Below, piece after piece: positions 1-64,000 of a stretch of DNA of 64,000 nucleotides. Position 1 is the stretch's first letter. Each line of letters opens with the position of its first letter. The DNA is from Bradyrhizobium sp. ORS 278 (lineage in GTDB: Bacteria; Pseudomonadota; Alphaproteobacteria; Rhizobiales; Xanthobacteraceae), in the NCBI RefSeq assembly GCF_000026145.1, contig NC_009445.1, positions 4,588,001 through 4,652,000 on the forward strand. Reading direction: 5' to 3'. A program made the position numbers and the translations under genes. The notes below the pieces were generated by a model that was given only the letters and a program-made list of their open reading frames with translations, searched no databases and was not told where the DNA came from.

Positions 1-224
1 TTTCGCATTGAACGGATCAGACAAAGTGCGGCGGTCACGCATAGAAAGCCTTGTGCATTGTCACCGCAAGCGACGTCGTTGCACCATGACCACGCGCCGT
101 CGTGAAGACCTCTTGTGCGAAGCCATCGCTACGGCACGGACCTTCACATCGAAAACACGCGACTCCGCAAGGATAGGCCAATCCTCGCGGAGCACTGGTA
201 TTTCTCCAAAGGAGATTGCGACGC
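1..224. other. Left edge, no gene recognised
   Basis: The stretch between the window edge and the stop codon of the GH31 gene has no ORF that looks like a protein. Both overlapping short frames translate to Arg/Ser/Cys-rich sequence typical of noise in high-GC DNA. It is probably the downstream region of the sugar operon. Confidence 0.5.
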
Positions 225-2534
225 CTAGGCTGGTGAAACGACCACTTCACGAATTTCGATGCCGACGCCGCGGGCGCGGATGTCTGCGGCCTCACCGCTG
301 CTGACGTCGAGCACGAAGCCGGCATTTTCGCGGCTTAGCCGGAGCTCGATCAGCTGACCCTGCCGGCGCCAGTCGGCCGTCTCGCCGTCGTCGACATAGA
401 GGCAGCCTGCGCTGCCCTGATCGGGCGCGCCGAACACGACCGCTGTCAGTCCTGCTTCGTCCTCGACCGGAACGATCGCGCCGGCGCGGGCGAACAGCGG
501 CAGGCGGCCGAGCGGCGCCGCGACGGTGATGCGGCGTCCGCCCTCGAACGGCGTGCCGTCATGCCAGTCGTACCAGCCGCCGGGGTGAACCGGCAGATAG
601 AGCTCGCGCGTTGTCGCGCCCTCCTCGAGCACGGGAGCGACGAGCAGATGCGGGCCGAGCATGAAGGCATCCTCGATCCCGGCCGCGATCGGATCGGACG
701 CAAAGTCCCACAGCAGCGGCCGCACCGCCGGCATGTCCTCCACCGCCGCGCGCCACATCTGCGTGTAAAGATACGGGATCAGACGATGGCGCAGTTCCAG
801 GACGGAGCGCACCTCGGGCAGCACGCCGGGGTGCATCCAGGGCGTGCTGAAGTTGCCGTCCTCCTTCCAGGAGTTCATCACCATGCGCGGCCAGAGCGCG
901 CAGAACTCGACGAACCGGCACAGCAGCTCCGGTCCCGGCGACGGTCCGTGGAAGCCGCCGACATCGTGGCCGATGTTGTAGAGCCCCGACAGGCTCATGT
1001 TCAGGCCCTGGGTGAGATTGTAGCGCAGCGTCTTCCAGGCGGTCTCATTGTCGCCGCTCCAGGTCTGGCCGTAGCGGGCGATGCCGGCGCCGCCGGCGCG
1101 CGTGATCGTGTAGGGGCGCTTGCCTGAATCGTGCGCGGCCTGGGTCTCGTAGGCGAGCTTGTGCATCAACAGCGCCTGCGCCGGGCGGGCGAGCGCCTGC
1201 GGGAACGGCCTGCCGTCGCCGGCGCACACCGCGTCCTCGTCCCAGATCTCGTATTCGTTGTTGTCGCTCCACATCGCTGTCACGCCAAAGCCGAGCAGCG
1301 CGTTGCGGATGCCGTCGGCCCACCATCGTCGCCCCTCGGGGTTGGTGAAGTCGACATGGAAGCCCAGCCCGTCCCAGAATTGCGCGATGGCCGGCGCGCC
1401 GGTCTCGCCATCGGCGACCAGGATGCCGCGCGCTCTGGCCTCATCGAGCCGGGGATGATCATCGAGCAGGCAGGGCTTGATGTTGGTGACCGGCTGCATG
1501 CCCGCCGCCTTGAGCCGCGCCATCGTCGCGGCCGGATCGGGAAACTTGTCGCGATTCCAGTTGAAGACGTAGCGGCGCTTGCCAATCGAGGTGTAGCCCG
1601 AGCCGAAATGGAAGCTGTCGCAGCGGATGCCGTGACGCTCGCAATCGGCAATGAAGGCGGTGATGCGCGCATCCGCGTCGGGCGCATCCGCGATCGTCAT
1701 CGTCGTCATCGCGAAGCCGAGCGTCCAGCGCGGCGCGAAGGCCTGTCCGCCGGTCAGCCAGGAGAACCGTCGCGTCACGTCGGGCACGGTCGGGCCGGCG
1801 AGCACGTAGTAGTCGAGATCGCCATCCTCGGCGCGATAGAGGCGGAACAGGCCGTGATAATTGTCGATCGTGCAGCCGAGGTCGACCGCGCCGAGCGCGA
1901 GATTGTCGTAGAACACGCCATGGGCGCCGCGCGCGCCATCGACGATGACAAACGGCAGCATCTTGTACAGCGGGTCCGACAGTTCGGCGTCGAAGCCGCA
2001 GGGATCGACGGCGTCGATGGCGAAGCGCCGGCCGGTGCGATCGAGCGGGCCGGCCTTGTCGCCGAGGCCGTAATGGCGCTCGTCCTGGTGACGCTCCATC
2101 GCGTGTATCAGGGCGCCGGAATTGCGCGACAACAAATAGGCCTGGGTCGGGCGATCGCGCAGGAACGGCTGGGACTCGCCATGGCGATACCACGCGATGC
2201 CGAATGGATCGAGCTTCACTTCCGCGCGGAGGCCGGCTGTCGCGAGTGTGACGACGCCGCCCTGCTCCGTCACCACCACAGCCGGATTGGCAAAGCCCGA
2301 GACGTCGTCGCGCTGCCGTCCCTCGAATGGCGGCTCGGTGCGGTCGGGGGCGATCGCCCAGCCGCGATCGAGCCGGTAGCCCTCCGGCCGTTGCAGGGTG
2401 ACGCGGCCGATGTCGCGCTCGAGGATTGCGACGCGCAGCGTGGCGAGAACAGACGTCGTCGCCGCGGTCGCAAGCTCGAACAGCGCGGCGCCGTCATGGA
2501 TGCCGCGGAAGCGGCCATGAGTGAGGGCTTTCAT
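225..2534 (-). CDS. GH31 family alpha-glycosidase
   Basis: Predicted 769-residue glycoside hydrolase of family 31, which hydrolyses alpha-linked glycosides with retention of configuration. The core contains the nucleophile motif WSDNNE with the catalytic Asp at about residue 424, the acid/base motif WSGDNE with Asp about 495, and the conserved GHDVGGF segment downstream. No signal peptide is visible, so it should act in the cytoplasm on imported sugar. A longer reading frame to 2630 exists, but the start at 2534 lies 4 bases after the stop of the upstream ABC ATPase gene and fits the operon. It is the last gene of the sugar ABC operon, so it probably hydrolyses the transported alpha-glycoside. 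The substrate (glucoside, xyloside or other) cannot be read from the sequence. Confidence 0.9.
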   Translation of the reverse strand: MKALTHGRFRGIHDGAALFELATAATTSVLATLRVAILERDIGRVTLQRPEGYRLDRGWAIAPDRTEPPFEGRQRDDVSGFANPAVVVTEQGGVVTLATAGLRAEVKLDPFGIAWYRHGESQPFLRDRPTQAYLLSRNSGALIHAMERHQDERHYGLGDKAGPLDRTGRRFAIDAVDPCGFDAELSDPLYKMLPFVIVDGARGAHGVFYDNLALGAVDLGCTIDNYHGLFRLYRAEDGDLDYYVLAGPTVPDVTRRFSWLTGGQAFAPRWTLGFAMTTMTIADAPDADARITAFIADCERHGIRCDSFHFGSGYTSIGKRRYVFNWNRDKFPDPAATMARLKAAGMQPVTNIKPCLLDDHPRLDEARARGILVADGETGAPAIAQFWDGLGFHVDFTNPEGRRWWADGIRNALLGFGVTAMWSDNNEYEIWDEDAVCAGDGRPFPQALARPAQALLMHKLAYETQAAHDSGKRPYTITRAGGAGIARYGQTWSGDNETAWKTLRYNLTQGLNMSLSGLYNIGHDVGGFHGPSPGPELLCRFVEFCALWPRMVMNSWKEDGNFSTPWMHPGVLPEVRSVLELRHRLIPYLYTQMWRAAVEDMPAVRPLLWDFASDPIAAGIEDAFMLGPHLLVAPVLEEGATTRELYLPVHPGGWYDWHDGTPFEGGRRITVAAPLGRLPLFARAGAIVPVEDEAGLTAVVFGAPDQGSAGCLYVDDGETADWRRQGQLIELRLSRENAGFVLDVSSGEAADIRARGVGIEIREVVVSPA

Positions 2535-2538
2535 GAGA

Positions 2539-3633
2539 TCAGGCTCCGGGTCGATCGGGGCCGGCAAGAGCCGCGCCGGTCGCGTCGAACAGATGCAGAT
2601 GGTCGGGCGAAAAAAGGATCGCGACGGCATCGCCGCGACGCAGCCGCGACTGGCCGTGCTGGCGCAACGTGATCTGTGGCAGGCCGGGCGCCGCCGCCGA
2701 GATGAAGGTCTCGCCGCCGAGCTGCTCCACGAGATCGACGCTCAGCGTCAGCATGCCGGCGTCCGGTGCAATCTCGACATGCTCGGGACGGATGCCGAGC
2801 GTCACGCTCTGGCCTGCGGCGAGACCCGAGGCCGGCCGCTGCAGCGCGATCTCGCGGTCGCCGATGCGGAGGCGGAGCGTGCCGTCGTCGGCTGCGACTG
2901 TCGCGGGCAACAGGTTCATGCGCGGCGAGCCGATGAAGCCGGCGACGAACAGGTTCGACGGATGATTGTAGAGCTCGAGCGGCGTGCCGATCTGCGCGAT
3001 CCGGCCGGCATTGAGCACCACGATCCGGTCGGCGAGCGTCATCGCCTCGACCTGGTCGTGGGTGACATAGATCATCGTGCCGCCGATCTCGGCATGCAGC
3101 GCCGCGAGCTCCTTGCGGGTCGCGACGCGGAGCTCGGCATCGAGATTCGACAATGGCTCGTCGAACAGGAAGATCTTCGGATCGCGCACGATCGCCCGGC
3201 CGATAGCGACGCGCTGGCGCTGGCCGCCGGACAGCGCCTTGGGCTTGCGATCGAGATAGTCGGTGAGCCGCAGCATCGCGGCGGCACGGCCGACCCGCGC
3301 CTCGATCTCGGCCGGCTTGAGCCCCATATTCTCGAGCGCGAAGGCCATGTTCTTGCGCACGCTCATATGCGGATACAGCGCATAGGACTGGAACACCATC
3401 GCAAGCCCGCGCTCCGACGCAGGCAGATGGGTGACGCGCGCGCCGTCGATGTAAATCTCGCCGCCGGTTACGGTCTCCAGGCCGGCGATGACACGCAGCA
3501 GCGTCGACTTTCCGCAGCCGGAGGGGCCGACGAAGACGACGAACTCGCCATCCCGGACGGCGAGATCGATGCCGTGCAGCACCTCGACGGGGCCGAAGGA
3601 CTTGCGCGCGCCGGTGAGTTTCAGGTCAGCCAT
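2539..3633 (-). CDS. Sugar ABC transporter ATP-binding protein (MalK/UgpC type)
   Basis: 364-residue ATPase that powers import by the permease pair encoded just upstream. Walker A GPSGCGKST is at residues 36-44, the Q-loop Gln at 82, the LSGGQ signature at 134-138, Walker B LFDEP at about 156-160 and the H-loop His at 192. The C-terminal part, from about residue 235, is the OB-like TOBE regulatory domain of the MalK/UgpC/MsmK group. Such ATPases are often shared among several sugar transporters, so this one may also serve others. The gene lies 18 bases from the MalG-type permease gene and 4 bases from the GH31 gene, on one strand. Confidence 0.93.
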   Translation of the reverse strand: MADLKLTGARKSFGPVEVLHGIDLAVRDGEFVVFVGPSGCGKSTLLRVIAGLETVTGGEIYIDGARVTHLPASERGLAMVFQSYALYPHMSVRKNMAFALENMGLKPAEIEARVGRAAAMLRLTDYLDRKPKALSGGQRQRVAIGRAIVRDPKIFLFDEPLSNLDAELRVATRKELAALHAEIGGTMIYVTHDQVEAMTLADRIVVLNAGRIAQIGTPLELYNHPSNLFVAGFIGSPRMNLLPATVAADDGTLRLRIGDREIALQRPASGLAAGQSVTLGIRPEHVEIAPDAGMLTLSVDLVEQLGGETFISAAAPGLPQITLRQHGQSRLRRGDAVAILFSPDHLHLFDATGAALAGPDRPGA

Positions 3634-3651
3634 GGCTCAGCGTCCGATTGC

Positions 3652-4707
3652 TCATTTCATGCCGGTCGAGCCGATGCCCGTGGTGATGAAGCGCTGCAGG
3701 AACACGAACACCAGCGCGACGGGCGCGAGCGTCACGACCGTCATCGCCAGCAGATAGTGCCACTGCGTCTGCAATTCGCCCTGGAAGGCGTTGAGCGCGA
3801 TCTGCAGCGTGTACACCTCGGTCTTGGTCAGCACCGCGAGCGGCCACAGGAATTCGTTCCAGCGCCACATGATCGAGAAGATCGCCAGCACCGCCAGCGC
3901 CGGAAGGGTCAGCGGCATCACAATGCGCCAGTAGATCTGCCATTCGGATGCCTTGTCCATCCGCGCGGCCTCGATCAGGTCTTTCGGCAAGGTCAGCATG
4001 TATTGCCGGAGCAGGAACACCCCGGTCGGCGTCGCGGCGCCCGGCAGGATCACCGCCCATAGCGAGTTGGCGAGACCGAGCTCGGTCACGACCAGATAGA
4101 CCGGCACCAGGACGATGGTGATCGGGATCATCAGCGTGCCGATCACCGCAAGCGTGGCAGCCTGCTTGCCGGGGAATGCGTAGACGGCGAGCGCATAGGC
4201 GGCCATCGAATTGATCAGCAGCGTGATCAGCGTGGCGACTGCGGTCACGAACACCGAGTTGAACAGGAAGCGCAGGAAGGCGAAGCGCTGCAGCGGCTCG
4301 GTGTAGTTCGCGGTCGCGAAGGCAACGCGGCGCACCGGCTCGCGCTTGTCGATCGCGACGCGGAACTGCTGCAACGGGTCTTCGGGATCGACCATCTGGG
4401 CGATCAGCCCGACGCGCCGCAATTGCGCGAGCTCGCGCACCGATCCGTCGGGCAGCGTCGCACGGAACAGCGGCAGCGGCTGCGGCTGGCCGGCGACCTG
4501 GACCTCGACCTGGGCCGACGGCAGCAGCGACGGCGGAAACTCCAGCAGCGCGCTTGGCGTCTTGAACGACGACAGCACCAGCCACACTACCGGGCCAAAC
4601 ATCAGGACGACGCCGAGCGCGAGATAGGCGTAGGCGGCGATGTCGGTCCAGTGCAGCTTTCGTCCGGGACCGCTGCGACGCTGACCAAGCAGGCTCAAAA
4701 GGCGCAT
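3652..4707 (-). CDS. Sugar ABC transporter permease, MalG type, with enlarged periplasmic loop
   Basis: 351-residue inner-membrane permease of the MalG/UgpE class. The first membrane segment is at about residues 22-46 and the remaining five lie beyond residue 148. The cytoplasmic EAA loop (motif EAARMDKA, about residue 245) docks on the ATPase. Family members are usually 270-300 residues. This one is longer because roughly 95 residues separate the first two membrane segments (about 50-145), a loop rich in Pro, Gln and charged residues that should face the periplasm. It lies 3 bases downstream of the MalF-type gene. It is probably translated with its partner to make the heterodimeric channel. 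Confidence 0.9.
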   Translation of the reverse strand: MRLLSLLGQRRSGPGRKLHWTDIAAYAYLALGVVLMFGPVVWLVLSSFKTPSALLEFPPSLLPSAQVEVQVAGQPQPLPLFRATLPDGSVRELAQLRRVGLIAQMVDPEDPLQQFRVAIDKREPVRRVAFATANYTEPLQRFAFLRFLFNSVFVTAVATLITLLINSMAAYALAVYAFPGKQAATLAVIGTLMIPITIVLVPVYLVVTELGLANSLWAVILPGAATPTGVFLLRQYMLTLPKDLIEAARMDKASEWQIYWRIVMPLTLPALAVLAIFSIMWRWNEFLWPLAVLTKTEVYTLQIALNAFQGELQTQWHYLLAMTVVTLAPVALVFVFLQRFITTGIGSTGMK

Positions 4708-4710
4708 GGC

Positions 4711-5787
4711 TCAGACCTCCTTCCGCCGCGCAGCGGCGAATTGCAGCAGCGTCAGGATGAACAGCACGATTCCGAGCACCACCGAGGCGGCGGCGGCGAG
4801 GCCGAAATTCTGCACCTGGCTGGCGAAACCGGTCTCGTAGATGTACTGCACGATCATCAGCGTGGCCGTGCCGGGACCGCCGCCGGTGAGCACGAACACC
4901 TCGTCGAAGGTCTGCGCGCCCTTGATCAGCGCGAGCACGATGACCACGATCATGTTCGGCCACAGCAGCGGCAGCGTGATGTGCGTCAGCACGCGCCAGC
5001 GCGGCGTCGCGTCCATCTCCGCCGCCTCGTAGAGATCGGCCGGGATCGCCTGCAGGCCGGCGAGCAGGATCAGTGTGTAGAAGCCCATATGCGCCCACAC
5101 TGATACGAACACTGCCCAGAACATCGCCCAGCCGGGGTCGACGAAGAACAGGATCTTTTGGCCGCCCAACGTCGTGATCGCGGCATTCAGGAGGCCGTCG
5201 CGCTGCAGGATCCACTTCCAGATCAGGGCGACGACCACCGGCGACAGCAAGACCGGGAAGAAGTAGACCGCGCGGAAGAAGCCGCGGGCGCGGATCTTCA
5301 TGTTCAGGACCAGCGCCGTGACGAGCGACAGCAGCACCATCGCCGTCACCTGGAACAGCACGAACTCCACGGTGTTGGCGACGCCGCGCCAGAAATGATC
5401 CTCGCGGCAGCTCGCGGGATCGAGATAGGAGCCGCAGTCGAACAGATAGGAAAACTGCTCGGCGCCGACATAGGGCCGCTGCGACGGAAACAGCGCCACC
5501 CCGCCGGTCACCGAGAACACCAGGTTGATGCCGATCGGCAGGAACACGAACAGGCCGAAGAACACGAAGTTGGGCAGCAGGAATGCATAGGCCATGCGGC
5601 GCGCGCCGATCAGCCGCTGCAGCGCGCGCATCGGCGGATCGAGCAGCCGCAGCGCGAGCTCCACCGGCAGTAGCGCGACGCGGCCGAGCCATCCGACGGC
5701 GCCCGCTACGCGGCCGGGCTGCGGCGCTGCAGCCGATGGCGCGTCCGGCATCGTGACGATTCCCGGCTGTGAGTTCGCCGCACTCAC
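4711..5787 (-). CDS. Sugar ABC transporter permease, MalF type
   Basis: 358-residue inner-membrane permease, partner of the MalG-type protein. After a Pro/Ala-rich cytoplasmic N-terminus and the first membrane segment, there is a periplasmic stretch with two cysteines about ten residues apart (CGSYLDPASC) that could form a disulfide. The EAA loop (EAAEMDATP) precedes the last two membrane segments. Translation starts at GTG. That start overlaps the stop of the solute-binding protein gene as GTGA, so the two are likely translationally coupled. It belongs to one operon with the binding protein, second permease, ATPase and GH31 enzyme. Confidence 0.9.
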   Translation of the reverse strand: MSAANSQPGIVTMPDAPSAAAPQPGRVAGAVGWLGRVALLPVELALRLLDPPMRALQRLIGARRMAYAFLLPNFVFFGLFVFLPIGINLVFSVTGGVALFPSQRPYVGAEQFSYLFDCGSYLDPASCREDHFWRGVANTVEFVLFQVTAMVLLSLVTALVLNMKIRARGFFRAVYFFPVLLSPVVVALIWKWILQRDGLLNAAITTLGGQKILFFVDPGWAMFWAVFVSVWAHMGFYTLILLAGLQAIPADLYEAAEMDATPRWRVLTHITLPLLWPNMIVVIVLALIKGAQTFDEVFVLTGGGPGTATLMIVQYIYETGFASQVQNFGLAAAASVVLGIVLFILTLLQFAAARRKEV

Positions 5788-7076
5788 TTCTTGTTGCGCT
5801 CGGCGATCTGCTGGCTGACGTCGGCGGTGATGCGCTTGTAGGCTTCATCGAGCGTCGTCTCGCCGGAGACGGCCTGGCCGAGCCGGCTGATGACGGCGTT
5901 GAAGATGATGCGGCTGTTGATGTAGCCCTGGGTACGATAGGCCAGCGGCGAGATCTGCGCGGCGCTGGCAGTGAACACCTTCAGCGCGGCGGCGGCCTCG
6001 GGGCTCGCGGTCGGATAGTCGACGCCCTTCTTTGCAAGACCGAGATGGCCGGGCACGAACAGCGTGCGGGCGTAGAACTCCGCCAGCACCGGCTCGCTCG
6101 CCAGATACTCCATCAGCCGCGCGACCTCCTTCGGATGCTGCGTCGACTTGAACGCGATCAGACCGGCGCCGCCCGGCATGCTGCTGCAGCCGCCGGGACC
6201 GCAGGGGTTGGGCACCGCCACCCAGTCGAACGCATTGCCGACGGTCTTGGCGAACTGCGCGATCTGCCAGGAGCCGGACAGATACATCACCACCTGCGCG
6301 TTCTTGAACTCGTCATTGGCGCCGCGATACGCGGTGCCCGACACCGAGCCCCACAGCTCCTTCGACATCACGCCGGACTTGTGCCAGTCGTATATCAATT
6401 GCGCGGCCCGCTTGAATCCGTCGTCGACGACGTCGGGCTCGCCATTGGCCGCGAACACCTGCGCGCCCTGCGACATCGCCAGCGCGTAGAATCTGTGGCC
6501 AGAGCGGTCGAGCGCGAGCGGGAACGGCGCCTGCACCTTGGCCGCCACCTCCTTCACCGCCTTCGCCCAATCCTCCCACGTCGCCCTGTCGCCGGGCGTC
6601 GGAACGCCGGCCTGCTCGAACAGTGTCTTGTTGACGAACGGGCCGGTGACGGTGAGCTGGGTCATGAAGCCAGGGATCGCCTGGGTGTCGCCGGCCGGAC
6701 GCATCCAGGCGAGGAACGGGCCGAAATTCGCGTCCCAATAGCCGGGGTCCTTGAGCAGCGGGCGCATGTCGAGCGCGTAGCGCGACAGCCCGCCCATATC
6801 CACGACCCGCGCCATGTCCGGTCCCTGGCCGGAGGCGAGCTGCACAGGCAGGTTCTCGTTAATCGCCTTGTACGGCACCTGGTCGAGGACGACCTCGATG
6901 TCCTTGTTCTGGTCGTGGAAGCGCTTGAGCAGGTCGGTCATGACCTCGCCCTCGTTGCCGTCGGAGTACCACGCCATGCGCAGCGTCACGGTCTCGGCCC
7001 AAGCAGGCCCGTTGAGCGCGGTCGCCCACAGCACCGACAACAGAACTGACGTGATGAGCGGCGTCATGGCACGCAT
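5784..7076 (-). CDS. Sugar ABC transporter solute-binding protein (family 1)
   Basis: 430-residue periplasmic sugar-binding protein of the MalE/UgpB superfamily. It is first in the operon and delivers substrate to the MalFG-type permeases. It has a cleavable signal peptide (hydrophobic run after MRAMTPLI, probable cleavage after WA at about residue 25) and no lipobox. A longer frame runs to 7229, but ATG 7076 is preceded by a clear ribosome binding site (GGGGAGA, 7081-7087). The longer version would also start inside the operator palindrome. A CGPGGC pair in the middle suggests a small disulfide loop. Expression is probably controlled by the divergent LacI-family protein. Confidence 0.92.
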   Translation of the reverse strand: MRAMTPLITSVLLSVLWATALNGPAWAETVTLRMAWYSDGNEGEVMTDLLKRFHDQNKDIEVVLDQVPYKAINENLPVQLASGQGPDMARVVDMGGLSRYALDMRPLLKDPGYWDANFGPFLAWMRPAGDTQAIPGFMTQLTVTGPFVNKTLFEQAGVPTPGDRATWEDWAKAVKEVAAKVQAPFPLALDRSGHRFYALAMSQGAQVFAANGEPDVVDDGFKRAAQLIYDWHKSGVMSKELWGSVSGTAYRGANDEFKNAQVVMYLSGSWQIAQFAKTVGNAFDWVAVPNPCGPGGCSSMPGGAGLIAFKSTQHPKEVARLMEYLASEPVLAEFYARTLFVPGHLGLAKKGVDYPTASPEAAAALKVFTASAAQISPLAYRTQGYINSRIIFNAVISRLGQAVSGETTLDEAYKRITADVSQQIAERNKK

Positions 7077-7211
7077 GATTGTTTCTCCCCTGATGAGGCG
7101 CCGGCTTGCTGACACCTTCGCAGCCGAGCCGCGACGGGTTCGTCGAAGCCAGCTGCGGCGCCGGCGTTTCCTCAAGCGTCCACTCGGCTGAGCCGGACGC
7201 TTTTCTCGAGC

Positions 7212-7229
7212 TTGGCAAACGTTTGCCAA
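7212..7229. promoter_or_regulatory. LacI-family operator palindrome
   Basis: Perfect 18-bp palindrome TTGGCAAACGTTTGCCAA with the central CG typical of LacI/GalR-family operators. It lies in the 256-bp divergent intergenic region, 136 bases from the binding-protein start and 104 bases from the start of the LacI-type gene. It is well placed to control both directions. Recognition by this LacI protein is inferred from position and symmetry. Confidence 0.75.
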
Positions 7230-7332
7230 TGCGTCAAGCCTGGTCTAGCCTGCGCCCGAGAGCTGATGCCGGCGCGTCGAGCGCCCGACGGCTGACGCCA
7301 ATGACAGGCGAAACCGGAGCTGACGGAGAGCG

Positions 7333-8316
7333 ATGCCCGACGACGTCTCACTTGCCACCGTTGCCGTCAAAGCCGGCGTGTCGGTTTCGACCGTGTCGCG
7401 GATCGTCAACGGGCAGACGCACCGCGCCTCGGCGGCGACGGTGATGCGGGTGCGCGAGGCGATCGCGGCGGTCGGCTATCGGCCGAACCCGGTCGGTCGG
7501 GCGCTCAAGCGCCGCCAGAGCCAGCTGGTGGCGATGATCGCGGCCAATCTCGACAACCCTGCGATGGCCACCATCGCGAGCTCCACGGAAGCCGCGCTGC
7601 GCGAGGCCGGCTATGTCATGGTGCTGTGCGACACCCATGACCGGCCGGAGCTGCAGGACGAATATCTCGCGGCAATGCGAGCGCAGATGGTGAGCGGCTA
7701 CGTCCTGGTTGCGGCAGTGCCGAGCCCCGGCCTCGCCGAGCTGTCGGCATCGGGCGCGCCGGCCGTGTTCGTGAACCGCAGGAATCCGCAGGGCGCCGGC
7801 CCGTTCGTCGGCATCGACGATCGCGCTGCGGGCGCCGCGGTCGCCGATCATTTCGCCGATCGCGGCCTGCGGAGGCCGGGCGTGGTGTTTCCGCGGCTGG
7901 GCTCTTCGGCCTCGCGCGACCGCGTCGCCGGCTTCCTCGCGCGGCTGCAGGCGCGCGGCTATGGCGATGACGCGATCATCCGCGAAGGCGGCGACGGACG
8001 GTCGCATCTCGAAATCGGCTACGATGCCGCCGCGCGCGTGCTCGCGCGGAGCCAGAGGCCGGACGCCCTGCTCTGCGTCAGCGACCAGATCGCCTATGGC
8101 GTGAACCGCCGCGCCCGCGAGCGCGGCCTGACCATTCCTGCGGATTGCGATCTTGTCAGTATCGACGGCACGCCGCTCAACCGATGGGTCGCGCCGTGGC
8201 TGACATCTGTCGAGATTCCTTACGCGATCTACGGCGCCGAAATCGTCGCCGGCCTGCAAATGCTATGGCAGGGCGGAACGTTCGGCGAGCGCCTGCTTGC
8301 CTACAGGTTCGCGTAA
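7333..8316 (+). CDS. LacI-family transcriptional regulator
   Basis: 327-residue repressor-type regulator. Residues about 5-55 form the LacI helix-turn-helix and hinge helix (VSVSTVSRIVNG, then YRPNPVGRALKRRQS). Residues about 62-325 are a periplasmic-binding-protein-like ligand domain. It is divergent from the sugar ABC/GH31 operon and separated from it by the palindrome at 7212-7229. It therefore most likely represses that operon until a sugar or its hydrolysis product binds. The start has a good ribosome binding site (GGAGAG) 6-11 bases upstream. Confidence 0.92.
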   Translation: MPDDVSLATVAVKAGVSVSTVSRIVNGQTHRASAATVMRVREAIAAVGYRPNPVGRALKRRQSQLVAMIAANLDNPAMATIASSTEAALREAGYVMVLCDTHDRPELQDEYLAAMRAQMVSGYVLVAAVPSPGLAELSASGAPAVFVNRRNPQGAGPFVGIDDRAAGAAVADHFADRGLRRPGVVFPRLGSSASRDRVAGFLARLQARGYGDDAIIREGGDGRSHLEIGYDAAARVLARSQRPDALLCVSDQIAYGVNRRARERGLTIPADCDLVSIDGTPLNRWVAPWLTSVEIPYAIYGAEIVAGLQMLWQGGTFGERLLAYRFA

Positions 8317-8583
8317 GGCGCGGCCGGCCGCCGCAAAGGTTCGCCCTGCCTCTGCGATTGTTCACATCTGACGCGCGCCGGCATCGACGCGGAGATCGGC
8401 GGTGCTGGCATGATATCGGCTCCGTCCCTTCGCGAGTTCAGGCGATTTTCGCTCGACCAAACCCCCGAGGAAGATGCTTCACCTTGACAAATCGCACATT
8501 CGGAACAAAAAAGGAACGAACGACTCGGCCGAATGCCGGGGGACCGTCGTCGACCGAGGCCGCAGGAAATCGGCGCGTATCAC

Positions 8584-10746
8584 ATGAAGCCCACCACGTT
8601 GCCGGTCTACTATTATCTCGACCACTTCGTCGAAATGCTGGAGTTCGTGGAGAGGACATATGACGAGATCCTCAGCGACGAGGACCGTGCATTCACCTCA
8701 AGCTTTCGCGGTCTTTCCAAAGACGCGCAGTGCCTCTTGATCCGCATGGTCAACCGACGTGGGACGATCTTCAACCGCGCGCTCTTCAAGTACCCGGAGA
8801 TTACGGACCTCGAGTCCGCCGCTCGAAACCTGATCGCTTGCGGATATGCCCGTGGTCTTCGTGCCGACGATTATTCCGCTTTCCTGCTCTGCCAACCGAA
8901 GACCGCTCTTCTCGACGGCGCCCGGGCGGCGGGATTCGGCCGCGATATACGCGCGTCCTGGTCGAAGCCGGCACTGGCCGACTTTTTCCTGGCAACAATT
9001 CCCTTCGATGTTGCCGCGATGCATTGCGGCGCCGTGGGCTTCATAGCCCTCGACAACACGCGGTCCATCGACTTTCTGCTGTATCTCTATTTCGGCAAGA
9101 CGGCGGACAGTCTCAAGAACTTCGCTCTGCGAGATCTCGGCGTGCTGCGCACGAACAAGGAGACGTCGTTCAGCTCTCGCTTTGTCGACGCCGACGAGGC
9201 GCATGCCTGTTTTCACTACAGCCAGGTGCTGAACCGAATCGAAGCTCGTTCCGTCGATATCTATCAGTTGGCGGTTAAGGCGATCCTCGACGGTCCGCCG
9301 CGGACGAGCGACTACGCCGCCGATCTCGCGTCTCGCGCCGCGTGTCAGGTCGGACAGTATTTCGAGAAACAGGGCGAACTGGATGTTGCCGAGCGCCTCT
9401 ATCGTTTCGGCCAGTCGGCGGACTGCCGCGAGCGCCTCGTCCGGCTGCTGTACACCCGAGGCGAGAAGGACGCCGCCGAGCTTCTGTTGCGGGAGATGAT
9501 CGACGATCCCGAAAGCGACGATGAGCACCTCTTCGCCATGGACTTCTACGCCCGCAAGTTCGGCAAGCAACGGACGGGCCTCAGCACTGCGTTGCTGCGA
9601 TCCGGGCGCTTGATCGTCGTCGACGATACGCACCGCGGTCATCCGGAAGCAGGCGTCGCCGGCGTACTGAGACGTCGGGGCGGCGACGTCTATTTCGCCG
9701 AGAATACGCTGTGGCTCACGCTGTTCGGGCTACTGTTCTGGGATGAGCTTTTCGAATCCGGCCAGCTCAACAGCCTGTTCGACTGGGTTCCGCATTGCCT
9801 TCGCGACCGGACTTTTCATCGGCGTTTCGCCGCGCAGATCGATGCGAAGCTCGCGCAGATCAAATCCGGACAGGGACTGCCCATCATCCTGCGTGTGGTC
9901 GCCTCCAAATGGGGCCGGTCCAACGGACTGTTCGCTTGGGAGCACGTGCAGATCGACGCGCTACGCGCCTTGCTCGCCTGTGCCAATGCGGACGGCTTGG
10001 CTGCGATTCTTCGGGCGATGTGCGAGGACTTCTGCGGCATGCGGGACGGCTTCCCCGACCTGATGCAGGTGCGCGACGGAAAAGTGACGTTCGTCGAGGT
10101 CAAGGCCGAGGGCGACGCCATACGCCGCAATCAGTTGACGCGTCTGCGTCAGCTGGAGCAGGCCGGCATACCGGCCGAGATCGGCCGCGTGGATTACCGC
10201 TTCGACCCGGAGCAAGACTACGTCGTCGTCGACATCGAGACCACGGGCTCCTGGTCATCGGGTGATCGCATCACCGAAATCGGAGCGGTGAAGGTCCGCA
10301 ATCATCAACTGGTCGAGCAGTGGCACTCGCTGATCAACCCGCAGCGGCCGATCCCCGCGAAGATCGTCGAACTAACCGGCATCACCAACCAGATGGTTCG
10401 GGATGCGCCCGTTTTTCACGAGATCGCCGACAGTTTCATGGCGTTCATGGGGGACGGCATCTTCGTGGCCCACAATGTGAATTTCGATTACGGATTCTTG
10501 TCGAGCGAGTTCGAGCGGCTCGAACGGCGCTTCCGCTTCCCGAAGCTGTGCACCTGCGTCGGAATGCGGCGCCGATATCCCGGGCACACATCATATGGGC
10601 TGGGAAAGCTGTGCGCGATCTACGGCATCGAGCTGGACGACCACCATCGAGCGCTCTGCGACGCTCGGGCGGCAGCCCACCTGCTGAATCTCATCAACAC
10701 GAAGCGCGTCGAAGAGGCGGAGGCTGACGCGGTTCAGGCGGCGTAG
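8584..10746 (+). CDS. FAN1-like VRR-NUC nuclease fused to a DEDDh 3'-5' exonuclease
   Basis: 720-residue protein with two nuclease modules. Residues about 1-480 resemble bacterial FAN1: an N-terminal YYLDHF/EMLEFVERTY segment and helical repeats. The VRR-NUC domain follows, with GFPDL (Asp492) and EVK (Glu505, Lys507), the PD-(D/E)xK triad used by FAN1 and Holliday-junction resolvases. From about residue 545 comes a DnaQ/PolC-epsilon-like DEDDh exonuclease: Exo I DIETTG (Asp550, Glu552), Exo II HNVNFDYGFL (Asp635), Exo III with His688 and Asp693. All metal ligands are present. FAN1 proteins cut branched or crosslinked DNA, so this is probably a repair or defence nuclease with two activities in one chain. 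ATG 8533 is an alternative start giving 737 residues; 8584 places the conserved motif at the N-terminus. It stands alone between lacI and an amidase. Confidence 0.85.
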   Translation: MKPTTLPVYYYLDHFVEMLEFVERTYDEILSDEDRAFTSSFRGLSKDAQCLLIRMVNRRGTIFNRALFKYPEITDLESAARNLIACGYARGLRADDYSAFLLCQPKTALLDGARAAGFGRDIRASWSKPALADFFLATIPFDVAAMHCGAVGFIALDNTRSIDFLLYLYFGKTADSLKNFALRDLGVLRTNKETSFSSRFVDADEAHACFHYSQVLNRIEARSVDIYQLAVKAILDGPPRTSDYAADLASRAACQVGQYFEKQGELDVAERLYRFGQSADCRERLVRLLYTRGEKDAAELLLREMIDDPESDDEHLFAMDFYARKFGKQRTGLSTALLRSGRLIVVDDTHRGHPEAGVAGVLRRRGGDVYFAENTLWLTLFGLLFWDELFESGQLNSLFDWVPHCLRDRTFHRRFAAQIDAKLAQIKSGQGLPIILRVVASKWGRSNGLFAWEHVQIDALRALLACANADGLAAILRAMCEDFCGMRDGFPDLMQVRDGKVTFVEVKAEGDAIRRNQLTRLRQLEQAGIPAEIGRVDYRFDPEQDYVVVDIETTGSWSSGDRITEIGAVKVRNHQLVEQWHSLINPQRPIPAKIVELTGITNQMVRDAPVFHEIADSFMAFMGDGIFVAHNVNFDYGFLSSEFERLERRFRFPKLCTCVGMRRRYPGHTSYGLGKLCAIYGIELDDHHRALCDARAAAHLLNLINTKRVEEAEADAVQAA

Positions 10747-10797
10747 TCGCTCGGAGTACGGCGAGAGGTGGGGCAGCGCGTGTGTCATCGACGTCGG

Positions 10798-12000
10798 TCA
10801 TGACGGCTCCTCGAACAAGCCGATCGAGAACTCTCTCGCAAGCGTCTGCGCCGCCGCGAGCAGCGACGCATCGCCGCCGCGCCAGCCAATCAGAGACAGT
10901 CCGACAGGGACCGCACCGGATGTCGCCACGGGGAGGTTCACCTGCGGAAGCCCCGTCAACCCGGCGATGCACGTCAGGTCGACGATCCGATGCACGGCCG
11001 TGCGCATCTCTGATAGACCGGCATCGCGAGCGATCGGCAGAATGGGCGTTGTCGGCAGACACAGCATCCGTCGCCCGTCCAGCACATCGTCGAGCCGCTT
11101 CGATGCGGCCGCGCGGAAGACCTCGGCGGTTGCGAGATCCTGCGGGGCAATGCGTCCGTCATCGGCAAAGGCGCCGGCCACCTCCGAGGAAAAGCGCGGA
11201 TTGACCCGGTCGATCCAATCGCGAAACGTCGCGTGAAATTCGCTTTTCTGCAGGACGCGCTGATGCCGCCCCCACGCGAGAAGCTCGCCATCTGCCAGCG
11301 CCGCCTCCGTGGCTGGTGCGACGCTGCGGAGCCGCGCGACAACCGGTTGCAAGGCGGCCCTGACCGGCTCGTCGGCCAGCGCAAAGCAATCTGAAGCAAT
11401 CACGATGTCCGGCTGCAGCCCATCCGCAATCGGCTCGGCGAGCAGCACGCTTCCGACGCGGCCAAACGTCAGCGCATCTCTCGTGAAATAGCCGACGGTG
11501 TCGAACGACGGCGCCTGGGTCATCAGGCCAGCGACGGAGATACGGCCGTGCGTGGGCCGCAGGCCATAGATCCCGCAGAAGCTCGCGGGCGTGCGCACGG
11601 AGCCGCCGGAGTCGGTGCCTAATGCGACGTCGACCAGTCCACCAGCCACCGCGGACGCAGAGCCGCTCGACGAGCCGCCGGGGACACGATCCGGCGCACG
11701 CGGATTGAGCGGCGTTCCGTAGAACCTGTTGATGCCGAGCAGTCCGAGCGAAATCTCATCGGTGATGGTCTTGCCGGTCAGCGTCGCGCCAGCGCAGCAC
11801 ATCGCGTCCACGGCCCAGGCATCCCTCTCCGGGGTGTCATGACAGGCGGCCCAGTCCGGATTTCCGCAGCCGGTCACATCGCCGGCAACATCGAACAGAT
11901 CCTTGACCGCGAAGCTCAGTCCGGACAACGGGCCGGACCGATGCGGCGAACGCCGCATGATCGCGTTGGGAAGGAAGGCTCCGAGGGGGTCCTGAACCAT
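10798..12000 (-). CDS. Amidase, AMI1-like (amidase-signature family)
   Basis: 400-residue amidase-signature enzyme hydrolysing a C-N amide bond. The Ser-cisSer-Lys triad is Lys33 (in FAVKDLFD), Ser110 (in GGSSSGS) and Ser134 (in GTDSGGS). The spacing and surrounding text (GCGNPDW, DRVPGGSSSGSA, SFDTVGYF) resemble the plant indole-3-acetamide hydrolase AMI1 and its bacterial relatives rather than GatA. Substrate remains inferred: indole-3-acetamide and other small aromatic amides are possible. A frame to 12021 gives seven extra residues; ATG 12000 matches the family start. It is the last gene of the peptide-ABC operon, 75 bases after the solute-binding protein gene. Confidence 0.85.
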   Translation of the reverse strand: MVQDPLGAFLPNAIMRRSPHRSGPLSGLSFAVKDLFDVAGDVTGCGNPDWAACHDTPERDAWAVDAMCCAGATLTGKTITDEISLGLLGINRFYGTPLNPRAPDRVPGGSSSGSASAVAGGLVDVALGTDSGGSVRTPASFCGIYGLRPTHGRISVAGLMTQAPSFDTVGYFTRDALTFGRVGSVLLAEPIADGLQPDIVIASDCFALADEPVRAALQPVVARLRSVAPATEAALADGELLAWGRHQRVLQKSEFHATFRDWIDRVNPRFSSEVAGAFADDGRIAPQDLATAEVFRAAASKRLDDVLDGRRMLCLPTTPILPIARDAGLSEMRTAVHRIVDLTCIAGLTGLPQVNLPVATSGAVPVGLSLIGWRGGDASLLAAAQTLAREFSIGLFEEPS

Positions 12001-12075
12001 GGTTCTCCCGATCACTCGCAAGCAGCATCCAGATTTGTTGCCAGGCGCGCTCGGGTGAGCGCGCCTGGCATGCAG

Positions 12076-13686
12076 TCACTCTTTGTAGAGCTTGCGGAAA
12101 TCCGGGTGGGTGTGGAACCAGTACTCGAAGCCCTTGACGTTCTTCTGCATCGCGTAGTCGGCAAACCGTGTGTAGAGCGGGATGCGCGGCAGGTCGGTCA
12201 TCACGATGTCGACCATCTTGTTCAGGCTGGTCTTGTAGATCTCAGGATCCCGGGTGAAGCGCGCCTCGTCGATCACCTTGTCGAGGTCGGGATTGACGTA
12301 ATTGGCGGTGTTGAACACCGAGTTGTTGCCGCCGTGGAAGGTCCAGAAGAAGAAGTAGTCGGGATAGTCGAGCCAGCCGTAGAATTCGGCGATGACCATC
12401 GGCATCGTCTTGCTGGCCATCTGTGCGAACCAGTTCGAGCCCGGCACCTTCTCGATCGTCAGCTCGACACCGATAGTCTTGAGCGCTTCCTGGATCAGGA
12501 TGGCGGTCGGCTCACGTACGGTGGCTTCGCTGAGGTCGATCGACAGCGTGGTCTTGAAGCCGTTCGGGAAGCCGGCCTCGGTGAGCAGCTGCTTGGCCTT
12601 CGCGAGGTCCTGGCCGTGCTTGACCGGAACCGGCCAGGTCGCATCGGGATACGGCTTGGCCGGATCGCCGCCGAACATCGGCTTGGCGCGATTGTAGAGC
12701 GCGGAGCTGACGATCTCCTTGTAGGGAATCGCATAGGAGATCGCCTCCCGCACCTTCGGATTGTCGAACGGGGCGATCTTCACGTTCATGTCGACGAAGA
12801 CGAGATCGTTCTGCACGGGCACGCCGATGATCGAGACCTTGCCCTGCTCCGCCAGCTCGGCATAGTCCTTCGGCGGCAGGCCGACGGACATGTCGACGTC
12901 GCCCTTCTCCAGCAGCGCGCGGCGCGTGCCGGCGGAGGCGATCTGCCGGTAGACCACGCGCTTGAGCTTGGGCAGCGGTCCGGACTTCCAGGCATCGAAC
13001 CGCGTGAACACGGTCTGCTGGCCCGGCGACCAGGATTCCACCTTGTAGGCGCCGCCGCCGCAATCATTGCGCGACACCCAGTCGAACGCCCACGGGTCCT
13101 GCGCCGTCGCATGCTTCTTGGCCAATTCGGAGTTGACGATGACCGGCACCGGCACCACGAGGTCGGGCATCGTCAGCTTGTTGAACTGATCGAATGTCGC
13201 CTTGAAGGTGTAGTCGTCGACCACCGAGAACTGTTCGGGCTTGACTAGCGATCCCGCCGCCATCTGCACGGCCGGGAAGCCGCCGGCGGCGATGGCGCGG
13301 TCGAACGACCACTTCACGTCCTTGGCGGTGACCGGCGTGCCGTCGTGGAACGTCGCGTCCTTGCGCAGATGGAAGATGTAGGTCTTGCCGTCCTCGCTGG
13401 CCTCCCAGCTTTCGGCCAGCTCCGGCGTCATGACCTTCGCATCATAGGACACGGTGCCGTCCGCCAGCGTCTTTTCGCCATGGCTGACCAGGCGATCATA
13501 GGCCTGCCACACGACCATGCGGCTGTGATCGTTCGCTGTCGGCACCATCGTGTCGAGGCCGTTCGGGCCCATCTCAGACACGATCACCAAAGTGTCCTTG
13601 GCGATCTCCGCATGCGCAACGGCGCCGGGCAGCACAGCGGACGCTGTGAGCAACGCCGCTGCAACGAGACTGCGATAAAGCTTCAT
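12076..13686 (-). CDS. Peptide/amide ABC transporter solute-binding protein (family 5)
   Basis: 536-residue periplasmic binding protein of the DppA/OppA (SBP_bac_5) family. A signal peptide covers about residues 1-26 (cleavage after AHA). The mature protein has the family sequence for two large lobes, including the SWEASEDGKTYIFHLRKDATFHDG region. It lies between two amidase genes and downstream of the matching permease and ATPase genes. It should capture the substrate that the complex imports and the amidases then split. Related proteins bind peptides, opines or nickel; the ligand cannot be assigned here. Confidence 0.92.
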   Translation of the reverse strand: MKLYRSLVAAALLTASAVLPGAVAHAEIAKDTLVIVSEMGPNGLDTMVPTANDHSRMVVWQAYDRLVSHGEKTLADGTVSYDAKVMTPELAESWEASEDGKTYIFHLRKDATFHDGTPVTAKDVKWSFDRAIAAGGFPAVQMAAGSLVKPEQFSVVDDYTFKATFDQFNKLTMPDLVVPVPVIVNSELAKKHATAQDPWAFDWVSRNDCGGGAYKVESWSPGQQTVFTRFDAWKSGPLPKLKRVVYRQIASAGTRRALLEKGDVDMSVGLPPKDYAELAEQGKVSIIGVPVQNDLVFVDMNVKIAPFDNPKVREAISYAIPYKEIVSSALYNRAKPMFGGDPAKPYPDATWPVPVKHGQDLAKAKQLLTEAGFPNGFKTTLSIDLSEATVREPTAILIQEALKTIGVELTIEKVPGSNWFAQMASKTMPMVIAEFYGWLDYPDYFFFWTFHGGNNSVFNTANYVNPDLDKVIDEARFTRDPEIYKTSLNKMVDIVMTDLPRIPLYTRFADYAMQKNVKGFEYWFHTHPDFRKLYKE

Positions 13687-13732
13687 ATCGTGCGTCCTTT
13701 CTGGAGGGTTCAGGTGGAGGGTGGAGGCAGTG

Positions 13733-15187
13733 TCAGAGGCCGAGCTCGCTCAACAGCTTCGGCCATTGGTGGGCCCACGGGCGCGCCTGCTCGAAGGCGC
13801 CGGAGGCGGCGAGCACGGTCCTATCAGCCAGATGGCGTCCGATGATCTGCATGCCGACAGGAAGACCCGTCTTGGTGAAGCCCGCGGGAATGGTCGCGGC
13901 GGGCTGGCCGGTCAGGTTGCAGATGAAGGTGAAGCAGAGCCAGTCCCCGGTCGTGACCATCTTGTCTTCGATGATCTCCGGCCCCTGCATGTAGAGCGGG
14001 AAGGCCGGCACCGCGAGCGTGGGCGTGATCAGGAGATCGTAGTTGGCCATGAACCGCCACATGCGGTTGCAGACCATCTGCCGGATCATCTTGGCGTCCG
14101 TGAACTCCTCCGCCGTCCACTGCCGCTGCAGCAGCGCAACGAGATGCGGCGACATCTCCTTCTCGCGCCCCTTCATCATGCGGCGCATCCCGGTGAGGTC
14201 GGTGTCGCCGGCGACGATGGTCCAGAAATGCGGGAACGGATCGTCCCAGCCGGGATTGGCGCGCTCGACGGTGCAGCCGAGATCGGTCTCGAACACGCGC
14301 ACCGCTTCGGAGACGACGCGACGGACTTCGGGATCGACCGGCGCATAGCCCCAGTCCTCGCTGTAGGCGATGCGCAATCCCTTGATGCTCTCCTTCGTTG
14401 CATCGACATAGTCGAAGTCGGCGGCCGGGATCGAGTAGCGATCGCGCGGATCGGGCCCGGTGATCACCTTCAGCATCAGCGCCGAGTCCGCCACGGTGCG
14501 GCTCATCGGACCGACATGCTCGAGTGACTCCCAGCTCGACACGCCGGGATAGCGCTCGTCGCGGCACCCTGGATAAAGCGGCACGCGGCCCATGGAGGCC
14601 TTGATGCCGTAGAGCCCGCACAGCGCCGAGGGAATACGGATCGAGCCGCCGCCGTCGGAGCCGATCGCAAACGGCGCGACACCGCTCGCGACCGACGCAC
14701 CGGAACCGGCGCTCGATCCACCCGACGTCATGTCGAGATTCCAAGGATTGCGCGTCGCCGGAAACACCGGATTGTGGCCGACGCCGCTGTATCCGAACTC
14801 CGGCACGTTGGTCTTGCCGATGATGACGGCGCCGGCCGCCTTCAGGCGCTCGACCACGATGTCATCCTCGTCCGGCACGAAGTCGCGATAGAGCAGCGAC
14901 CCCATGACGGTGAGGATGTCCTTGGTCGCAACCAGATCCTTGATGCCGATCGGCACGCCCGCAAGCAGGCCGGGATCCTCGCCCGCGGCGATCTTGGCGT
15001 CGACGGCGGCCGCCGCCGCCCGCGCGACATCGGGTGTCGGCGTGCAGAAGGCGTGGATGTGCGGCTCGAGCTTGTCCATGCGGCGCAGCACCGCCTCGGT
15101 GACCTCCATGGCCGAGAGAGTCTTGTCCTTGACCTTTGCCGCAACGGTGACGGCGTCCATGCGGCAGATTTCGTTGTCAGCGCTCAT
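13733..15187 (-). CDS. Amidase (amidase-signature family)
   Basis: 484-residue amidase with the complete triad: Lys83 (in GIKDL), Ser158 (in SGGSSAGS) and Ser182 (in GSDGGGSIR). Length and organisation are typical of general amidases that release ammonia or an amine from carboxamides. Its start overlaps the end of the preceding ABC ATPase gene by 11 bases, and the solute-binding protein gene follows 46 bases later. It is therefore embedded in the transport operon and likely acts on imported substrate in the cytoplasm. It is divergent in sequence from the AMI1-like amidase of the same operon. Confidence 0.9.
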   Translation of the reverse strand: MSADNEICRMDAVTVAAKVKDKTLSAMEVTEAVLRRMDKLEPHIHAFCTPTPDVARAAAAAVDAKIAAGEDPGLLAGVPIGIKDLVATKDILTVMGSLLYRDFVPDEDDIVVERLKAAGAVIIGKTNVPEFGYSGVGHNPVFPATRNPWNLDMTSGGSSAGSGASVASGVAPFAIGSDGGGSIRIPSALCGLYGIKASMGRVPLYPGCRDERYPGVSSWESLEHVGPMSRTVADSALMLKVITGPDPRDRYSIPAADFDYVDATKESIKGLRIAYSEDWGYAPVDPEVRRVVSEAVRVFETDLGCTVERANPGWDDPFPHFWTIVAGDTDLTGMRRMMKGREKEMSPHLVALLQRQWTAEEFTDAKMIRQMVCNRMWRFMANYDLLITPTLAVPAFPLYMQGPEIIEDKMVTTGDWLCFTFICNLTGQPAATIPAGFTKTGLPVGMQIIGRHLADRTVLAASGAFEQARPWAHQWPKLLSELGL

Positions 15188-16169
15188 CGTTTCCTCCAGC
15201 GGGTGAAACAGCGAAGTGGCAGGCGGCGAAATGATCCGGCGCCGTCGCGCGGAGCGGCGGCATCGCCGTTGCGCAGATATCGGCCGCCTTGGGGCAGCGT
15301 CCGTAGAAGCGGCACATATTGGGATCGGGATTGATCGGGCTGGCCGGGCTGCCGTCGAGCCGCGGCCGGGCTTCGCCGCGCCGCGCCGGGTCCGGGATCG
15401 CAGCGACCAGCGCCTGCGTGTAGGGATGGCGGGGTGCGGTGAACAGCGCCTCCGCCGGCGCGATCTCGACGATCTTGCCGAGATACATCACGACCACGCG
15501 CGAGCACAGCAGCCGCACCACGTTGAGATCATGCGACACGAACAGATAGCTCATCGACAGCCGCGCGCGCAGGTCGGCGAGCAGCCGCAGGATCACGGCC
15601 TGCACGGAGACGTCGAGCGCCGAGGTCGGCTCGTCCAGGATCAGCAGCGACGGTTCGACCGCGACCGCGCGCGCGATGCCGACGCGCGCGCGCTGGCCGC
15701 CCGAGAGCTGATGCGGATAGCGCTGCAGCAACTCATCCGGCAGCCCGACAAGCGCCGCGGTGGCCTGAACGCGGTGCGCGATCTCGGCGCCGTCGGTGAG
15801 GCCGAGCAGCCGCTTCAGCGGATCGGCGATAGCCTGGAACACGCGAAAGGAGGGATTGAGGCTCTCGGTCGCGTCCTGGAACACGACCTGGACGCGCCGC
15901 CGGCTCGGCGACGCCGCGAATTTCGTCTGCGTGATTGCGGTGAGATCCTCGCCGTCCATCAGGACCTGGCCCGCGGTGGGATCGATGAGACGGCCGAGCA
16001 GGCGCACCATCGTCGACTTGCCGCAACCGGATTCACCGACGAGGCCGACGCTTTCTCCGGCTGAGATCGTCAGACTGACGTCGTCGACGGCATGGAGCTT
16101 TGCCCCCTTCCCTGCCCGCTTGATCGGGTACAGCTTGGATAGCGACCTGACCTCGAGCAGCGGTGTCAT
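15177..16169 (-). CDS. Peptide ABC transporter ATP-binding protein (OppF/DppF type)
   Basis: 330-residue ATPase with Walker A GESGCGKST, the LSGGQRARVGIARA signature, Walker B LLILDEPTSALD and the OppF-type C-terminal extension containing the cysteine-rich CRFYGRCPKAADIC segment. That segment in this family can bind an iron-sulfur cluster or metal. The start at 16169 overlaps the OppD-type stop as ATGA, so the two ATPases should be made in equal amounts. An in-frame ATG at 16220 lies inside the upstream gene and is unlikely to be used. Confidence 0.92.
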   Translation of the reverse strand: MTPLLEVRSLSKLYPIKRAGKGAKLHAVDDVSLTISAGESVGLVGESGCGKSTMVRLLGRLIDPTAGQVLMDGEDLTAITQTKFAASPSRRRVQVVFQDATESLNPSFRVFQAIADPLKRLLGLTDGAEIAHRVQATAALVGLPDELLQRYPHQLSGGQRARVGIARAVAVEPSLLILDEPTSALDVSVQAVILRLLADLRARLSMSYLFVSHDLNVVRLLCSRVVVMYLGKIVEIAPAEALFTAPRHPYTQALVAAIPDPARRGEARPRLDGSPASPINPDPNMCRFYGRCPKAADICATAMPPLRATAPDHFAACHFAVSPAGGNDER

Positions 16170-17128
16170 GAGAGCGGAAACCGGCAACGCACGAGATGCT
16201 GGGGTGATACACGGGTCCAAGGCAGCTCCGCTTCATCGCAGATCGGCTGCCTCAGCTCGCAGCGTCCGCTGAAGCGACACGGCGGCAGCGCGCCGCGGAG
16301 ATCTGGCAGATGGCCGGGGATGGCATTGAGGTCGTCGAGGCGCGACTCCGGCACGGGCGTCGCCGCCAGCAGCCGGCGCGTATAGGGATGCGCCGGACGC
16401 TCCAGCAATTGTTCGGTCGGTGCGATCTCGACGATGTGGCCGGCATGCATGACAGCGATCCGGTCGCAATACTCGCCAGCGAGGCCGAGATCGTGAGTGA
16501 TCAGCAAGGTCGACATCTGCGTCGCGCGGCTCATCTCGCGGATCAGGTCCATGATCACGGCCTGGGTCGTCACGTCGAGTCCCGTCGTCGGCTCGTCCGC
16601 GATCAGCACGGACGGTGTGCAGGCCAGCGCCATCGCAATCATCACGCGCTGGCACATGCCCCCCGACAGCTCGAACGGATAGGCCTCCGCGCGGCGCTCG
16701 GGATCGGGAATGCGCACCCGCGCCAGTGCGGCGATCGCCGCCGTTTTCAGCTCGCGCCGCGGCAGCGCGGCATGCTCCTGCAGGACGTCCTCGATCTGCT
16801 TGCCGACCTTGCGGATCGGATTGAGCGCGGTGCGCGGGCTCTGGAAGATCATCGCCATCTCGCGTCCACGCAGCTCGCGCATCGCTTCCGGGGGCGCCGC
16901 CAAAAGATCGATGCCGCCCATCGTGATCGCGCCCTTGGTGACGCGTGCGGCGGCATCGTTGAGGCCCATCACGGTGTAGGCGGTGACGGATTTGCCAGAG
17001 CCGCTTTCGCCGACCACGCCGACGATCTCACCGCGCGAGACCGACAGGCTGACGGCATCCAGCGCCCGCACCACGCCATGACGGGTGCGGAATTCCACCG
17101 AGAGGTTGTCGATCTCGAGCTGCGCCAT
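16166..17128 (-). CDS. Peptide ABC transporter ATP-binding protein (OppD/DppD type)
   Basis: 320-residue ATPase, the second of the pair, with Walker A GESGSGKS, signature [14 protein letters not shown], Walker [13 protein letters not shown] and the C-terminal cysteine motif ([14 protein letters not shown]). The chosen ATG at 17128 overlaps the DppC-type permease stop by one base (TGATG), a standard coupled arrangement. A longer frame to 17284 would lie inside the permease gene. It energises uptake together with the OppF-type ATPase. Confidence 0.92.
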
Positions 17129-17979
17129 CACACGCGCTTCCTTGGATCGAGCAGGTCGCGCAGTCCATCGCCCAGCATGTTGAAGGAGAACACCGCGAGC
17201 ACGAGCGCCGCGCCCGGGAACATGAAGGCCCACCATTCGCCGGAAATGATGTAGCTCGCGCCTTCCGAGACCATGATGCCCCATTCGGGCGTCGGCGGCC
17301 GCACGCCGAGTCCTATGAAAGACAGGCCGGCGGCGTTGAGGATCGCCCAGCCCATGTTGAGCGAGGCCTGCACCATCATCGGCGGCAGGATGTTCGGGAC
17401 GATATGATTGATCAGGACGCGCAGCGGTCCGTTGCCGCCCATCCGCGCCGCCTCGACATAGCCGAGCTCGCGCCGCACGTTCACCTCCGCACGCGCGAAG
17501 CGGCAGTAGAACGGCAGATTGATGATCATCGTCGCGATGATGATGTTGGCGACGCTGTTGCCCAGCGCCACCACGATGCCCATCGCCAGCACGAACAACG
17601 GGAACGCCATGATGGTGTCCATCGCGCGGCCGATGATGCGGTCGGTCCAGCCGCCGAAATAGCCGGCGAGCGCGCCCAGCGCGAGGCCGACCACGAAGGA
17701 CAGCGCCACTGCCGACACCGCCATGCCGAGATCAAGGCGCGTGGCGACAATGACGCGGCTCAGGATGTCGCGGCCGAGCGCGTCGGTGCCGAACGGATGC
17801 GCGAGGCTCGGGCGCGCGAGCTTGGTTGTCGCCGAGGTGAGCAGAGGATCATAGGGCGCGATCGAGGGGCCGAAGATCGCGAACAGCGTCAGCAGCGCCA
17901 GGATGATCGCGGCCACCAGCGTCAGGCGGTTTTCGCCGAACGCGTAGCCGGTGTTGCGGGCGAGCGTGACCAGGCTCAT
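17128..17979 (-). CDS. Peptide ABC transporter permease (DppC type)
   Basis: 283-residue inner-membrane permease. The N-terminal segment has the OppC_N helix (LTLVAAIILALLTLFAIFGP) followed by HPFGTDALGRDILSRV, a DppC hallmark. The EAA-type loop (YVEAARMGGNGPLRVLINHI) contacts the ATPases. It forms the channel with the DppB-type protein encoded 3 bases upstream. Confidence 0.92.
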   Translation of the reverse strand: MSLVTLARNTGYAFGENRLTLVAAIILALLTLFAIFGPSIAPYDPLLTSATTKLARPSLAHPFGTDALGRDILSRVIVATRLDLGMAVSAVALSFVVGLALGALAGYFGGWTDRIIGRAMDTIMAFPLFVLAMGIVVALGNSVANIIIATMIINLPFYCRFARAEVNVRRELGYVEAARMGGNGPLRVLINHIVPNILPPMMVQASLNMGWAILNAAGLSFIGLGVRPPTPEWGIMVSEGASYIISGEWWAFMFPGAALVLAVFSFNMLGDGLRDLLDPRKRV

Positions 17980-17982
17980 GGC

Positions 17983-18996
17983 TCAGCCCTCGAACCGGAC
18001 ACGGGGATCGACGAGCGTGGCGAACACGTCCACCGCGAGATTGAGCAGCACGTAGAGCACGGCCATCATCAGCACGAAGCCCTGCACCGCAGCGTAGTCG
18101 GAGGCGATGACGGCCGCCACCGCATAGGCGCCGACGCCCTGCCAGCCGAACACCTGCTCGATCAGAACGTTGGAGCCGATCAGGAAGGAGAACACCATGC
18201 CGAGCACGCTCGAGACCGGCAGCAGCACGTTGCGGAAGGCGTAGGCCATCAGGATTTTGCGCACCGGCAGGCCGCTGGCGCGCGCGGTACGGATGAAATC
18301 GCTGCTCAGAGCCTCGAGCATCGCGGCGCGCGTGATCCGCGCGATCGGCGCCAGCGCGAACAGCCCGAGCGAGATCGCGGGCAAGATCAGCTGCGCCAAG
18401 GCCGCGCGCAACACCGGCCAGTCGCCGGCGATGACGGCGTCGATGGTGTAGGCCCCGGTGACGCGGGGCGGCGGCGAGAAGGCGATCTCGTCGAGCCGGC
18501 CGAGCGGCTGCGGCGCCCAGCCGAGCAGGAAGTAGAAGATGTAGACCAACAGCAGACCGACGAAGAAGGTCGGAAACGCGGCGCTGACGGTGACCAGCGC
18601 ACGACAGGCGTGATCGACGCCGCCATTGAGGCGGGTCGCCGCCCACACGCCCATCGGAATGGCGATGCCGATCGCGAACAGCAGCGCGAAGGATGACAGC
18701 TCGAGCGATGCAGGCAAGCGTTCGAGCAGATCGGTCAGCACCGGCTGCCCGGTCGTGAGCGAGCGGCCGAGATTGCCGTGCGCGAGGTCGGCGATGTAGC
18801 TCACGAACTGCACCGGCAGCGGACGATCGAGGCCCAGCGTGGCGCGGATGCTGGCGATCGACGCGGCATTGGCCGCGGGCCCGGCGAAGAACGCGGCGGG
18901 ATCTCCGGGCAACGCGCGCGAAATGAAGAAGGTGAGAACGACGACACCCACCAGGCTCGGGATGGTGCCAAGCAGTCGCTTCCACACGAAAGCCAT
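17983..18996 (-). CDS. Peptide ABC transporter permease (DppB type)
   Basis: 337-residue permease, first gene of the operon that continues through dppC, dppD, dppF, amidase, solute-binding protein and the AMI1-like amidase. The N-terminus (KRLLGTIPSLVGVVVLTFFI, then the RALPGDPA motif) is the DppB signature, and the EAA loop (DFIRTARASGLPVRKI) is intact. A frame to 19098 exists, but the ATG at 18996 starts directly before the conserved first helix. A candidate operator lies upstream at 19265-19281. Confidence 0.92.
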   Translation of the reverse strand: MAFVWKRLLGTIPSLVGVVVLTFFISRALPGDPAAFFAGPAANAASIASIRATLGLDRPLPVQFVSYIADLAHGNLGRSLTTGQPVLTDLLERLPASLELSSFALLFAIGIAIPMGVWAATRLNGGVDHACRALVTVSAAFPTFFVGLLLVYIFYFLLGWAPQPLGRLDEIAFSPPPRVTGAYTIDAVIAGDWPVLRAALAQLILPAISLGLFALAPIARITRAAMLEALSSDFIRTARASGLPVRKILMAYAFRNVLLPVSSVLGMVFSFLIGSNVLIEQVFGWQGVGAYAVAAVIASDYAAVQGFVLMMAVLYVLLNLAVDVFATLVDPRVRFEG

Positions 18997-19335
18997 CAGC
19001 GGTTCGCCTGCCAACCTTCGCTGCAGCGACGGCTTGCGCCGCGCCTCAACGGGTGAGGCCCCATCGACAGTCGGATGCAGCCAAGGGGCGGCTAGCATGC
19101 ATCACAGTCATGTCGACGTGAAGCAAGCGCTATGCCATGAGGTCAGCGGAAGTACTTGAATTACAGGATCCGCGCAATGTCAGGGGCTTACTAACAAAAT
19201 GGCTCAAGGTGCGAAGGCTGCGGAACCAACAAGCTCCATGTCGACTGCACCCGTTCTCGCCACATGCATGAAATTCATGCACCGGCCCCTCACCTGCGCT
19301 GGTCGAAGCCAAAGCAGGATGGCGCCTTCAACACA
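18997..19335. other. Intergenic region upstream of the peptide/amidase operon
   Basis: A 339-base gap between the XRE-cupin regulator gene and the first permease gene. I see no coding sequence in it. It should hold the promoter of the seven-gene operon and contains the palindrome at 19265-19281. Confidence 0.6.
19265..19281. promoter_or_regulatory. Inverted repeat, candidate operator
   Basis: TGCATGAA-A-TTCATGCA: perfect 8-bp arms around a single base. It sits about 270 bases upstream of the first permease start and just beyond the stop codon of the XRE-cupin gene. Symmetry and AT-richness against a GC-rich background suggest a regulator site. Which protein binds it is unknown. Confidence 0.5.
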
Positions 19336-19926
19336 TCAGTGGACCTGCGGCGTGTTGACCCAGACGATCCGCGCCTCGTCGGTTCCGACGTTGCGATAAC
19401 TGTTTGTCAGATACGCCTTGAAAAAAAAAGAGTCGCCGGCGGTCATGAGATAGGTCGTGTCGTCGATGGTGAGCTCGATGGTTCCGGAGATGAGATAGCC
19501 GACGGCCTCGCCCTGATGAGTGATGAGGTCGATCTTCTCACCGCCGGGAGCCACGACGTGAATGTTCGCCTCGAGAAGGTTCCCTGCAGCGACAGGCACC
19601 AGACGCTCATAGACGACGCCCTTGCCGCCGCGCAGCGCATCGACGTAAACCTTCATCCGATCCTCGGGCTTCTGCACCTGTTTGTAGTCGTCGACCCTCA
19701 GGCCGAAGAACGAGGCCATGTCGCGGTCGAGCGCGTGGACCATCTTGTCGAGCATGGGTAGCGACGGCATCACCTTGCCGGCCTCGATCTTGGAGATCAT
19801 GCTCTCGTCGCAACCGACGATCTGCGCCAGATCGCGCATGCGCATCCCCTTGGACAGACGGGCGCGCCGGAGGCGCGGGCCGATGTTCAGTGTGTTTTCC
19901 GAGCTCACGCGAGGCGTTTCCAGCAA
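19336..19926 (-). CDS. XRE-family regulator with cupin sensor domain
   Basis: 196-residue regulator. Residues about 15-70 form an XRE helix-turn-helix (MRMRDLAQIVGCDESMISKIEAGK), and residues about 105-190 a cupin-2 beta-barrel that would bind a small effector or metal (THQGEAVGYLISGTIELTID). This PuuR-like architecture is common in regulators of amine, amide and amino-acid catabolism. Its place between the peptide-ABC/amidase operon and the divergent third amidase suggests it controls one or both. The frame starts with TTG at 19926; a GTG at 19908 is an equally plausible start. Confidence 0.87.
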   Translation of the reverse strand: MLETPRVSSENTLNIGPRLRRARLSKGMRMRDLAQIVGCDESMISKIEAGKVMPSLPMLDKMVHALDRDMASFFGLRVDDYKQVQKPEDRMKVYVDALRGGKGVVYERLVPVAAGNLLEANIHVVAPGGEKIDLITHQGEAVGYLISGTIELTIDDTTYLMTAGDSFFFKAYLTNSYRNVGTDEARIVWVNTPQVH

Positions 19927-19951
19927 TTACAGCCCGCGGAATATGCATAAC

Positions 19952-19963
19952 AATCACGTGATT
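19952..19963. promoter_or_regulatory. Palindrome AATCACGTGATT, candidate autoregulatory site
   Basis: Perfect 12-bp palindrome 26 bases upstream of the XRE-cupin start, where a repressor would block its own promoter. Assignment to the XRE protein is inferred from position only. Confidence 0.45.
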
Positions 19964-20601
19964 TACCAGCATGTTGTTCTGACCAAGCGGTATTTTAGTC
20001 CGGCGCAGACCGCCCTCTGTTCGCAGCCGCGCCGATCATGAGCGGGTCGGTCCGCAGCCACACAAGCCGACGTCCTTGCGTCTCCGCCCAAGTCCGCCGC
20101 GGCTGTGCACGAGGTGATCGCGGCGGACGATCTCACGACGCTGCGGCGTCCGACGCCACGCGATCGCTCGGTCCTAATTAGATCGTCTGGACCAGTGGCC
20201 GGAACGGTTCCACAGATCGGTTCGTGAGCCTGCTGCTCGTTGGGCAGTTCTCCGATCGACACGTGCGAAGACGAGCTCATCCGAAAGCGCGGTTCATTGC
20301 CGCTTTGCTGCGCACGGCTCTCCGAATTTGGGCAAGCCCGATCGTTGACAAGACAAAGGATCGCTCCTTACGATCGTCGGCTCATACGCTGTCGAACTTC
20401 GCGTGCGCTGAACTGGCCGATGACGTCCAGGTCTTTGCAAGAAGTGCTTCGTTCGAACTCGGCGCCTGAACAACAGAACATAGCCTGCGGCATCTTCGCC
20501 ATTCGTTGCCTCGTTCAGCTGAGGTACGGATGGTTTTCGTGTTTGCCGCCCCGGCGAGCTTGCGATGCGTCCGCGTCGCCGAAACCGTGGTGCATGACCG
20601 A

Positions 20602-20615
20602 GTGCAAATATGCAC
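20602..20615. promoter_or_regulatory. Inverted repeat upstream of amidase
   Basis: GTGCA-AATA-TGCAC, 25 bases before the amidase start. It shares TGCA half-sites with the 19265 palindrome, which could mean a common regulator. With such short arms the similarity may also be chance. Confidence 0.35.
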
Positions 20616-20640
20616 CATATGACGAGAGAGGATGACGAGG

Positions 20641-22041
20641 ATGCCAGCAACAGATCTCCACTATCTCGGACTCGTTGATGTCGGTCGGAAGATCCAGGCT
20701 AAGGAGTTGTCGCCGGTCGAAGTGACCAAGGCCATGCTCGAGCGGATCGAGAAGCTCGATGGCCAACTCAAGAGCTTCGCCTATGTCATGGCCGACTCGG
20801 CCGTCGCGGACGCTGCCGCCGCTGAGAAGGAGATTGCCTCCGGCAAGATCAGGGGCCCGTTGCACGGCGTGCCCGTCGCGGTGAAGGATCTCTGCTGGGC
20901 CAAGGGCGCGCCAGCGGCGCACGGCATGACGATCCATCGTGACTTCCGTCCGAACGAGGACGCGACAGTGGTCGCGCGGCTGAAGGCCGCCGGCGCTGTG
21001 ATCCTCGGCAAGCTGCAGCAGACCGAAGGGGCTTACGCCGATCATCATCCGAAGATCGATCCACCCAAGAATCCCTGGAACGCCGATCTTTGGCCTGGCG
21101 CCTCCTCGAGCGGCTCTGGCGCCGCCACCGCGGCGGGCCTGTGCTTCGGCTCGCTCGGCACCGACACCGGCGGCTCGATCCGCTTTCCCTCCGCGGCCAA
21201 TGGCGTCACCGGGCTTAAGCCGACCTGGGGACGGGTCAGCCGCTACGGCGCCTTCGAACTCGCGGCGACGCTGGACCACATCGGCCCCATGGCGCGCAGC
21301 GCGGCTGATTGCGGCGCCGTCCTCGGCGTGATCGCAGGGCAAGATCCCAGGGATACGACGGCTGTCCCGCTGCCCGTGCCTGACTATCTGGCCAGTCTCT
21401 CCGGCGACCTCCGGGGCGTGACGATCGGGATCGACCGGCGCTGGACCAGCGAAGGCACCGACAGCGATACAGCCAACGTCCTGACCGAGGCTCTGCGTGT
21501 GGCTGTCGATCTCGGCGCACAGATCAAGGAGATCAACTTTCCCGATTCCCAGGCGGTCATCGACGATTGGTTCCCGCTTTGCGGCATCGAGGCAGCGGTC
21601 GCGCACGAAAACACCTACCCGGCGCGCAAGGACGAGTACGGTCCTGGGCTCGCCGGCCTGCTGGATCTCGGCCACCAACAATCAGGTATGGACTATCAGA
21701 AAATCGTGCTTCGGCGCGAGGCGTTCCGCGGGGCAGTCCGCGTACTGTTCGAGACGGTCGACCTCCTTGCGGTCCCGGCGCAGGCCTTTGCTGCACCGAG
21801 CCTCGCCAAGATGGCGACGCTTGGCGAGGACGCTTCGCTGATCGGCGGACTGCTTCGTTTCACCTGCCCGTTCGACATGACGGGAAGCCCGACCGTGACG
21901 TTGCCCGGAGGCTTTGCCGCGAATGGCGGTCCCGTGGGCTTCCAGTTCGTCGGCCGTCATTTCGACGAGGCCGGCCTCGTGCGCGCCGGCGATGCGTTTC
22001 AGCGCGCCACCGACTGGCACAAACGTCATCCCGGCATCTGA
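20641..22041 (+). CDS. Amidase (amidase-signature family), divergent
   Basis: 466-residue amidase, the third in the region, with Lys82 (in AVKDL), Ser155 (in GASSSGSG) and Ser179 (in GTDTGGSIR). The usual GGSS motif reads GASS here, but the cis-serine itself is present. ATG 20641 has GAGAGG ten bases upstream; ATG 20632 is too close to that site. The gene is transcribed away from the XRE-cupin regulator and is probably under its control. Substrate is unknown. It could complement the two operon amidases by handling a different carboxamide. Confidence 0.9.
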   Translation: MPATDLHYLGLVDVGRKIQAKELSPVEVTKAMLERIEKLDGQLKSFAYVMADSAVADAAAAEKEIASGKIRGPLHGVPVAVKDLCWAKGAPAAHGMTIHRDFRPNEDATVVARLKAAGAVILGKLQQTEGAYADHHPKIDPPKNPWNADLWPGASSSGSGAATAAGLCFGSLGTDTGGSIRFPSAANGVTGLKPTWGRVSRYGAFELAATLDHIGPMARSAADCGAVLGVIAGQDPRDTTAVPLPVPDYLASLSGDLRGVTIGIDRRWTSEGTDSDTANVLTEALRVAVDLGAQIKEINFPDSQAVIDDWFPLCGIEAAVAHENTYPARKDEYGPGLAGLLDLGHQQSGMDYQKIVLRREAFRGAVRVLFETVDLLAVPAQAFAAPSLAKMATLGEDASLIGGLLRFTCPFDMTGSPTVTLPGGFAANGGPVGFQFVGRHFDEAGLVRAGDAFQRATDWHKRHPGI

Positions 22042-22224
22042 GTTGAGGGGCCGATCATCGATTCGCAGATTTGCGGAGAGCCGATCGTGGCTGCGCAATA
22101 GCCCGGGACGCCAGGACCACCCCACTTCGCCCTCCCCTCACTCCGTTCTTCGGCACGGGCCGTGACACCCGGCTGCGGAGTAACGCGCCTATTGTACAGC
22201 GAGGTTAAATCACGAGCTGCCGCC

Positions 22225-22995
22225 TCATTCTCCGAGGGCGCGGATGACGAGCTCGGCGGTTTCCATGCCTGAGAAATTTTGCTGGCCCGTGACGAGATTT
22301 CCGTCCCGCACGGCAAAGCCGCGCCAGAGTCCGGCCTGGACATAATTGGCGCCCAGTGTTCTGAGTTCGTCTTCGATCCGCCATGGCATCAGATGCTTGC
22401 CGCGTGGCAAGAAGCCGAGGTCCCACACGGCGTGATCACCGAAATCCTCCTCGACATTGGCGAAGCCCGTGACGGTCTTGCCCTTGCAGAGATATTCGCC
22501 TGTCGAGAGCCTCGCATAACGCAGGATCGACGAGCCGTGGCACAGACAGCACGCGACCTTGCCCGCCTCGTAGAAGGCCGCGAACAGCCCATGCAGCGCC
22601 GTCTGGTCGGGCATGGTCACCATCGGCGCCTGACCGCCAGCGATCAGGATCGCGTCGAAGTCTTCGAGCCTGATCGCGCTTACTGGTTTGGTATTCTCCA
22701 ACAGCGCCATCAATGACGGTGTGTGCCTGAAGCCCTGGGTGATGAGGTCGCCTGCCGAATAGCCGGTCGGATCTTCCGGGTCGCTCATCGCATCAGGTTC
22801 GACCTTGCCTCCGCCGTAGCTGAACAGCTTCACGACGTAGCCTTTTTCTCGGAAGGCAAACCACGGGTGCGTCAGTTCGCTCCACCAGAACCCGACCGGT
22901 GTACCCAACGTTGGCGAGATAGCCGGGTTGGCAAGAACGATAGCAACCCGTTTCGGTGTCTTGGCATCGACCGGATTGTGATCCTTCAGACTCAT
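22225..22995 (-). CDS. DJ-1/PfpI superfamily protein (Hsp31-like)
   Basis: 256-residue protein of the class I glutamine-amidotransferase-like/DJ-1 fold. The nucleophile elbow has Cys152-His153 (in CCLCHGSSIL), and Glu40 in the segment GFWWSE corresponds to the acidic residue near the cysteine in Hsp31-type proteins. Members act as glyoxalase III, deglycase or stress chaperones. The gene follows the alpha/beta hydrolase gene by 10 bases on the same strand, so the two form a small operon, perhaps for electrophile or aldehyde stress. That role is inference. Confidence 0.82.
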   Translation of the reverse strand: MSLKDHNPVDAKTPKRVAIVLANPAISPTLGTPVGFWWSELTHPWFAFREKGYVVKLFSYGGGKVEPDAMSDPEDPTGYSAGDLITQGFRHTPSLMALLENTKPVSAIRLEDFDAILIAGGQAPMVTMPDQTALHGLFAAFYEAGKVACCLCHGSSILRYARLSTGEYLCKGKTVTGFANVEEDFGDHAVWDLGFLPRGKHLMPWRIEDELRTLGANYVQAGLWRGFAVRDGNLVTGQQNFSGMETAELVIRALGE

Positions 22996-23005
22996 CAGTC
23001 ACTCC

Positions 23006-23794
23006 TCAGACGAGCGCGCGCGCGATGGCCTCGGCCGTCGCATCGGGCTGGTCGATCTGCGGGAAGTGACCCGCATCCGCAATCATCTCGACACGCGAGC
23101 CGCGAAGCTGGGCACGAAAAGCGTCGGCAAGCACGGCGGGAAACAGCCGGTCGTCCTGTCCCCAGAGGATCACCGTCGGTACGGTCACTTTGGGGAAAAG
23201 ATCCTCGAGGCGAGGCGAAACGAACAGGCTCCTGCCCCAAATGGCGCTGATCGCCTTTTCGCCGCTCTCGACGTAGGCGCGGTAGGCGCTCTCTGCGAGA
23301 CCGGGCGTGTCGGCAACCTTCGAATTGATGACGACGTGGATGAGCTTGTCCATCTCTTCTGGGCTGTTGGGGTCGAAGTTGACCGGCGGTTCTCCCTCGA
23401 ACATCGCTCTGAAGCCGGCTGCGTCGATGATGACCAGGCGCTCGGTTCTCTCGGGATAGGTCGCAGCAAAAGTCGTCGCCACCCAACCGCCGACCGAGTT
23501 GCCCACCAGCGCGGCGCGGTCGACCTGCTCAGCGTCGAGCAGGGCTTTGATCGCCGCGCTCTGCACCGGCATCGAAAGATCGTCGCCGGTCTTCGATGAC
23601 GCCCCGAAGCCAAGCATATCGATGGCGAACACCCGGTGCGTCGATGCGAGTCGCCGAGCTGCACTCAGCCAATCCTCCTTATGGCCACCAACGCCATGAA
23701 CGATGACGAGGGCCGGGCCAGAACCCAGTTCGAAATAGGCCAGCGTCTTTTCGCCGAACGCGAGACGTTTCGTTTCCGGAAGATCGGTGGTCAT
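23006..23794 (-). CDS. Alpha/beta hydrolase
   Basis: 262-residue alpha/beta-hydrolase fold enzyme. The nucleophile Ser100 sits in GNSVGG, an acid Asp in WGQDDR (about 214-215) and the His in AGHFPQ (243). The oxyanion-hole segment HGVGG is at about 33-37. The sequence resembles 3-oxoadipate enol-lactonase and meta-cleavage hydrolases, but no partner genes of an aromatic pathway are near. I therefore assign no substrate. It is co-transcribed with the PfpI-like gene downstream. Confidence 0.85.
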   Translation of the reverse strand: MTTDLPETKRLAFGEKTLAYFELGSGPALVIVHGVGGHKEDWLSAARRLASTHRVFAIDMLGFGASSKTGDDLSMPVQSAAIKALLDAEQVDRAALVGNSVGGWVATTFAATYPERTERLVIIDAAGFRAMFEGEPPVNFDPNSPEEMDKLIHVVINSKVADTPGLAESAYRAYVESGEKAISAIWGRSLFVSPRLEDLFPKVTVPTVILWGQDDRLFPAVLADAFRAQLRGSRVEMIADAGHFPQIDQPDATAEAIARALV

Positions 23795-24123
23795 CGTGCG
23801 ACAATCCTCGACGAGGCGTGACCTGCTAACTGATTGTCAGAGGATCATAGGCCCGAATGACTCGCCCGATAAGCTGATCGTGGACGAGAGCAGGCGGTCC
23901 TGATCTGATCAGGCCGGTTTTTTGACAGAACCGCAAGTTCGTCCCGGTCCGCAACAACGACGCCTCCGCTGGCTTTGAAGGACGGACCGCATCACCGACA
24001 GCGCCGTGCCGCTGTCGCTTATACCGCTTTCAGCTCAACCGAATGAGAATGCCAAACGATAGAACGGAACACGATCTGCGATCCGCCACCGGTGTCTCGC
24101 TCACCGAGAAGCCTGTACGAGCC
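23795..24123. other. Intergenic region upstream of the hydrolase operon
   Basis: A 329-base gap without a recognisable gene. It contains an inverted repeat CCTGATC-T-GATCAGG at 23899-23913 followed within a few bases by a run of seven T. This could be a rightward terminator-like hairpin or an operator for the hydrolase/PfpI promoter. Confidence 0.5.
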
Positions 24124-25200
24124 TCAGCTCACTTTGGCGCGACGGAATTGCCCCGGAGAGACGCCGTGTTCTCTCCTGAACACCCTGCTGAAATAGCTGG
24201 CGTCATCATATCCCACCTGCGTCGCGACCTCGCCCACCGAGTACATCGTATTCTCGAGCAGCTCGCGGGCCCGCATCATGCGAAGTCTGATCTGATACTG
24301 ATGCGGAGGCACGCCGACGGCAGCCTTGAAGGCACGCGCGAAGTGGAAGGGCGAGAGACCCACCTGTTCCGCCAGTGTCTGCAGCGAGACATCGCGGTGC
24401 ATGGTGTCTTTCAGGTAGCTCGTCGCCTTCCTGACCTGTGCCGTTGTGAGCCCCGCGCGGCTTGGTCGCACGACACCGGAGAGGTTGGACCACCGGCGCA
24501 CGAGATTGACACATAACGTCAGAGCGGCAGCATCCAGCGCGGCTTGAGTCGCGACGCCTGGCCGTTCGATCTCGGCAGCCATCTCGTCACCCAGGCGCGT
24601 GATCACCGGATCGGCTTCCAGCTTCAGGGGCAGCAGTTCCAGACGCCCGCCATCGCCGTAATCGAACTCGGTTCCCACCACCGAGGCGAGCAGGGACACG
24701 GGCAGATAGAGGTCAAGGCAGCTTCCGCTGGTCTCCGACAGCAGAACCCGAAGCGATTCTCCTGCCCTACTCAGCTGGAAAGTGCCACGCCGCCTCACCC
24801 GCCGGAAACGCAGCTTGTTGTCGAAGTATAGTTCAGAGACCGTCGTTCCCCGGGTCCAGATCGAAACGACGTGGGTGTGGTCGCAGGACGGACGGAGGCG
24901 CTCGACCGTCTGCCCCGATGTTCTGTCACAATCCCACAGCGCTGCCGAGAAGCCGAGCGTGCCGAACCCGTGAGCCTTGGCCGCAACACCCCAAATGCGT
25001 TCGACCTTGGTCGGCGTCAGTCCACTGCAACTCACGCCTGATGCATCGTCTACCCTGTCTTGAGAAAAGGTTTCGTCCAAAGCACACTCCACGCTCCGCT
25101 CAAGCGACACAACCGGCGCTCCAAATGCTAGCGCAAAGCATCCGCCTGTCCAGCCGATTGATCGTTCGTGGGTGAGGCCCGAGCCGCTCGGGATTGTCAT
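24124..25200 (-). CDS. AraC-family transcriptional regulator
   Basis: 358-residue activator-type regulator. The C-terminal 100 residues hold two helix-turn-helix motifs (SLQTLAEQVGLSPFHFARAF and SVGEVATQVGYDDASYFSRV, then FRREHGVSPGQFRR). The N-terminal 240 residues are a less conserved sensing domain. The gene lies 75 bases downstream of the RND pump gene and upstream of the hydrolase/PfpI pair, all on one strand. It could regulate either; the spacing does not decide. Confidence 0.87.
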   Translation of the reverse strand: MTIPSGSGLTHERSIGWTGGCFALAFGAPVVSLERSVECALDETFSQDRVDDASGVSCSGLTPTKVERIWGVAAKAHGFGTLGFSAALWDCDRTSGQTVERLRPSCDHTHVVSIWTRGTTVSELYFDNKLRFRRVRRRGTFQLSRAGESLRVLLSETSGSCLDLYLPVSLLASVVGTEFDYGDGGRLELLPLKLEADPVITRLGDEMAAEIERPGVATQAALDAAALTLCVNLVRRWSNLSGVVRPSRAGLTTAQVRKATSYLKDTMHRDVSLQTLAEQVGLSPFHFARAFKAAVGVPPHQYQIRLRMMRARELLENTMYSVGEVATQVGYDDASYFSRVFRREHGVSPGQFRRAKVS

Positions 25201-25275
25201 TTTCGTGCGATCGCCGCCATCACCAGCAAGATCTTCGTACCCTGTTCGATACGGGCATCGCGAGCGCTGGCGGAG

Positions 25276-28200
25276 TCAAACGGGCTGTCTTCGTCGCGCT
25301 CCAAACCATTTTTCGATTCGACGCACGACGACATAGAACGTCGGCGTGAACAGCAGTCCAAACAGCGTCACGCCGATCATGCCGAAGAACACGGCGGTTC
25401 CGAGCGATTGCCGCATCTCGGCGCCTGCGCCGGTGGCGATCGCGAGCGGTAGGACGCCTAAGATGAACGCGAACGATGTCATGACGATAGGACGAAGCCG
25501 CAGCCGGGCAGCGGTCGACACGGCATCGATGGTCTTGGCGCCCTGCTCTTCAGCCTGCTTCGCGAATTCCACAATCAGAATTGCATTCTTCGCAGCAAGT
25601 CCGACGAGGACGATGAGACCGATCTCCACCAGGATATTGCGATCGAGCGAGCGAAGATCGATACCGATCATTGCCGCCAGGATGCACATCGGCACGATGA
25701 GAACGACAGCCAACGGCAGCAGCCAGTTTTCGTAGAGCGCCGCCAAAAGGAGAAAGACAAACACGACGGCCAGCCCGAAGGCCACGGCGGCGGTATTGCC
25801 CGACAGCTTCTCCTGAAGGGCGATTTCAGTCCATTCAAAGCCAAATCCTTGCGACAGCGCCTTGGCGTTGATCGCCTCAAGGGTAGCGATCGCCTGTCCG
25901 GTCGAGTACCCCTTGGCAAGCTGCAGGTTTACCTCAGCGGCCGGATAAAGATTATACCTGGGAACGCGGTAGGGACCGCTTGCATCCTTGAAACGCGCGA
26001 CCGATCCGATCGGAACCATGTCACCATCGGAGTTTCTCATCCGCAGGCTACCCACGTCGGTCGTATCGATCCTGAACTCATTATCGGCCTGCGCGGTTAC
26101 CTTGTAGGTGCGCCCCAGAATGTTGAAATCGTTGATGTAGCTCGAACCCAGATAAACAGACAGCGCCTCGAAGACCCGACCGATAGGCACGCCCATGAGC
26201 TCAGCCTTGGTCCGGTCGATATCCGCGAACACCTGCGGCGTGCGATTGTTGAACAAAGTATAGGCCTGGACAATCCCCGGGCTCTGTCTCGCAGCTCCCG
26301 CGACCTGCCAGGCCGTGGCCTCCAAGGCGGGCAAGCCGCGGCCCGCCCTGTCCTGGACATATCCCTTTAACCCTCCACCGGTGCCGATGCCGGGGACCGA
26401 CGGCGGCTCGATGACCAGAGCAAACGCCTGGTTGACCGAGGCCAGCTGCTTCCTGAGATCCGCAGCGACAGCAATGGCAGGCAACGCCGCGCGCACCCGC
26501 TCCTCGAAAGGCTTCAGGGTGATGAAAATGACGCCAGCATTTGGTGCGTTGGTGAAGGTCGCGCCGTCGAAACCGGCGAAGGCGACGGCGTTCGCCACGC
26601 CCGGCCGCTTCAGTGCGATTTCGATCGCAGCCTTCACGACGGCATCGGTGCGCGCCAGCGATGATCCCGGAGGCAGCTGGATGGCAGCGATCAGGTAGCC
26701 GCGGTCCAATTGCGGGATCAGGCCAGTGGGCGTGACGGTGAGAAGCCGATAGGCAAAGCCGACGAGAACGGCGTAGCACAACAGCATGACGGCAGCGACG
26801 CGCACCAGCCTCGCGGTGAGCGAACCGAAGCCGCGGGCGATCGCGTCGAATCCTCGGTTGAACGCGTTTGCGACCGCGGTGAATGGCCGTTCCAGTCTGG
26901 CGAAACGGCCAGCCGGTTCGTGTCCGCTCTTGAGCAGGATGGCGCCAAGCGCGGGAGACAGCGTAAGCGAGACGAAGCACGAAATCAGCGTTGCCGCGGC
27001 GATCGTAATCGCGAACTGACGATAGAAGGCGCCCTGGAGGCCGAGGATGAACGCTGTGGGAACAAAGACGGCGCAGAGCACAAGGGCGATCGCCAGCAGA
27101 GCGCCCCCTACTTCATCCATTGTCCTGTGCGACGCCTCCCTCGGATCGAGACCTTCCGCAATGTAGCGCTCGATATTCTCAACAACGACGATCGCATCAT
27201 CGACCACGATTCCGATGGCGAGAACCAGTCCGAACAGCGACAGGTTATTGAAGGTCAGGCCGACTGCGCCCATCACGAGAAAGCAGCCAACAAGGGAGAC
27301 CGGAATCGCGACAACCGGTATGATCGCGGCCCTCCAGCTCTGCAGAAACACGAGGATGACGATCACGACCAGCGCGACGGCTTCAAACAGGGTCTGGACG
27401 ACCTCGTCCACGGACTTTCGGATGAACTCAGTTGGATTATAGACGACTTTGTAGTCGAGCCCGGAAGGAAAGTCTCGTTTGGCGATTTCCATCGCGGCAA
27501 ACACCGCCTTCGCGGTCGAGAGCGCATTCGAGCCGGGTCGCTGATAGACCACGATGGCGGTCGCGGCGTCGCCGTTGAGATAGGCGTTGACGGAATAGTC
27601 CTGGGCTCCGAGCTCGACACGGGCGACGTCGCGCAGCCGAAGATATCCGCCGTCCGGATCAGCCCGCAGCACGATATCCTCGAACTGCTCCGGCGACGTC
27701 AGCCTGCCGAGCGTCTCGACGGCCACCTCATAGGCACCGTCCGATCTTGCGGGCGGCTGATTGAGCGCGCCGGCGGCAACCTGCAGATTGGCGGCACGAA
27801 CGGCCGCCGTTACGTCACCAGCGGTCAGTCCGCGCGCAGCCGCGCGATCCGGGTCGACCCAGATCCGCATCGCATAGTCGCGCGCGCCGAAGATATTGAT
27901 GTTGCCGACGCCATCCACTCTGGCCAATAGATCCTTGATATAGAGTGTGGCGTAGTTCGAGATGTATTGCTGGTTTCGTGTGCCGTCCGGAGAGACAAGA
28001 TGCACCACCATCATCAGGTCGGGTGAGGCCTTCTTGACGGTGATACCAAGGCGCGTGACATCCTCCGGCAAACGCGGTGTTGCGACCGCCACCCGGTTCT
28101 GCACCAGGACCTGAGCCGTATCGATGTCCGTGCCCGGCTTGAAGACGACATTGATCGTCAGGCGTCCATCGCCGGTCGCCTGGGATCCGATATAGAGCAT

Positions 28201-28428
28201 GTCGTCGACGCCATTGACCTCCTGCTCAATGGGTGTGGCCACCGTCTCGGAGATCACCTGCGCCGAAGCACCCGGGTAGGATGCGGTGATGCTGACGGTG
28301 GGCGGGGCGATCTCAGGATATTCCGACACGGGAAGACGCGTCAGCGTGATCGCCCCGGCGATGGTGAGGATGATGGACAGCACGGCGGCAAAGATCGGCC
28401 GATCGACAAAGTAGTGCGAGAACCGCAT
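25276..28428 (-). CDS. RND efflux pump, inner-membrane transporter (AcrB/MexB family)
   Basis: 1050-residue hydrophobe/amphiphile-efflux RND transporter, full length. The N-terminus MRFSHYFVDRPIFAAVLSII, the proton-relay aspartate pair in TM4 (IGIVVDDAIVVVENIER) and the TM10 lysine (LAAKNAILIVEFAKQ) are all present. So are two large periplasmic loops. It exports drugs, solvents or other amphiphiles using proton flow. It follows the adaptor gene by 10 bases. No outer-membrane channel gene is adjacent, so it would use a channel encoded elsewhere. Confidence 0.95.
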   Translation of the reverse strand: MRFSHYFVDRPIFAAVLSIILTIAGAITLTRLPVSEYPEIAPPTVSITASYPGASAQVISETVATPIEQEVNGVDDMLYIGSQATGDGRLTINVVFKPGTDIDTAQVLVQNRVAVATPRLPEDVTRLGITVKKASPDLMMVVHLVSPDGTRNQQYISNYATLYIKDLLARVDGVGNINIFGARDYAMRIWVDPDRAAARGLTAGDVTAAVRAANLQVAAGALNQPPARSDGAYEVAVETLGRLTSPEQFEDIVLRADPDGGYLRLRDVARVELGAQDYSVNAYLNGDAATAIVVYQRPGSNALSTAKAVFAAMEIAKRDFPSGLDYKVVYNPTEFIRKSVDEVVQTLFEAVALVVIVILVFLQSWRAAIIPVVAIPVSLVGCFLVMGAVGLTFNNLSLFGLVLAIGIVVDDAIVVVENIERYIAEGLDPREASHRTMDEVGGALLAIALVLCAVFVPTAFILGLQGAFYRQFAITIAAATLISCFVSLTLSPALGAILLKSGHEPAGRFARLERPFTAVANAFNRGFDAIARGFGSLTARLVRVAAVMLLCYAVLVGFAYRLLTVTPTGLIPQLDRGYLIAAIQLPPGSSLARTDAVVKAAIEIALKRPGVANAVAFAGFDGATFTNAPNAGVIFITLKPFEERVRAALPAIAVAADLRKQLASVNQAFALVIEPPSVPGIGTGGGLKGYVQDRAGRGLPALEATAWQVAGAARQSPGIVQAYTLFNNRTPQVFADIDRTKAELMGVPIGRVFEALSVYLGSSYINDFNILGRTYKVTAQADNEFRIDTTDVGSLRMRNSDGDMVPIGSVARFKDASGPYRVPRYNLYPAAEVNLQLAKGYSTGQAIATLEAINAKALSQGFGFEWTEIALQEKLSGNTAAVAFGLAVVFVFLLLAALYENWLLPLAVVLIVPMCILAAMIGIDLRSLDRNILVEIGLIVLVGLAAKNAILIVEFAKQAEEQGAKTIDAVSTAARLRLRPIVMTSFAFILGVLPLAIATGAGAEMRQSLGTAVFFGMIGVTLFGLLFTPTFYVVVRRIEKWFGARRRQPV

Positions 28429-28438
28429 GGCTCAGATC

Positions 28439-29590
28439 CTAACGATCGCTACGCGCGACGATCTCCGTATTGTGCGGCGTGACCACCGCACCCGGCCGGA
28501 CCGCGGGATTGGCGAGTCCGCCAACGACGACAACGTCGTCTGGCGAAAGCCCCTCGAATACGCTCCGAAGCCCTAATGCGATCGGGCCGAGCCTCACGGG
28601 TTTGGCACCGAGCTTCGCACCCGCGCCCACCACCAGCACAATCTTGCTCGCCTGATCCGACAACACCGCAGCATCCGGTATCAGCAGCACGTCCGCCTTT
28701 CCGCCGAACAGCCGCGCTCGTCCGAACTCACCTGGGATGAGAAACAGATTCGGGTTGGCGAAAACGGCCCGTCCGCGAATGGTGCCGGTTCGAGCGCCCA
28801 GCTGATTGTCGACGAAATTCATACTGCCATGCCACGTCCACTCGGCCTCGTCAGCCAGACGGACGTCGACCGCCGTCGGGGCGTCGCGGGAGGACGCACG
28901 CTTCCGCTCTGCCGCCAGCCGGGAGTAGCGCAGGTAATCGGACTCGGAGGCCTCGAAGACAAAGTGGATCGGATCCAGAGCAACGATTCTGGTCAGAACG
29001 GAGGACGCGGAATCCACCAGGTTGCCGACGTCGACCTTCCTGTCCGAGATCCTGCCGGAGATCGGAGCTGTCACGCGCGTCCATTCGAGATTGAGCTGGG
29101 CCGCTCGCAGCGAGGCCTGCGCCGCCAGAAGCTGCCCTTCGGCGACGTCCAGCGTTGCCTTCCTGGCGTCAACGTCACGCTGAGTGATCGCCTGACTGCC
29201 GATGAGCTGCTGGGCGCGGGACACATCGGTCGCCGCCTGGGCGACCTGGGCTTTGGCCTTGGCGATTTCCGCCTGTGCGCTCTCGACGCTGATTTCGTAC
29301 GGACGCGGATCGATTGTAAACAGGAGCTCGCCTGCTCTGACGAGTTCTCCATCCTTGAACGCAATGGACGTCAGAAATCCAGAGACCCGAGGCCGGACCT
29401 CCACCTGCTGAACAGCCTCGAACCGGCCGGTGTACTCGTCCCAGCGATCGATCGTGCGCTGCAGAGGTTTTGCAACATCCACCGCAGGAGGAGCCATCTG
29501 GGCGTGCGACGCATCTATGCCCGTCGCCTGGAGGGCAAGGATCAGCAGCCAGACAGAAGAACTCAAGATTTTCAGCCCGCTCATCTGCAT
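28439..29590 (-). CDS. RND efflux pump periplasmic adaptor (AcrA/MexA family)
   Basis: 383-residue membrane-fusion protein linking the RND transporter to an outer-membrane channel. It has a signal peptide (about residues 1-30), the split lipoyl domain (VEVRPRVSGFLTSIAFKDGE, later LEWTRVTAPISGRI), an alpha-helical hairpin (about residues 95-160) and beta-barrel domains. No lipobox Cys follows the signal sequence. It is the first gene of the pump operon; the region upstream to about 29,840 should hold the promoter. Confidence 0.93.
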   Translation of the reverse strand: MQMSGLKILSSSVWLLILALQATGIDASHAQMAPPAVDVAKPLQRTIDRWDEYTGRFEAVQQVEVRPRVSGFLTSIAFKDGELVRAGELLFTIDPRPYEISVESAQAEIAKAKAQVAQAATDVSRAQQLIGSQAITQRDVDARKATLDVAEGQLLAAQASLRAAQLNLEWTRVTAPISGRISDRKVDVGNLVDSASSVLTRIVALDPIHFVFEASESDYLRYSRLAAERKRASSRDAPTAVDVRLADEAEWTWHGSMNFVDNQLGARTGTIRGRAVFANPNLFLIPGEFGRARLFGGKADVLLIPDAAVLSDQASKIVLVVGAGAKLGAKPVRLGPIALGLRSVFEGLSPDDVVVVGGLANPAVRPGAVVTPHNTEIVARSDR

Positions 29591-29842
29591 GGTCCCGGTG
29601 AGTCACACGCCGCGCCGCGATCGCATTCTGCTCCCCCGGGCAGGCGCGACGCGCGTACTTTCTTGCTGTATCCGGTGCATTCTTGCGTCGGACTGATTGG
29701 CTCACGCCGACAGATCGAGCAAAGTTCGAGGTGATCGCCTTCTTTCCCATTTGACCAGTCTTCGGGCAGCAAGACGTGAGGCTGATGGTGTTGGGGACTG
29801 GTGCTCGGAGTTGCTCGTGCAACACGCCGCCTAAGGCGACAG

Positions 29843-30398
29843 GGCGAAGATCTCTACAGCACTGATTTGCTGATCGAGACATGCGGCGAGATGATCGCGC
29901 ATGGCGGTTCGGGCGTCGTCATCTCGTAGTCGGGACATCGCATGGCATGCTTGACCGTCGAACAAGATTGCCAGCTCGCGACCACACCCGCCAAGCAGCT
30001 GCTGAATCGGCCTTTGCTTCAGCCCGGTCAGGTCAAGGACACGCTGCACGCCTATCAGCTGTCGAAGCGCGGCAACGGCCTGCACTTGGAGGCCGAGGCG
30101 GTCCAATGAGGCCGGAGAGGCGCATGAATCAACGCGATCGGCCCCGGCATCATCATCCCGTTGGCTAACGACGAACTCAACGGCCCTCGGCGGATGCTAT
30201 CGCAAGTTGACGAAGAGCTCGATCGCATGTCGCGCTGCGGCTCCGGACGAGATCGCCAACATCGCAGCTCTTCCGATAAGCCCGAACGCCGCGTTCATCA
30301 CCGGAAGCGACGTCATGGCCGATAGCGGCACCACGGCAGTCCACTGGTTCGGCGAGCCTCCGGCCCGCAGACCGTTTGCGGCCGATTCCGAAATCTGA
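29843..30398 (+). pseudogene. Decayed short-chain dehydrogenase/reductase (SDR) gene
   Basis: In one frame the text reads EDLYSTDLLIETCGEMIAHGG, then GVVIS, a stop (TAG 29927), SGHRMACLTVEQ, then HAYQLSKRGNGLHLEAEAVQ, a stop (30107), INAIGPGIIIPLANDELNGP. The frame then shifts (about 30195-30210) and continues PDEIANIAALPI, AAFITGSDVMADSGTTAVHW. These pieces match, in order, the SDR landmarks: the YxxSK catalytic pair, the PGII(xx)PL substrate-loop segment and the C-terminal AFITGSD(xxxx)G signature. Three in-frame stops, a frameshift and a missing N-terminal cofactor domain show it is dead. It was probably a relative of the SDR group with a YQLSKRGN active site. Confidence 0.8.
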
Positions 30399-30539
30399 CA
30401 ACGATTGCGAGAAAGAGACCCAGAGCCAGGCGAGGGGTTGAAGCTACAAACCTCAGCGAACGCATCGATACCAGATCTGTACAAGGTCCGGTCGATAGAC
30501 CCAGAGCTCCCGCCTTCGCCGCTGGCTTCGTTGCAAAAA

Positions 30540-30617
30540 TGGTCGGAGCGGCGGGATTCGAACCCACGACCCCTAGTCCCCCAGACTAGTGCGCTAACCG
30601 GGCTGCGCCACGCTCCG
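30540..30617 (-). tRNA. tRNA-Pro (anticodon GGG)
   Basis: On the minus strand the 78-base sequence folds as a cloverleaf. The 7-bp acceptor stem is CGGAGCG/CGCTCCG, the anticodon stem CTAGT/ACTAG with loop CTGGGGG gives anticodon GGG, and the T-arm has GGTTCGAATCC. The discriminator A is followed by an encoded CCA (30540-30542). The 3' end points at the SDR remnant and the accessory half of the window. Confidence 0.95.
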
Positions 30618-30830
30618 ATGGCCGATCCTGTAGCCGTGATTGGGGTGCGATGCAAGGCACGGCGGATGGGTTTCGTGGGGGTGTCGGACAGAGCTGAGGT
30701 CGGGGATCCCCCAACCTCGAACCTTCCCGACAAAGGGGGAGTGCAGCCAGCCCGCAGCGCCGGTGCGGCTCCGAACGGGCGATTCGCTGACCACCAGCGG
30801 CCCCGCCCGCGTGGGGTCAGCAGGCGCCCG

Positions 30831-31424
30831 TCAGACCTCCTTCATCGCCCGGTCCAGGAGCGCGCGGCAGTCGAGCAGTTCCTTGAGCACGCCTTCGAGC
30901 TTTTCGCGCTCCTCCGGCTTTATGCCGGCGCGGGTGGGTGGGCCGACGCGGAAGGTGTCGAGGATGTCGTCCTCGGTGTCGACAAAGCGGAAATCGATGC
31001 CCTCCTCCTCGGAGGCCTCCTCCTCCTCGTCCTCCGATTCAACCTCGGCCTCGCCGACCGGCTCCTCTTCCATCATCGCCTGCCCGAGGGTCTCCTCGAG
31101 CGCGCCGAAGGACACGGCGGCAGAGCTGTCGGCCAGCCCCTGCACCGACTTGACGCCGTGCTCCTTCAGGATCCGCTGCACGCCCTTGATCGTGTAGCCT
31201 TCGCTGTAGAGCAGACGGCGGATGCCCTTGAGCAGGTCGACGTCATCGGGCCGGTAATAGCGCCGGCCCCCGCTTCGCTTCATCGGCTTGATCTGGGCGA
31301 ACCGCGTCTCCCAAAACCGCAGCACGTGCTGCGGAATGTCGAGCTCCTGCGCGACCTCGCTGATCGTCCGAAACGCATCCGGCGCCTTGTCCAAATGCCC
31401 GTTCCCCTTCGATCGTGCTGACAA
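30831..31424 (-). CDS. MerR-family transcriptional regulator
   Basis: 197-residue protein. Residues about 17-85 are a MerR winged helix-turn-helix ([25 protein letters not shown], with [14 protein letters not shown]). A long acidic stretch, about residues 121-148, is mostly Glu and Asp, and a C-terminal helix follows. No effector-binding cysteines are seen, so the signal is unknown. Translation appears to start at TTG 31424. The gene follows ihfA on the same strand, an order common in Bradyrhizobium and relatives. Confidence 0.88.
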
Positions 31425-31503
31425 GATGTGACGCTAGGCTACGCTGACGATGACGCATTCCGTCCGGCCTGGGGCCGGACCGCGGTTGAAGCCGGGCAGA
31501 CCG

Positions 31504-31863
31504 CTATTCAGTCTCGGCGCTGAACTCAGAGGGAGCGGATTCGCCGTTCATCTTGCCGTTGGCCTGCTGGCCGTTGATGCGCTGCTTGAGGATGGCCGAT
31601 GGCTTGAACACCATCACGCGCCGCGGCGAGATCGGCACCTCGGTGCCGGTCTTGGGGTTGCGGCCGATGCGCTGCCCCTTCTTGCGCACCATGAAAGACC
31701 CAAACGACGACAGCTTCACCGTCTCGCCACGCTCCAGGCAGTCGGTGATCTCCTTCAGGACCAGCTCGACGAAGGCGGACGACTCCGTCCGCGACAGGCC
31801 CACCTTCTGGTAGACCGCCTCGCACAGATCGACCCGTGTAACTGTTTTTCCCGTTCCCGCCAT
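31504..31863 (-). CDS. ihfA: Integration host factor subunit alpha
   Basis: 119-residue DNA-bending protein of the HU/IHF family. The core includes [17 protein letters not shown], the SSFGSF turn and the [17 protein letters not shown] beta-arm with the Pro that intercalates into DNA. With the beta subunit, encoded elsewhere, it bends DNA in recombination, replication and transcription. A C-terminal tail beyond about residue 98 is longer than in E. coli. ATG 31863 gives the conserved [10 protein letters not shown] start; a start four codons earlier is less likely. Confidence 0.95.
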
Positions 31864-31998
31864 CGCCTGCCCCAAACTCCCGGCGAATAATTCGGTCCGG
31901 AAATTAAGAGGTTAAGCGGCAATGGTCAACAGCAGCGTGAACCGAACTGGCGGGCTGGGCACCATTCGTCCCAGCCAAATCTCGTGCAACGGAATGGC

Positions 31999-32973
31999 TC
32001 ACCAGCGCACCAGGGCCGAGCCCCAGGTGAATCCGCCGCCCATCGCCTCCAGCAGAACGACATCGCCCTTCTTGATCCGGCCGTCTTTGACCGCGACGTC
32101 GAGCGCCAGCGGGATCGAGGCGGCAGAGGTATTTCCATGCCGATCGACCGTCAGCACCACCTTTTCCGGCGCGATATGCAGCTTGTGCGCCGAGGCGTCG
32201 ATGATTCGCTTGTTGGCCTGGTGCGGCACGAACCAGTCGATGGTCTCGGCCGACAGCCCGGTCGCCTCGAAGGCATCGACGATGACGTCCGTGATCATGC
32301 CGACCGCGTGCTTGAAGACCTCGCGGCCCTCCATGCGGAGGTGACCGACGGTCTGGGTCGAGGACGGGCCGCCATCGACGTAGAGCTTGGCCTTGTGGCG
32401 GCCGTCCGAGCGCAGATGCGTGCTCAGCACGCCGCGATCAGCCGCGGTGCCGCCCTGCTGCTGGGCATCCAGCACCAGCGCGCCGGCGCCGTCGCCGAAC
32501 AGCACGCAGGTGGTGCGGTCGTTCCAGTCGAGGATGCGCGAGAAGGTCTCGGCGCCGATCACCAGCGCCCGCTTGAACGAGCCGCTGCGCAGGAAATTGT
32601 CGGCGGTCGCCAAGGCGTAGACAAAGCCGGAGCAGACGGCCTGCAGGTCGAACGCCGCCCCGTGATGAATTCCGAGGCCGTTCTGCACGGCGACCGCCGT
32701 GGCCGGAAAGGTGTTGTCCGGCGTCGAGGTGCCCAGCACGATCAGGTCGATCGACTGCGGATCGACATCCGCATTGGCGAGCGCCGCACGGGCGGCATTG
32801 ATCGCGAGGTGGGAGGTGAACTCGCCGTCGGCCGCCACATGGCGCTCCCGGATGCCGGTGCGCTGGACGATCCACTCGTCCGAGGTTTCGATCCGGCTTG
32901 CAAGTTCGGCATTGGTCACGACCCGCTGCGGAAGATAGGAGCCACAGCCGAGCACGACCGAACGAATTGTCAC
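31999..32973 (-). CDS. fabH: Beta-ketoacyl-ACP synthase III
   Basis: 324-residue KAS III, which starts fatty-acid synthesis by condensing acetyl-CoA with malonyl-ACP. The catalytic triad is Cys114 (in AVCSGF), His251 (in PHQANKR) and Asn281 (in HGNTSAAS). The start is GTG and overlaps the plsX stop as GTGA, so fabH is translationally coupled to plsX. This plsX-fabH pair is widely conserved in bacteria and links fatty-acid and phospholipid synthesis. Confidence 0.96.
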
Positions 32974-34031
32974 GAGACAGCCTCCTGGGCGACCGGTTCG
33001 GACGCCGATGCGCCGCCGTCGCGATTGAGTGTTTGATTGATCTTGGTCAGGAGATCGCAGCGGGCCATCTCATAGCCAACCCGGACGGCCGAGGCAAAGC
33101 CCTCGGCATCGGTTCCGCCATGGCTCTTGACCACAATGCCCTTGAGCCCGAGCACCACGCTGCCGTTGGAGCGGCGCGGATCGAGCCGGGCGCGCAGCGC
33201 CGCGAAGGCGCCGCGCGCGAACAGGTAGCCGATCCGGGCCATCAGGCTGGCCTGGATCGCGCCGCGCAGGAATTCGGTGACCTGGCGCGCCGTGCCCTCG
33301 GCGGCCTTCAGCGCGATATTGCCGCTGAAGCCCTCGGTCACAACCACGTCGGCGGCCCCCTTGCCGATGCCGTCACCCTCGACGAAGCCGATATAATCGA
33401 GCTGCGGCAGGTTCATCGCGCGCAGCTGCTCCGCTGCCTCGCGGATCTCCTCGTGACCCTTCATTTCCTCGACGCCGATGTTGAGGAGCCCGACCGTCGG
33501 CTTGGGCTTGCCGAACAGGACGCTGGCGAGCGCGCTGCCCATCACCGACAGCGCCACCAGATGGTGGGCATCGCCGCCGATGGTCGCGCCGAGATCGAGC
33601 ACGACCGATTCGCCGCGGGTGGTCGGCCAGATCGCCGCCAGCGCGGGGCGGTCGATGCCGTCCAGGGTGCGCAGGCAGAACCGGGCCATCGCCACCAGCG
33701 CGCCGGTGTTGCCGGCGGAGACGGCGACGTCAGCCTCGCCCTTCTTCACCGCCTCGATGGCGAGCCACATCGACGAGGTCTTGCGTCCGCGCCGCAGCGC
33801 CTGGCTCGGCTTGTCGTCGTTGCTGACCGCCACGTCGGTATGGATGACCCGCGAGACCGCCTTCAGACGCGGATGCTGGTCGAGCTGCGGCGCGATCTTG
33901 GCGCTGTCGCCGAACAGCAGGAATTCCGTATCGGGACGGCGGCCGAGCGCGATCGCGGCACCGGGAATGACCACGGACGCGCCGAAATCCCCGCCCATGG
34001 CGTCCAGCGCGATTCGAACCTTTTGAGGCAT
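32970..34031 (-). CDS. plsX: Phosphate acyltransferase PlsX
   Basis: 353-residue enzyme that converts acyl-ACP to acyl-phosphate, the acyl donor for PlsY in phosphatidic-acid synthesis. The N-terminal [12 protein letters not shown] motif, the [10 protein letters not shown] segment and the [21 protein letters not shown] segment are typical. It overlaps fabH by four bases. The upstream 316-base gap probably holds a promoter for plsX-fabH. Confidence 0.96.
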
Positions 34032-34347
34032 GACGTCCCGGAAACCTGATCTCGAGCTTGATCTCGTCTTGGCCTGGCGTGGCCGTGTTCTGGCGGTCGT
34101 TCAGAGGCACTGCACGGCCAGAGGACAGTCCCACGGCCGGCCGAGCGTTTTCGTCGCACCCCGACCCGGGCGCGACAATAGCGTCTCCCCGTGTCGAAAC
34201 AACCTCCCGAGGGCGGCACAATTTGCAACCGGGGCACGGCCCAGGGCGGCAAGCAGAAATGTCTTTCTCATCGAAATCAGCAAGTTGAGCCGAATTCAGG
34301 AGGCTTCGTGACAGCACGGGCGCGCAAGCGCCCCTCCCATTCGGGCG
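34032..34347. other. Intergenic region upstream of plsX
   Basis: A 316-base gap between the DUF177 gene and plsX, both on the minus strand. I see no gene and no strong hairpin with a T-run. The length suggests a separate promoter for plsX-fabH. Confidence 0.5.
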
Positions 34348-34974
34348 TCAATCCTCATCCGTTTTCTTCGCCTTGGCCGTGCCCGGCGTTGATTCTCCGC
34401 CCGATCTGAGCGCCTTCAACGCCGCAAAGGGGTGATCCTCCGGATCGGCGGCCGCCGCCGGCTGCTCGAACACCGCCCCCGGCTTGCGCGGATAGGGATC
34501 GATGCCGAGAAACAGCGCATCGGCGGCCAGGCGGCCAAGGTCGATCTGGCCGTTGATGATGGGCTCCGGCGGATCGGCGGTGTCGACCTCGCTGTTCGGG
34601 TCGTCCTCGACGAACTCAGCCAGCTCCGGAATGGCCTCGGGCGGCGCAAACAGCTGGTCGATCGGCTCGTCGATCTCGGTTTCGATCGGCTCGAGCGTGA
34701 CGACGCAGGTCTGGCTGATCCGGGCGCGGACCCGGCCTTCGACATGCACCTTGCCGTCCCGCTTCTGGACGATGTCGAACGAGGCTTGGGCCGACATCAC
34801 GTCGCGGAGCTCGCCGATCGCAGCCAGCGCGCGCCGGGTCGCTGCATCGGCTTCGATCTCGCGATGCAGGCCGGCGTCAGGAATTTGCGCCACGATCGCC
34901 GGCGGCGACCGCCATGGATCCTTCGACCGGTCCCTCGCGGCGGTGTCGCCAGATGCGTCTCTGTCTCTGCTCAT
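34348..34974 (-). CDS. DUF177 (YceD) family protein
   Basis: 208-residue member of the YceD/DUF177 family, linked in E. coli and plants to 23S rRNA accumulation or ribosome assembly. The central QTCVVTLEPIETEIDEPI region with the single conserved Cys and the acidic C-terminal GRLAADALFLGIDPYPRKPG segment are the family pattern. Its ATG overlaps the stop of the cytochrome c chaperone gene as ATGA. In many bacteria rpmF follows; here plsX does, as in other Bradyrhizobium-type genomes. Confidence 0.87.
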   Translation of the reverse strand: MSRDRDASGDTAARDRSKDPWRSPPAIVAQIPDAGLHREIEADAATRRALAAIGELRDVMSAQASFDIVQKRDGKVHVEGRVRARISQTCVVTLEPIETEIDEPIDQLFAPPEAIPELAEFVEDDPNSEVDTADPPEPIINGQIDLGRLAADALFLGIDPYPRKPGAVFEQPAAAADPEDHPFAALKALRSGGESTPGTAKAKKTDED

Positions 34975-35516
34975 GTCGCTGATCCCTGCTGAACCGGCCG
35001 CGGAAAGCTCCAGCCTGCGCCGAGCAGCTTGGCGTCGTCGAGGGACGCGAGGTGGGCGGCCACCTGGGCCGCGTAAGCGGCAAGTCCCGCCGCGCTGTCG
35101 GGGTGCTGCCCGTTCAAGATGTTCTTCTGCAGCGCCTCGGCCAGCTGGGCCTCGCTCTCCGACCAGGCCAGGTCATAGGCGGCGGTGCGGCCATAGAACG
35201 CCTCGCCGAACTTCTGCATGCGCTTCGGAACGGTCAGGTCGCCCACGCCCATCTCGCGCAGGTTGTCGTCCATGTCGTCGCAGAACCGGTCGAACAGCGC
35301 CTGCGACAGTTCCGACCCGACCCCGCGCAACCGGCGGAGCACCAGCCAGAGGTGCAGAATCAACAGGTCGAACCGCCCCTCGACCGTGTCGGGGACATTT
35401 AAGTGTTTATAAAACAACGGTTCTCGGGTTTGTGCCACGATCATGCCATAGATCGGCTCGATGGTCCCGCGCGGCGACGGTCGCGATTTCCTGAGATGGT
35501 TGAATGGCCAGAGCAT
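34971..35516 (-). CDS. Ubiquinol-cytochrome c chaperone family protein (Cbp3-like)
   Basis: 181-residue homologue of mitochondrial Cbp3, an assembly factor for cytochrome b of the bc1 complex. The core includes PDTVEGRFDLLILHLWLVLRRL, LFDRFCDDMDDNLREMGVGD and the KFGEAFYGR motif. A frame extends to 35648, but ATG 35516 precedes the normal N-terminus (MLWPFNHLRKS) and leaves 119 bases to the divergent bamE start. Its product likely acts at the cytoplasmic side of the membrane in respiratory-complex assembly. Confidence 0.87.
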   Translation of the reverse strand: MLWPFNHLRKSRPSPRGTIEPIYGMIVAQTREPLFYKHLNVPDTVEGRFDLLILHLWLVLRRLRGVGSELSQALFDRFCDDMDDNLREMGVGDLTVPKRMQKFGEAFYGRTAAYDLAWSESEAQLAEALQKNILNGQHPDSAAGLAAYAAQVAAHLASLDDAKLLGAGWSFPRPVQQGSAT

Positions 35517-35635
35517 GGAGCTTCCGCGGCTTAAGTTTCCGTGACCCGGTTCGGGGTGCATGTTGCAATCCGCAACTTTGCCCGGTACGTCAACGCCCTG
35601 CCCGACGCAAGGGGACGGGATCCAATCTCGAGAAG

Positions 35636-36139
35636 ATGACCCAGACAATGCGAACGACTGCCCGCCTGCTCACCCGAGGCCTGCGCAACCATGGCCGGTT
35701 CGACCGTGGCCTGAGCACCCGTCTGCGCGCCGCAGGTGCGATCGCGCTGACCTGCCTCGCGCTGGCCGCCTGCACCGGTGAGCAGTTCCAGAAGGGCTAC
35801 ATCATGCCGCCGGGCGCGCTGGAGCAGATCCCGATCGGGGCCAGCCAGGATCAGGTGCTGATCGTGATGGGCACGCCATCGACGGTCGCGACGCTGGACG
35901 GCGAGGTGTTCTATTACATCTCCCAGCGCGCCGAGCGGCCGGTCGCCTTCATGAACCAGAAGGTGGTCGATCAGCGCGTTGTCGCGGTCTATTTCGACAA
36001 GAACCGCCAGGTCCGAAGGCTCGCCAATTACGGCATGAAGGACGGCAAGATCTTCGACTTCGTCAGCCGCACCACGCCGACATCGGGCCAGGAGCTCAGC
36101 TATCTGACGCCGCTGTTCAAGCTGCTCAGCTTCAACTGA
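35636..36139 (+). CDS. bamE: Outer-membrane assembly lipoprotein BamE (SmpA/OmlA)
   Basis: Roughly 167-residue lipoprotein of the BAM complex, which inserts beta-barrel proteins into the outer membrane. The lipobox LAAC puts the lipidated Cys at about residue 46, unusually far in because of a long basic N-region. The real start may be ATG 35648 instead. The SmpA/OmlA fold follows, with IPIGASQDQVLIVMGTPS and the YYISQ strand. It is divergent from the cytochrome c chaperone gene. Confidence 0.88.
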   Translation: MTQTMRTTARLLTRGLRNHGRFDRGLSTRLRAAGAIALTCLALAACTGEQFQKGYIMPPGALEQIPIGASQDQVLIVMGTPSTVATLDGEVFYYISQRAERPVAFMNQKVVDQRVVAVYFDKNRQVRRLANYGMKDGKIFDFVSRTTPTSGQELSYLTPLFKLLSFN

Positions 36140-36508
36140 GCCGAGCCTGAGCCGCCGCAGCCCGGAATACGATTCCGGGCCACGGCAAGAACGGGCCTTT
36201 GCTGCGCAGTTTGGCGCAGCGTCGCCCGTGCGCACGTGCTCGGACGGCCCCGCCTCCGCATCAGCAGTCCGCTCGGCGACCGTCGGCCATTGTCGAGAAT
36301 CGCCCTGGCGGCGGCATAGTGGTATCGGGATCACGCCAAGGCGTAACGCCACCTTAAGCGAGATGGTGCGATAGATGGCGACCGCGTGTCTTTGATCTGG
36401 TTATGAGATACCGTCAACGATCGCCGGGACGGTAGCCTGTCGGGCTGTCGCTCGGGCGACCGTCCGAAGGGCAGGCAGCGGCGATATCTGTTTGCATGAG
36501 CCCGTGTC
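36140..36508. other. Intergenic region between bamE and the DUF2336 gene
   Basis: A 369-base gap without a convincing gene. It begins with the hairpin at 36160-36180; the rest should hold the promoter of the downstream gene. No other structure stood out. Confidence 0.5.
36160..36180 (+). terminator. Hairpin downstream of bamE
   Basis: A 9-bp perfect stem (GCCCGGAAT/ATTCCGGGC) with a 3-base loop, 20 bases after the bamE stop. It has no T-run, so it is either a weak terminator or an mRNA 3'-end stabilising structure. Confidence 0.45.
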
Positions 36509-37591
36509 TTGCCCAACAACGTCCTGCATCAGCTGGAAGACATTCTCGCCAGCCGCTACGTCTCACGTCGCGCGGAGATCCTGGAGCGCGTCACCGACCT
36601 GTTCGTGATCGGCTCGGGCAAGTTCAATGACGAGCATGTCGACCTGTTCGACCATGTCCTGTTCAAGCTGCTCGACAACGTCGCCGTCGCGGCGCGCGCC
36701 GAGCTCGGCAGCCGGCTCGCGGTGCTGCCGGATGCGCCGCCGCGCCTGATCAAGCTTCTGGCCAGCGACGAGACCATCGCGGTCGCCGGCCCCGTGCTGC
36801 GCCAGAGCAACCGTCTGGACGAACAGGCGCTGGTCGCGACCGCGCAGAGCCGCGGCCAGGAGCATCTGCTGGCGATCTCAGGCCGCAAGATCCTGACCGA
36901 GGCGGTCACCGACGTGCTGGTCGATCGTGGCGATCAGGCGGTGGTCTCCAGCACCGCCAACAATGACGGCGCCCGCTTCTCGGACCACGGCTTCTCCGGC
37001 CTGGTGACCAAGGCATCTGACGATCCGGGCCTGGCGCTGAAGCTTTGGAGCCGCCGCGATAGTCCGCGCGAGGTGCTGGTCCGACTGTTCGTCGAAGCCT
37101 CCGATGCCGTTCGCAACCAGCTCGCCTCGGCCGACAGCACCCGCGCGGAGATCGTGGAGCTGGCGGTTGCCCAGGCTTCCGGCCATCTGCAGGCCGCGGC
37201 GCGCACGCGCTCGACCGATTTCGCCAACGCCAAGGCCTATGTCGAGCAGCTACACGCCACCGGCCAGCTGCACGAGGCGCAGCTGCACGGCTTCGCCAAG
37301 GAAGGCAGCTTCGACAAGGTCACCTTGGCGCTGTCCCTGATGTGCAAGCTGCCGCTCGACGTGGTCGAGCGCGCCTTCGTGCGCAAGCAGCCGGATCAGC
37401 TGCTCGTGCTCGCCAAGGCGCTCGATCTGTCCTGGGTGACCACGACGACCCTGCTGTTCATGCAGGCCAGCGCCAGCGGTAGCGCGCGCCCGCAGCTCGA
37501 CCAGCAGCTGGCGAGCTTCACGGCGATGCAGCCGCGCATGGCGCAGAGCATGTTGCAGAGCTACCGGGTGCGGCAGAGCGCCGCGGAGTAG
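36509..37591 (+). CDS. DUF2336 domain-containing protein
   Basis: 360-residue alphaproteobacterial protein of the DUF2336 family, rich in alpha-helical repeat-like segments with no catalytic motif. Function is unknown. An in-frame TGA at 36497 leaves TTG 36509 as the first usable start, giving the N-terminus PNNVLHQLEDILASRYVSRR. It stands alone and ends 27 bases before a strong terminator. Confidence 0.8.
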   Translation: MPNNVLHQLEDILASRYVSRRAEILERVTDLFVIGSGKFNDEHVDLFDHVLFKLLDNVAVAARAELGSRLAVLPDAPPRLIKLLASDETIAVAGPVLRQSNRLDEQALVATAQSRGQEHLLAISGRKILTEAVTDVLVDRGDQAVVSSTANNDGARFSDHGFSGLVTKASDDPGLALKLWSRRDSPREVLVRLFVEASDAVRNQLASADSTRAEIVELAVAQASGHLQAAARTRSTDFANAKAYVEQLHATGQLHEAQLHGFAKEGSFDKVTLALSLMCKLPLDVVERAFVRKQPDQLLVLAKALDLSWVTTTTLLFMQASASGSARPQLDQQLASFTAMQPRMAQSMLQSYRVRQSAAE

Positions 37592-37618
37592 CGGCAGAAC
37601 ACGATATCGAAATGACAA

Positions 37619-37651
37619 GACCCCGCGGCTCGCACCGCGGGGTCTTTGTTT
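37619..37651. terminator. Strong bidirectional terminator
   Basis: A perfect 10-bp stem (GACCCCGCGG/CCGCGGGGTC) with a 6-base loop, followed by TTTGTTT on the plus strand and by TTGTCATTT on the minus strand. It lies between the converging DUF2336 and hppA genes and can stop both. Confidence 0.85.
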
Positions 37652-37669
37652 GAAGTGCCGTTCCGTTGC

Positions 37670-39790
<2,121 letters not shown>

Positions 39791-39994
39791 TTAGTTTCCT
39801 CGGCTCTTTGCTTTTTTGAACTACGTCACGCCGCGCTTGTGCGACGCACGCCCCCTTGTCAGGCAGCTCCGGGCGGAACCGCCTCGAACGTCGTGGACCT
39901 TGCCAAAATCGCCATGTTGACGCAACGCCGCGACACCTGAACCGCTCCAAATTCAGACGCTTCTTTGGTCGCATTGTGCGGCTGCGAATGGGTC

Positions 39995-40987
39995 TCAGAA
40001 GTGGCTGTAGGACAGCCGTTTCAAGCGGACTGGACGGCCCTGGCCGTCAAGGAAGCGCGGCGCCTGCGTGCCCTCGACGATCGCGCCGATGTCGGTGACG
40101 GCGATGCCGGCAGCGACAGCCGCAGTGCGAAATGCTTCGCATTGCGCTGCGGGAACGGTGCAGAGGATCTCGTAGTCGTCGCCGCCGGAGATCAAAGTTT
40201 CCAGTTGCACCACGCCTTCGGCAATCAGCTTGGCAGCTGCTGATGAGATCGGAACGTATGACAGAGCAATGTCGGCGCTCGCGGAAGAGGCAGCACAAAG
40301 CTTGGTCAGGTCGCCGGCAAGTCCATCGGAGACGTCCATCGATGCCGTCGCGTAGTCCCGCACGGCGGTTGCCAGCGCGCTGCGCGGTTGCGGCACACGA
40401 TAGCGGCCGATCAGCATTTCCCGCGCGGCGGCATCGGCGTCCAGTACGCCCGCCTCTGCTCTGCCCTGAAGAACGCGCAGGCCGAGCGCGGCATCACCGA
40501 TCGTGCCAGTGACCATCACCCGGTCGCCGGGTCGAGCGCCGAAGCGGTGCACCATGCGGCCTCTGGGAACACGCCCCCAGGCGGTGACGGATATCATGAC
40601 GGGGCCCGGCGTTGACACGGTGTCACCGCCGAGCAGCGGGCAGCCGAAGGTCGCTGCGTCCTCGCCAAGACCGCCAGCGAAAGCGGCGAGCCAGGTCTCG
40701 TCCTTCTGACGCAGTGCGAGCGTCAGCAGGAAGCCGGCCGGCACCGCGCCCTTGGCGGCGAGATCGGACAGGTTCACCCGCAGTGCCTTGCGCGCGATCG
40801 TGTCGGGCGGATCGTCAGGCAGATAATGGACGCCTTCGACGATAGCGTCGGTGTTGACGACGAGGTCGTCACCGCCGGCCGGGATGGCGGCGGCATCATC
40901 GACGAGGCCGAAAGCGCCGGGATCGGTCGCCAACGGCTTGAAGTAGCGGGCGATGAGGGAATCTTCGCCGGAGGGAGCCTGGGTCAT
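39995..40987 (-). CDS. thiL: Thiamine-monophosphate kinase
   Basis: 330-residue ThiL, which phosphorylates thiamine monophosphate to the active diphosphate. Visible features are the N-terminal DDAAAI and NTDAIVEGVHY metal/ATP segments, LSDLAAKGA, LLGGDT and MDVSDGLAGDL. The start chosen is ATG 40987 (MTQAPSGEDSLIARYFKP). Its first 25 or so codons are copied twice upstream in a 221-bp tandem repeat, and the ORF made by the nearer copy ends in an ATGA overlap with this start. thiL could therefore be translated by re-initiation on a transcript coming from nusB. Confidence 0.95.
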   Translation of the reverse strand: MTQAPSGEDSLIARYFKPLATDPGAFGLVDDAAAIPAGGDDLVVNTDAIVEGVHYLPDDPPDTIARKALRVNLSDLAAKGAVPAGFLLTLALRQKDETWLAAFAGGLGEDAATFGCPLLGGDTVSTPGPVMISVTAWGRVPRGRMVHRFGARPGDRVMVTGTIGDAALGLRVLQGRAEAGVLDADAAAREMLIGRYRVPQPRSALATAVRDYATASMDVSDGLAGDLTKLCAASSASADIALSYVPISSAAAKLIAEGVVQLETLISGGDDYEILCTVPAAQCEAFRTAAVAAGIAVTDIGAIVEGTQAPRFLDGQGRPVRLKRLSYSHF

Positions 40988-41208
40988 GCGTGCCCTCCCC
41001 ACTCTCCGCCGTCATCGCCCGGCTTGACCGGGCGATCCAGTACGCCGCGGCCCCTCCGTATCCCACTGACGTTTCTGGAATACTGGATCACCCGCTTTCG
41101 CGGGTGATGACAGCGGAGTGAACACGCTGGAAACGCGCCGGGATCGGTGGCCAGCGGCTTGAAGTAACGCGCGATGGGGGAGTCTTCGTCGGAGGTAGCC
41201 TGGGTCAT
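40984..41208 (-). pseudogene. thiL 5' fragment, copy 2, open 74-codon frame
   Basis: The frame starts like ThiL (MTQATSDEDSPIARYFKPLA, DPGAF) and then runs through the palindromic element without a stop until TGA at 40984. That stop overlaps the real thiL ATG as ATGA. The fragment lacks the ATP and metal sites and cannot be a kinase. It may act only as a translated leader for thiL, or be inert. Confidence 0.7.
41004..41118. repeat. Cloverleaf-like palindromic intergenic element, copy 1
   Basis: A 115-bp unit whose ends pair (CTCCGCCGTCATCGCCCG with CGGGTGATGACAGCGGAG, two mismatches). Inside are a GATCCAGTA/TACTGGATC stem and two small hairpins, CGCCCGG-CTTGA-CCGGGCG and CACCCGC-TTTC-GCGGGTG. 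I recognise this as a dispersed Bradyrhizobium-type repeat; its function is unknown. Confidence 0.8.
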
Positions 41209-41429
41209 GCGTGCCCTCCCCACTCTCCGCCGTCATCGCCCGGCTTGACCGGGCGATCCAGTACGCCGCAGCCCCTCCGTATCGCACTGACGTCTCTGGA
41301 ATACTGGATCACCCGCTTTCGCGGGTGATGACAGCGGAGTGAACACGCTGGAAACGCGCCGGGATCGGTGGCCAGCGGCTTGAAGTAACGCGCGATGGGG
41401 GAGTCTTTGTCGGAGGTAGCTTGGGTCAT
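41205..41429 (-). pseudogene. thiL 5' fragment, copy 3, open 74-codon frame
   Basis: Same structure as copy 2, one unit upstream. Its stop overlaps the start of copy 2 as ATGA. Because the unit is 221 bases, the frame shift per unit exactly restores a stop/start overlap, so the three starts form a chain. Confidence 0.7.
41225..41339. repeat. Cloverleaf-like palindromic element, copy 2
   Basis: Second copy, exactly 221 bases further on and nearly identical in sequence, carried along by the tandem duplication. Confidence 0.8.
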
Positions 41430-41445
41430 GCGTGCCCTCCCCACT

Positions 41446-41560
41446 CTCCGCCGTCATCGCCCGGCTTGACCGGGCGATGCAGTACGCCGCGGCCCCTCCG
41501 TATCCCACTGACGTCTCTGGAATACTGGATCACCCGCTTTCGCGGGTGATGACAGCGGAG
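41446..41560. repeat. Cloverleaf-like palindromic element, copy 3
   Basis: Third copy, the one nearest to nusB. It probably marks the original insertion between nusB and thiL, before or during the duplications. Confidence 0.8.
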
Positions 41561-41625
41561 TGAAGGCGCTGACCAATTGCCGATCCGCAAGACTCTTTCG
41601 CCGAATCCTGCGCCGACTTGCATCG

Positions 41626-42132
41626 CTACTTCGGTCCCATCTCGTCGCCGCGATACTGACGCGCCAGTTGCTCCAGCACGGCGTTGACCATGCCGGTCTC
41701 GTCGCGCTCGACGAAGGCGTGGGCGATGTCGACATATTCGGACACGACGACCTTGGCCGGCACGTCCTTGCGCCGCTCCAGCTCATAGGCTCCGGCGCGC
41801 AGCACTGCGCGCAGGATGGCCTCGATCCGCTGCAGCGGCCAGCCGCGCTCCAGCGCGGTGTCCAGCACCGGATCGATCTTGGTCTGGTCGCGCACCACGC
41901 CGGAGACGATGTCGCGGAAGAAGGCGGCCTCCGCAGGGAGATACTGCTCGCCCTCGACCTCATTGCCGAGCCAGTGGCTCTCGAACTCGGCCAGCACGTC
42001 GTTGATGCCGGCGCCGGCGATGTCCATCTGGTAGAGCGCCTGCACGGCGGCAAGGCGCGCGGCGCCGCGGCGGTTGGCCTTGCGGTCGGTGTTGGCGCGG
42101 ATCGGGCCCCTGAAGGGTTTGTTCTCGGCCAT
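41626..42132 (-). CDS. nusB: Transcription antitermination factor NusB
   Basis: 168-residue NusB, which with NusE binds boxA RNA in rRNA antitermination. The sequence contains RRGAARLAAVQALYQMDIAG, the LRAGAYEL segment and the C-terminal VVSEYVDIAHAF helix. The N-terminus is longer than in E. coli, as usual in Bradyrhizobiaceae. A frame to 42192 overlaps ribH, so ATG 42132 is preferred; it leaves one base after the ribH stop. It belongs to the riboflavin gene string. Confidence 0.94.
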   Translation of the reverse strand: MAENKPFRGPIRANTDRKANRRGAARLAAVQALYQMDIAGAGINDVLAEFESHWLGNEVEGEQYLPAEAAFFRDIVSGVVRDQTKIDPVLDTALERGWPLQRIEAILRAVLRAGAYELERRKDVPAKVVVSEYVDIAHAFVERDETGMVNAVLEQLARQYRGDEMGPK

Positions 42133-42133
42133 C

Positions 42134-42625
42134 TCAGCCTCGCGACAGGCGGCGCTTGATGCGCAGCACGGCGAGCGCAGCGCGGGCGGCATCGCCGCCC
42201 TTGTTCATCTCGGAGACGCGGGCACGCGCCCACGCCTGATCCTCGGTGTTGACGGTGAGAATGCCATTGCCGAGCGGCAGGCCGCGCGCGACCGACAGGT
42301 CCATCAGCGCGCGGGAGGATTCCTGCGAGACGATCTCGAAATGGATGGTGTCACCGCGGATCACGCAACCGAGCGCGATCGCGAGATCGTAAGGCTTGCC
42401 GGTCTTGGCGGCCGCATCCAGGGCGATGGCGATCGTCGCCGGGATCTCCAACGAGCCCGTGACGGTGAGGACGTCGTAGCTGACGCCGGCCGCCTTCAGC
42501 TCGGCGGTAGCGCCTTCCAGCATCGCGTCCTGAATGTCGTCGTAGAAGCGGGCCTCGACGATGAGCGCGCGAGCGCCGGTGATGTCGGTCTGGTCTTTCA
42601 GCGGCGCGCGCCGTGCGTCTGCCAT
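42134..42625 (-). CDS. ribH: 6,7-dimethyl-8-ribityllumazine synthase
   Basis: 163-residue lumazine synthase, the penultimate enzyme of riboflavin synthesis. It condenses the pyrimidine intermediate with dihydroxybutanone phosphate. Visible motifs are the substrate site [25 protein letters not shown] with the catalytic His, and the C-terminal [12 protein letters not shown]. The start at ATG 42625 gives the normal length; the frame to 42739 adds unconserved residues. A 219-base gap separates it from ribE upstream, more than the other spacings in this operon. Confidence 0.95.
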
Positions 42626-42844
42626 GTTTACAATCCGTTTTGAAACTGCCTCGCCCTGAGGATCGGCCACTTGGCCTGACCTCGAAGGGCCGAGATCGAT
42701 TAGGGCCTCATGGTTCGAGACGGCGCCTTCGAAGTGCATCGGTTTCGTCCGGCCTCGCGAGTGCTCGGCCTGCTCCGGTGCATGCGCCTCCTCACCATGA
42801 GGAGATGGGCCGGCGTTTTAGGCGCCAGCGTCTTCGATTCCAAG

Positions 42845-43453
42845 CTACTTCATTTCCGTGAGGCGCGCCGCATAGCGCGCCATCAGGTCGACCTCGATAT
42901 TGACCTCGCTGCCCGTCTGCCAGGATGACAGCGTGGTGACCGCCAGGGTATGCGGAATGATCAGCACCGAGAAGGTGAGTTCGTCCACGGTGTTGACCGT
43001 GAGCGACACGCCATCGAGGGTGATCGAACCCTTGGTGGCGATGAAGCGGGCCAGCTCGCGCGTTGTCCTGAACACGAACCGCGCCATATCCGGCAGGTTC
43101 TCGCGGCTGACGATGGTGGCGATGCCGTCGACATGGCCGGAGACGATATGGCCGCCGAGCTCGTCGCCGATCTTCAGCGCGCGCTCCAGATTCAGCTTGG
43201 TGCCGACGCGCCAATGCTTGGCGGTCGTCAGCGCCAGAGTCTCCGCGGCGGCATCGACCTCGAACCAGGTCTTTCCGTCGGCAATACCGGACTGCACAAC
43301 CGTGAGGCAGACGCCATTGTTGGCGATCGACGCGCCATCGGCGATCGTGGACTGGTCGTAAGCGCTGGCGATGCGCAGCCGGTGCAGCTTGCCCTCGGTC
43401 CGCGGCGTCAGGCTGACGATCTCGCCGATGTCGGTGACGATGCCGGTAAACAT
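42845..43453 (-). CDS. ribE: Riboflavin synthase alpha subunit
   Basis: 202-residue enzyme that dismutates two lumazine molecules to riboflavin. The N-terminal [12 protein letters not shown], the IANNGVCLTV loop and the second-barrel ITLDGVSLTVN motif show the duplicated barrel fold. The start overlaps the ribD stop by one base (TAATG), so the two are translationally coupled. The gene is named ribE here; it is ribC in some species. Confidence 0.95.
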   Translation of the reverse strand: MFTGIVTDIGEIVSLTPRTEGKLHRLRIASAYDQSTIADGASIANNGVCLTVVQSGIADGKTWFEVDAAAETLALTTAKHWRVGTKLNLERALKIGDELGGHIVSGHVDGIATIVSRENLPDMARFVFRTTRELARFIATKGSITLDGVSLTVNTVDELTFSVLIIPHTLAVTTLSSWQTGSEVNIEVDLMARYAARLTEMK

Positions 43454-44604
43454 TACACGCGCTCGTAAATCGTAAGGATGTCGGGATCGAGCGTTTCGCT
43501 AGCACGAACGCGATAAGCGGGCGACTGCGTGATTGCGGTCAGCGGCAATGCGTCCAGCGCAGCGATGCCATCGGCGCCGATCTCGCGGGGGCCGCGCAGC
43601 AGCCAGATCTCATCGACGAGGCCGCTCTGCATGAAAGATGATGCTACGCGGCTGCCGCCTTCGATCATCAGGCGCGTGATACCCTTCTCGGCGAGAGCCT
43701 TGAGCACGGCGGGCGGCTCGAGCGCGGAAGGGTCGGCCTGCGGCGGCACGCGGATCACCTGCGCACCGGCGGCGCCTAGCCTTGTCGCGGTCGCAGGCTC
43801 CGCCACCTCGGACGCGACGAGCCACAGCGGCGTGGTGCGCGCGGACTGTATCAGACGGCTGGCCGACGGAAGCCGCAGCATCGGATCGAGCACGACGCGA
43901 ACAGGCGACCGCGGCTCCATGCCCGGCAGGCGGCAGGTCAGCAAGGGATCATCGGCGATCGCGGTGCGCACCCCAATGAGGATCGCATCGCTCTGCGCGC
44001 GCAGCAGATGCACGCGCGTGCGCGCGGCTTCGCCGGTAATCGCAACCGGCTTGCTGCCTGCGGCGGCGATCTTGTCGTCCGCCGAGACGGCCAGCTTGAG
44101 GATCACCTGCGGCCGCCCATCGCGGATGCGGCGGAAATGCCCGGCATGGTCGCGCTTGGCGTCCGCCGAGCACAGTCCGACCTCGACCTGAATGCCGGCC
44201 GCCCTGAGCTTGGCGTGCCCCTGCGCCGCGACCTCCGGATTGGGATCCTCGACTGCCGACACGACGCGGCTGATGCCGGCGGCGATCACCGCGTCGGCGC
44301 AGGGCGGCGACTTGCCGAAATGCGAGCACGGCTCCAAGGTCACATAGAGCGTGGCGCCCTTGGCCGCCTCGCCCGCGCGCCGCAGCGCCTCCGGCTCGGC
44401 ATGCGGCCGGCCGCCCGGCTGGGTCCAGCCGCGACCGACGATCACGCCATCCTTGACCACGACGGCACCGACGGCCGGGTTCGGCCACGTCCGCCCCTGC
44501 CCGCGACGGCCGAGCGTCAGCGCCAACTGCATGAAGCGGCGGTCGGCGTCCTTCTGCGCCTTCAGCTTCTCGCCGACCTGATCGACCAGCACCCGGAAGA
44601 TCAT
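43453..44604 (-). CDS. ribD: Bifunctional riboflavin biosynthesis deaminase/reductase
   Basis: 383-residue two-domain enzyme. The N-terminal deaminase, residues about 20-160, has the zinc site in RPHAEPEAL and [18 protein letters not shown]. The C-terminal reductase, from about residue 165, has [12 protein letters not shown] and the [12 protein letters not shown] segment. It performs the second and third steps from GTP in riboflavin synthesis. The start overlaps nrdR's stop as ATGA. Confidence 0.95.
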
Positions 44605-45086
44605 TTGCGGACCGGCGCCAGCCGCGGGGTTTCGTCCTCCGCCGAGAGCTCGCCGAGCACCGCCTCGAAATCCTTGGCCTCGCGGAAATTGCGGTAAACC
44701 GAGGCGAAGCGGACATAGGCGACGTCGTCGAGATCGCGCAGATGCTCCATCACGATCTCGCCGATCGCCTCCGACGAGACTTCTGATTCACCGCCGCTCT
44801 CGAGCTCGCGCACGATCGCCGACACCATCTTCTCGACCCGCTCCGGATCGACCGAGCGCTTGCGCAGCGAGATCTGCACCGAGCGCATCAGCTTGTCGCG
44901 GTCGAACGGCACGCGACGGCCGTTGCGCTTGATGACGGTGAGTTCGCGCAGCTGCACCCGCTCGAAGGTCGTGAAGCGGAAGTTGCAGGTGACGCAGACC
45001 CGCCGCCGCCGGATCACCGAGGAATCCTCGGTGGGGCGGGAGTCCTTCACCTGCGTATCGAGGCTGTTGCAGCTCGGGCAGCGCAT
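44601..45086 (-). CDS. nrdR: Transcriptional repressor NrdR
   Basis: 161-residue repressor of ribonucleotide reductase genes. The zinc ribbon uses Cys3, Cys6, Cys31 and Cys34. An ATP-cone (about residues 49-139; [16 protein letters not shown]) senses dNTP/ATP balance. It lies 13 bases after glyA and overlaps ribD, the usual alphaproteobacterial glyA-nrdR-ribD order. Confidence 0.96.
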
Positions 45087-45099
45087 GTCGCCTTACGCC

Positions 45100-46401
45100 T
45101 TACTGATAGATCGGGAACCGGTCGGTCAGCGCCTTCACCTTCTCCTTGACCGCGGCTTCGACCAGCGGCGCGCTGCCGTCAGGGCCCTGCGCGATCGCGT
45201 TCAGCACCTCGGCGATCAGACTGCCGACCTGCTGGAATTCAGCGACGCCGAAGCCGCGGGTGGTCGCTGCCGGCGTGCCCAGGCGCAGGCCGGAGGTGAC
45301 GAACGGCTTCTCGGGGTCGAACGGAATGCCGTTCTTGTTGCAGGTGATGGCGGCGCGGACGAGCGCCTTCTCGGACACGTTGCCCTTCAGGCCCTTGGGC
45401 CGAAGATCGACCAGCATCAGGTGGTTGTCGGTGCCGCCGGAGACGATGTCGAAGCCTTGCGCGCGCAGCGATTCCGCCAGCGCCTTCGCATTCTCCACGA
45501 CGTTCTTCGCGTAGGCCTTGAACTCCGGCCGCAGCGCCTCGGCGAACGCCACCGCCTTGGCCGCGATCACGTGCATGAGCGGACCGCCCTGAAGTCCCGG
45601 GAAGATCGCCGAGTTGAACTTCTTGGTGAACTGCTCGTCATTCCAGAGCATCAGGCCGCCGCGCGGACCGCGCAGCGACTTATGGGTCGTGGTGGTGGTG
45701 ATGTGAGCGTAAGGCACCGGCGAGGCATGCACGCCACCAGCGACGAGGCCGGCGAAGTGGGCCATGTCGACCAGCAGATAGGCGCCGACGCTGTCCGCGA
45801 TCTCGCGGAAGCGCTTGAAGTCCCACGGGCGCGAATAGGCACTGCCGCCGGCGATGATCAGCTTCGGCTTCACCTCTTCGGCCTGCTTGGCCACCGCATC
45901 CATGTCGATGAGGTGGTCGTCGCGGCGCACGGTGTAATGCGCGGCCTTGAACCACTTGCCGGACATATTGACCGGCGAACCGTGGGTGAGATGACCGCCC
46001 GCGGCGAGGTCGAGGCCCATGAAGGTGTCGCCCGGCTGCAGCAGCGCCAGGAACACGGCCTGATTCATCTGGCTGCCCGAGTTCGGCTGGACGTTGGCGA
46101 AATTGGCGCCGAACAGCTTCTTGGCGCGGTCGATCGCGAGGTTCTCGGCGACGTCGACCCATTCGCAGCCGCCGTAATACCGAGCGCCCGGATAGCCCTC
46201 GGCATACTTGTTGGTCATCACCGAGCCCTGGGCCTCCAGGACCGCCCGGCTGACGATGTTTTCCGAAGCGATCAGCTCGATTTCGTGCCGTTGCCGACCG
46301 AGTTCGCCCCTGATGGCGGCGGCGATCTCGGGATCAGCCTCGGCCAGGGTGGCGGAAAAGAAGGAATCGACTGACGATACGGGCTTGGCAGAAGCGGTCA
46401 T
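45100..46401 (-). CDS. glyA: Serine hydroxymethyltransferase
   Basis: 433-residue PLP enzyme interconverting serine and glycine with transfer of the one-carbon unit to tetrahydrofolate. The PLP lysine is Lys241 in the [15 protein letters not shown] motif; [23 protein letters not shown] and [13 protein letters not shown] are also conserved. A frame to 46614 adds 71 unconserved residues, so ATG 46401 is used. It heads the minus-strand string towards thiL. Confidence 0.97.
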
Positions 46402-46606
46402 CGGCTGAATATCTCCACGTCCGCAAGGCCTTAAGGAGCCTGCGGTCGGTTCAGTGAAGGCGGTCGGAAAAGACCCCTGCCGTCTACCATACGGGCGGCG
46501 GCAGGCCAAGGGAGAGGCGAAGGAACAGGCCAGCCGTTGCGGGTCGGCCGACGCCATTATGCCAGATATGGTGGACGGACGGCAGACAAAAGAGCCGCCG
46601 ATGGCG

Positions 46607-47056
46607 CTAGGCACCGCCGCACATGTGGGGGTCGTCCGGCATGGTCCAGGACTCGTTGGTCCTCAGATTGGTGGTCTCGTAGACGCGGCCGCGGTCATCA
46701 CCCGGCGGGCAGTCCTTGGGGATGGAAACGAGGCACATCCGGACGCGGTCGCCGATCTTGGAATGCGCCAATACTGCGCTCCAGTCGTAGGACACCTGGG
46801 TGTGCTTGCTGGTGTACTGCACGAAGCTGCCGCCATCCTTGCCGGGCCTGGGCGGCCTGGACGGCAGCTTCTCGTTGAAGCGGGTCGAGATGGAGGCGAT
46901 GGTCCGCTCGGCGCATTCCCCGATCTTGGTCGGGTTCTCGACCATCACCGCTGCGGCAGCCGCTGGCGTCGCCGCATCGGTTGCCGGAGTTTCGTTCTGG
47001 GAGCAAGTCGCCATCATCAGCAGCGGCACGAACAGCGTGCGCGACATCCCGAACAT
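46607..47056 (-). CDS. Hypothetical secreted protein
   Basis: Up to 149 residues. A hydrophobic N-terminus ([16 protein letters not shown]) looks like a signal sequence with a possible lipoprotein Cys, though the residue before it is Thr rather than Gly, Ala or Ser. An Ala/Thr/Pro-rich linker and a domain with Cys pairs follow. ATG 47047 is an alternative start. Longer frames to 47233 overlap the neighbouring 73-residue gene and are unlikely. I do not recognise a family. Confidence 0.6.
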
Positions 47057-47160
47057 CTCGCCCCCAAAAAACGAACAACCTGCATGAAACTCGACGGTCT
47101 CATACAGGTTGTCGGTATTATGAGGCAAGCGCCCAGCGCGAGCATCTCGCGCCGCGGACA

Positions 47161-47382
47161 TCAGAGGCCGGTGTAGCCCGCCTTCACCGGATCGACGCGG
47201 CCGTCGAGCTGGCGCAGATAGGTCAGGCCGCAAACCGTCAGCCGATGCGGGTCGCGCTCGCCGGCCTCAAACAGCGTCTGGATGTAGGCACTGACCTTGC
47301 GGCGGGCCTCCTCGCTGGCCGCAGCAGTGCGGTTTGCCAGCAGGTCGTATGTATGCATGATGCGATCGATGGCGGCTTCCAT
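47161..47382 (-). CDS. Small hypothetical protein, 73 residues
   Basis: A compact, helical and charged sequence (EEARRKVSAYIQTLFEAGER) with a good ribosome binding site (AGAGGGG, about 6 bases before ATG). Codon use resembles its real neighbours. No known domain is seen. It is 18 bases downstream of another small gene on the same strand, so the two may be co-expressed. Confidence 0.6.
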   Translation of the reverse strand: MEAAIDRIMHTYDLLANRTAAASEEARRKVSAYIQTLFEAGERDPHRLTVCGLTYLRQLDGRVDPVKAGYTGL

Positions 47383-47400
47383 ATCATCCCCTCTTGATGA

Positions 47401-47625
47401 TCAGGCCTGACGGGCCATCTCGAACATCGAGATCGCCTTGTTGGCCAGCCTGAGCTTGTTGAATTCTCCGCGGTGGATCAGCTGAACGATGATATCGACG
47501 AGCTGTTCGTTCGGCGCGATCGTGTCCGGCAACGCTCCGGACAGACGCAGATAATTGGATGCGATCGCGTAGGAGTCGGCGACCACCTCCACGTTCATCA
47601 CCTGCATTCCGTGATCGTGCAGCAT
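47401..47625 (-). CDS. Small hypothetical protein, 74 residues
   Basis: ATG 47625 is chosen because GGAGGT sits at the ideal distance (47632-47637). An upstream ATG at 47721 would add 32 residues with no comparable signal. The product is acidic to neutral and helical (NEQLVDIIVQLIHRGEFNKL), with no recognised domain. It is likely co-transcribed with the 73-residue gene. Confidence 0.6.
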   Translation of the reverse strand: MLHDHGMQVMNVEVVADSYAIASNYLRLSGALPDTIAPNEQLVDIIVQLIHRGEFNKLRLANKAISMFEMARQA

Positions 47626-47833
47626 GATCCGACCTCCGGCGGGGACAAGTCCCGGAGGCGCGATTGGTTCCAGTTCGCAACGCATGTTTCTCGCAGCCGC
47701 GAATAGGCGCGCCGCCATCATAAGAAAAAGCGCCGGCCCGTGAGGGCCGACGCGGAGTCGAACTCAGACGATCAACGGCTGTCCGGTCTTGGCTCTCCGA
47801 TGCGGAGGCCGGCTCGCCGAAACGATGTGCGTG

Positions 47834-48346
47834 TCAGAGCCGATACAGGATCTGATCGGTCCAGAACCGCTCGAGGCGATGCAGCGACTTGTTGAGCGTG
47901 GAGAACTCCTCGCCCGAGATGCCGCCGACCTGCTCCACGGTCTTGACGTGCTTCTGATAGAGCGCGTCGACGATGCGGCGGATCTCCTGGCCCTGCGGCG
48001 TCAGGCGGATACGCACCGAGCGGCGATCCACGCGCGAGCGCTGGTGATCGAGGAAGCCGAGCTCGACCAGCTTCTTCAGATTGTAGGACACGTTGGAGCC
48101 GAGGTAGTAGCCGCGCGTACGCAACTCGCCGGCGGTCAGCTCCTTGTCGCCGATGTTATAGAGTAGCAGCGCCTGGACCGAGTTGATGTCGGAACGACCG
48201 CGGCGGTCGAACTCGTCTTTGATGACGTCGAGCAGGCGGCGATGCAGCCGCTCCACGAGAGTCAACGCTTCCAGATACAGCGACTGGACGGTGCCGCCCG
48301 TGCCCGGCGCAGCAGTCTCCACGGCCGTCGCAACGGCTTTCATCAT
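47834..48346 (-). CDS. MarR/LdtR-like winged-helix regulator
   Basis: 170-residue MarR-type regulator. The winged helix includes INSVQALLLYNIGDKELTAGE, NVSYNLKKLVELGFL and the DRRSVRIRLTPQGQEI wing. The sequence resembles LdtR of Liberibacter and rhizobia, which controls an L,D-transpeptidase and stress tolerance. That functional transfer is inference. A near-perfect inverted repeat lies 21 bases upstream of its start, consistent with autoregulation. Confidence 0.83.
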   Translation of the reverse strand: MMKAVATAVETAAPGTGGTVQSLYLEALTLVERLHRRLLDVIKDEFDRRGRSDINSVQALLLYNIGDKELTAGELRTRGYYLGSNVSYNLKKLVELGFLDHQRSRVDRRSVRIRLTPQGQEIRRIVDALYQKHVKTVEQVGGISGEEFSTLNKSLHRLERFWTDQILYRL

Positions 48347-48705
48347 GACACTTCCCCTGTCGTCGTTTTTGTCGACTTATTCGACGAAACTTGTGTCCCG
48401 TCTGATAGAGCGAACTTAAGGGGGGTGCTTTGAAGATCGCCTTAAATAAGAGCATAAAGAGAGAATGAATCGCGGAGAGTGAATCGTCTTTTAATTCAGT
48501 GATTACAGAGGCTTTTGCAAGAGTCCATTGACGGTCGACGGGCAATGTTCGCGTTTCGTTTCACAGCCCTGTCGCATTCCAAAAGAGGGGAGTGCTGCCC
48601 GCTAAGGTCTGTGTAACAGCTGTGGCAGACGCTCTTAAGGTGTTCGAAACATTACCTGCAAGGCGTTGAAAGGATTGACGCCGTGCAACGCTCCGAACCC
48701 ACCAC
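48347..48705. other. Intergenic region upstream of the MarR-type gene
   Basis: A 359-base AT-richer gap. It contains the inverted repeat at 48367-48389 and should hold the promoter of the MarR-type gene. No gene is recognisable. Confidence 0.55.
48367..48389. promoter_or_regulatory. Inverted repeat, candidate MarR-type operator
   Basis: Arms TTTTGTCGA and TCGACGAAA pair with one mismatch around a 5-base spacer CTTAT. It ends 21 bases before the MarR-type start, overlapping where its promoter or leader must be. Binding by the MarR protein is inferred. Confidence 0.55.
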
Positions 48706-49173
48706 CTACGGTGGTCGTTCGCGCGCGGCCATCCAGGCGAGCACCAGATAGGCGGCCAGCATGACCGCCTCGCCGCCGACCACCAGAAGGTTGCCGCCAT
48801 AGATGCCGGGGAACATCAGCTCGATGACCGCCATCGACACGACCGTGGTCAGCCACACCACCGCGCCCCACGGCGTCGCCAGCCAGAGACCGACCGCGGC
48901 GACGAGCTCAATCACGGCGAAATAGACCGTGGCGGCCTGCCAGGCCATGGCCTGGTTCTCGAATGCATCGTCCTCGCCGCCAATGAAGCCGGTCACCTGC
49001 GCCCAGTGATAGAGGCCCTTGGCGATCGACAGCATCGCCATGACCCGCAGGAACAGCACCAGCCGGCGCGTCCAGACGTTCTCGTCGCCATCCCGCCGCT
49101 CCGAGGACATCGCGGCAATCGACATGGCGGCATTGTCGCGCGCCAGATCGCGCGCCGAGGGAATCTCAGCCAT
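48706..49173 (-). CDS. DUF6163-like integral membrane protein
   Basis: 155-residue protein with a charged N-terminal 40 residues and four predicted membrane segments (RLVLFLRVMAMLSIAKGLYH, VYFAVIELVAAVGLWLA, GAVVWLTTVVSMAVIELMF, LAAYLVLAWMAA). I associate it with the alphaproteobacterial DUF6163 family from memory. Function is unknown. It is divergent from hemB. Confidence 0.7.
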   Translation of the reverse strand: MAEIPSARDLARDNAAMSIAAMSSERRDGDENVWTRRLVLFLRVMAMLSIAKGLYHWAQVTGFIGGEDDAFENQAMAWQAATVYFAVIELVAAVGLWLATPWGAVVWLTTVVSMAVIELMFPGIYGGNLLVVGGEAVMLAAYLVLAWMAARERPP

Positions 49174-49354
49174 GGCAGCTCGCGCGGGTCTGGCACGTGA
49201 TCGTCGGAAACATCGGGGCTCTCAAGACCAGGAGGATGGCAATTCTTGGCCGCGGCAATTGGCCGGGAATCTCGACCGCGACCGCTGGCCATGCCGCACC
49301 GTGAAATCAATCCGGGCAGAAATCAACCCGGGCCGCTTGCGTCAGGTCAAGTGA

Positions 49355-50500
<1,146 letters not shown>

Positions 50501-50512
50501 TCCCCGGACACG

Positions 50513-50539
50513 TCGCGGCGGACATTGACCCCGCCGCGA
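50513..50539 (+). terminator. Hairpin after hemB
   Basis: A 9-bp perfect GC stem (TCGCGGCGG/CCGCCGCGA) with a 9-base loop, 12 bases beyond the hemB stop. There is no T-run, so the terminator role is uncertain. Confidence 0.4.
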
Positions 50540-50662
50540 GGCTCGCCGCCGTCAGAAAATCGCGAGACCGCCGAAAATTTGCCGCGGGCGTTGCAAGGAT
50601 CGCCCCTTGCAAGCGCACGCCGTGTTCCCATGTCCTGTTAGCCAATTCGGGAGGGTACTTCG

Positions 50663-51211
50663 ATGGCGTATACGGGCCCCGGCAATGGCGGCGGCTGGTC
50701 CAGCGGCGGGCCCGGCGTACGGCCGCATGCCTACGATCCCGCTGAGCAGCCGGAGCTGTTTCGCGGCGTGCTGATGCGGCGATCGATCGCGTTCCTGATC
50801 GATCTCTTGGTGCTCTCGGTGCCGGTGATCCTGGCGCTGATCTTCATCTTCCTGTTCGGCGTGGTCACCCTCGGCCTCGGCTGGGCCCTGTTCTGGCTGG
50901 TGTCGCCGGCCTCCGTGGTCTGGGCGATCGTCTACTACGGCGCCACCATCGGCGGCCCGAACTCGGCCACGATCGGCATGCGAATGATGGATCTGCAGTT
51001 GCGGACCTGGTACGGCGCACCGGGCTATTTTGTGCTCGGTGCCGTGCATGCGGTCTGCTTCTGGATTTCGGTTTCCGTGCTGTCACCGCTGGTGTTGCTG
51101 ATCGGGCTCTTCAACGGACGCCGCCGCCTGCTGCACGACTTCGTGCTTGGCACGGTCGTGATCAACACATCGGTACGGGCGCAACTCGGCGAACCCGCGC
51201 GTATGTGGTGA
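50663..51211 (+). CDS. RDD family membrane protein
   Basis: 182-residue protein with the RDD pattern: Arg and Asp residues in the first membrane segment (RRSIAFLIDLLVLSVPVIL) and further hydrophobic segments, ending in GRRRLLHDFVLGTVVI. RDD proteins are poorly characterised; some are proposed Na+/H+ antiporters. A clear GGGAGG ribosome binding site precedes the ATG. It lies between hemB and bpt on the same strand. Confidence 0.85.
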   Translation: MAYTGPGNGGGWSSGGPGVRPHAYDPAEQPELFRGVLMRRSIAFLIDLLVLSVPVILALIFIFLFGVVTLGLGWALFWLVSPASVVWAIVYYGATIGGPNSATIGMRMMDLQLRTWYGAPGYFVLGAVHAVCFWISVSVLSPLVLLIGLFNGRRRLLHDFVLGTVVINTSVRAQLGEPARMW

Positions 51212-51329
51212 GACCTGAGGTGGCGCATCAAAAGCGATTGACCGGCCGTCTTCGGAGCGCAATTCTGTTCACGTTCACCGTTTCACGTTCCTCTTGTTTC
51301 ACGTCCGCTTTGGAGGCTCGCGACATTCC

Positions 51330-52106
51330 TTGACCCAACATTCGCGTGACACCCCGCAATTTTACCTGACCGCCCCCTCCCCCTGCCCCTATCTCCCCGG
51401 GCGTCAGGAGCGGAAGGTGTTCACGCATCTGGTCGGCGACAAAGCCACCGACCTCAACGATCTCCTGACCCATGGCGGCTTCCGCCGCAGCCAGTCGATC
51501 GCCTACCGTCCGGCCTGCGACCAGTGCCGCGCCTGCGTCTCGGTCCGCGTGATCGCCAACGAATTCCGTCCCTCGCGCAATTTCCGCAAGGTGCTCGCGC
51601 GCAATTCCGACCTTGTCGGCGAGCAACGCAGCGCCGTTCCGACCTCGGAGCAATATTCGATCTTCCGCAGCTATCTCGATCAGCGCCACCGGCACGGCGG
51701 CATGGCCGACATGACCGTGCTCGACTATGCGATGATGGTCGAGGACAGCCATGTCGAGACGCGCATCATCGAGTACCGCCGCCGCAACCTCAGCAACGGG
51801 CCGAATGCGCGCGGCGGCGAGCTGGTGGCGGTGGCTCTGACCGACGTGCTCAGTGATGGGCTGTCGATGGTGTATTCGTTCTTCGACCCCTCGGAGACGA
51901 CGCGCTCGCTCGGCACATTCATGATCCTCGACCACATCGCCCGCGCACGGCGCCAAGGGCTGCCTTACGTCTATCTCGGCTACTGGATCGAAGGCTCGAA
52001 AAAGATGGACTACAAGAGCCGCTATCTGCCGCAGCAGCGCCTGGCGGCTGCCGGCTGGCTCCGCGTCGAGGCAGAGGGCGGACCAGCGCCGGAGCCGCAG
52101 GAGTGA
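51330..52106 (+). CDS. bpt: Aspartate/glutamate leucyltransferase (Bpt)
   Basis: 258-residue N-end-rule transferase that attaches leucine from Leu-tRNA to proteins starting with Asp or Glu, marking them for ClpS/ClpAP degradation. The N-terminal [20 protein letters not shown] and [16 protein letters not shown] cysteines, plus the C-terminal [20 protein letters not shown], are the ATE/Bpt signatures. The family start ([10 protein letters not shown]) corresponds to TTG 51330. An earlier TTG at 51294 is possible; no ATG is available. Confidence 0.9.
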
Positions 52107-52154
52107 CAAGGGGCGAGTAGCGGTTCCTATGCCCTACTCCCCATCCGCCTCTCT

Positions 52155-53537
52155 TCATCCCGCCGCGAGATCCCATACCAGCTTGGCGTTGAGCACGATG
52201 ATCGCCACGGCGATTGCGCCGGCGATGGCCGTCAACCAGCGCGGCGCCACGAACTGGCCCATCTTCGAGCGGCTCGCCGTGATCAGAACCAGCGGCACGA
52301 CGGCGAACGGCAGCTGCAGGCTGAGCACGACCTGACTGAGAATCAGAAGCTGTCCGGTGGCCTTTTCGCCGGCCCAGATCGTCACGACAACGGCTGGCAC
52401 GATCGCGATCATCCGCGTGATCAGGCGGCGCAGCCACGGCGCGATCCGCCATTGCAGGAAGCCCTCCATCACGATCTGGCCAGACAGCGTGGCAGTGATC
52501 GTCGAGTTCAGGCCACAGCACAGCAGCGCGATGGCAAACAGCGTCGGCGCGAGCGTCGATCCCAGCAGCGGCGCCAGGAACGCATGCGCCTGGTCGAGCT
52601 CGGCGACGTCGTGCTGTCCGGTCTTGTGGAATGTGGCCGCGGCCAGGATCAGAATCGAGGCGTTGATGGTGAGCGCCAGACACAACGCGATCGTCGAATC
52701 GATCGTCGAGAGCGTGATCGCCTCGCGCTTCTCCTCCGGGCTATCGCCATAGCCGCGGGTCTGCACCAGCCCGGAATGGAGATAGAGATTGTGCGGCATC
52801 ACGGTCGCGCCGAGAATGCCGAGCGCCAGATACAGCATTTCGGGATTGGCGATCAGCTGGCCGCTCGGAACGAAGCCCTTGATCACCTGCGCCCAGTCCG
52901 GCTGCGCCATCGCGATCTGGATTGCGAAGCACAGCGCGATGATTCCGAGCAGCGCAACCACGAAAGCCTCGATCCAGCGAAAGCCGAACGCCTGCAGCGC
53001 CAGGATCAGGAAGACATCGAGCGCGGTGACGCAGACGCCGATCGACAGCGGCAGCCCGAACAGGAGGCTGAGCCCGATCGCGGTGCCGATGACCTCGGCC
53101 AGATCGGTCGCAGTGATTGCGATCTCCGCAGACAGCCATAACGGCACCGAGACCCAGCGCGGCGTCGAGTCGCGACAGGCCTGCGCCAGGTCGCGCCCGG
53201 TTGCGACACCCAGCCGGGTGCATAGCGACTGCAGCACGATGGCCATCAGATTGGAGAGCAGCGCGACGGAGAGCAGCACGTAGCCGAATTTGGAACCGCC
53301 GGCGAGCGACGTCGCCCAATTGCCGGGGTCCATGTAGCCCACGGCCACGAGATAACCAGGCCCGAGAAAGGCTATCAGCTTCCGCCACAGCGAACCTTTG
53401 GCGGAGGTTCGAACCGACGCGAACATGTTGCCCAGCGACGGCTCGCCGCGCGCGTTGCGCCACCCGTCGGTCATCAAGCCGTCACCCGGCGAAACCATGG
53501 CATGGAGTTGCGAAAGGTCTGGCGATTTGGCGTCCAT
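52155..53537 (-). CDS. mntH: Nramp-family manganese transporter MntH
   Basis: 460-residue proton-coupled Mn2+/Fe2+ importer with about 11 membrane segments. The metal-binding DPGN of TM1 ([10 protein letters not shown]) and MPHN of TM6 ([10 protein letters not shown]) are intact. The N-terminal 45 residues are a cytoplasmic extension. A candidate Mur site lies directly upstream. In Bradyrhizobium MntH is the main high-affinity manganese importer. Confidence 0.95.
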
Positions 53538-53565
53538 CGCACCATCCTGAACGAAGCCGACCTTT

Positions 53566-53586
53566 AATGCAACTTATTTGCAAAAG
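53566..53586 (-). promoter_or_regulatory. Candidate Mur (Fur-like) site upstream of mntH
   Basis: On the minus strand the region reads TTTTGCAAATAAGTTGCATT, with two TTGCA half-sites 11 bases apart. It lies about 30 bases before the mntH start. TGCAA-type half-sites are characteristic of the manganese-responsive Mur regulator in rhizobia. Assignment is by similarity and location. Confidence 0.55.
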
Positions 53587-53722
53587 CGGCTTGTGTGAAT
53601 GATGCCGTCCATGGACCAGTGGAAATATTCCCATACCGCTCCATCATCGGGACCGCTGGCTCTTGCCGATTCGTGCGTGGCGCGAAGACGGCGCCTCGGC
53701 GACGACCGGCCCTATTTTCCCA

Positions 53723-54529
53723 ATGACGGGATCCAACATGCTCGCACCTCAACTCGGTCTCCGGCCCGTTTCGAACGCATCCGTGCCCTGCAAGATCTGT
53801 GACGGTCCTGCCGACCTCTATGGCGTCGTCGACATGAATCGCCCCTGCCAGACCGCGCAGGCGCATCGGGTCTCGCTGACCGGCGTACCGATCTATTACC
53901 GCCGCTGCGCCGATTGCGGCTTCCTGTTCACGGACGCCTTTGACGACTGGAGCATCGAGCAGTTCAAGACCCACATCTACAACGACGGCTATGAAGCCGT
54001 GGATCCAGACTATCGGATCAAGCGGCCCACCGACAATGCGGCGGCCGTGGCGCGCTTCTGGGCGCCGCATAAAGCTGGCATGCGTGTGCTCGACTTCGGC
54101 GGCGGCAACGACGTGTTCTGCACCAGCCTGCGCGCCCATGGTTTCGCCGAAGCCGTCACCTACGATCCGATGGTGCCGGAGCATGCGACCCGCCCCGAAG
54201 GCCGATACGATCTGGTGACCTGCTTCGAGACGCTCGAGCATGTGCCCGATCCGCTGGCCGCGATCGGCGCGATGGCGGCCTGCGTGGCCGAGCCGGGTGC
54301 GGTGTTCTACTCGACATTGACCCAGCCGGACGACTTCGACACTCAAGGCATGTCCTGGTGGTACATCGGCCCGCGCAACGGCCACATCTCGATCTACACC
54401 AAGCATGCGCTGGCGCTGGCTTGGCACAAGTTCGGCTTCAAGACCGCGCCGCTGAATGCCGGCACGCATCTGGCGTTCCGTACCTTGCCCGAGCAATGGG
54501 GACTCGCGGAAGCGCCGACAGCGGGCTGA
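53723..54529 (+). CDS. Class I SAM-dependent methyltransferase with zinc-finger-like N-terminus
   Basis: 268-residue protein from ATG 53723 (53663 and 53738 are alternatives). Four cysteines (Cys23, Cys26, Cys62, Cys65 in CKIC and CADC) look like a zinc-binding module. The Methyltransf_23-type domain follows, with SAM motif DFGGGND (about 124-130) and the post-motif FETLEHVPDP. This architecture is seen in sugar and small-molecule methyltransferases. The substrate is unknown, and the flanking mntH and MFS genes give no clue. Confidence 0.82.
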   Translation: MTGSNMLAPQLGLRPVSNASVPCKICDGPADLYGVVDMNRPCQTAQAHRVSLTGVPIYYRRCADCGFLFTDAFDDWSIEQFKTHIYNDGYEAVDPDYRIKRPTDNAAAVARFWAPHKAGMRVLDFGGGNDVFCTSLRAHGFAEAVTYDPMVPEHATRPEGRYDLVTCFETLEHVPDPLAAIGAMAACVAEPGAVFYSTLTQPDDFDTQGMSWWYIGPRNGHISIYTKHALALAWHKFGFKTAPLNAGTHLAFRTLPEQWGLAEAPTAG

Positions 54530-54619
54530 GCGGACGGCGACGGCTCTGATCGGAAAGCGGGTGGGCGCGAGGGCCCGCCGCGCTGATGATGGCCGCATCA
54601 TCACCTCAGGTCCCCCGAC

Positions 54620-55846
54620 ATGCCGCCGTCCTCTGCCCTGCCCGCCAAATTTCATCGTCTCGCCTGGTCCAACCTCACAGCACAATCTGCCGAGCAGATC
54701 GCACTCGCCGCCGCGCCGATCGTCGCCGTGCTGGCGCTCGGGGTCGGCGAGGGCGAGACCGGAATCCTGCAAACCGCACTGACTGCACCGTTCGTGCTGT
54801 TCGCCATCCCGGCCGGCCTGCTCGCCGACCGCATGCCGCGACGGCTGCTGATGGCTGCCGCCGAAGCGCTGCGCGCGCTGGCGCTGCTCGCGATCCTCAT
54901 GGCCTTCGCGGCCGGTGTCCTCACTTTGCCGCTGCTCGCCACCCTTGGATTTGCGGCGGTGTGTGGCACCGTCGTGTTCAGCGTCGCCGCGCCCGCTCTG
55001 GTGCCGAGCCTGGTTTCCCCCGCGCAACTGGCCGCGGCCAATGCGCGGATCGAGCTGGCTCGCACCGTTGCCTTCGCGGCCGGGCCCGCGGTCGGCGGCA
55101 TGCTGGTCGGATGGATCGGCGTCGCGCCCGCCTTCGGCGTCGCCGCCGCGCTGTCGCTGATCGCCACCCTGTGCCTCGCCGGCATCACCGAGCCGGTCCG
55201 CCCCCCGGCGCCGCGCCGCCATCCGTTCGCCGACATCCGCGAGGGCGCCGCGTTCGTCTTGAACCATTCGCTGCTGCGGCCGGTGTTCGTGACACAGTTC
55301 ATCTTCAACACGGCGCACTTCCTGCTGCTCGCGGTGTTCGTGCCCTATGCGGTGCACCGGCTCGGCCTGTCGGCGGGCGGCGTCGGCACGGTGCTGTCGA
55401 TGTTCGGCGTCGGCATGGTCTGCGGCGCGCTCCTGGCAACACGCATGCTGCGACGCCTGCCGTTCGGCACCGTGATCGGGCTCGGTCCTGTCACCGGCTT
55501 TGCTGCCGCGCTGATGATGGCGCTTACCACCTTCTTCCCTTCTCCTCTTCTTGCCGCACTGAGCTTCTTCATGCTCGGCGCGGGACCCATCCTGTGGGTG
55601 ATTTCGACCACCACCTTGCGCCAGTCGGTGACACCGGCGGGACTGCTCGGCCGCGTCTCGGCCATCAACATCCTGAGCTACGGTGCCCGCCCGGCGGGCT
55701 CGCTGCTCGGCGCCATCGTCGGGGGCCGCTACGGCGCCGACGCCTGTCTCTATCTCGCCGCGGGAATTTTCGGCCTGCAGGCCCTGATCATCCTCACCTC
55801 GCCCGCGGTTGCGATCGCGCGCCAGCCGGAGCCGCAGCCGGCCTAG
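54620..55846 (+). CDS. MFS transporter (EntS/MFS_3-like exporter)
   Basis: 408-residue major-facilitator protein with 12 predicted membrane segments and the loop motif GLLADRMPRR between TM2 and TM3. The sequence resembles the EntS/MFS_3 exporters used for siderophores and drugs. It has no operon partner. Its TAG stop overlaps the stop of the convergent universal stress protein gene (CTAG at 55843-55846), leaving no room for a separate terminator. Confidence 0.87.
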   Translation: MPPSSALPAKFHRLAWSNLTAQSAEQIALAAAPIVAVLALGVGEGETGILQTALTAPFVLFAIPAGLLADRMPRRLLMAAAEALRALALLAILMAFAAGVLTLPLLATLGFAAVCGTVVFSVAAPALVPSLVSPAQLAAANARIELARTVAFAAGPAVGGMLVGWIGVAPAFGVAAALSLIATLCLAGITEPVRPPAPRRHPFADIREGAAFVLNHSLLRPVFVTQFIFNTAHFLLLAVFVPYAVHRLGLSAGGVGTVLSMFGVGMVCGALLATRMLRRLPFGTVIGLGPVTGFAAALMMALTTFFPSPLLAALSFFMLGAGPILWVISTTTLRQSVTPAGLLGRVSAINILSYGARPAGSLLGAIVGGRYGADACLYLAAGIFGLQALIILTSPAVAIARQPEPQPA

Positions 55847-56277
55847 CGATAGACCAGGATCGGCACGGTCGAATGCGTCAGCACCTTCAGGGTCTCGCTG
55901 CCGAGAAGAGCGGAGACGCCGCGCAGCCCGTGCGAGGCCATCAGCACCAGGTCACACCCATGATTGCGCGCCGTCTCGACGATCGCCTCATAGGGCTTGT
56001 CGTGCTCGACGCAGAGCGTGGCGCAGGCAACGCCCGCCTGCTCTGCATCCTCCTTCACGTGATCCAGATATTTCGCGGTCTGATCGGCCACCAGCGACTT
56101 GTATTGTGCGAGCGCCTTGGTGGCAGCGTGCGGATCGACGACGAGGGAATGCAGAGGCGTCGACACCACCAGCGCCGTGACCTTGGCGCCCGTCGCCCTG
56201 GCCAGCGCGACGCCGTGCCTGATCGCGGCCCTGGACAGATCGGATCCGTCCGTTGGTAGCAAGATATGCGTGTACAT
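55843..56277 (-). CDS. Universal stress protein (UspA family)
   Basis: 144-residue single-domain USP. The N-terminal ILLPTDGSD strand, the LVLMASHGLRG nucleotide-loop segment and the C-terminal STVPILVYR strand are typical of ATP-binding USPs. The frame to 56340 crosses the FNR/FixK-type box, so ATG 56277 (MYTHILL) is used. The box suggests induction under low oxygen. Confidence 0.9.
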   Translation of the reverse strand: MYTHILLPTDGSDLSRAAIRHGVALARATGAKVTALVVSTPLHSLVVDPHAATKALAQYKSLVADQTAKYLDHVKEDAEQAGVACATLCVEHDKPYEAIVETARNHGCDLVLMASHGLRGVSALLGSETLKVLTHSTVPILVYR

Positions 56278-56326
56278 GAGCGTCTCCCCGGCGGACGATG
56301 CTGGGCTAACAAGGCTCCTGGGGGCA

Positions 56327-56340
56327 TTGACGTGGGTCAA
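56327..56340. promoter_or_regulatory. FNR/FixK-type box upstream of usp
   Basis: TTGAC-GTGG-GTCAA, a symmetric 14-bp match to the TTGAT-N4-ATCAA consensus of FNR/FixK regulators with one change in each half. Its centre is about 56 bases upstream of the usp ATG, compatible with activation from -41.5 and a short leader. It overlaps the stop codon of the cyclase gene. Confidence 0.75.
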
Positions 56341-57611
56341 GGATGCGACATCTCGTCGGCCAGATAGCTTTCATAGGCGCGCGTCGCGGCGGGATTGGCT
56401 GCGATCTCCGGGTCGAGCGTGTAGAGGTCCTGCGCCCGACCGATGCCGCGCAGCGCGTAGCGACCGGTCGACACCATGTAGCGCCGCCCCTCGTCGTCGA
56501 GGCCCGCGCAGAACTCCGAGGAGGCCAGCAGTTCGCGATCCACCGAGCGGCACATCGAGGCGATACGGCTGACCTCGTTCACTGCCGGTCCCACCACGGT
56601 GAAGTCGAGCCGGTCGTCGCTGCCGATATTGCCGTAGAACACCTCGCCGAGATGCAGGCCGACATAGGCCGACGTGACCGGCCGGCCTTCACCGCTCCGC
56701 CGCGCATTGAGCTTTGCGATGTTGAGGCGGAAGCGGTGCTCGGCGCGCAGCGCCGCCTGCCGGGCCGCGCTCATGTCGCCGCCGGTGAAGATCGCCAGCA
56801 CGCCGTCGCCGATCAGCTTCAGCACGTCACCGCCGGCCTCGTAGATCGCATCGATCGACGCCTCCGCATAGTCGTTCAGCAGCGGGATGATTTCATCCGG
56901 CGAGATGTTCTCTGAGATCGCGGTGGAGCTGCGCAGGTCGGAGAACCACAGCACCGCGTTGATGCGCTCGGTGACGCCGCGGGAGATCCGGCCCCGCAGC
57001 ACCTGCTCCGAGGCGTCGCGGCCGAGATAGACGCGGCCGAGCGTGCGCACGATGTCGACCTGCTGCGCCGATTTGACAGTCAGCGCCAGCAGCGGAACAA
57101 GGTCCCGCAATGCTTCGATCTGCGCTTCCGTGAAGCCGCCGTCGGATCGCGTCAGCCAGTTCGAATAGAAGCAATCCATCTGGCCGAGCGTGCCGGCCTC
57201 GCCGAAGCGGTGCACGAAGGCGAGGTAGTGCCGATGCCCCTGTGCGGACAGCTCCTCGATGACCGGAAAATCCAGATGCGCCGCGTTCAACAGGTCGATG
57301 CGGAACTCGTCGTCGCCAGTCTCTAGCATGTGATGGAAGACCGAGCGCCGCCAGTTCTGGGCCGCCTCGCCCTCGTTGCTCGAGCCATATTCGAAGGTGT
57401 CGGCCTCGTTGGTATCATAATCGTTCCAGCGGAAACCGCGTCCCTCGAAGATCGGATGCAACGTGTCGATGATCGCGAGGCTGCGCGACAGTTCGAGCCC
57501 CGCTGAACGGCAACGCTCGCAGAAACCGCGTAGAATTTCGTTTTCCGGCACGCCGGTCAGGCTTTGGGAAACAAGCCAGCTGATCAGATCGCGGCGGGCT
57601 GATAGGTCCAT
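56337..57611 (-). CDS. Class III adenylate/guanylate cyclase, soluble
   Basis: 424-residue protein. Residues about 210-385 form the class III cyclase domain with metal-binding Asp in WFSDLRSST and in LIGDGVLAIF. The adenine-specifying Lys is in DVLKLIGDG, and the transition-state Asn/Arg lie in VNEVSRI. All expected catalytic residues are present, so cAMP synthesis is likely. The N-terminal 200 residues have no recognised sensor domain and no membrane segment. It lies 34 bases after arsC. Confidence 0.88.
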   Translation of the reverse strand: MDLSARRDLISWLVSQSLTGVPENEILRGFCERCRSAGLELSRSLAIIDTLHPIFEGRGFRWNDYDTNEADTFEYGSSNEGEAAQNWRRSVFHHMLETGDDEFRIDLLNAAHLDFPVIEELSAQGHRHYLAFVHRFGEAGTLGQMDCFYSNWLTRSDGGFTEAQIEALRDLVPLLALTVKSAQQVDIVRTLGRVYLGRDASEQVLRGRISRGVTERINAVLWFSDLRSSTAISENISPDEIIPLLNDYAEASIDAIYEAGGDVLKLIGDGVLAIFTGGDMSAARQAALRAEHRFRLNIAKLNARRSGEGRPVTSAYVGLHLGEVFYGNIGSDDRLDFTVVGPAVNEVSRIASMCRSVDRELLASSEFCAGLDDEGRRYMVSTGRYALRGIGRAQDLYTLDPEIAANPAATRAYESYLADEMSHP

Positions 57612-57645
57612 GCATCCAACTCGTCAACGCTGGTTTTGACAAACA

Positions 57646-58056
57646 TCACTTCGCAGTCCAGCTCACCACCTCGCCATCCTCCTTGGTGAAGGAGGAGACC
57701 GGACGATCGAGCAGGTCGAGCACAAGCTCTGACGGACGGCACAGCCGCGCGCCCTTGCCCGTCACCACGATCGGCCGGTTGATGAGGATCGGATAGACGA
57801 GCATCGCCTCGATCAGCTGGTCATCGGTCCATTTGGGGTCGGCGAGCCCGAGGTCGGCATAGGGCGTCCCCTTTTCACGCAGCACGTCTCGCACCCTCAC
57901 GCCCATCGCATTGATCAGGGCAATCAGCTGCTCGCGGCTCGGCGGCGTCTTTAGATATTCGATCACATCCGGCTCCTCGCCCGAGGCGCGGATCATCGCC
58001 AGCGTGTTGCGCGACGTGCCGCAGGCAGGATTGTGAAAGATCGTTACACTTGTCAA
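57646..58056 (-). CDS. arsC: Arsenate reductase, glutaredoxin-dependent
   Basis: 136-residue ArsC that reduces arsenate to arsenite with glutathione and glutaredoxin. The catalytic Cys12 is in HNPACGTSRN and the arsenate-binding Arg segment is INRPIVVTGKGARLCRP. It starts with TTG preceded by GGGGA. No arsenite exporter or ArsR is adjacent. A role in another stress, as an ArsC-like reductase, is also possible. Confidence 0.9.
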   Translation of the reverse strand: MTSVTIFHNPACGTSRNTLAMIRASGEEPDVIEYLKTPPSREQLIALINAMGVRVRDVLREKGTPYADLGLADPKWTDDQLIEAMLVYPILINRPIVVTGKGARLCRPSELVLDLLDRPVSSFTKEDGEVVSWTAK

Positions 58057-58255
58057 AATCAGTCCCCGACTTCAAAAGAAGCGCGTCCTATGAGGCGCGC
58101 CATCCATGTTAGCACAGCGCAATGCAACTCCCGTGCACCATGATTGACAGGGCGCCCGGGTTCCGCTGTAATGTTCTGCATGGGGACTTCGCGATCTCCC
58201 CACGAGGCGACATGCCCAAGTATCGCGTCCCGTCATTCTGGCACGAGGACGCATC

Positions 58256-59074
58256 ATGTCATCCTTCGCATCGATTTCTCCCGACAAGCTCATCCGTCTG
58301 ATCGGAACACCGCAGGCGCCGCTTCTGATCGATGTTCGCACCGTCGAGGATTTCGCCGCAGATCCGCGGCTCGTCCCCGGGGCGATTCAGCGCCCCGCGC
58401 TGGAGGCTCCGCAGTGGAGCACGGAATTCGCCGGCCGCTCCGTGGTCGTCATCTGCCAGCGGGGCGCCAAGCTCTCGCACGGCGCCGCGGCCTGGCTGCG
58501 CGTCGCCAAGGCCACGGCTGAAAATCTCGAGGGTGGCTTCGAGGCCTGGAATGCCGCGGGCTTTCCGCTCGTTCCCGCAGACAGACTGCCGCCGCGCGAT
58601 GCCGATGGGCGAACCGTCTGGGTGACCCGCGCCCGGCCGAAGATCGACCGCATTGCCTGCCCCTGGCTGATCCGCCGCTTCGTCGACCCGCAGGCCGTGT
58701 TCCTGTATGTCGCGCCATCCGAGGTCATGGCGGTTGCCGAACGCTTCCAGGCCGCGCCGTTCGACGTCGAGAACACCTTCTGGAGTCATCGTGGTGAGCT
58801 CTGCACCTTCGACGTGATGGTCGAAGAATTCGGGCTGACGACCCCTGCGCTGCAGCGCCTTGCTGTCATCGTCCGCGCGGCCGATACTGCTCGGCTCGAT
58901 CTCAGCCAGGAGGCGCCGGGCCTGCTCGCGGCGTCGCTCGGTCTGTCGCGCATGTACGATGACGATCTTTCTCAACTCGACGCTGGCCTTGGCCTGTATG
59001 ATGCGTTCTATCGCTGGTGCCGCGACGCTACGAGCGAATCGCACAACTGGCCGACCAACAAGGTGAAGCCATGA
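58256..59074 (+). CDS. chrB: Rhodanese-ChrB fusion, chromate resistance protein
   Basis: 272-residue two-domain protein. Residues about 5-105 are a rhodanese domain with the active Cys67 in ICQRGAK. Residues about 118-262 are the ChrB C-terminal domain with DRIACPWLIRRF and the SHRGELCTFDVMVEEFGL region. ChrB proteins accompany the chromate exporter ChrA and in some bacteria act as chromate-responsive regulators. The sulfurtransferase domain may assist sulfur or chromate chemistry. The stop overlaps the chrA start as ATGA. Confidence 0.87.
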   Translation: MSSFASISPDKLIRLIGTPQAPLLIDVRTVEDFAADPRLVPGAIQRPALEAPQWSTEFAGRSVVVICQRGAKLSHGAAAWLRVAKATAENLEGGFEAWNAAGFPLVPADRLPPRDADGRTVWVTRARPKIDRIACPWLIRRFVDPQAVFLYVAPSEVMAVAERFQAAPFDVENTFWSHRGELCTFDVMVEEFGLTTPALQRLAVIVRAADTARLDLSQEAPGLLAASLGLSRMYDDDLSQLDAGLGLYDAFYRWCRDATSESHNWPTNKVKP

Positions 59075-60462
59075 CCGAGCTGGTCTCATCGACTGCCCCC
59101 ACTGAAGCTGATGCCGGCCACGGCGTCAGCTTTGCCGAGGCCTTCAAGGTTTGGTTGCGGGTGGCGTTGCTGTCGTTCGGCGGCCCGGCCGGACAGATCG
59201 CGGTGATGCACCGGATCATCGTCGACGAGAAACGCTGGGTGTCGGAGAGCCGGTTCCTGCATGCGCTGAACTACTGCATGCTGCTGCCTGGACCCGAGGC
59301 ACAGCAGCTCGCGACCTATATCGGCTGGCTGATGCACCGGACGGCGGGCGGCCTGATGGCGGGCGGCCTGTTCATCCTGCCCGGCATCCTCGCGATCATG
59401 GCGCTGAGCTGGATCTACGTCGCGTTCGGCCATGTCTGGTTCGTCGAGGCGCTGTTCTTCGGCCTGAAGGCCGCGGTGCTCGCGATCGTCATCCAGGCGG
59501 TGGTGCGGGTCGGCAGCCGCGCCTTGCGCAACAATGTCATGATCGGGCTCGCGGCGGCGGCGTTCGTCGCGATCTTCTTCTTTGCGGTGCCGTTCCCGGT
59601 CATCATCATCGCCGCCGGCTTGATCGGCTATCTCGGCACCCGCGCCGGCCGGCCCGAATTCGCCGCAGCGGGTCATGGCTCCAACACCAATGGCGATGGC
59701 GACAGTGCACTCGGCGAGAATCTGCCCGCGCACGCCAGGCCGGACAAGCAGCGCACGCTGCTCACCGCGCTGATCTGGCTCGCGCTGTGGCTGGTGCCGG
59801 TGGCCACGATCGTTGCGGCGACGGGCAGCGGCAGCACGTTCAGCCAGATCGCGCTGTTCTTCAGCAAGATGGCGATGGTGACGTTCGGCGGCGCCTATGC
59901 GGTGCTCGCCTATGTCGGGCAGCAGGCGGTCGAGCACTATCATTGGCTCACCCCGCCGGAGATGCTGGACGGGCTCGGCATGGCCGAGACCACGCCAGGC
60001 CCGCTGATCATGGTGCTGCAATTCGTCGGCTTCGTCGCCGCCGCGCGCGATCCCGGTTCGCTGTCGCCACTGATCGCCGGCACGCTGGGCGGGCTGCTCG
60101 CCACCTGGGTGACGTTCGCGCCGTGCTTCCTGTGGATCTTCGTCGGCGCGCCGTATATCGAGCGGCTGCGCGGCAACAAGGGACTCGCGGGCGCGCTCGG
60201 CGCGATCACCGCGGCGGTGGTCGGCGTGATCCTCAATCTGTCGATCTGGTTCGCGCTGCATACGCTGTTTCGCCAGACCATCCCGATCAGCGGCTTCGGA
60301 CTCGACTTCGACGCGCCCAGGCTTTCAAGCGTCGACGGCGCCGCGCTGGTGCTGTCGCTGGCCGCGGCGCTCGCCATCCTCCGCTTCAGGCTGGGCATGC
60401 TGACCGTGCTCGGAGCGTCCTGCGCCGCCGGCGTGCTGATCAGGCTGGCGGGTTGGAGCTGA
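59071..60462 (+). CDS. chrA: Chromate transporter ChrA
   Basis: 463-residue, two-repeat CHR-family exporter. Each half carries the family signature (LLSFGGPAGQIAVMHR near the N-terminus and MVTFGGAYAVLAYVGQQAV in the second half). It expels chromate from the cytoplasm. ATG 59071 follows a good AAGGTGAA site and overlaps chrB, so the two are co-translated. The longer frame from 59017 lies within chrB. Confidence 0.93.
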   Translation: MTELVSSTAPTEADAGHGVSFAEAFKVWLRVALLSFGGPAGQIAVMHRIIVDEKRWVSESRFLHALNYCMLLPGPEAQQLATYIGWLMHRTAGGLMAGGLFILPGILAIMALSWIYVAFGHVWFVEALFFGLKAAVLAIVIQAVVRVGSRALRNNVMIGLAAAAFVAIFFFAVPFPVIIIAAGLIGYLGTRAGRPEFAAAGHGSNTNGDGDSALGENLPAHARPDKQRTLLTALIWLALWLVPVATIVAATGSGSTFSQIALFFSKMAMVTFGGAYAVLAYVGQQAVEHYHWLTPPEMLDGLGMAETTPGPLIMVLQFVGFVAAARDPGSLSPLIAGTLGGLLATWVTFAPCFLWIFVGAPYIERLRGNKGLAGALGAITAAVVGVILNLSIWFALHTLFRQTIPISGFGLDFDAPRLSSVDGAALVLSLAAALAILRFRLGMLTVLGASCAAGVLIRLAGWS

Positions 60463-60471
60463 GGCATCGGC

Positions 60472-61446
60472 TCACACCACGTCGGCGGGCGCCAGCTTGC
60501 ACGGCTTGCCGTCGGCCTCGATCTGCAAGGTCGGATGCTGGATGTTGAAGCGCTGGGACAGCTCGGCGCAGACGCGATGCAGGAAGGCGTCGTCGGTGCC
60601 GCCCGGCCGCACCAGATGTGCGGTCAGCGCGGTCTCGTTGGTACTCATCGCCCAGATGTGGAGGTCGTGCACCTCGCTGACGCCCTCGAGCGAGGCGAGA
60701 TAGTCGCGCACCTGCGGCAGCGCGATGTCGCGCGGCACCGCATCGAGCGCGAGGTTGACGCTGTCGCGGGCGAGATCCCAGCCGCTGAGCAGCACGACGA
60801 GCGCGATAACGAGGCTGACGACCGGATCGACCCACAGCCAGCCGGTCCAGATCGTCACCAGCGCGGCAACGACGACGCCGAACGACACGGCGGCATCCGC
60901 CGCCATGTGCAGATAGGCGCCGCGGATGTTGAGGTCGGTGTCGCGGCCGCGCATGAACAGCATCGCGGTGGCGCCATTGATGGCGATGCCGAGCGCCGCG
61001 ACCCACAGCACGGTGACGCCGGCGACATCGCCGGGATTGCGCAGCCGGTCGAACGCTTCGACCGCGATGCCGCCGACCACGAGCAGCAGCAGGCCGGCAT
61101 TGATCAGCGCGGCAAGGATGGACGCGCGGCGATAGCCGTAGGTGTGGCGGTCGGTCGGCCGCCGCCCGGACAGCCACAGCGCGCCCCAGGCCAGCAGCAG
61201 CGACATCACGTCGGAGAGATTGTGGATCGCGTCGGAGATCAGCGCCAGCGAGTTCGCGGCATAGCCGAAGATCAGCTCGGCGATGACAAAGGCCGTGTTC
61301 AGCGCAACGCCGATCGCGAAGGCCGCGCCGAAGCTCGTGGGCGCGTGGCTGTGGCCGGCGTGGGAGTGGGAATGAGAATGCGCGTGGGCGTGATCGCGGG
61401 AATGATCATGGTCGTGGTCGTCGTGATCGGAATGCGACTGCGCCAT
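60472..61446 (-). CDS. Cation diffusion facilitator (CzcD/ZitB type)
   Basis: 324-residue metal exporter with six membrane segments. The N-terminal 35 residues are His/Asp-rich (alternating His-Ser/His-Asp). Metal-site HxxxD pairs occur in TM2 (HNLSDVMS) and TM5 (HMAADAAV), followed by a C-terminal cytoplasmic domain with EVHDLHIWAM. It most likely exports Zn2+, Cd2+ or Co2+. It converges with chrA, 9 bases apart. ATG 61446 gives the normal start; the frame to 61524 runs into a repeat. Confidence 0.92.
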   Translation of the reverse strand: MAQSHSDHDDHDHDHSRDHAHAHSHSHSHAGHSHAPTSFGAAFAIGVALNTAFVIAELIFGYAANSLALISDAIHNLSDVMSLLLAWGALWLSGRRPTDRHTYGYRRASILAALINAGLLLLVVGGIAVEAFDRLRNPGDVAGVTVLWVAALGIAINGATAMLFMRGRDTDLNIRGAYLHMAADAAVSFGVVVAALVTIWTGWLWVDPVVSLVIALVVLLSGWDLARDSVNLALDAVPRDIALPQVRDYLASLEGVSEVHDLHIWAMSTNETALTAHLVRPGGTDDAFLHRVCAELSQRFNIQHPTLQIEADGKPCKLAPADVV

Positions 61447-61482
61447 GCGACCTAACACCCGCTGCTCAAGACCAGCCTCGAT

Positions 61483-61631
61483 GTCGTCCCGGCGAACGCC
61501 GGGACCCATAGCCACCGGCGGCAATTAATTGGCATGCGCGTCGTTCCAGCCCGCCCATTCCTACATCCTGTGGCTATGGGTCCCGGGTCGGCGCCCCACG
61601 CGCTATGCGCGCGGGGCTTGCCCGGGACGAC
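61483..61631. repeat. Palindromic intergenic repeat element
   Basis: A 149-bp inverted structure. A 17-bp perfect arm pair (CCGGGACCCATAGCCAC at 61499-61515 with its complement at 61570-61586) is nested in a 10-bp outer pair (GTCGTCCCGG/CCGGGACGAC, 61483-61492 and 61622-61631). The left half also makes its own hairpin at 61486-61505. I recognise it as a dispersed Bradyrhizobium-type element; it is distinct from the one next to thiL. Confidence 0.82.
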
Positions 61632-61695
61632 GACCTTTTCTGTCGTCGCGGTGAGTGGCAGACCGAAGAGGTGTTCGATCGTCACTCTGCCCGCC

Positions 61696-63948
61696 TCACT
61701 CGATCGGCCGGTTGAACTTGTTCGACTTTGGCAGGCCCTGCGCGATACGGCCGGCGTCGGCGCGGTTGCCGCGGTAGTCGGCGAGCTCCTTCCAGCTCAG
61801 GCCCTGGTCGCGGCCGGCGGAATCCTTCCAGGCCAAGCCCTGCTTCTGCTCGAACGTGGTGACGTCGGAGAGCTGGGCGCTGGTGTATTTCTGCAGGCGG
61901 ACGCCGCGGCCCCGCGCCATCTCCGGCACCTGGTCGAGGCCGAACACCACCATCTTGTGGTTGGTGCCGATGACCGCGACCTGATCGCCGGTGACCGTGC
62001 AGATCGCGCGCGCCTCGGCGGGGGCCGTCACGTTCAGCACCTGCTTGCCCTTGCGGGTGTTGCTGACGCAATCCTCTTCCTTGACCACGAAGCCCTGGCC
62101 GTCGGAGGCCGCCACCAGGAACTTGCGCTCGCCCTTGGTGACGAACATCGACACGATCGAGGCGTCCTGGTCGAGATCGATGAACATGCGGATCGGCTCG
62201 CCATGGCCGCGGCCGCCGGGCAGCTTGCCGACATCGAGCGAGTAGAACTTGCCGTTGGTCGCGAACAGCAGCACCTTCGAGGTGTTCTCGGCAAAGAACG
62301 ATTGGCCGAGCTGGTCGTCGGTCTTGAACTGCAGGTTCGACAGATCGGCGACGTGCCCCTTCAGCGTCCGCACCCAGCCCTTCTCGGAGACGACCACCGT
62401 GACCGGCTCGCGCTCGATGAAGGCCTCCTCGATGGCGGCGAGATCGTGCTCCGGCGCGTCGGCGAAATTGGTGCGACGCTTGCCGAGCGGGGTCTTCGGC
62501 CCGAACATGTCGCGCACGGTCTTGACCTGCTCGCCGACCTTGGCCCACTGCAACGGCTCGGAGCCGAGCAGCTCGTTGATGCCCTTGAGCTCGCCGCGCA
62601 GGTTCTTGTCCTCGGTGCGGATCTCCATTTCCTCGAGCTTGCGCAGAGAGCGCAGGCGCATGTTGAGGATGGCCTCAGCCTGCACCTCGGTGAGCTTGAA
62701 GGTCTTCATCAGGACCGGCTTCGGCTCGTCCTCGGTGCGGATGATCCGGATCACCTCGTCGATGTTGAGATAGGCGATCAGATAGCCGCCGAGAATCTCG
62801 AGCCGGTTCTCGATCTGCTTCTTGCGGTAGTTCGAGCGGCGCAGCAGCACGTCGCGCAGATGATCGAGCCATTCGCGCAGGCACTCGGCGAGGCCGACCA
62901 CCTTGGGAATCTTGCCCTTGATCAGCACGTTGAGGTTCAGCGGAATCTTGCTCTCGAGATCCGTCAGCCGGAACAGCGACTCCATCATCAGGGCGGGATC
63001 GACGTTCTTCGACTTCGGCTCGATCACGAGCCGCACGTCCTCGGCGGATTCGTCGCGGACGTCGCCGACCAGCGGCAGCTTCTTCTCGTTCAAGAGCTCG
63101 GCGATCTTCTCGACCAGCCGCGACTTCTGCACGAGAAACGGAATCTCGGTGATCACGACCACCCAGGTGCCGCGATTACCCTCTTCCTGCTTCCACTTGG
63201 CGCGGACGCGGAACGAGCCGCGGCCGGTGGTGTAGGCCTCGATGATCGACTCCTTGGAGTCGATCACGGTGCCGCCGGTCGGGAAGTCCGGACCCTTCAC
63301 CCAGCGCAGTAGCGCGCGCGACTTGGCGTCGGGCTTTTCGATCAGATGCAGTGCGGCGTCGCACAGTTCGGCAGCGTTGTGCGGCGGGATCGAGGTCGCC
63401 ATGCCAACCGCGATGCCCTGCGCGCCGTTGGCGAGCAGGTTCGGGAAGCCGCCGGGCAGCACCACCGGCTCCTTCGACTGGCCGTCATAGTTCGGCCGGA
63501 ACTCGACGCCGTCCTCGTCGATGCCCTCGAGCAGGAGGCGCGCGACATCGGTCATGCGCGCTTCCGTGTAGCGGTAGGCGGCCGGGTTATCGCCGTCGAT
63601 GTTGCCGAAATTGCCCTGGCCGTCGACCAGCGGATAGCGCGACGAGAAGTCCTGCGCGAGGCGCACCATCGCGTCGTAGATCGCCTGGTCGCCATGCGGA
63701 TGGAACGAGCCCATCACGTCGCCGACGATCTTCGCCGACTTCTTGAACGCGGTGCCGGGATCGAGCCGCAAGAGCCGCATGCCGTAGAGGATGCGCCGGT
63801 GCACGGGCTTGAGGCCGTCGCGGGCATCCGGCAGCGCCCGGTGCATGATGGTCGACAGCGCATAGGCGAGATAGCGCTCCTCCAGCGCGTCGCGCAGCGC
63901 GACCTCGTGAATCTCCGCAGGCTCCGGCGGAATCAGTGATTTTCCCAT
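61696..63948 (-). CDS. parC: DNA topoisomerase IV subunit A
   Basis: 750-residue ParC that, with ParE, separates daughter chromosomes. The winged-helix core has [16 protein letters not shown], and the catalytic Tyr127 in [10 protein letters not shown] forms the covalent DNA link. The quinolone-determining segment [12 protein letters not shown] carries Gln88 where E. coli ParC has Ser80 and Asp92 where it has Glu84. The C-terminal 250 residues are the beta-pinwheel. Coding begins at ATG 63948; about 50 bases of upstream DNA remain in the window. Confidence 0.96.
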
Positions 63949-64000
63949 TCGCGTAGAGCTTTCAGTGGGTTAGCCCAAATCAGGGGCTGACGTGAACGAT

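Follow-up and report, generated by a model that had tools for sequence, protein, structure and literature searches.

To our knowledge, little has been learned about bacterial interstrand crosslink repair outside UvrABC-dependent excision. Among the closest described relatives of the protein considered here are FAN1 nucleases, of which the human enzyme has a 5′-phosphate pocket and the bacterial one, paFAN1, is reportedly the subject of papers by Gwon (2014) and Jin (2018). Bacterial paFAN1 is the product of the gene PA1865 (PMC12796719), and the Pseudomonas enzyme is described as cutting 5′ flaps at 4 and 5 bp beyond the branch point and as having some 5′-3′ exonuclease activity too (PMC4103454). 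Human FAN1 is presented as a chain of UBZ, SAP, TPR and VRR-Nuc domains, and the passage of PMC9635880 that lists them names no DEDDh-type exonuclease, a domain that the protein reported here does have. Similarly, the paFAN1 chains that align with it (PDB 4r89 and 5y7g) stop after VRR-NUC, where our protein adds a DEDDh domain.

This fusion is encoded within the window, by which we mean the whole 64,000-nucleotide stretch of Bradyrhizobium sp. ORS 278 DNA that was analysed, from a genome consisting of a single contig of 7,456,587 bases. The features of the locus are:

8503..8517, strand not assigned: predicted LexA-type box GAAC-N7-GAAC, 66 bp upstream of the start codon
8584..10746, + strand: FAN1-DEDDh fusion open reading frame, 720 aa, frame open throughout
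8608..8850, + strand: FAN1_HTH, residues 9-89 (Pfam PF21315, 4.6e-29)
8851..9606, + strand: helical middle of the FAN1 part, with a diverged SAP region and TPR-like helices, residues 90-341
9700..9702, + strand: codon of Glu373, invariant in 73/73 aligned fusions and presumably part of the nuclease active site
9907..10191, + strand: VRR_NUC with D492, E505 and K507, residues 442-536 (Pfam PF08774, 2.2e-15)
10198..10218, + strand: junction from the last VRR_NUC strand to the first exonuclease strand, residues 539-545, with the conserved DP-x-Q-x-Y
10222..10683, + strand: DEDDh 3′-5′ exonuclease (RNase_T) with D550, E552, D635, H688 and D693, residues 547-700 (Pfam, 2.3e-34)

An alternative ATG lies at 8533, 17 codons upstream, and the start at 8584 is favoured because many close homologues are 718-720 aa long. 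The Pfam matches to FAN1_HTH, VRR_NUC and RNase_T all exceed their curated cut-offs. By sequence, residues 7-538 match paFAN1 (1.5e-40) and residues 544-700 match the PolC-type exonuclease 2p1j (9.3e-27); in the predicted model, residues 4-539 match the paFAN1 fold, the whole FAN1 fold being present, and residues 541-711 match the exonuclease domain of DinG. ExoI (DxE), ExoII (D) and ExoIII (HxxxxD) are all found in the second half, together with the DEDDh fold. Within the middle region (residues 90-341) there is a weak TPR match (0.069, Pfam) and no Pfam match to FANC_SAP at E ≤ 1, and the fold alignment to paFAN1 covers this region, including SAP. The model has low pLDDT at residues 171-200 (59-65) and block means of 94 and 96 at the junction.

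The preliminary description of this DNA had placed the PD-ExK residues of VRR-NUC and all DEDDh ligands in one chain, and the named residues do sit at the positions it gave, with Pfam, fold and conservation in agreement. The profile search and structure prediction that it proposed bear it out as well, with significant matches to both VRR-NUC and RNase_T, a FAN1 half resembling paFAN1 and an exonuclease half resembling DinG. A split or frameshifted gene, about which it had been wary, is rejected: the reading frame is open from 8584 to 10746, and a single frame runs through both halves in the window and in 73 aligned proteins, these having been chosen as whole proteins.

Residue E373 aligns with a Glu of paFAN1, and we assume that it belongs to the nuclease active site as the counterpart of human Glu834. 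D492, E505 and K507 align with D507, E522 and K524 of paFAN1, which are the residues named in PMC9635880. Across the 73 aligned fusions, picked for diversity, E373, D492, E505, K507, D550, E552, D635, H688 and D693 are all invariant, and the motifs are thus not a product of chance. The junction span (residues 531-550) is 20 residues long in every one of the 73, with DP-x-Q-x-Y largely conserved, so the exonuclease begins directly after the last VRR-NUC strand. In a mixed alignment of 51 fusions and ten free-standing FAN1s, FAN1_HTH is present in 61/61 members and FANC_SAP in 12/61, ten of the latter being the free-standing proteins, which leaves 2/51 fusions with a FANC_SAP match vs 21/21 sampled free-standing FAN1s. 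Unlike in these, the SAP region of the fusions generally escapes the profile, and since this region has diverged, DNA binding may differ from that of paFAN1.

In a protein search with the window protein, 8000 candidates were scored and 513 of them reached E ≤ 0.001; all three Pfam domains were found in 118 of the best 120. With a gamma relative as the query (gamma being our shorthand for copies in the phylum from classes other than alpha), it was 119 of the best 120 of 220, and with a Verrucomicrobiales relative 116 of the best 120 of 237. Sources of the fusion include Bradyrhizobium, Tardiphaga, Alteromonas, Marisediminitalea, Glaciecola, Rheinheimera and Verrucomicrobiales. The survey across genomes suggested at the outset shows that the architecture recurs, with Bradyrhizobium, Alteromonadaceae and Verrucomicrobiales all having the fusion as a stable family.

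Public protein tables already give the three Pfam domains jointly, and anyone consulting these databases can thus see the architecture as such. In the literature searched, largely by title or abstract start, we found no study of a FAN1-DEDDh fusion and no paper on the combination of FAN1, VRR-NUC and DnaQ or of VRR-NUC and DEDDh, in keeping with the initial remark that no biochemical study of this combination was known. New here are the LexA-type boxes, the DinB, SRAP and Ku neighbours in relatives, and the absence of a helicase from fusion loci.

The FAN1_HTH family was detected in 8/60 near genomes, each of these 8 belonging to the window's genus (36 genomes, the window's counted), in 4/385 genomes of the class and in 55/398 of the phylum. 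The fusion gene is accessory and, being found in 8/36 genus genomes in this one sample, the window's included, cannot be a general repair route. Alphaproteobacterial copies examined all have both halves, except the remnants L023 (exonuclease end only, frame broken) and L024 from Nitrobacter (only a piece of the FAN1 start); L063 and L074 are broken copies as well. Among non-alpha copies, 30/30 (L027-L056) are without an exonuclease in the gene, and RNase_T was found in 0/21 free-standing FAN1s (L066, L077-L096). The family that we take as that of Alteromonas holds both fusion and free-standing FAN1, with the gene in 39/118 genomes (33 frames above 700 aa, five of about 550 aa and one broken); eight further phylum copies were typed by frame length alone. 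In an unrooted tree of the FAN1 part, one branch with support 100/100 splits 39 fusions from 24 free-standing FAN1s, a split that would agree with one origin, the root not being placed.

The fusion gene is also found on two plasmids of Bradyrhizobium, both predicted to be conjugative, where its open frames measure 720 and 716 aa; for one of the two, the annotation puts the start later. Two copies occur in one genome, neighbourhoods vary between strains, and the GC content of the gene is 61.3% vs 65.1% in the window. A phage origin was considered and set aside: a search of 50,697 phage records with the FAN1 half, at E 1e-5, gave no match.

Several sources label fusion proteins as 'DNA polymerase III subunit epsilon', and our analysis corrects this label. 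The fusion scores 117.8 against the DnaQ equivalog TIGR01406, the cut-off of which is 222.7, and the window's genome has a separate dnaQ (216223-216894) that scores 277. A Pol III epsilon role is disfavoured on both counts.

GTTC-N7-GTTC, the reverse complement of GAAC-N7-GAAC, is given as the LexA motif of Alphaproteobacteria in PMC8565304. The fusion gene has this box in its promoter (8503-8517, a predicted site), as expected of a LexA regulon gene, and the same GAAC-N7-GAAC box also precedes recA and lexA of the window's genome. The alpha-type box lies within 200 bp of the start at 23/24 distinct alpha fusion loci, L004 being the one without it, vs 6/255 other genes on the same stretches, these and all other box and neighbour counts being taken across related loci and thus not independent. 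Spacers of 4, 5, 6, 8, 9 and 10 give at most 3/24, and both plasmid copies have the alpha-type box. By number alone the motif is near chance, with 2 matches in the window vs 1.52 expected and 75 + 75 genome-wide, hardly above the 68 + 66 of the reversed control, so the argument is built on position and conservation.

Gamma fusions present a different box. The E. coli-type CTGT-N8-ACAG is found in exact form within 200 bp in 10/22 of them vs 2/231 in the control, other spacers of 5-11 returning 1/22 for N9 and 0 for the rest. A looser rule, chosen after the sites had been seen, accepts one mismatch provided that the spacer is AT-rich and takes in sites up to 150 bp away; with it the box is present at 20/22 gamma fusion loci vs 5/234 control genes, L136 and L142 having no box. 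For Verrucomicrobiales there is a single locus, where TGTTC-N4-GAACA lies 39 bp upstream of the gene. This pattern, one of five that were tried at the locus, has a background of about 0.001 per 300 bp on gamma fusion stretches and no occurrence on free-standing stretches; we take it to be the Verrucomicrobia LexA site, a motif reportedly treated by Erill (2016). The predicted LexA-type box of the fusion takes the form of the host lineage. For free-standing FAN1 the exact box is found at 5/25 loci vs 1/183 in the control, and the looser rule gives 12/25 vs 5/183. In Pseudomonas, PA1865 and PA1866 are described as damage-responsive genes that belong to none of the known regulons of LexA, Prt and Alp, PA1865 responding to UV-C and ciprofloxacin and being repressed by hydrogen peroxide (PMC12796719), which counts against a general LexA link of free-standing FAN1.

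Of the three functions first offered for this protein, the conserved LexA-type boxes favour repair; Pol III proofreading is disfavoured, with a score of 117.8 below the cut-off, and phage defence found no support beyond a patchy and plasmid-borne distribution. The observation of the fusion is confirmed and its repair reading is strengthened. Judging from sequence, the fusion is very probably a SOS-regulated repair nuclease. The overall explanation that we lean towards is a SOS-induced repair nuclease with an 'unhook and trim' mechanism; crosslinks are somewhat favoured as its main substrate, and the order of steps is proposed tentatively. DNA damage would lead to LexA cleavage and turn the fusion gene on. 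The FAN1 part would bind a 5′ flap, or a fork that has stalled at damage (an interstrand crosslink being the likeliest lesion), and would, like paFAN1, cut the duplex a few nucleotides in, creating a new 3′-OH on the released, lesion-bearing fragment. The joined DEDDh exonuclease would then trim this fragment 3′ to 5′ towards the lesion, and a translesion polymerase (DinB, often adjoining the gene in relatives) could copy past the small remnant. One protein may in this way process both DNA ends, as was suggested from the start. Several results weigh against this explanation: no repair gene adjoins the fusion in the window, 10/25 alpha loci have no DinB, SRAP or Ku nearby, the alpha DinB and SRAP had no tblastn match near gamma fusions, and 12/25 free-standing FAN1s have a LexA-type box even by the looser rule.

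Another reading is that the exonuclease replaces a helicase. Free-standing FAN1 would be produced along with an XPD/DinG-type helicase that makes DNA accessible to it, and in the fusion the DEDDh domain would expose the FAN1 substrate by digesting a 3′ end and not by unwinding. A same-strand helicase gene follows free-standing FAN1 at 18/21 loci, or 19/25 with Alteromonadaceae added (one such helicase was typed, as DEAD_2/Helicase_C_2 of the XPD/DinG type), vs 0/46 fusion stretches with an XPD/DinG-type helicase (30 + 16 in two samples). In whole genomes, a near-full-length helicase match is present in 4/6 with free-standing FAN1 (one being the query's own), 0/18 with the fusion and 0/11 without FAN1, weaker C-terminal matches being common genome-wide. 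The exonuclease fold, nearest to that of DinG, also speaks for such a replacement. However, mutual exclusion can mirror two lineages and not a swapped function, 6/25 free-standing FAN1 loci have neither helicase nor exonuclease on the stretch (one of these stretches being ended by a contig end), and exonuclease and helicase are generally not interchangeable. We regard the replacement of a helicase as unlikely.

The eight nearest large ORFs in the window encode two transport permeases, two solute-binding proteins, a LacI-type regulator, two amidases and an ABC ATPase, with no repair gene among them. That the gene is not next to repair genes, as stated in the preliminary description, thus holds for the window and fails for relatives, where it is often beside DinB, SRAP or Ku. 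A tblastn search of 25 alpha loci, with representatives confirmed by Pfam, places DinB no more than 0.5 kb from the fusion gene at 10/25, in divergent (L013, L015, L074, L075, L183), convergent (L065, L070, L071) or the same (L019, L057) direction, and in pieces at L019, L057 and L183. The Nitrobacter remnant L024 retains a divergent DinB, also in pieces. SRAP is on the stretch at 8/25 loci (partial in L019, L067 and L183) and adjoins the fusion gene in L067, L068, L075 and L184, and Ku is within 6 kb at 6/25 (L013, L014, L015, L019, L020, L075); 10/25 loci, the window's included, have none of the three at those distances. Twelve whole genomes, together about 88 Mb, hold 45 IMS and 33 SRAP matches, fragments counted, so that the expectation for the alpha stretches, 0.44 Mb in all, is about 0.2 of each; the 25 loci are not independent trials because they are related, and DinB nonetheless occurs in three orientations. 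Among 100 neighbour proteins at 22 alpha loci, the Y-family polymerase domain IMS_C is first with 6, HlyD having 4, Metallophos_2 3 and SRAP 2 (best 25 of 77 families). In Alteromonadaceae the recurring neighbours, named from translations, are a small HNH-like, a short (~90 aa) and a flavin-reductase-like protein, and looked like plain synteny.

The adjoining DinB raises the idea that the DEDDh domain is an external proofreader for this polymerase in SOS repair, with the FAN1 part tethering it to the gap. This would suit the 10/25 alpha loci with DinB in three orientations and the SOS-type box that lies in the intergenic gap of all five divergent loci. Against it, DinB is absent from the stretch at the other 15/25 alpha loci, the gamma fusion stretches gave no tblastn match to the alpha DinB (or to the alpha SRAP), DinB itself is fragmented at three loci (L019, L057, L183), and the fusion protein is far under the Pol III epsilon cut-off. 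A proofreading partner of DinB is, in our view, improbable.

A defence role, in which the nuclease would attack phage or plasmid DNA at both of its ends, is less probable still, even if the patchy distribution, the carriage by two Bradyrhizobium plasmids predicted to be conjugative and the changing neighbourhoods are what such a system might show. PADLOC-DB gave no full-length match to a defence protein, its matches falling within residues 544-712 and so in the exonuclease half, the top Pfam family among the 100 neighbour proteins is a Y-family polymerase domain, and the LexA-type boxes are conserved in site and spacing. That the exonuclease is a relic, an inert structural add-on to an ordinary FAN1, is hardly credible with all five DEDDh residues invariant in 73/73 fusions from three lineages, and we see no point in its favour.

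We thus return to the SOS-induced 'unhook and trim' nuclease. In a wider and rather doubtful version, this single-chain crosslink-repair enzyme, with its two sites rigidly joined, might be the core of a SOS-controlled, horizontally moving set in which DinB, SRAP (HMCES-like) and Ku can also take part. The family offers a compact, conserved and testable candidate for two nucleases of opposite polarity in one chain, and a candidate repair enzyme whose gene has LexA-type boxes in more than one lineage and is often adjoined by that of a translesion polymerase. Human FAN1 matters in repeat expansion. Its importance in kidney disease has been noted as well (PMC4103454). Given these two roles, the fusion could help to show the fate of the fragment that FAN1 releases.

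Comparison with other enzymes places each half in a different company. In Staphylococcus aureus DinG, a helicase part presumably shares the chain with the exonuclease. This protein (PDB 8zef, 9ii8) is the nearest solved fold of the DEDDh half of the fusion, which superposes on 9ii8 with an rmsd of 1.4 over 169 residues and 37% identity. The DinG exonuclease is N-terminal (chain residues 2-171) and has a helicase as its partner domain, whereas that of the fusion is C-terminal and has FAN1. In PRK07883 proteins, a DEDD exonuclease is presumably joined to a UvrC/Cho-like nuclease of the GIY-YIG type, which would make them a further example of a DnaQ-type exonuclease sharing a chain with a nuclease that incises. 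PRK07883 (NCBIfam NF005906) is the best NCBIfam match of the DEDDh half, at 181 bits, far below the family cut-off of 495 and covering the exonuclease half alone.

In human cells the labour is divided between FAN1, SNM1A, HMCES and translesion polymerases, the trimming step being given to a separate 5′-3′ enzyme, SNM1A. If the 'unhook and trim' mechanism is true, the bacterial fusion and the DinB and SRAP genes near it would parallel this human set, with the opposite trimming polarity.

The label 'DNA polymerase III subunit epsilon', which several sources give to the FAN1-DEDDh fusion, is misleading; the true dnaQ of the window's own genome lies at G000:C1:216223-216894.

An SRAP (YedK/HMCES-like) gene is found beside the fusion at several loci. 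On plasmid p172_1 of a Bradyrhizobium, predicted to be conjugative (locus L184, 5170-8151), it precedes the fusion gene on the same strand and an SOS-type box sits between the two genes. The same SRAP-to-fusion order is seen in another alphaproteobacterial locus (L068). A further Bradyrhizobium genome (G021) carries two copies of the fusion, at C1:5689483 and 1300038, each adjoined by an SRAP gene that is partial in one case. SRAP also belongs to the repair clusters of two strains (L013, 3430-10160, and L019, 7995-14524), whose other members are Ku, a metallophosphoesterase, DinB and the fusion itself; the gene order differs between the strains, and in L019, DinB is in pieces and SRAP is partial. 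In the window, a second match to GAAC-N7-GAAC is located at 27049-27063, the number of matches being about that expected by chance.

Broken copies of the fusion gene (L063, L074, L023 and L024), variously interrupted, with the frame of the exonuclease part broken or reduced to remnants, are consistent with an accessory gene undergoing gain and loss.

In Alteromonadaceae, a small HNH-like protein recurs upstream of the fusion (L137, L138, L142, L144, L145 and other loci) and several loci encode a conserved short protein of about 90 aa downstream; these recurring neighbours possibly reflect plain synteny.

Free-standing FAN1 is found in a non-alphaproteobacterial genome (L092, 5299-10506), where its gene and those of a Y-family polymerase (domains IMS, IMS_C and DUF4113) and an XPD/DinG-type helicase overlap, apparently forming one operon.
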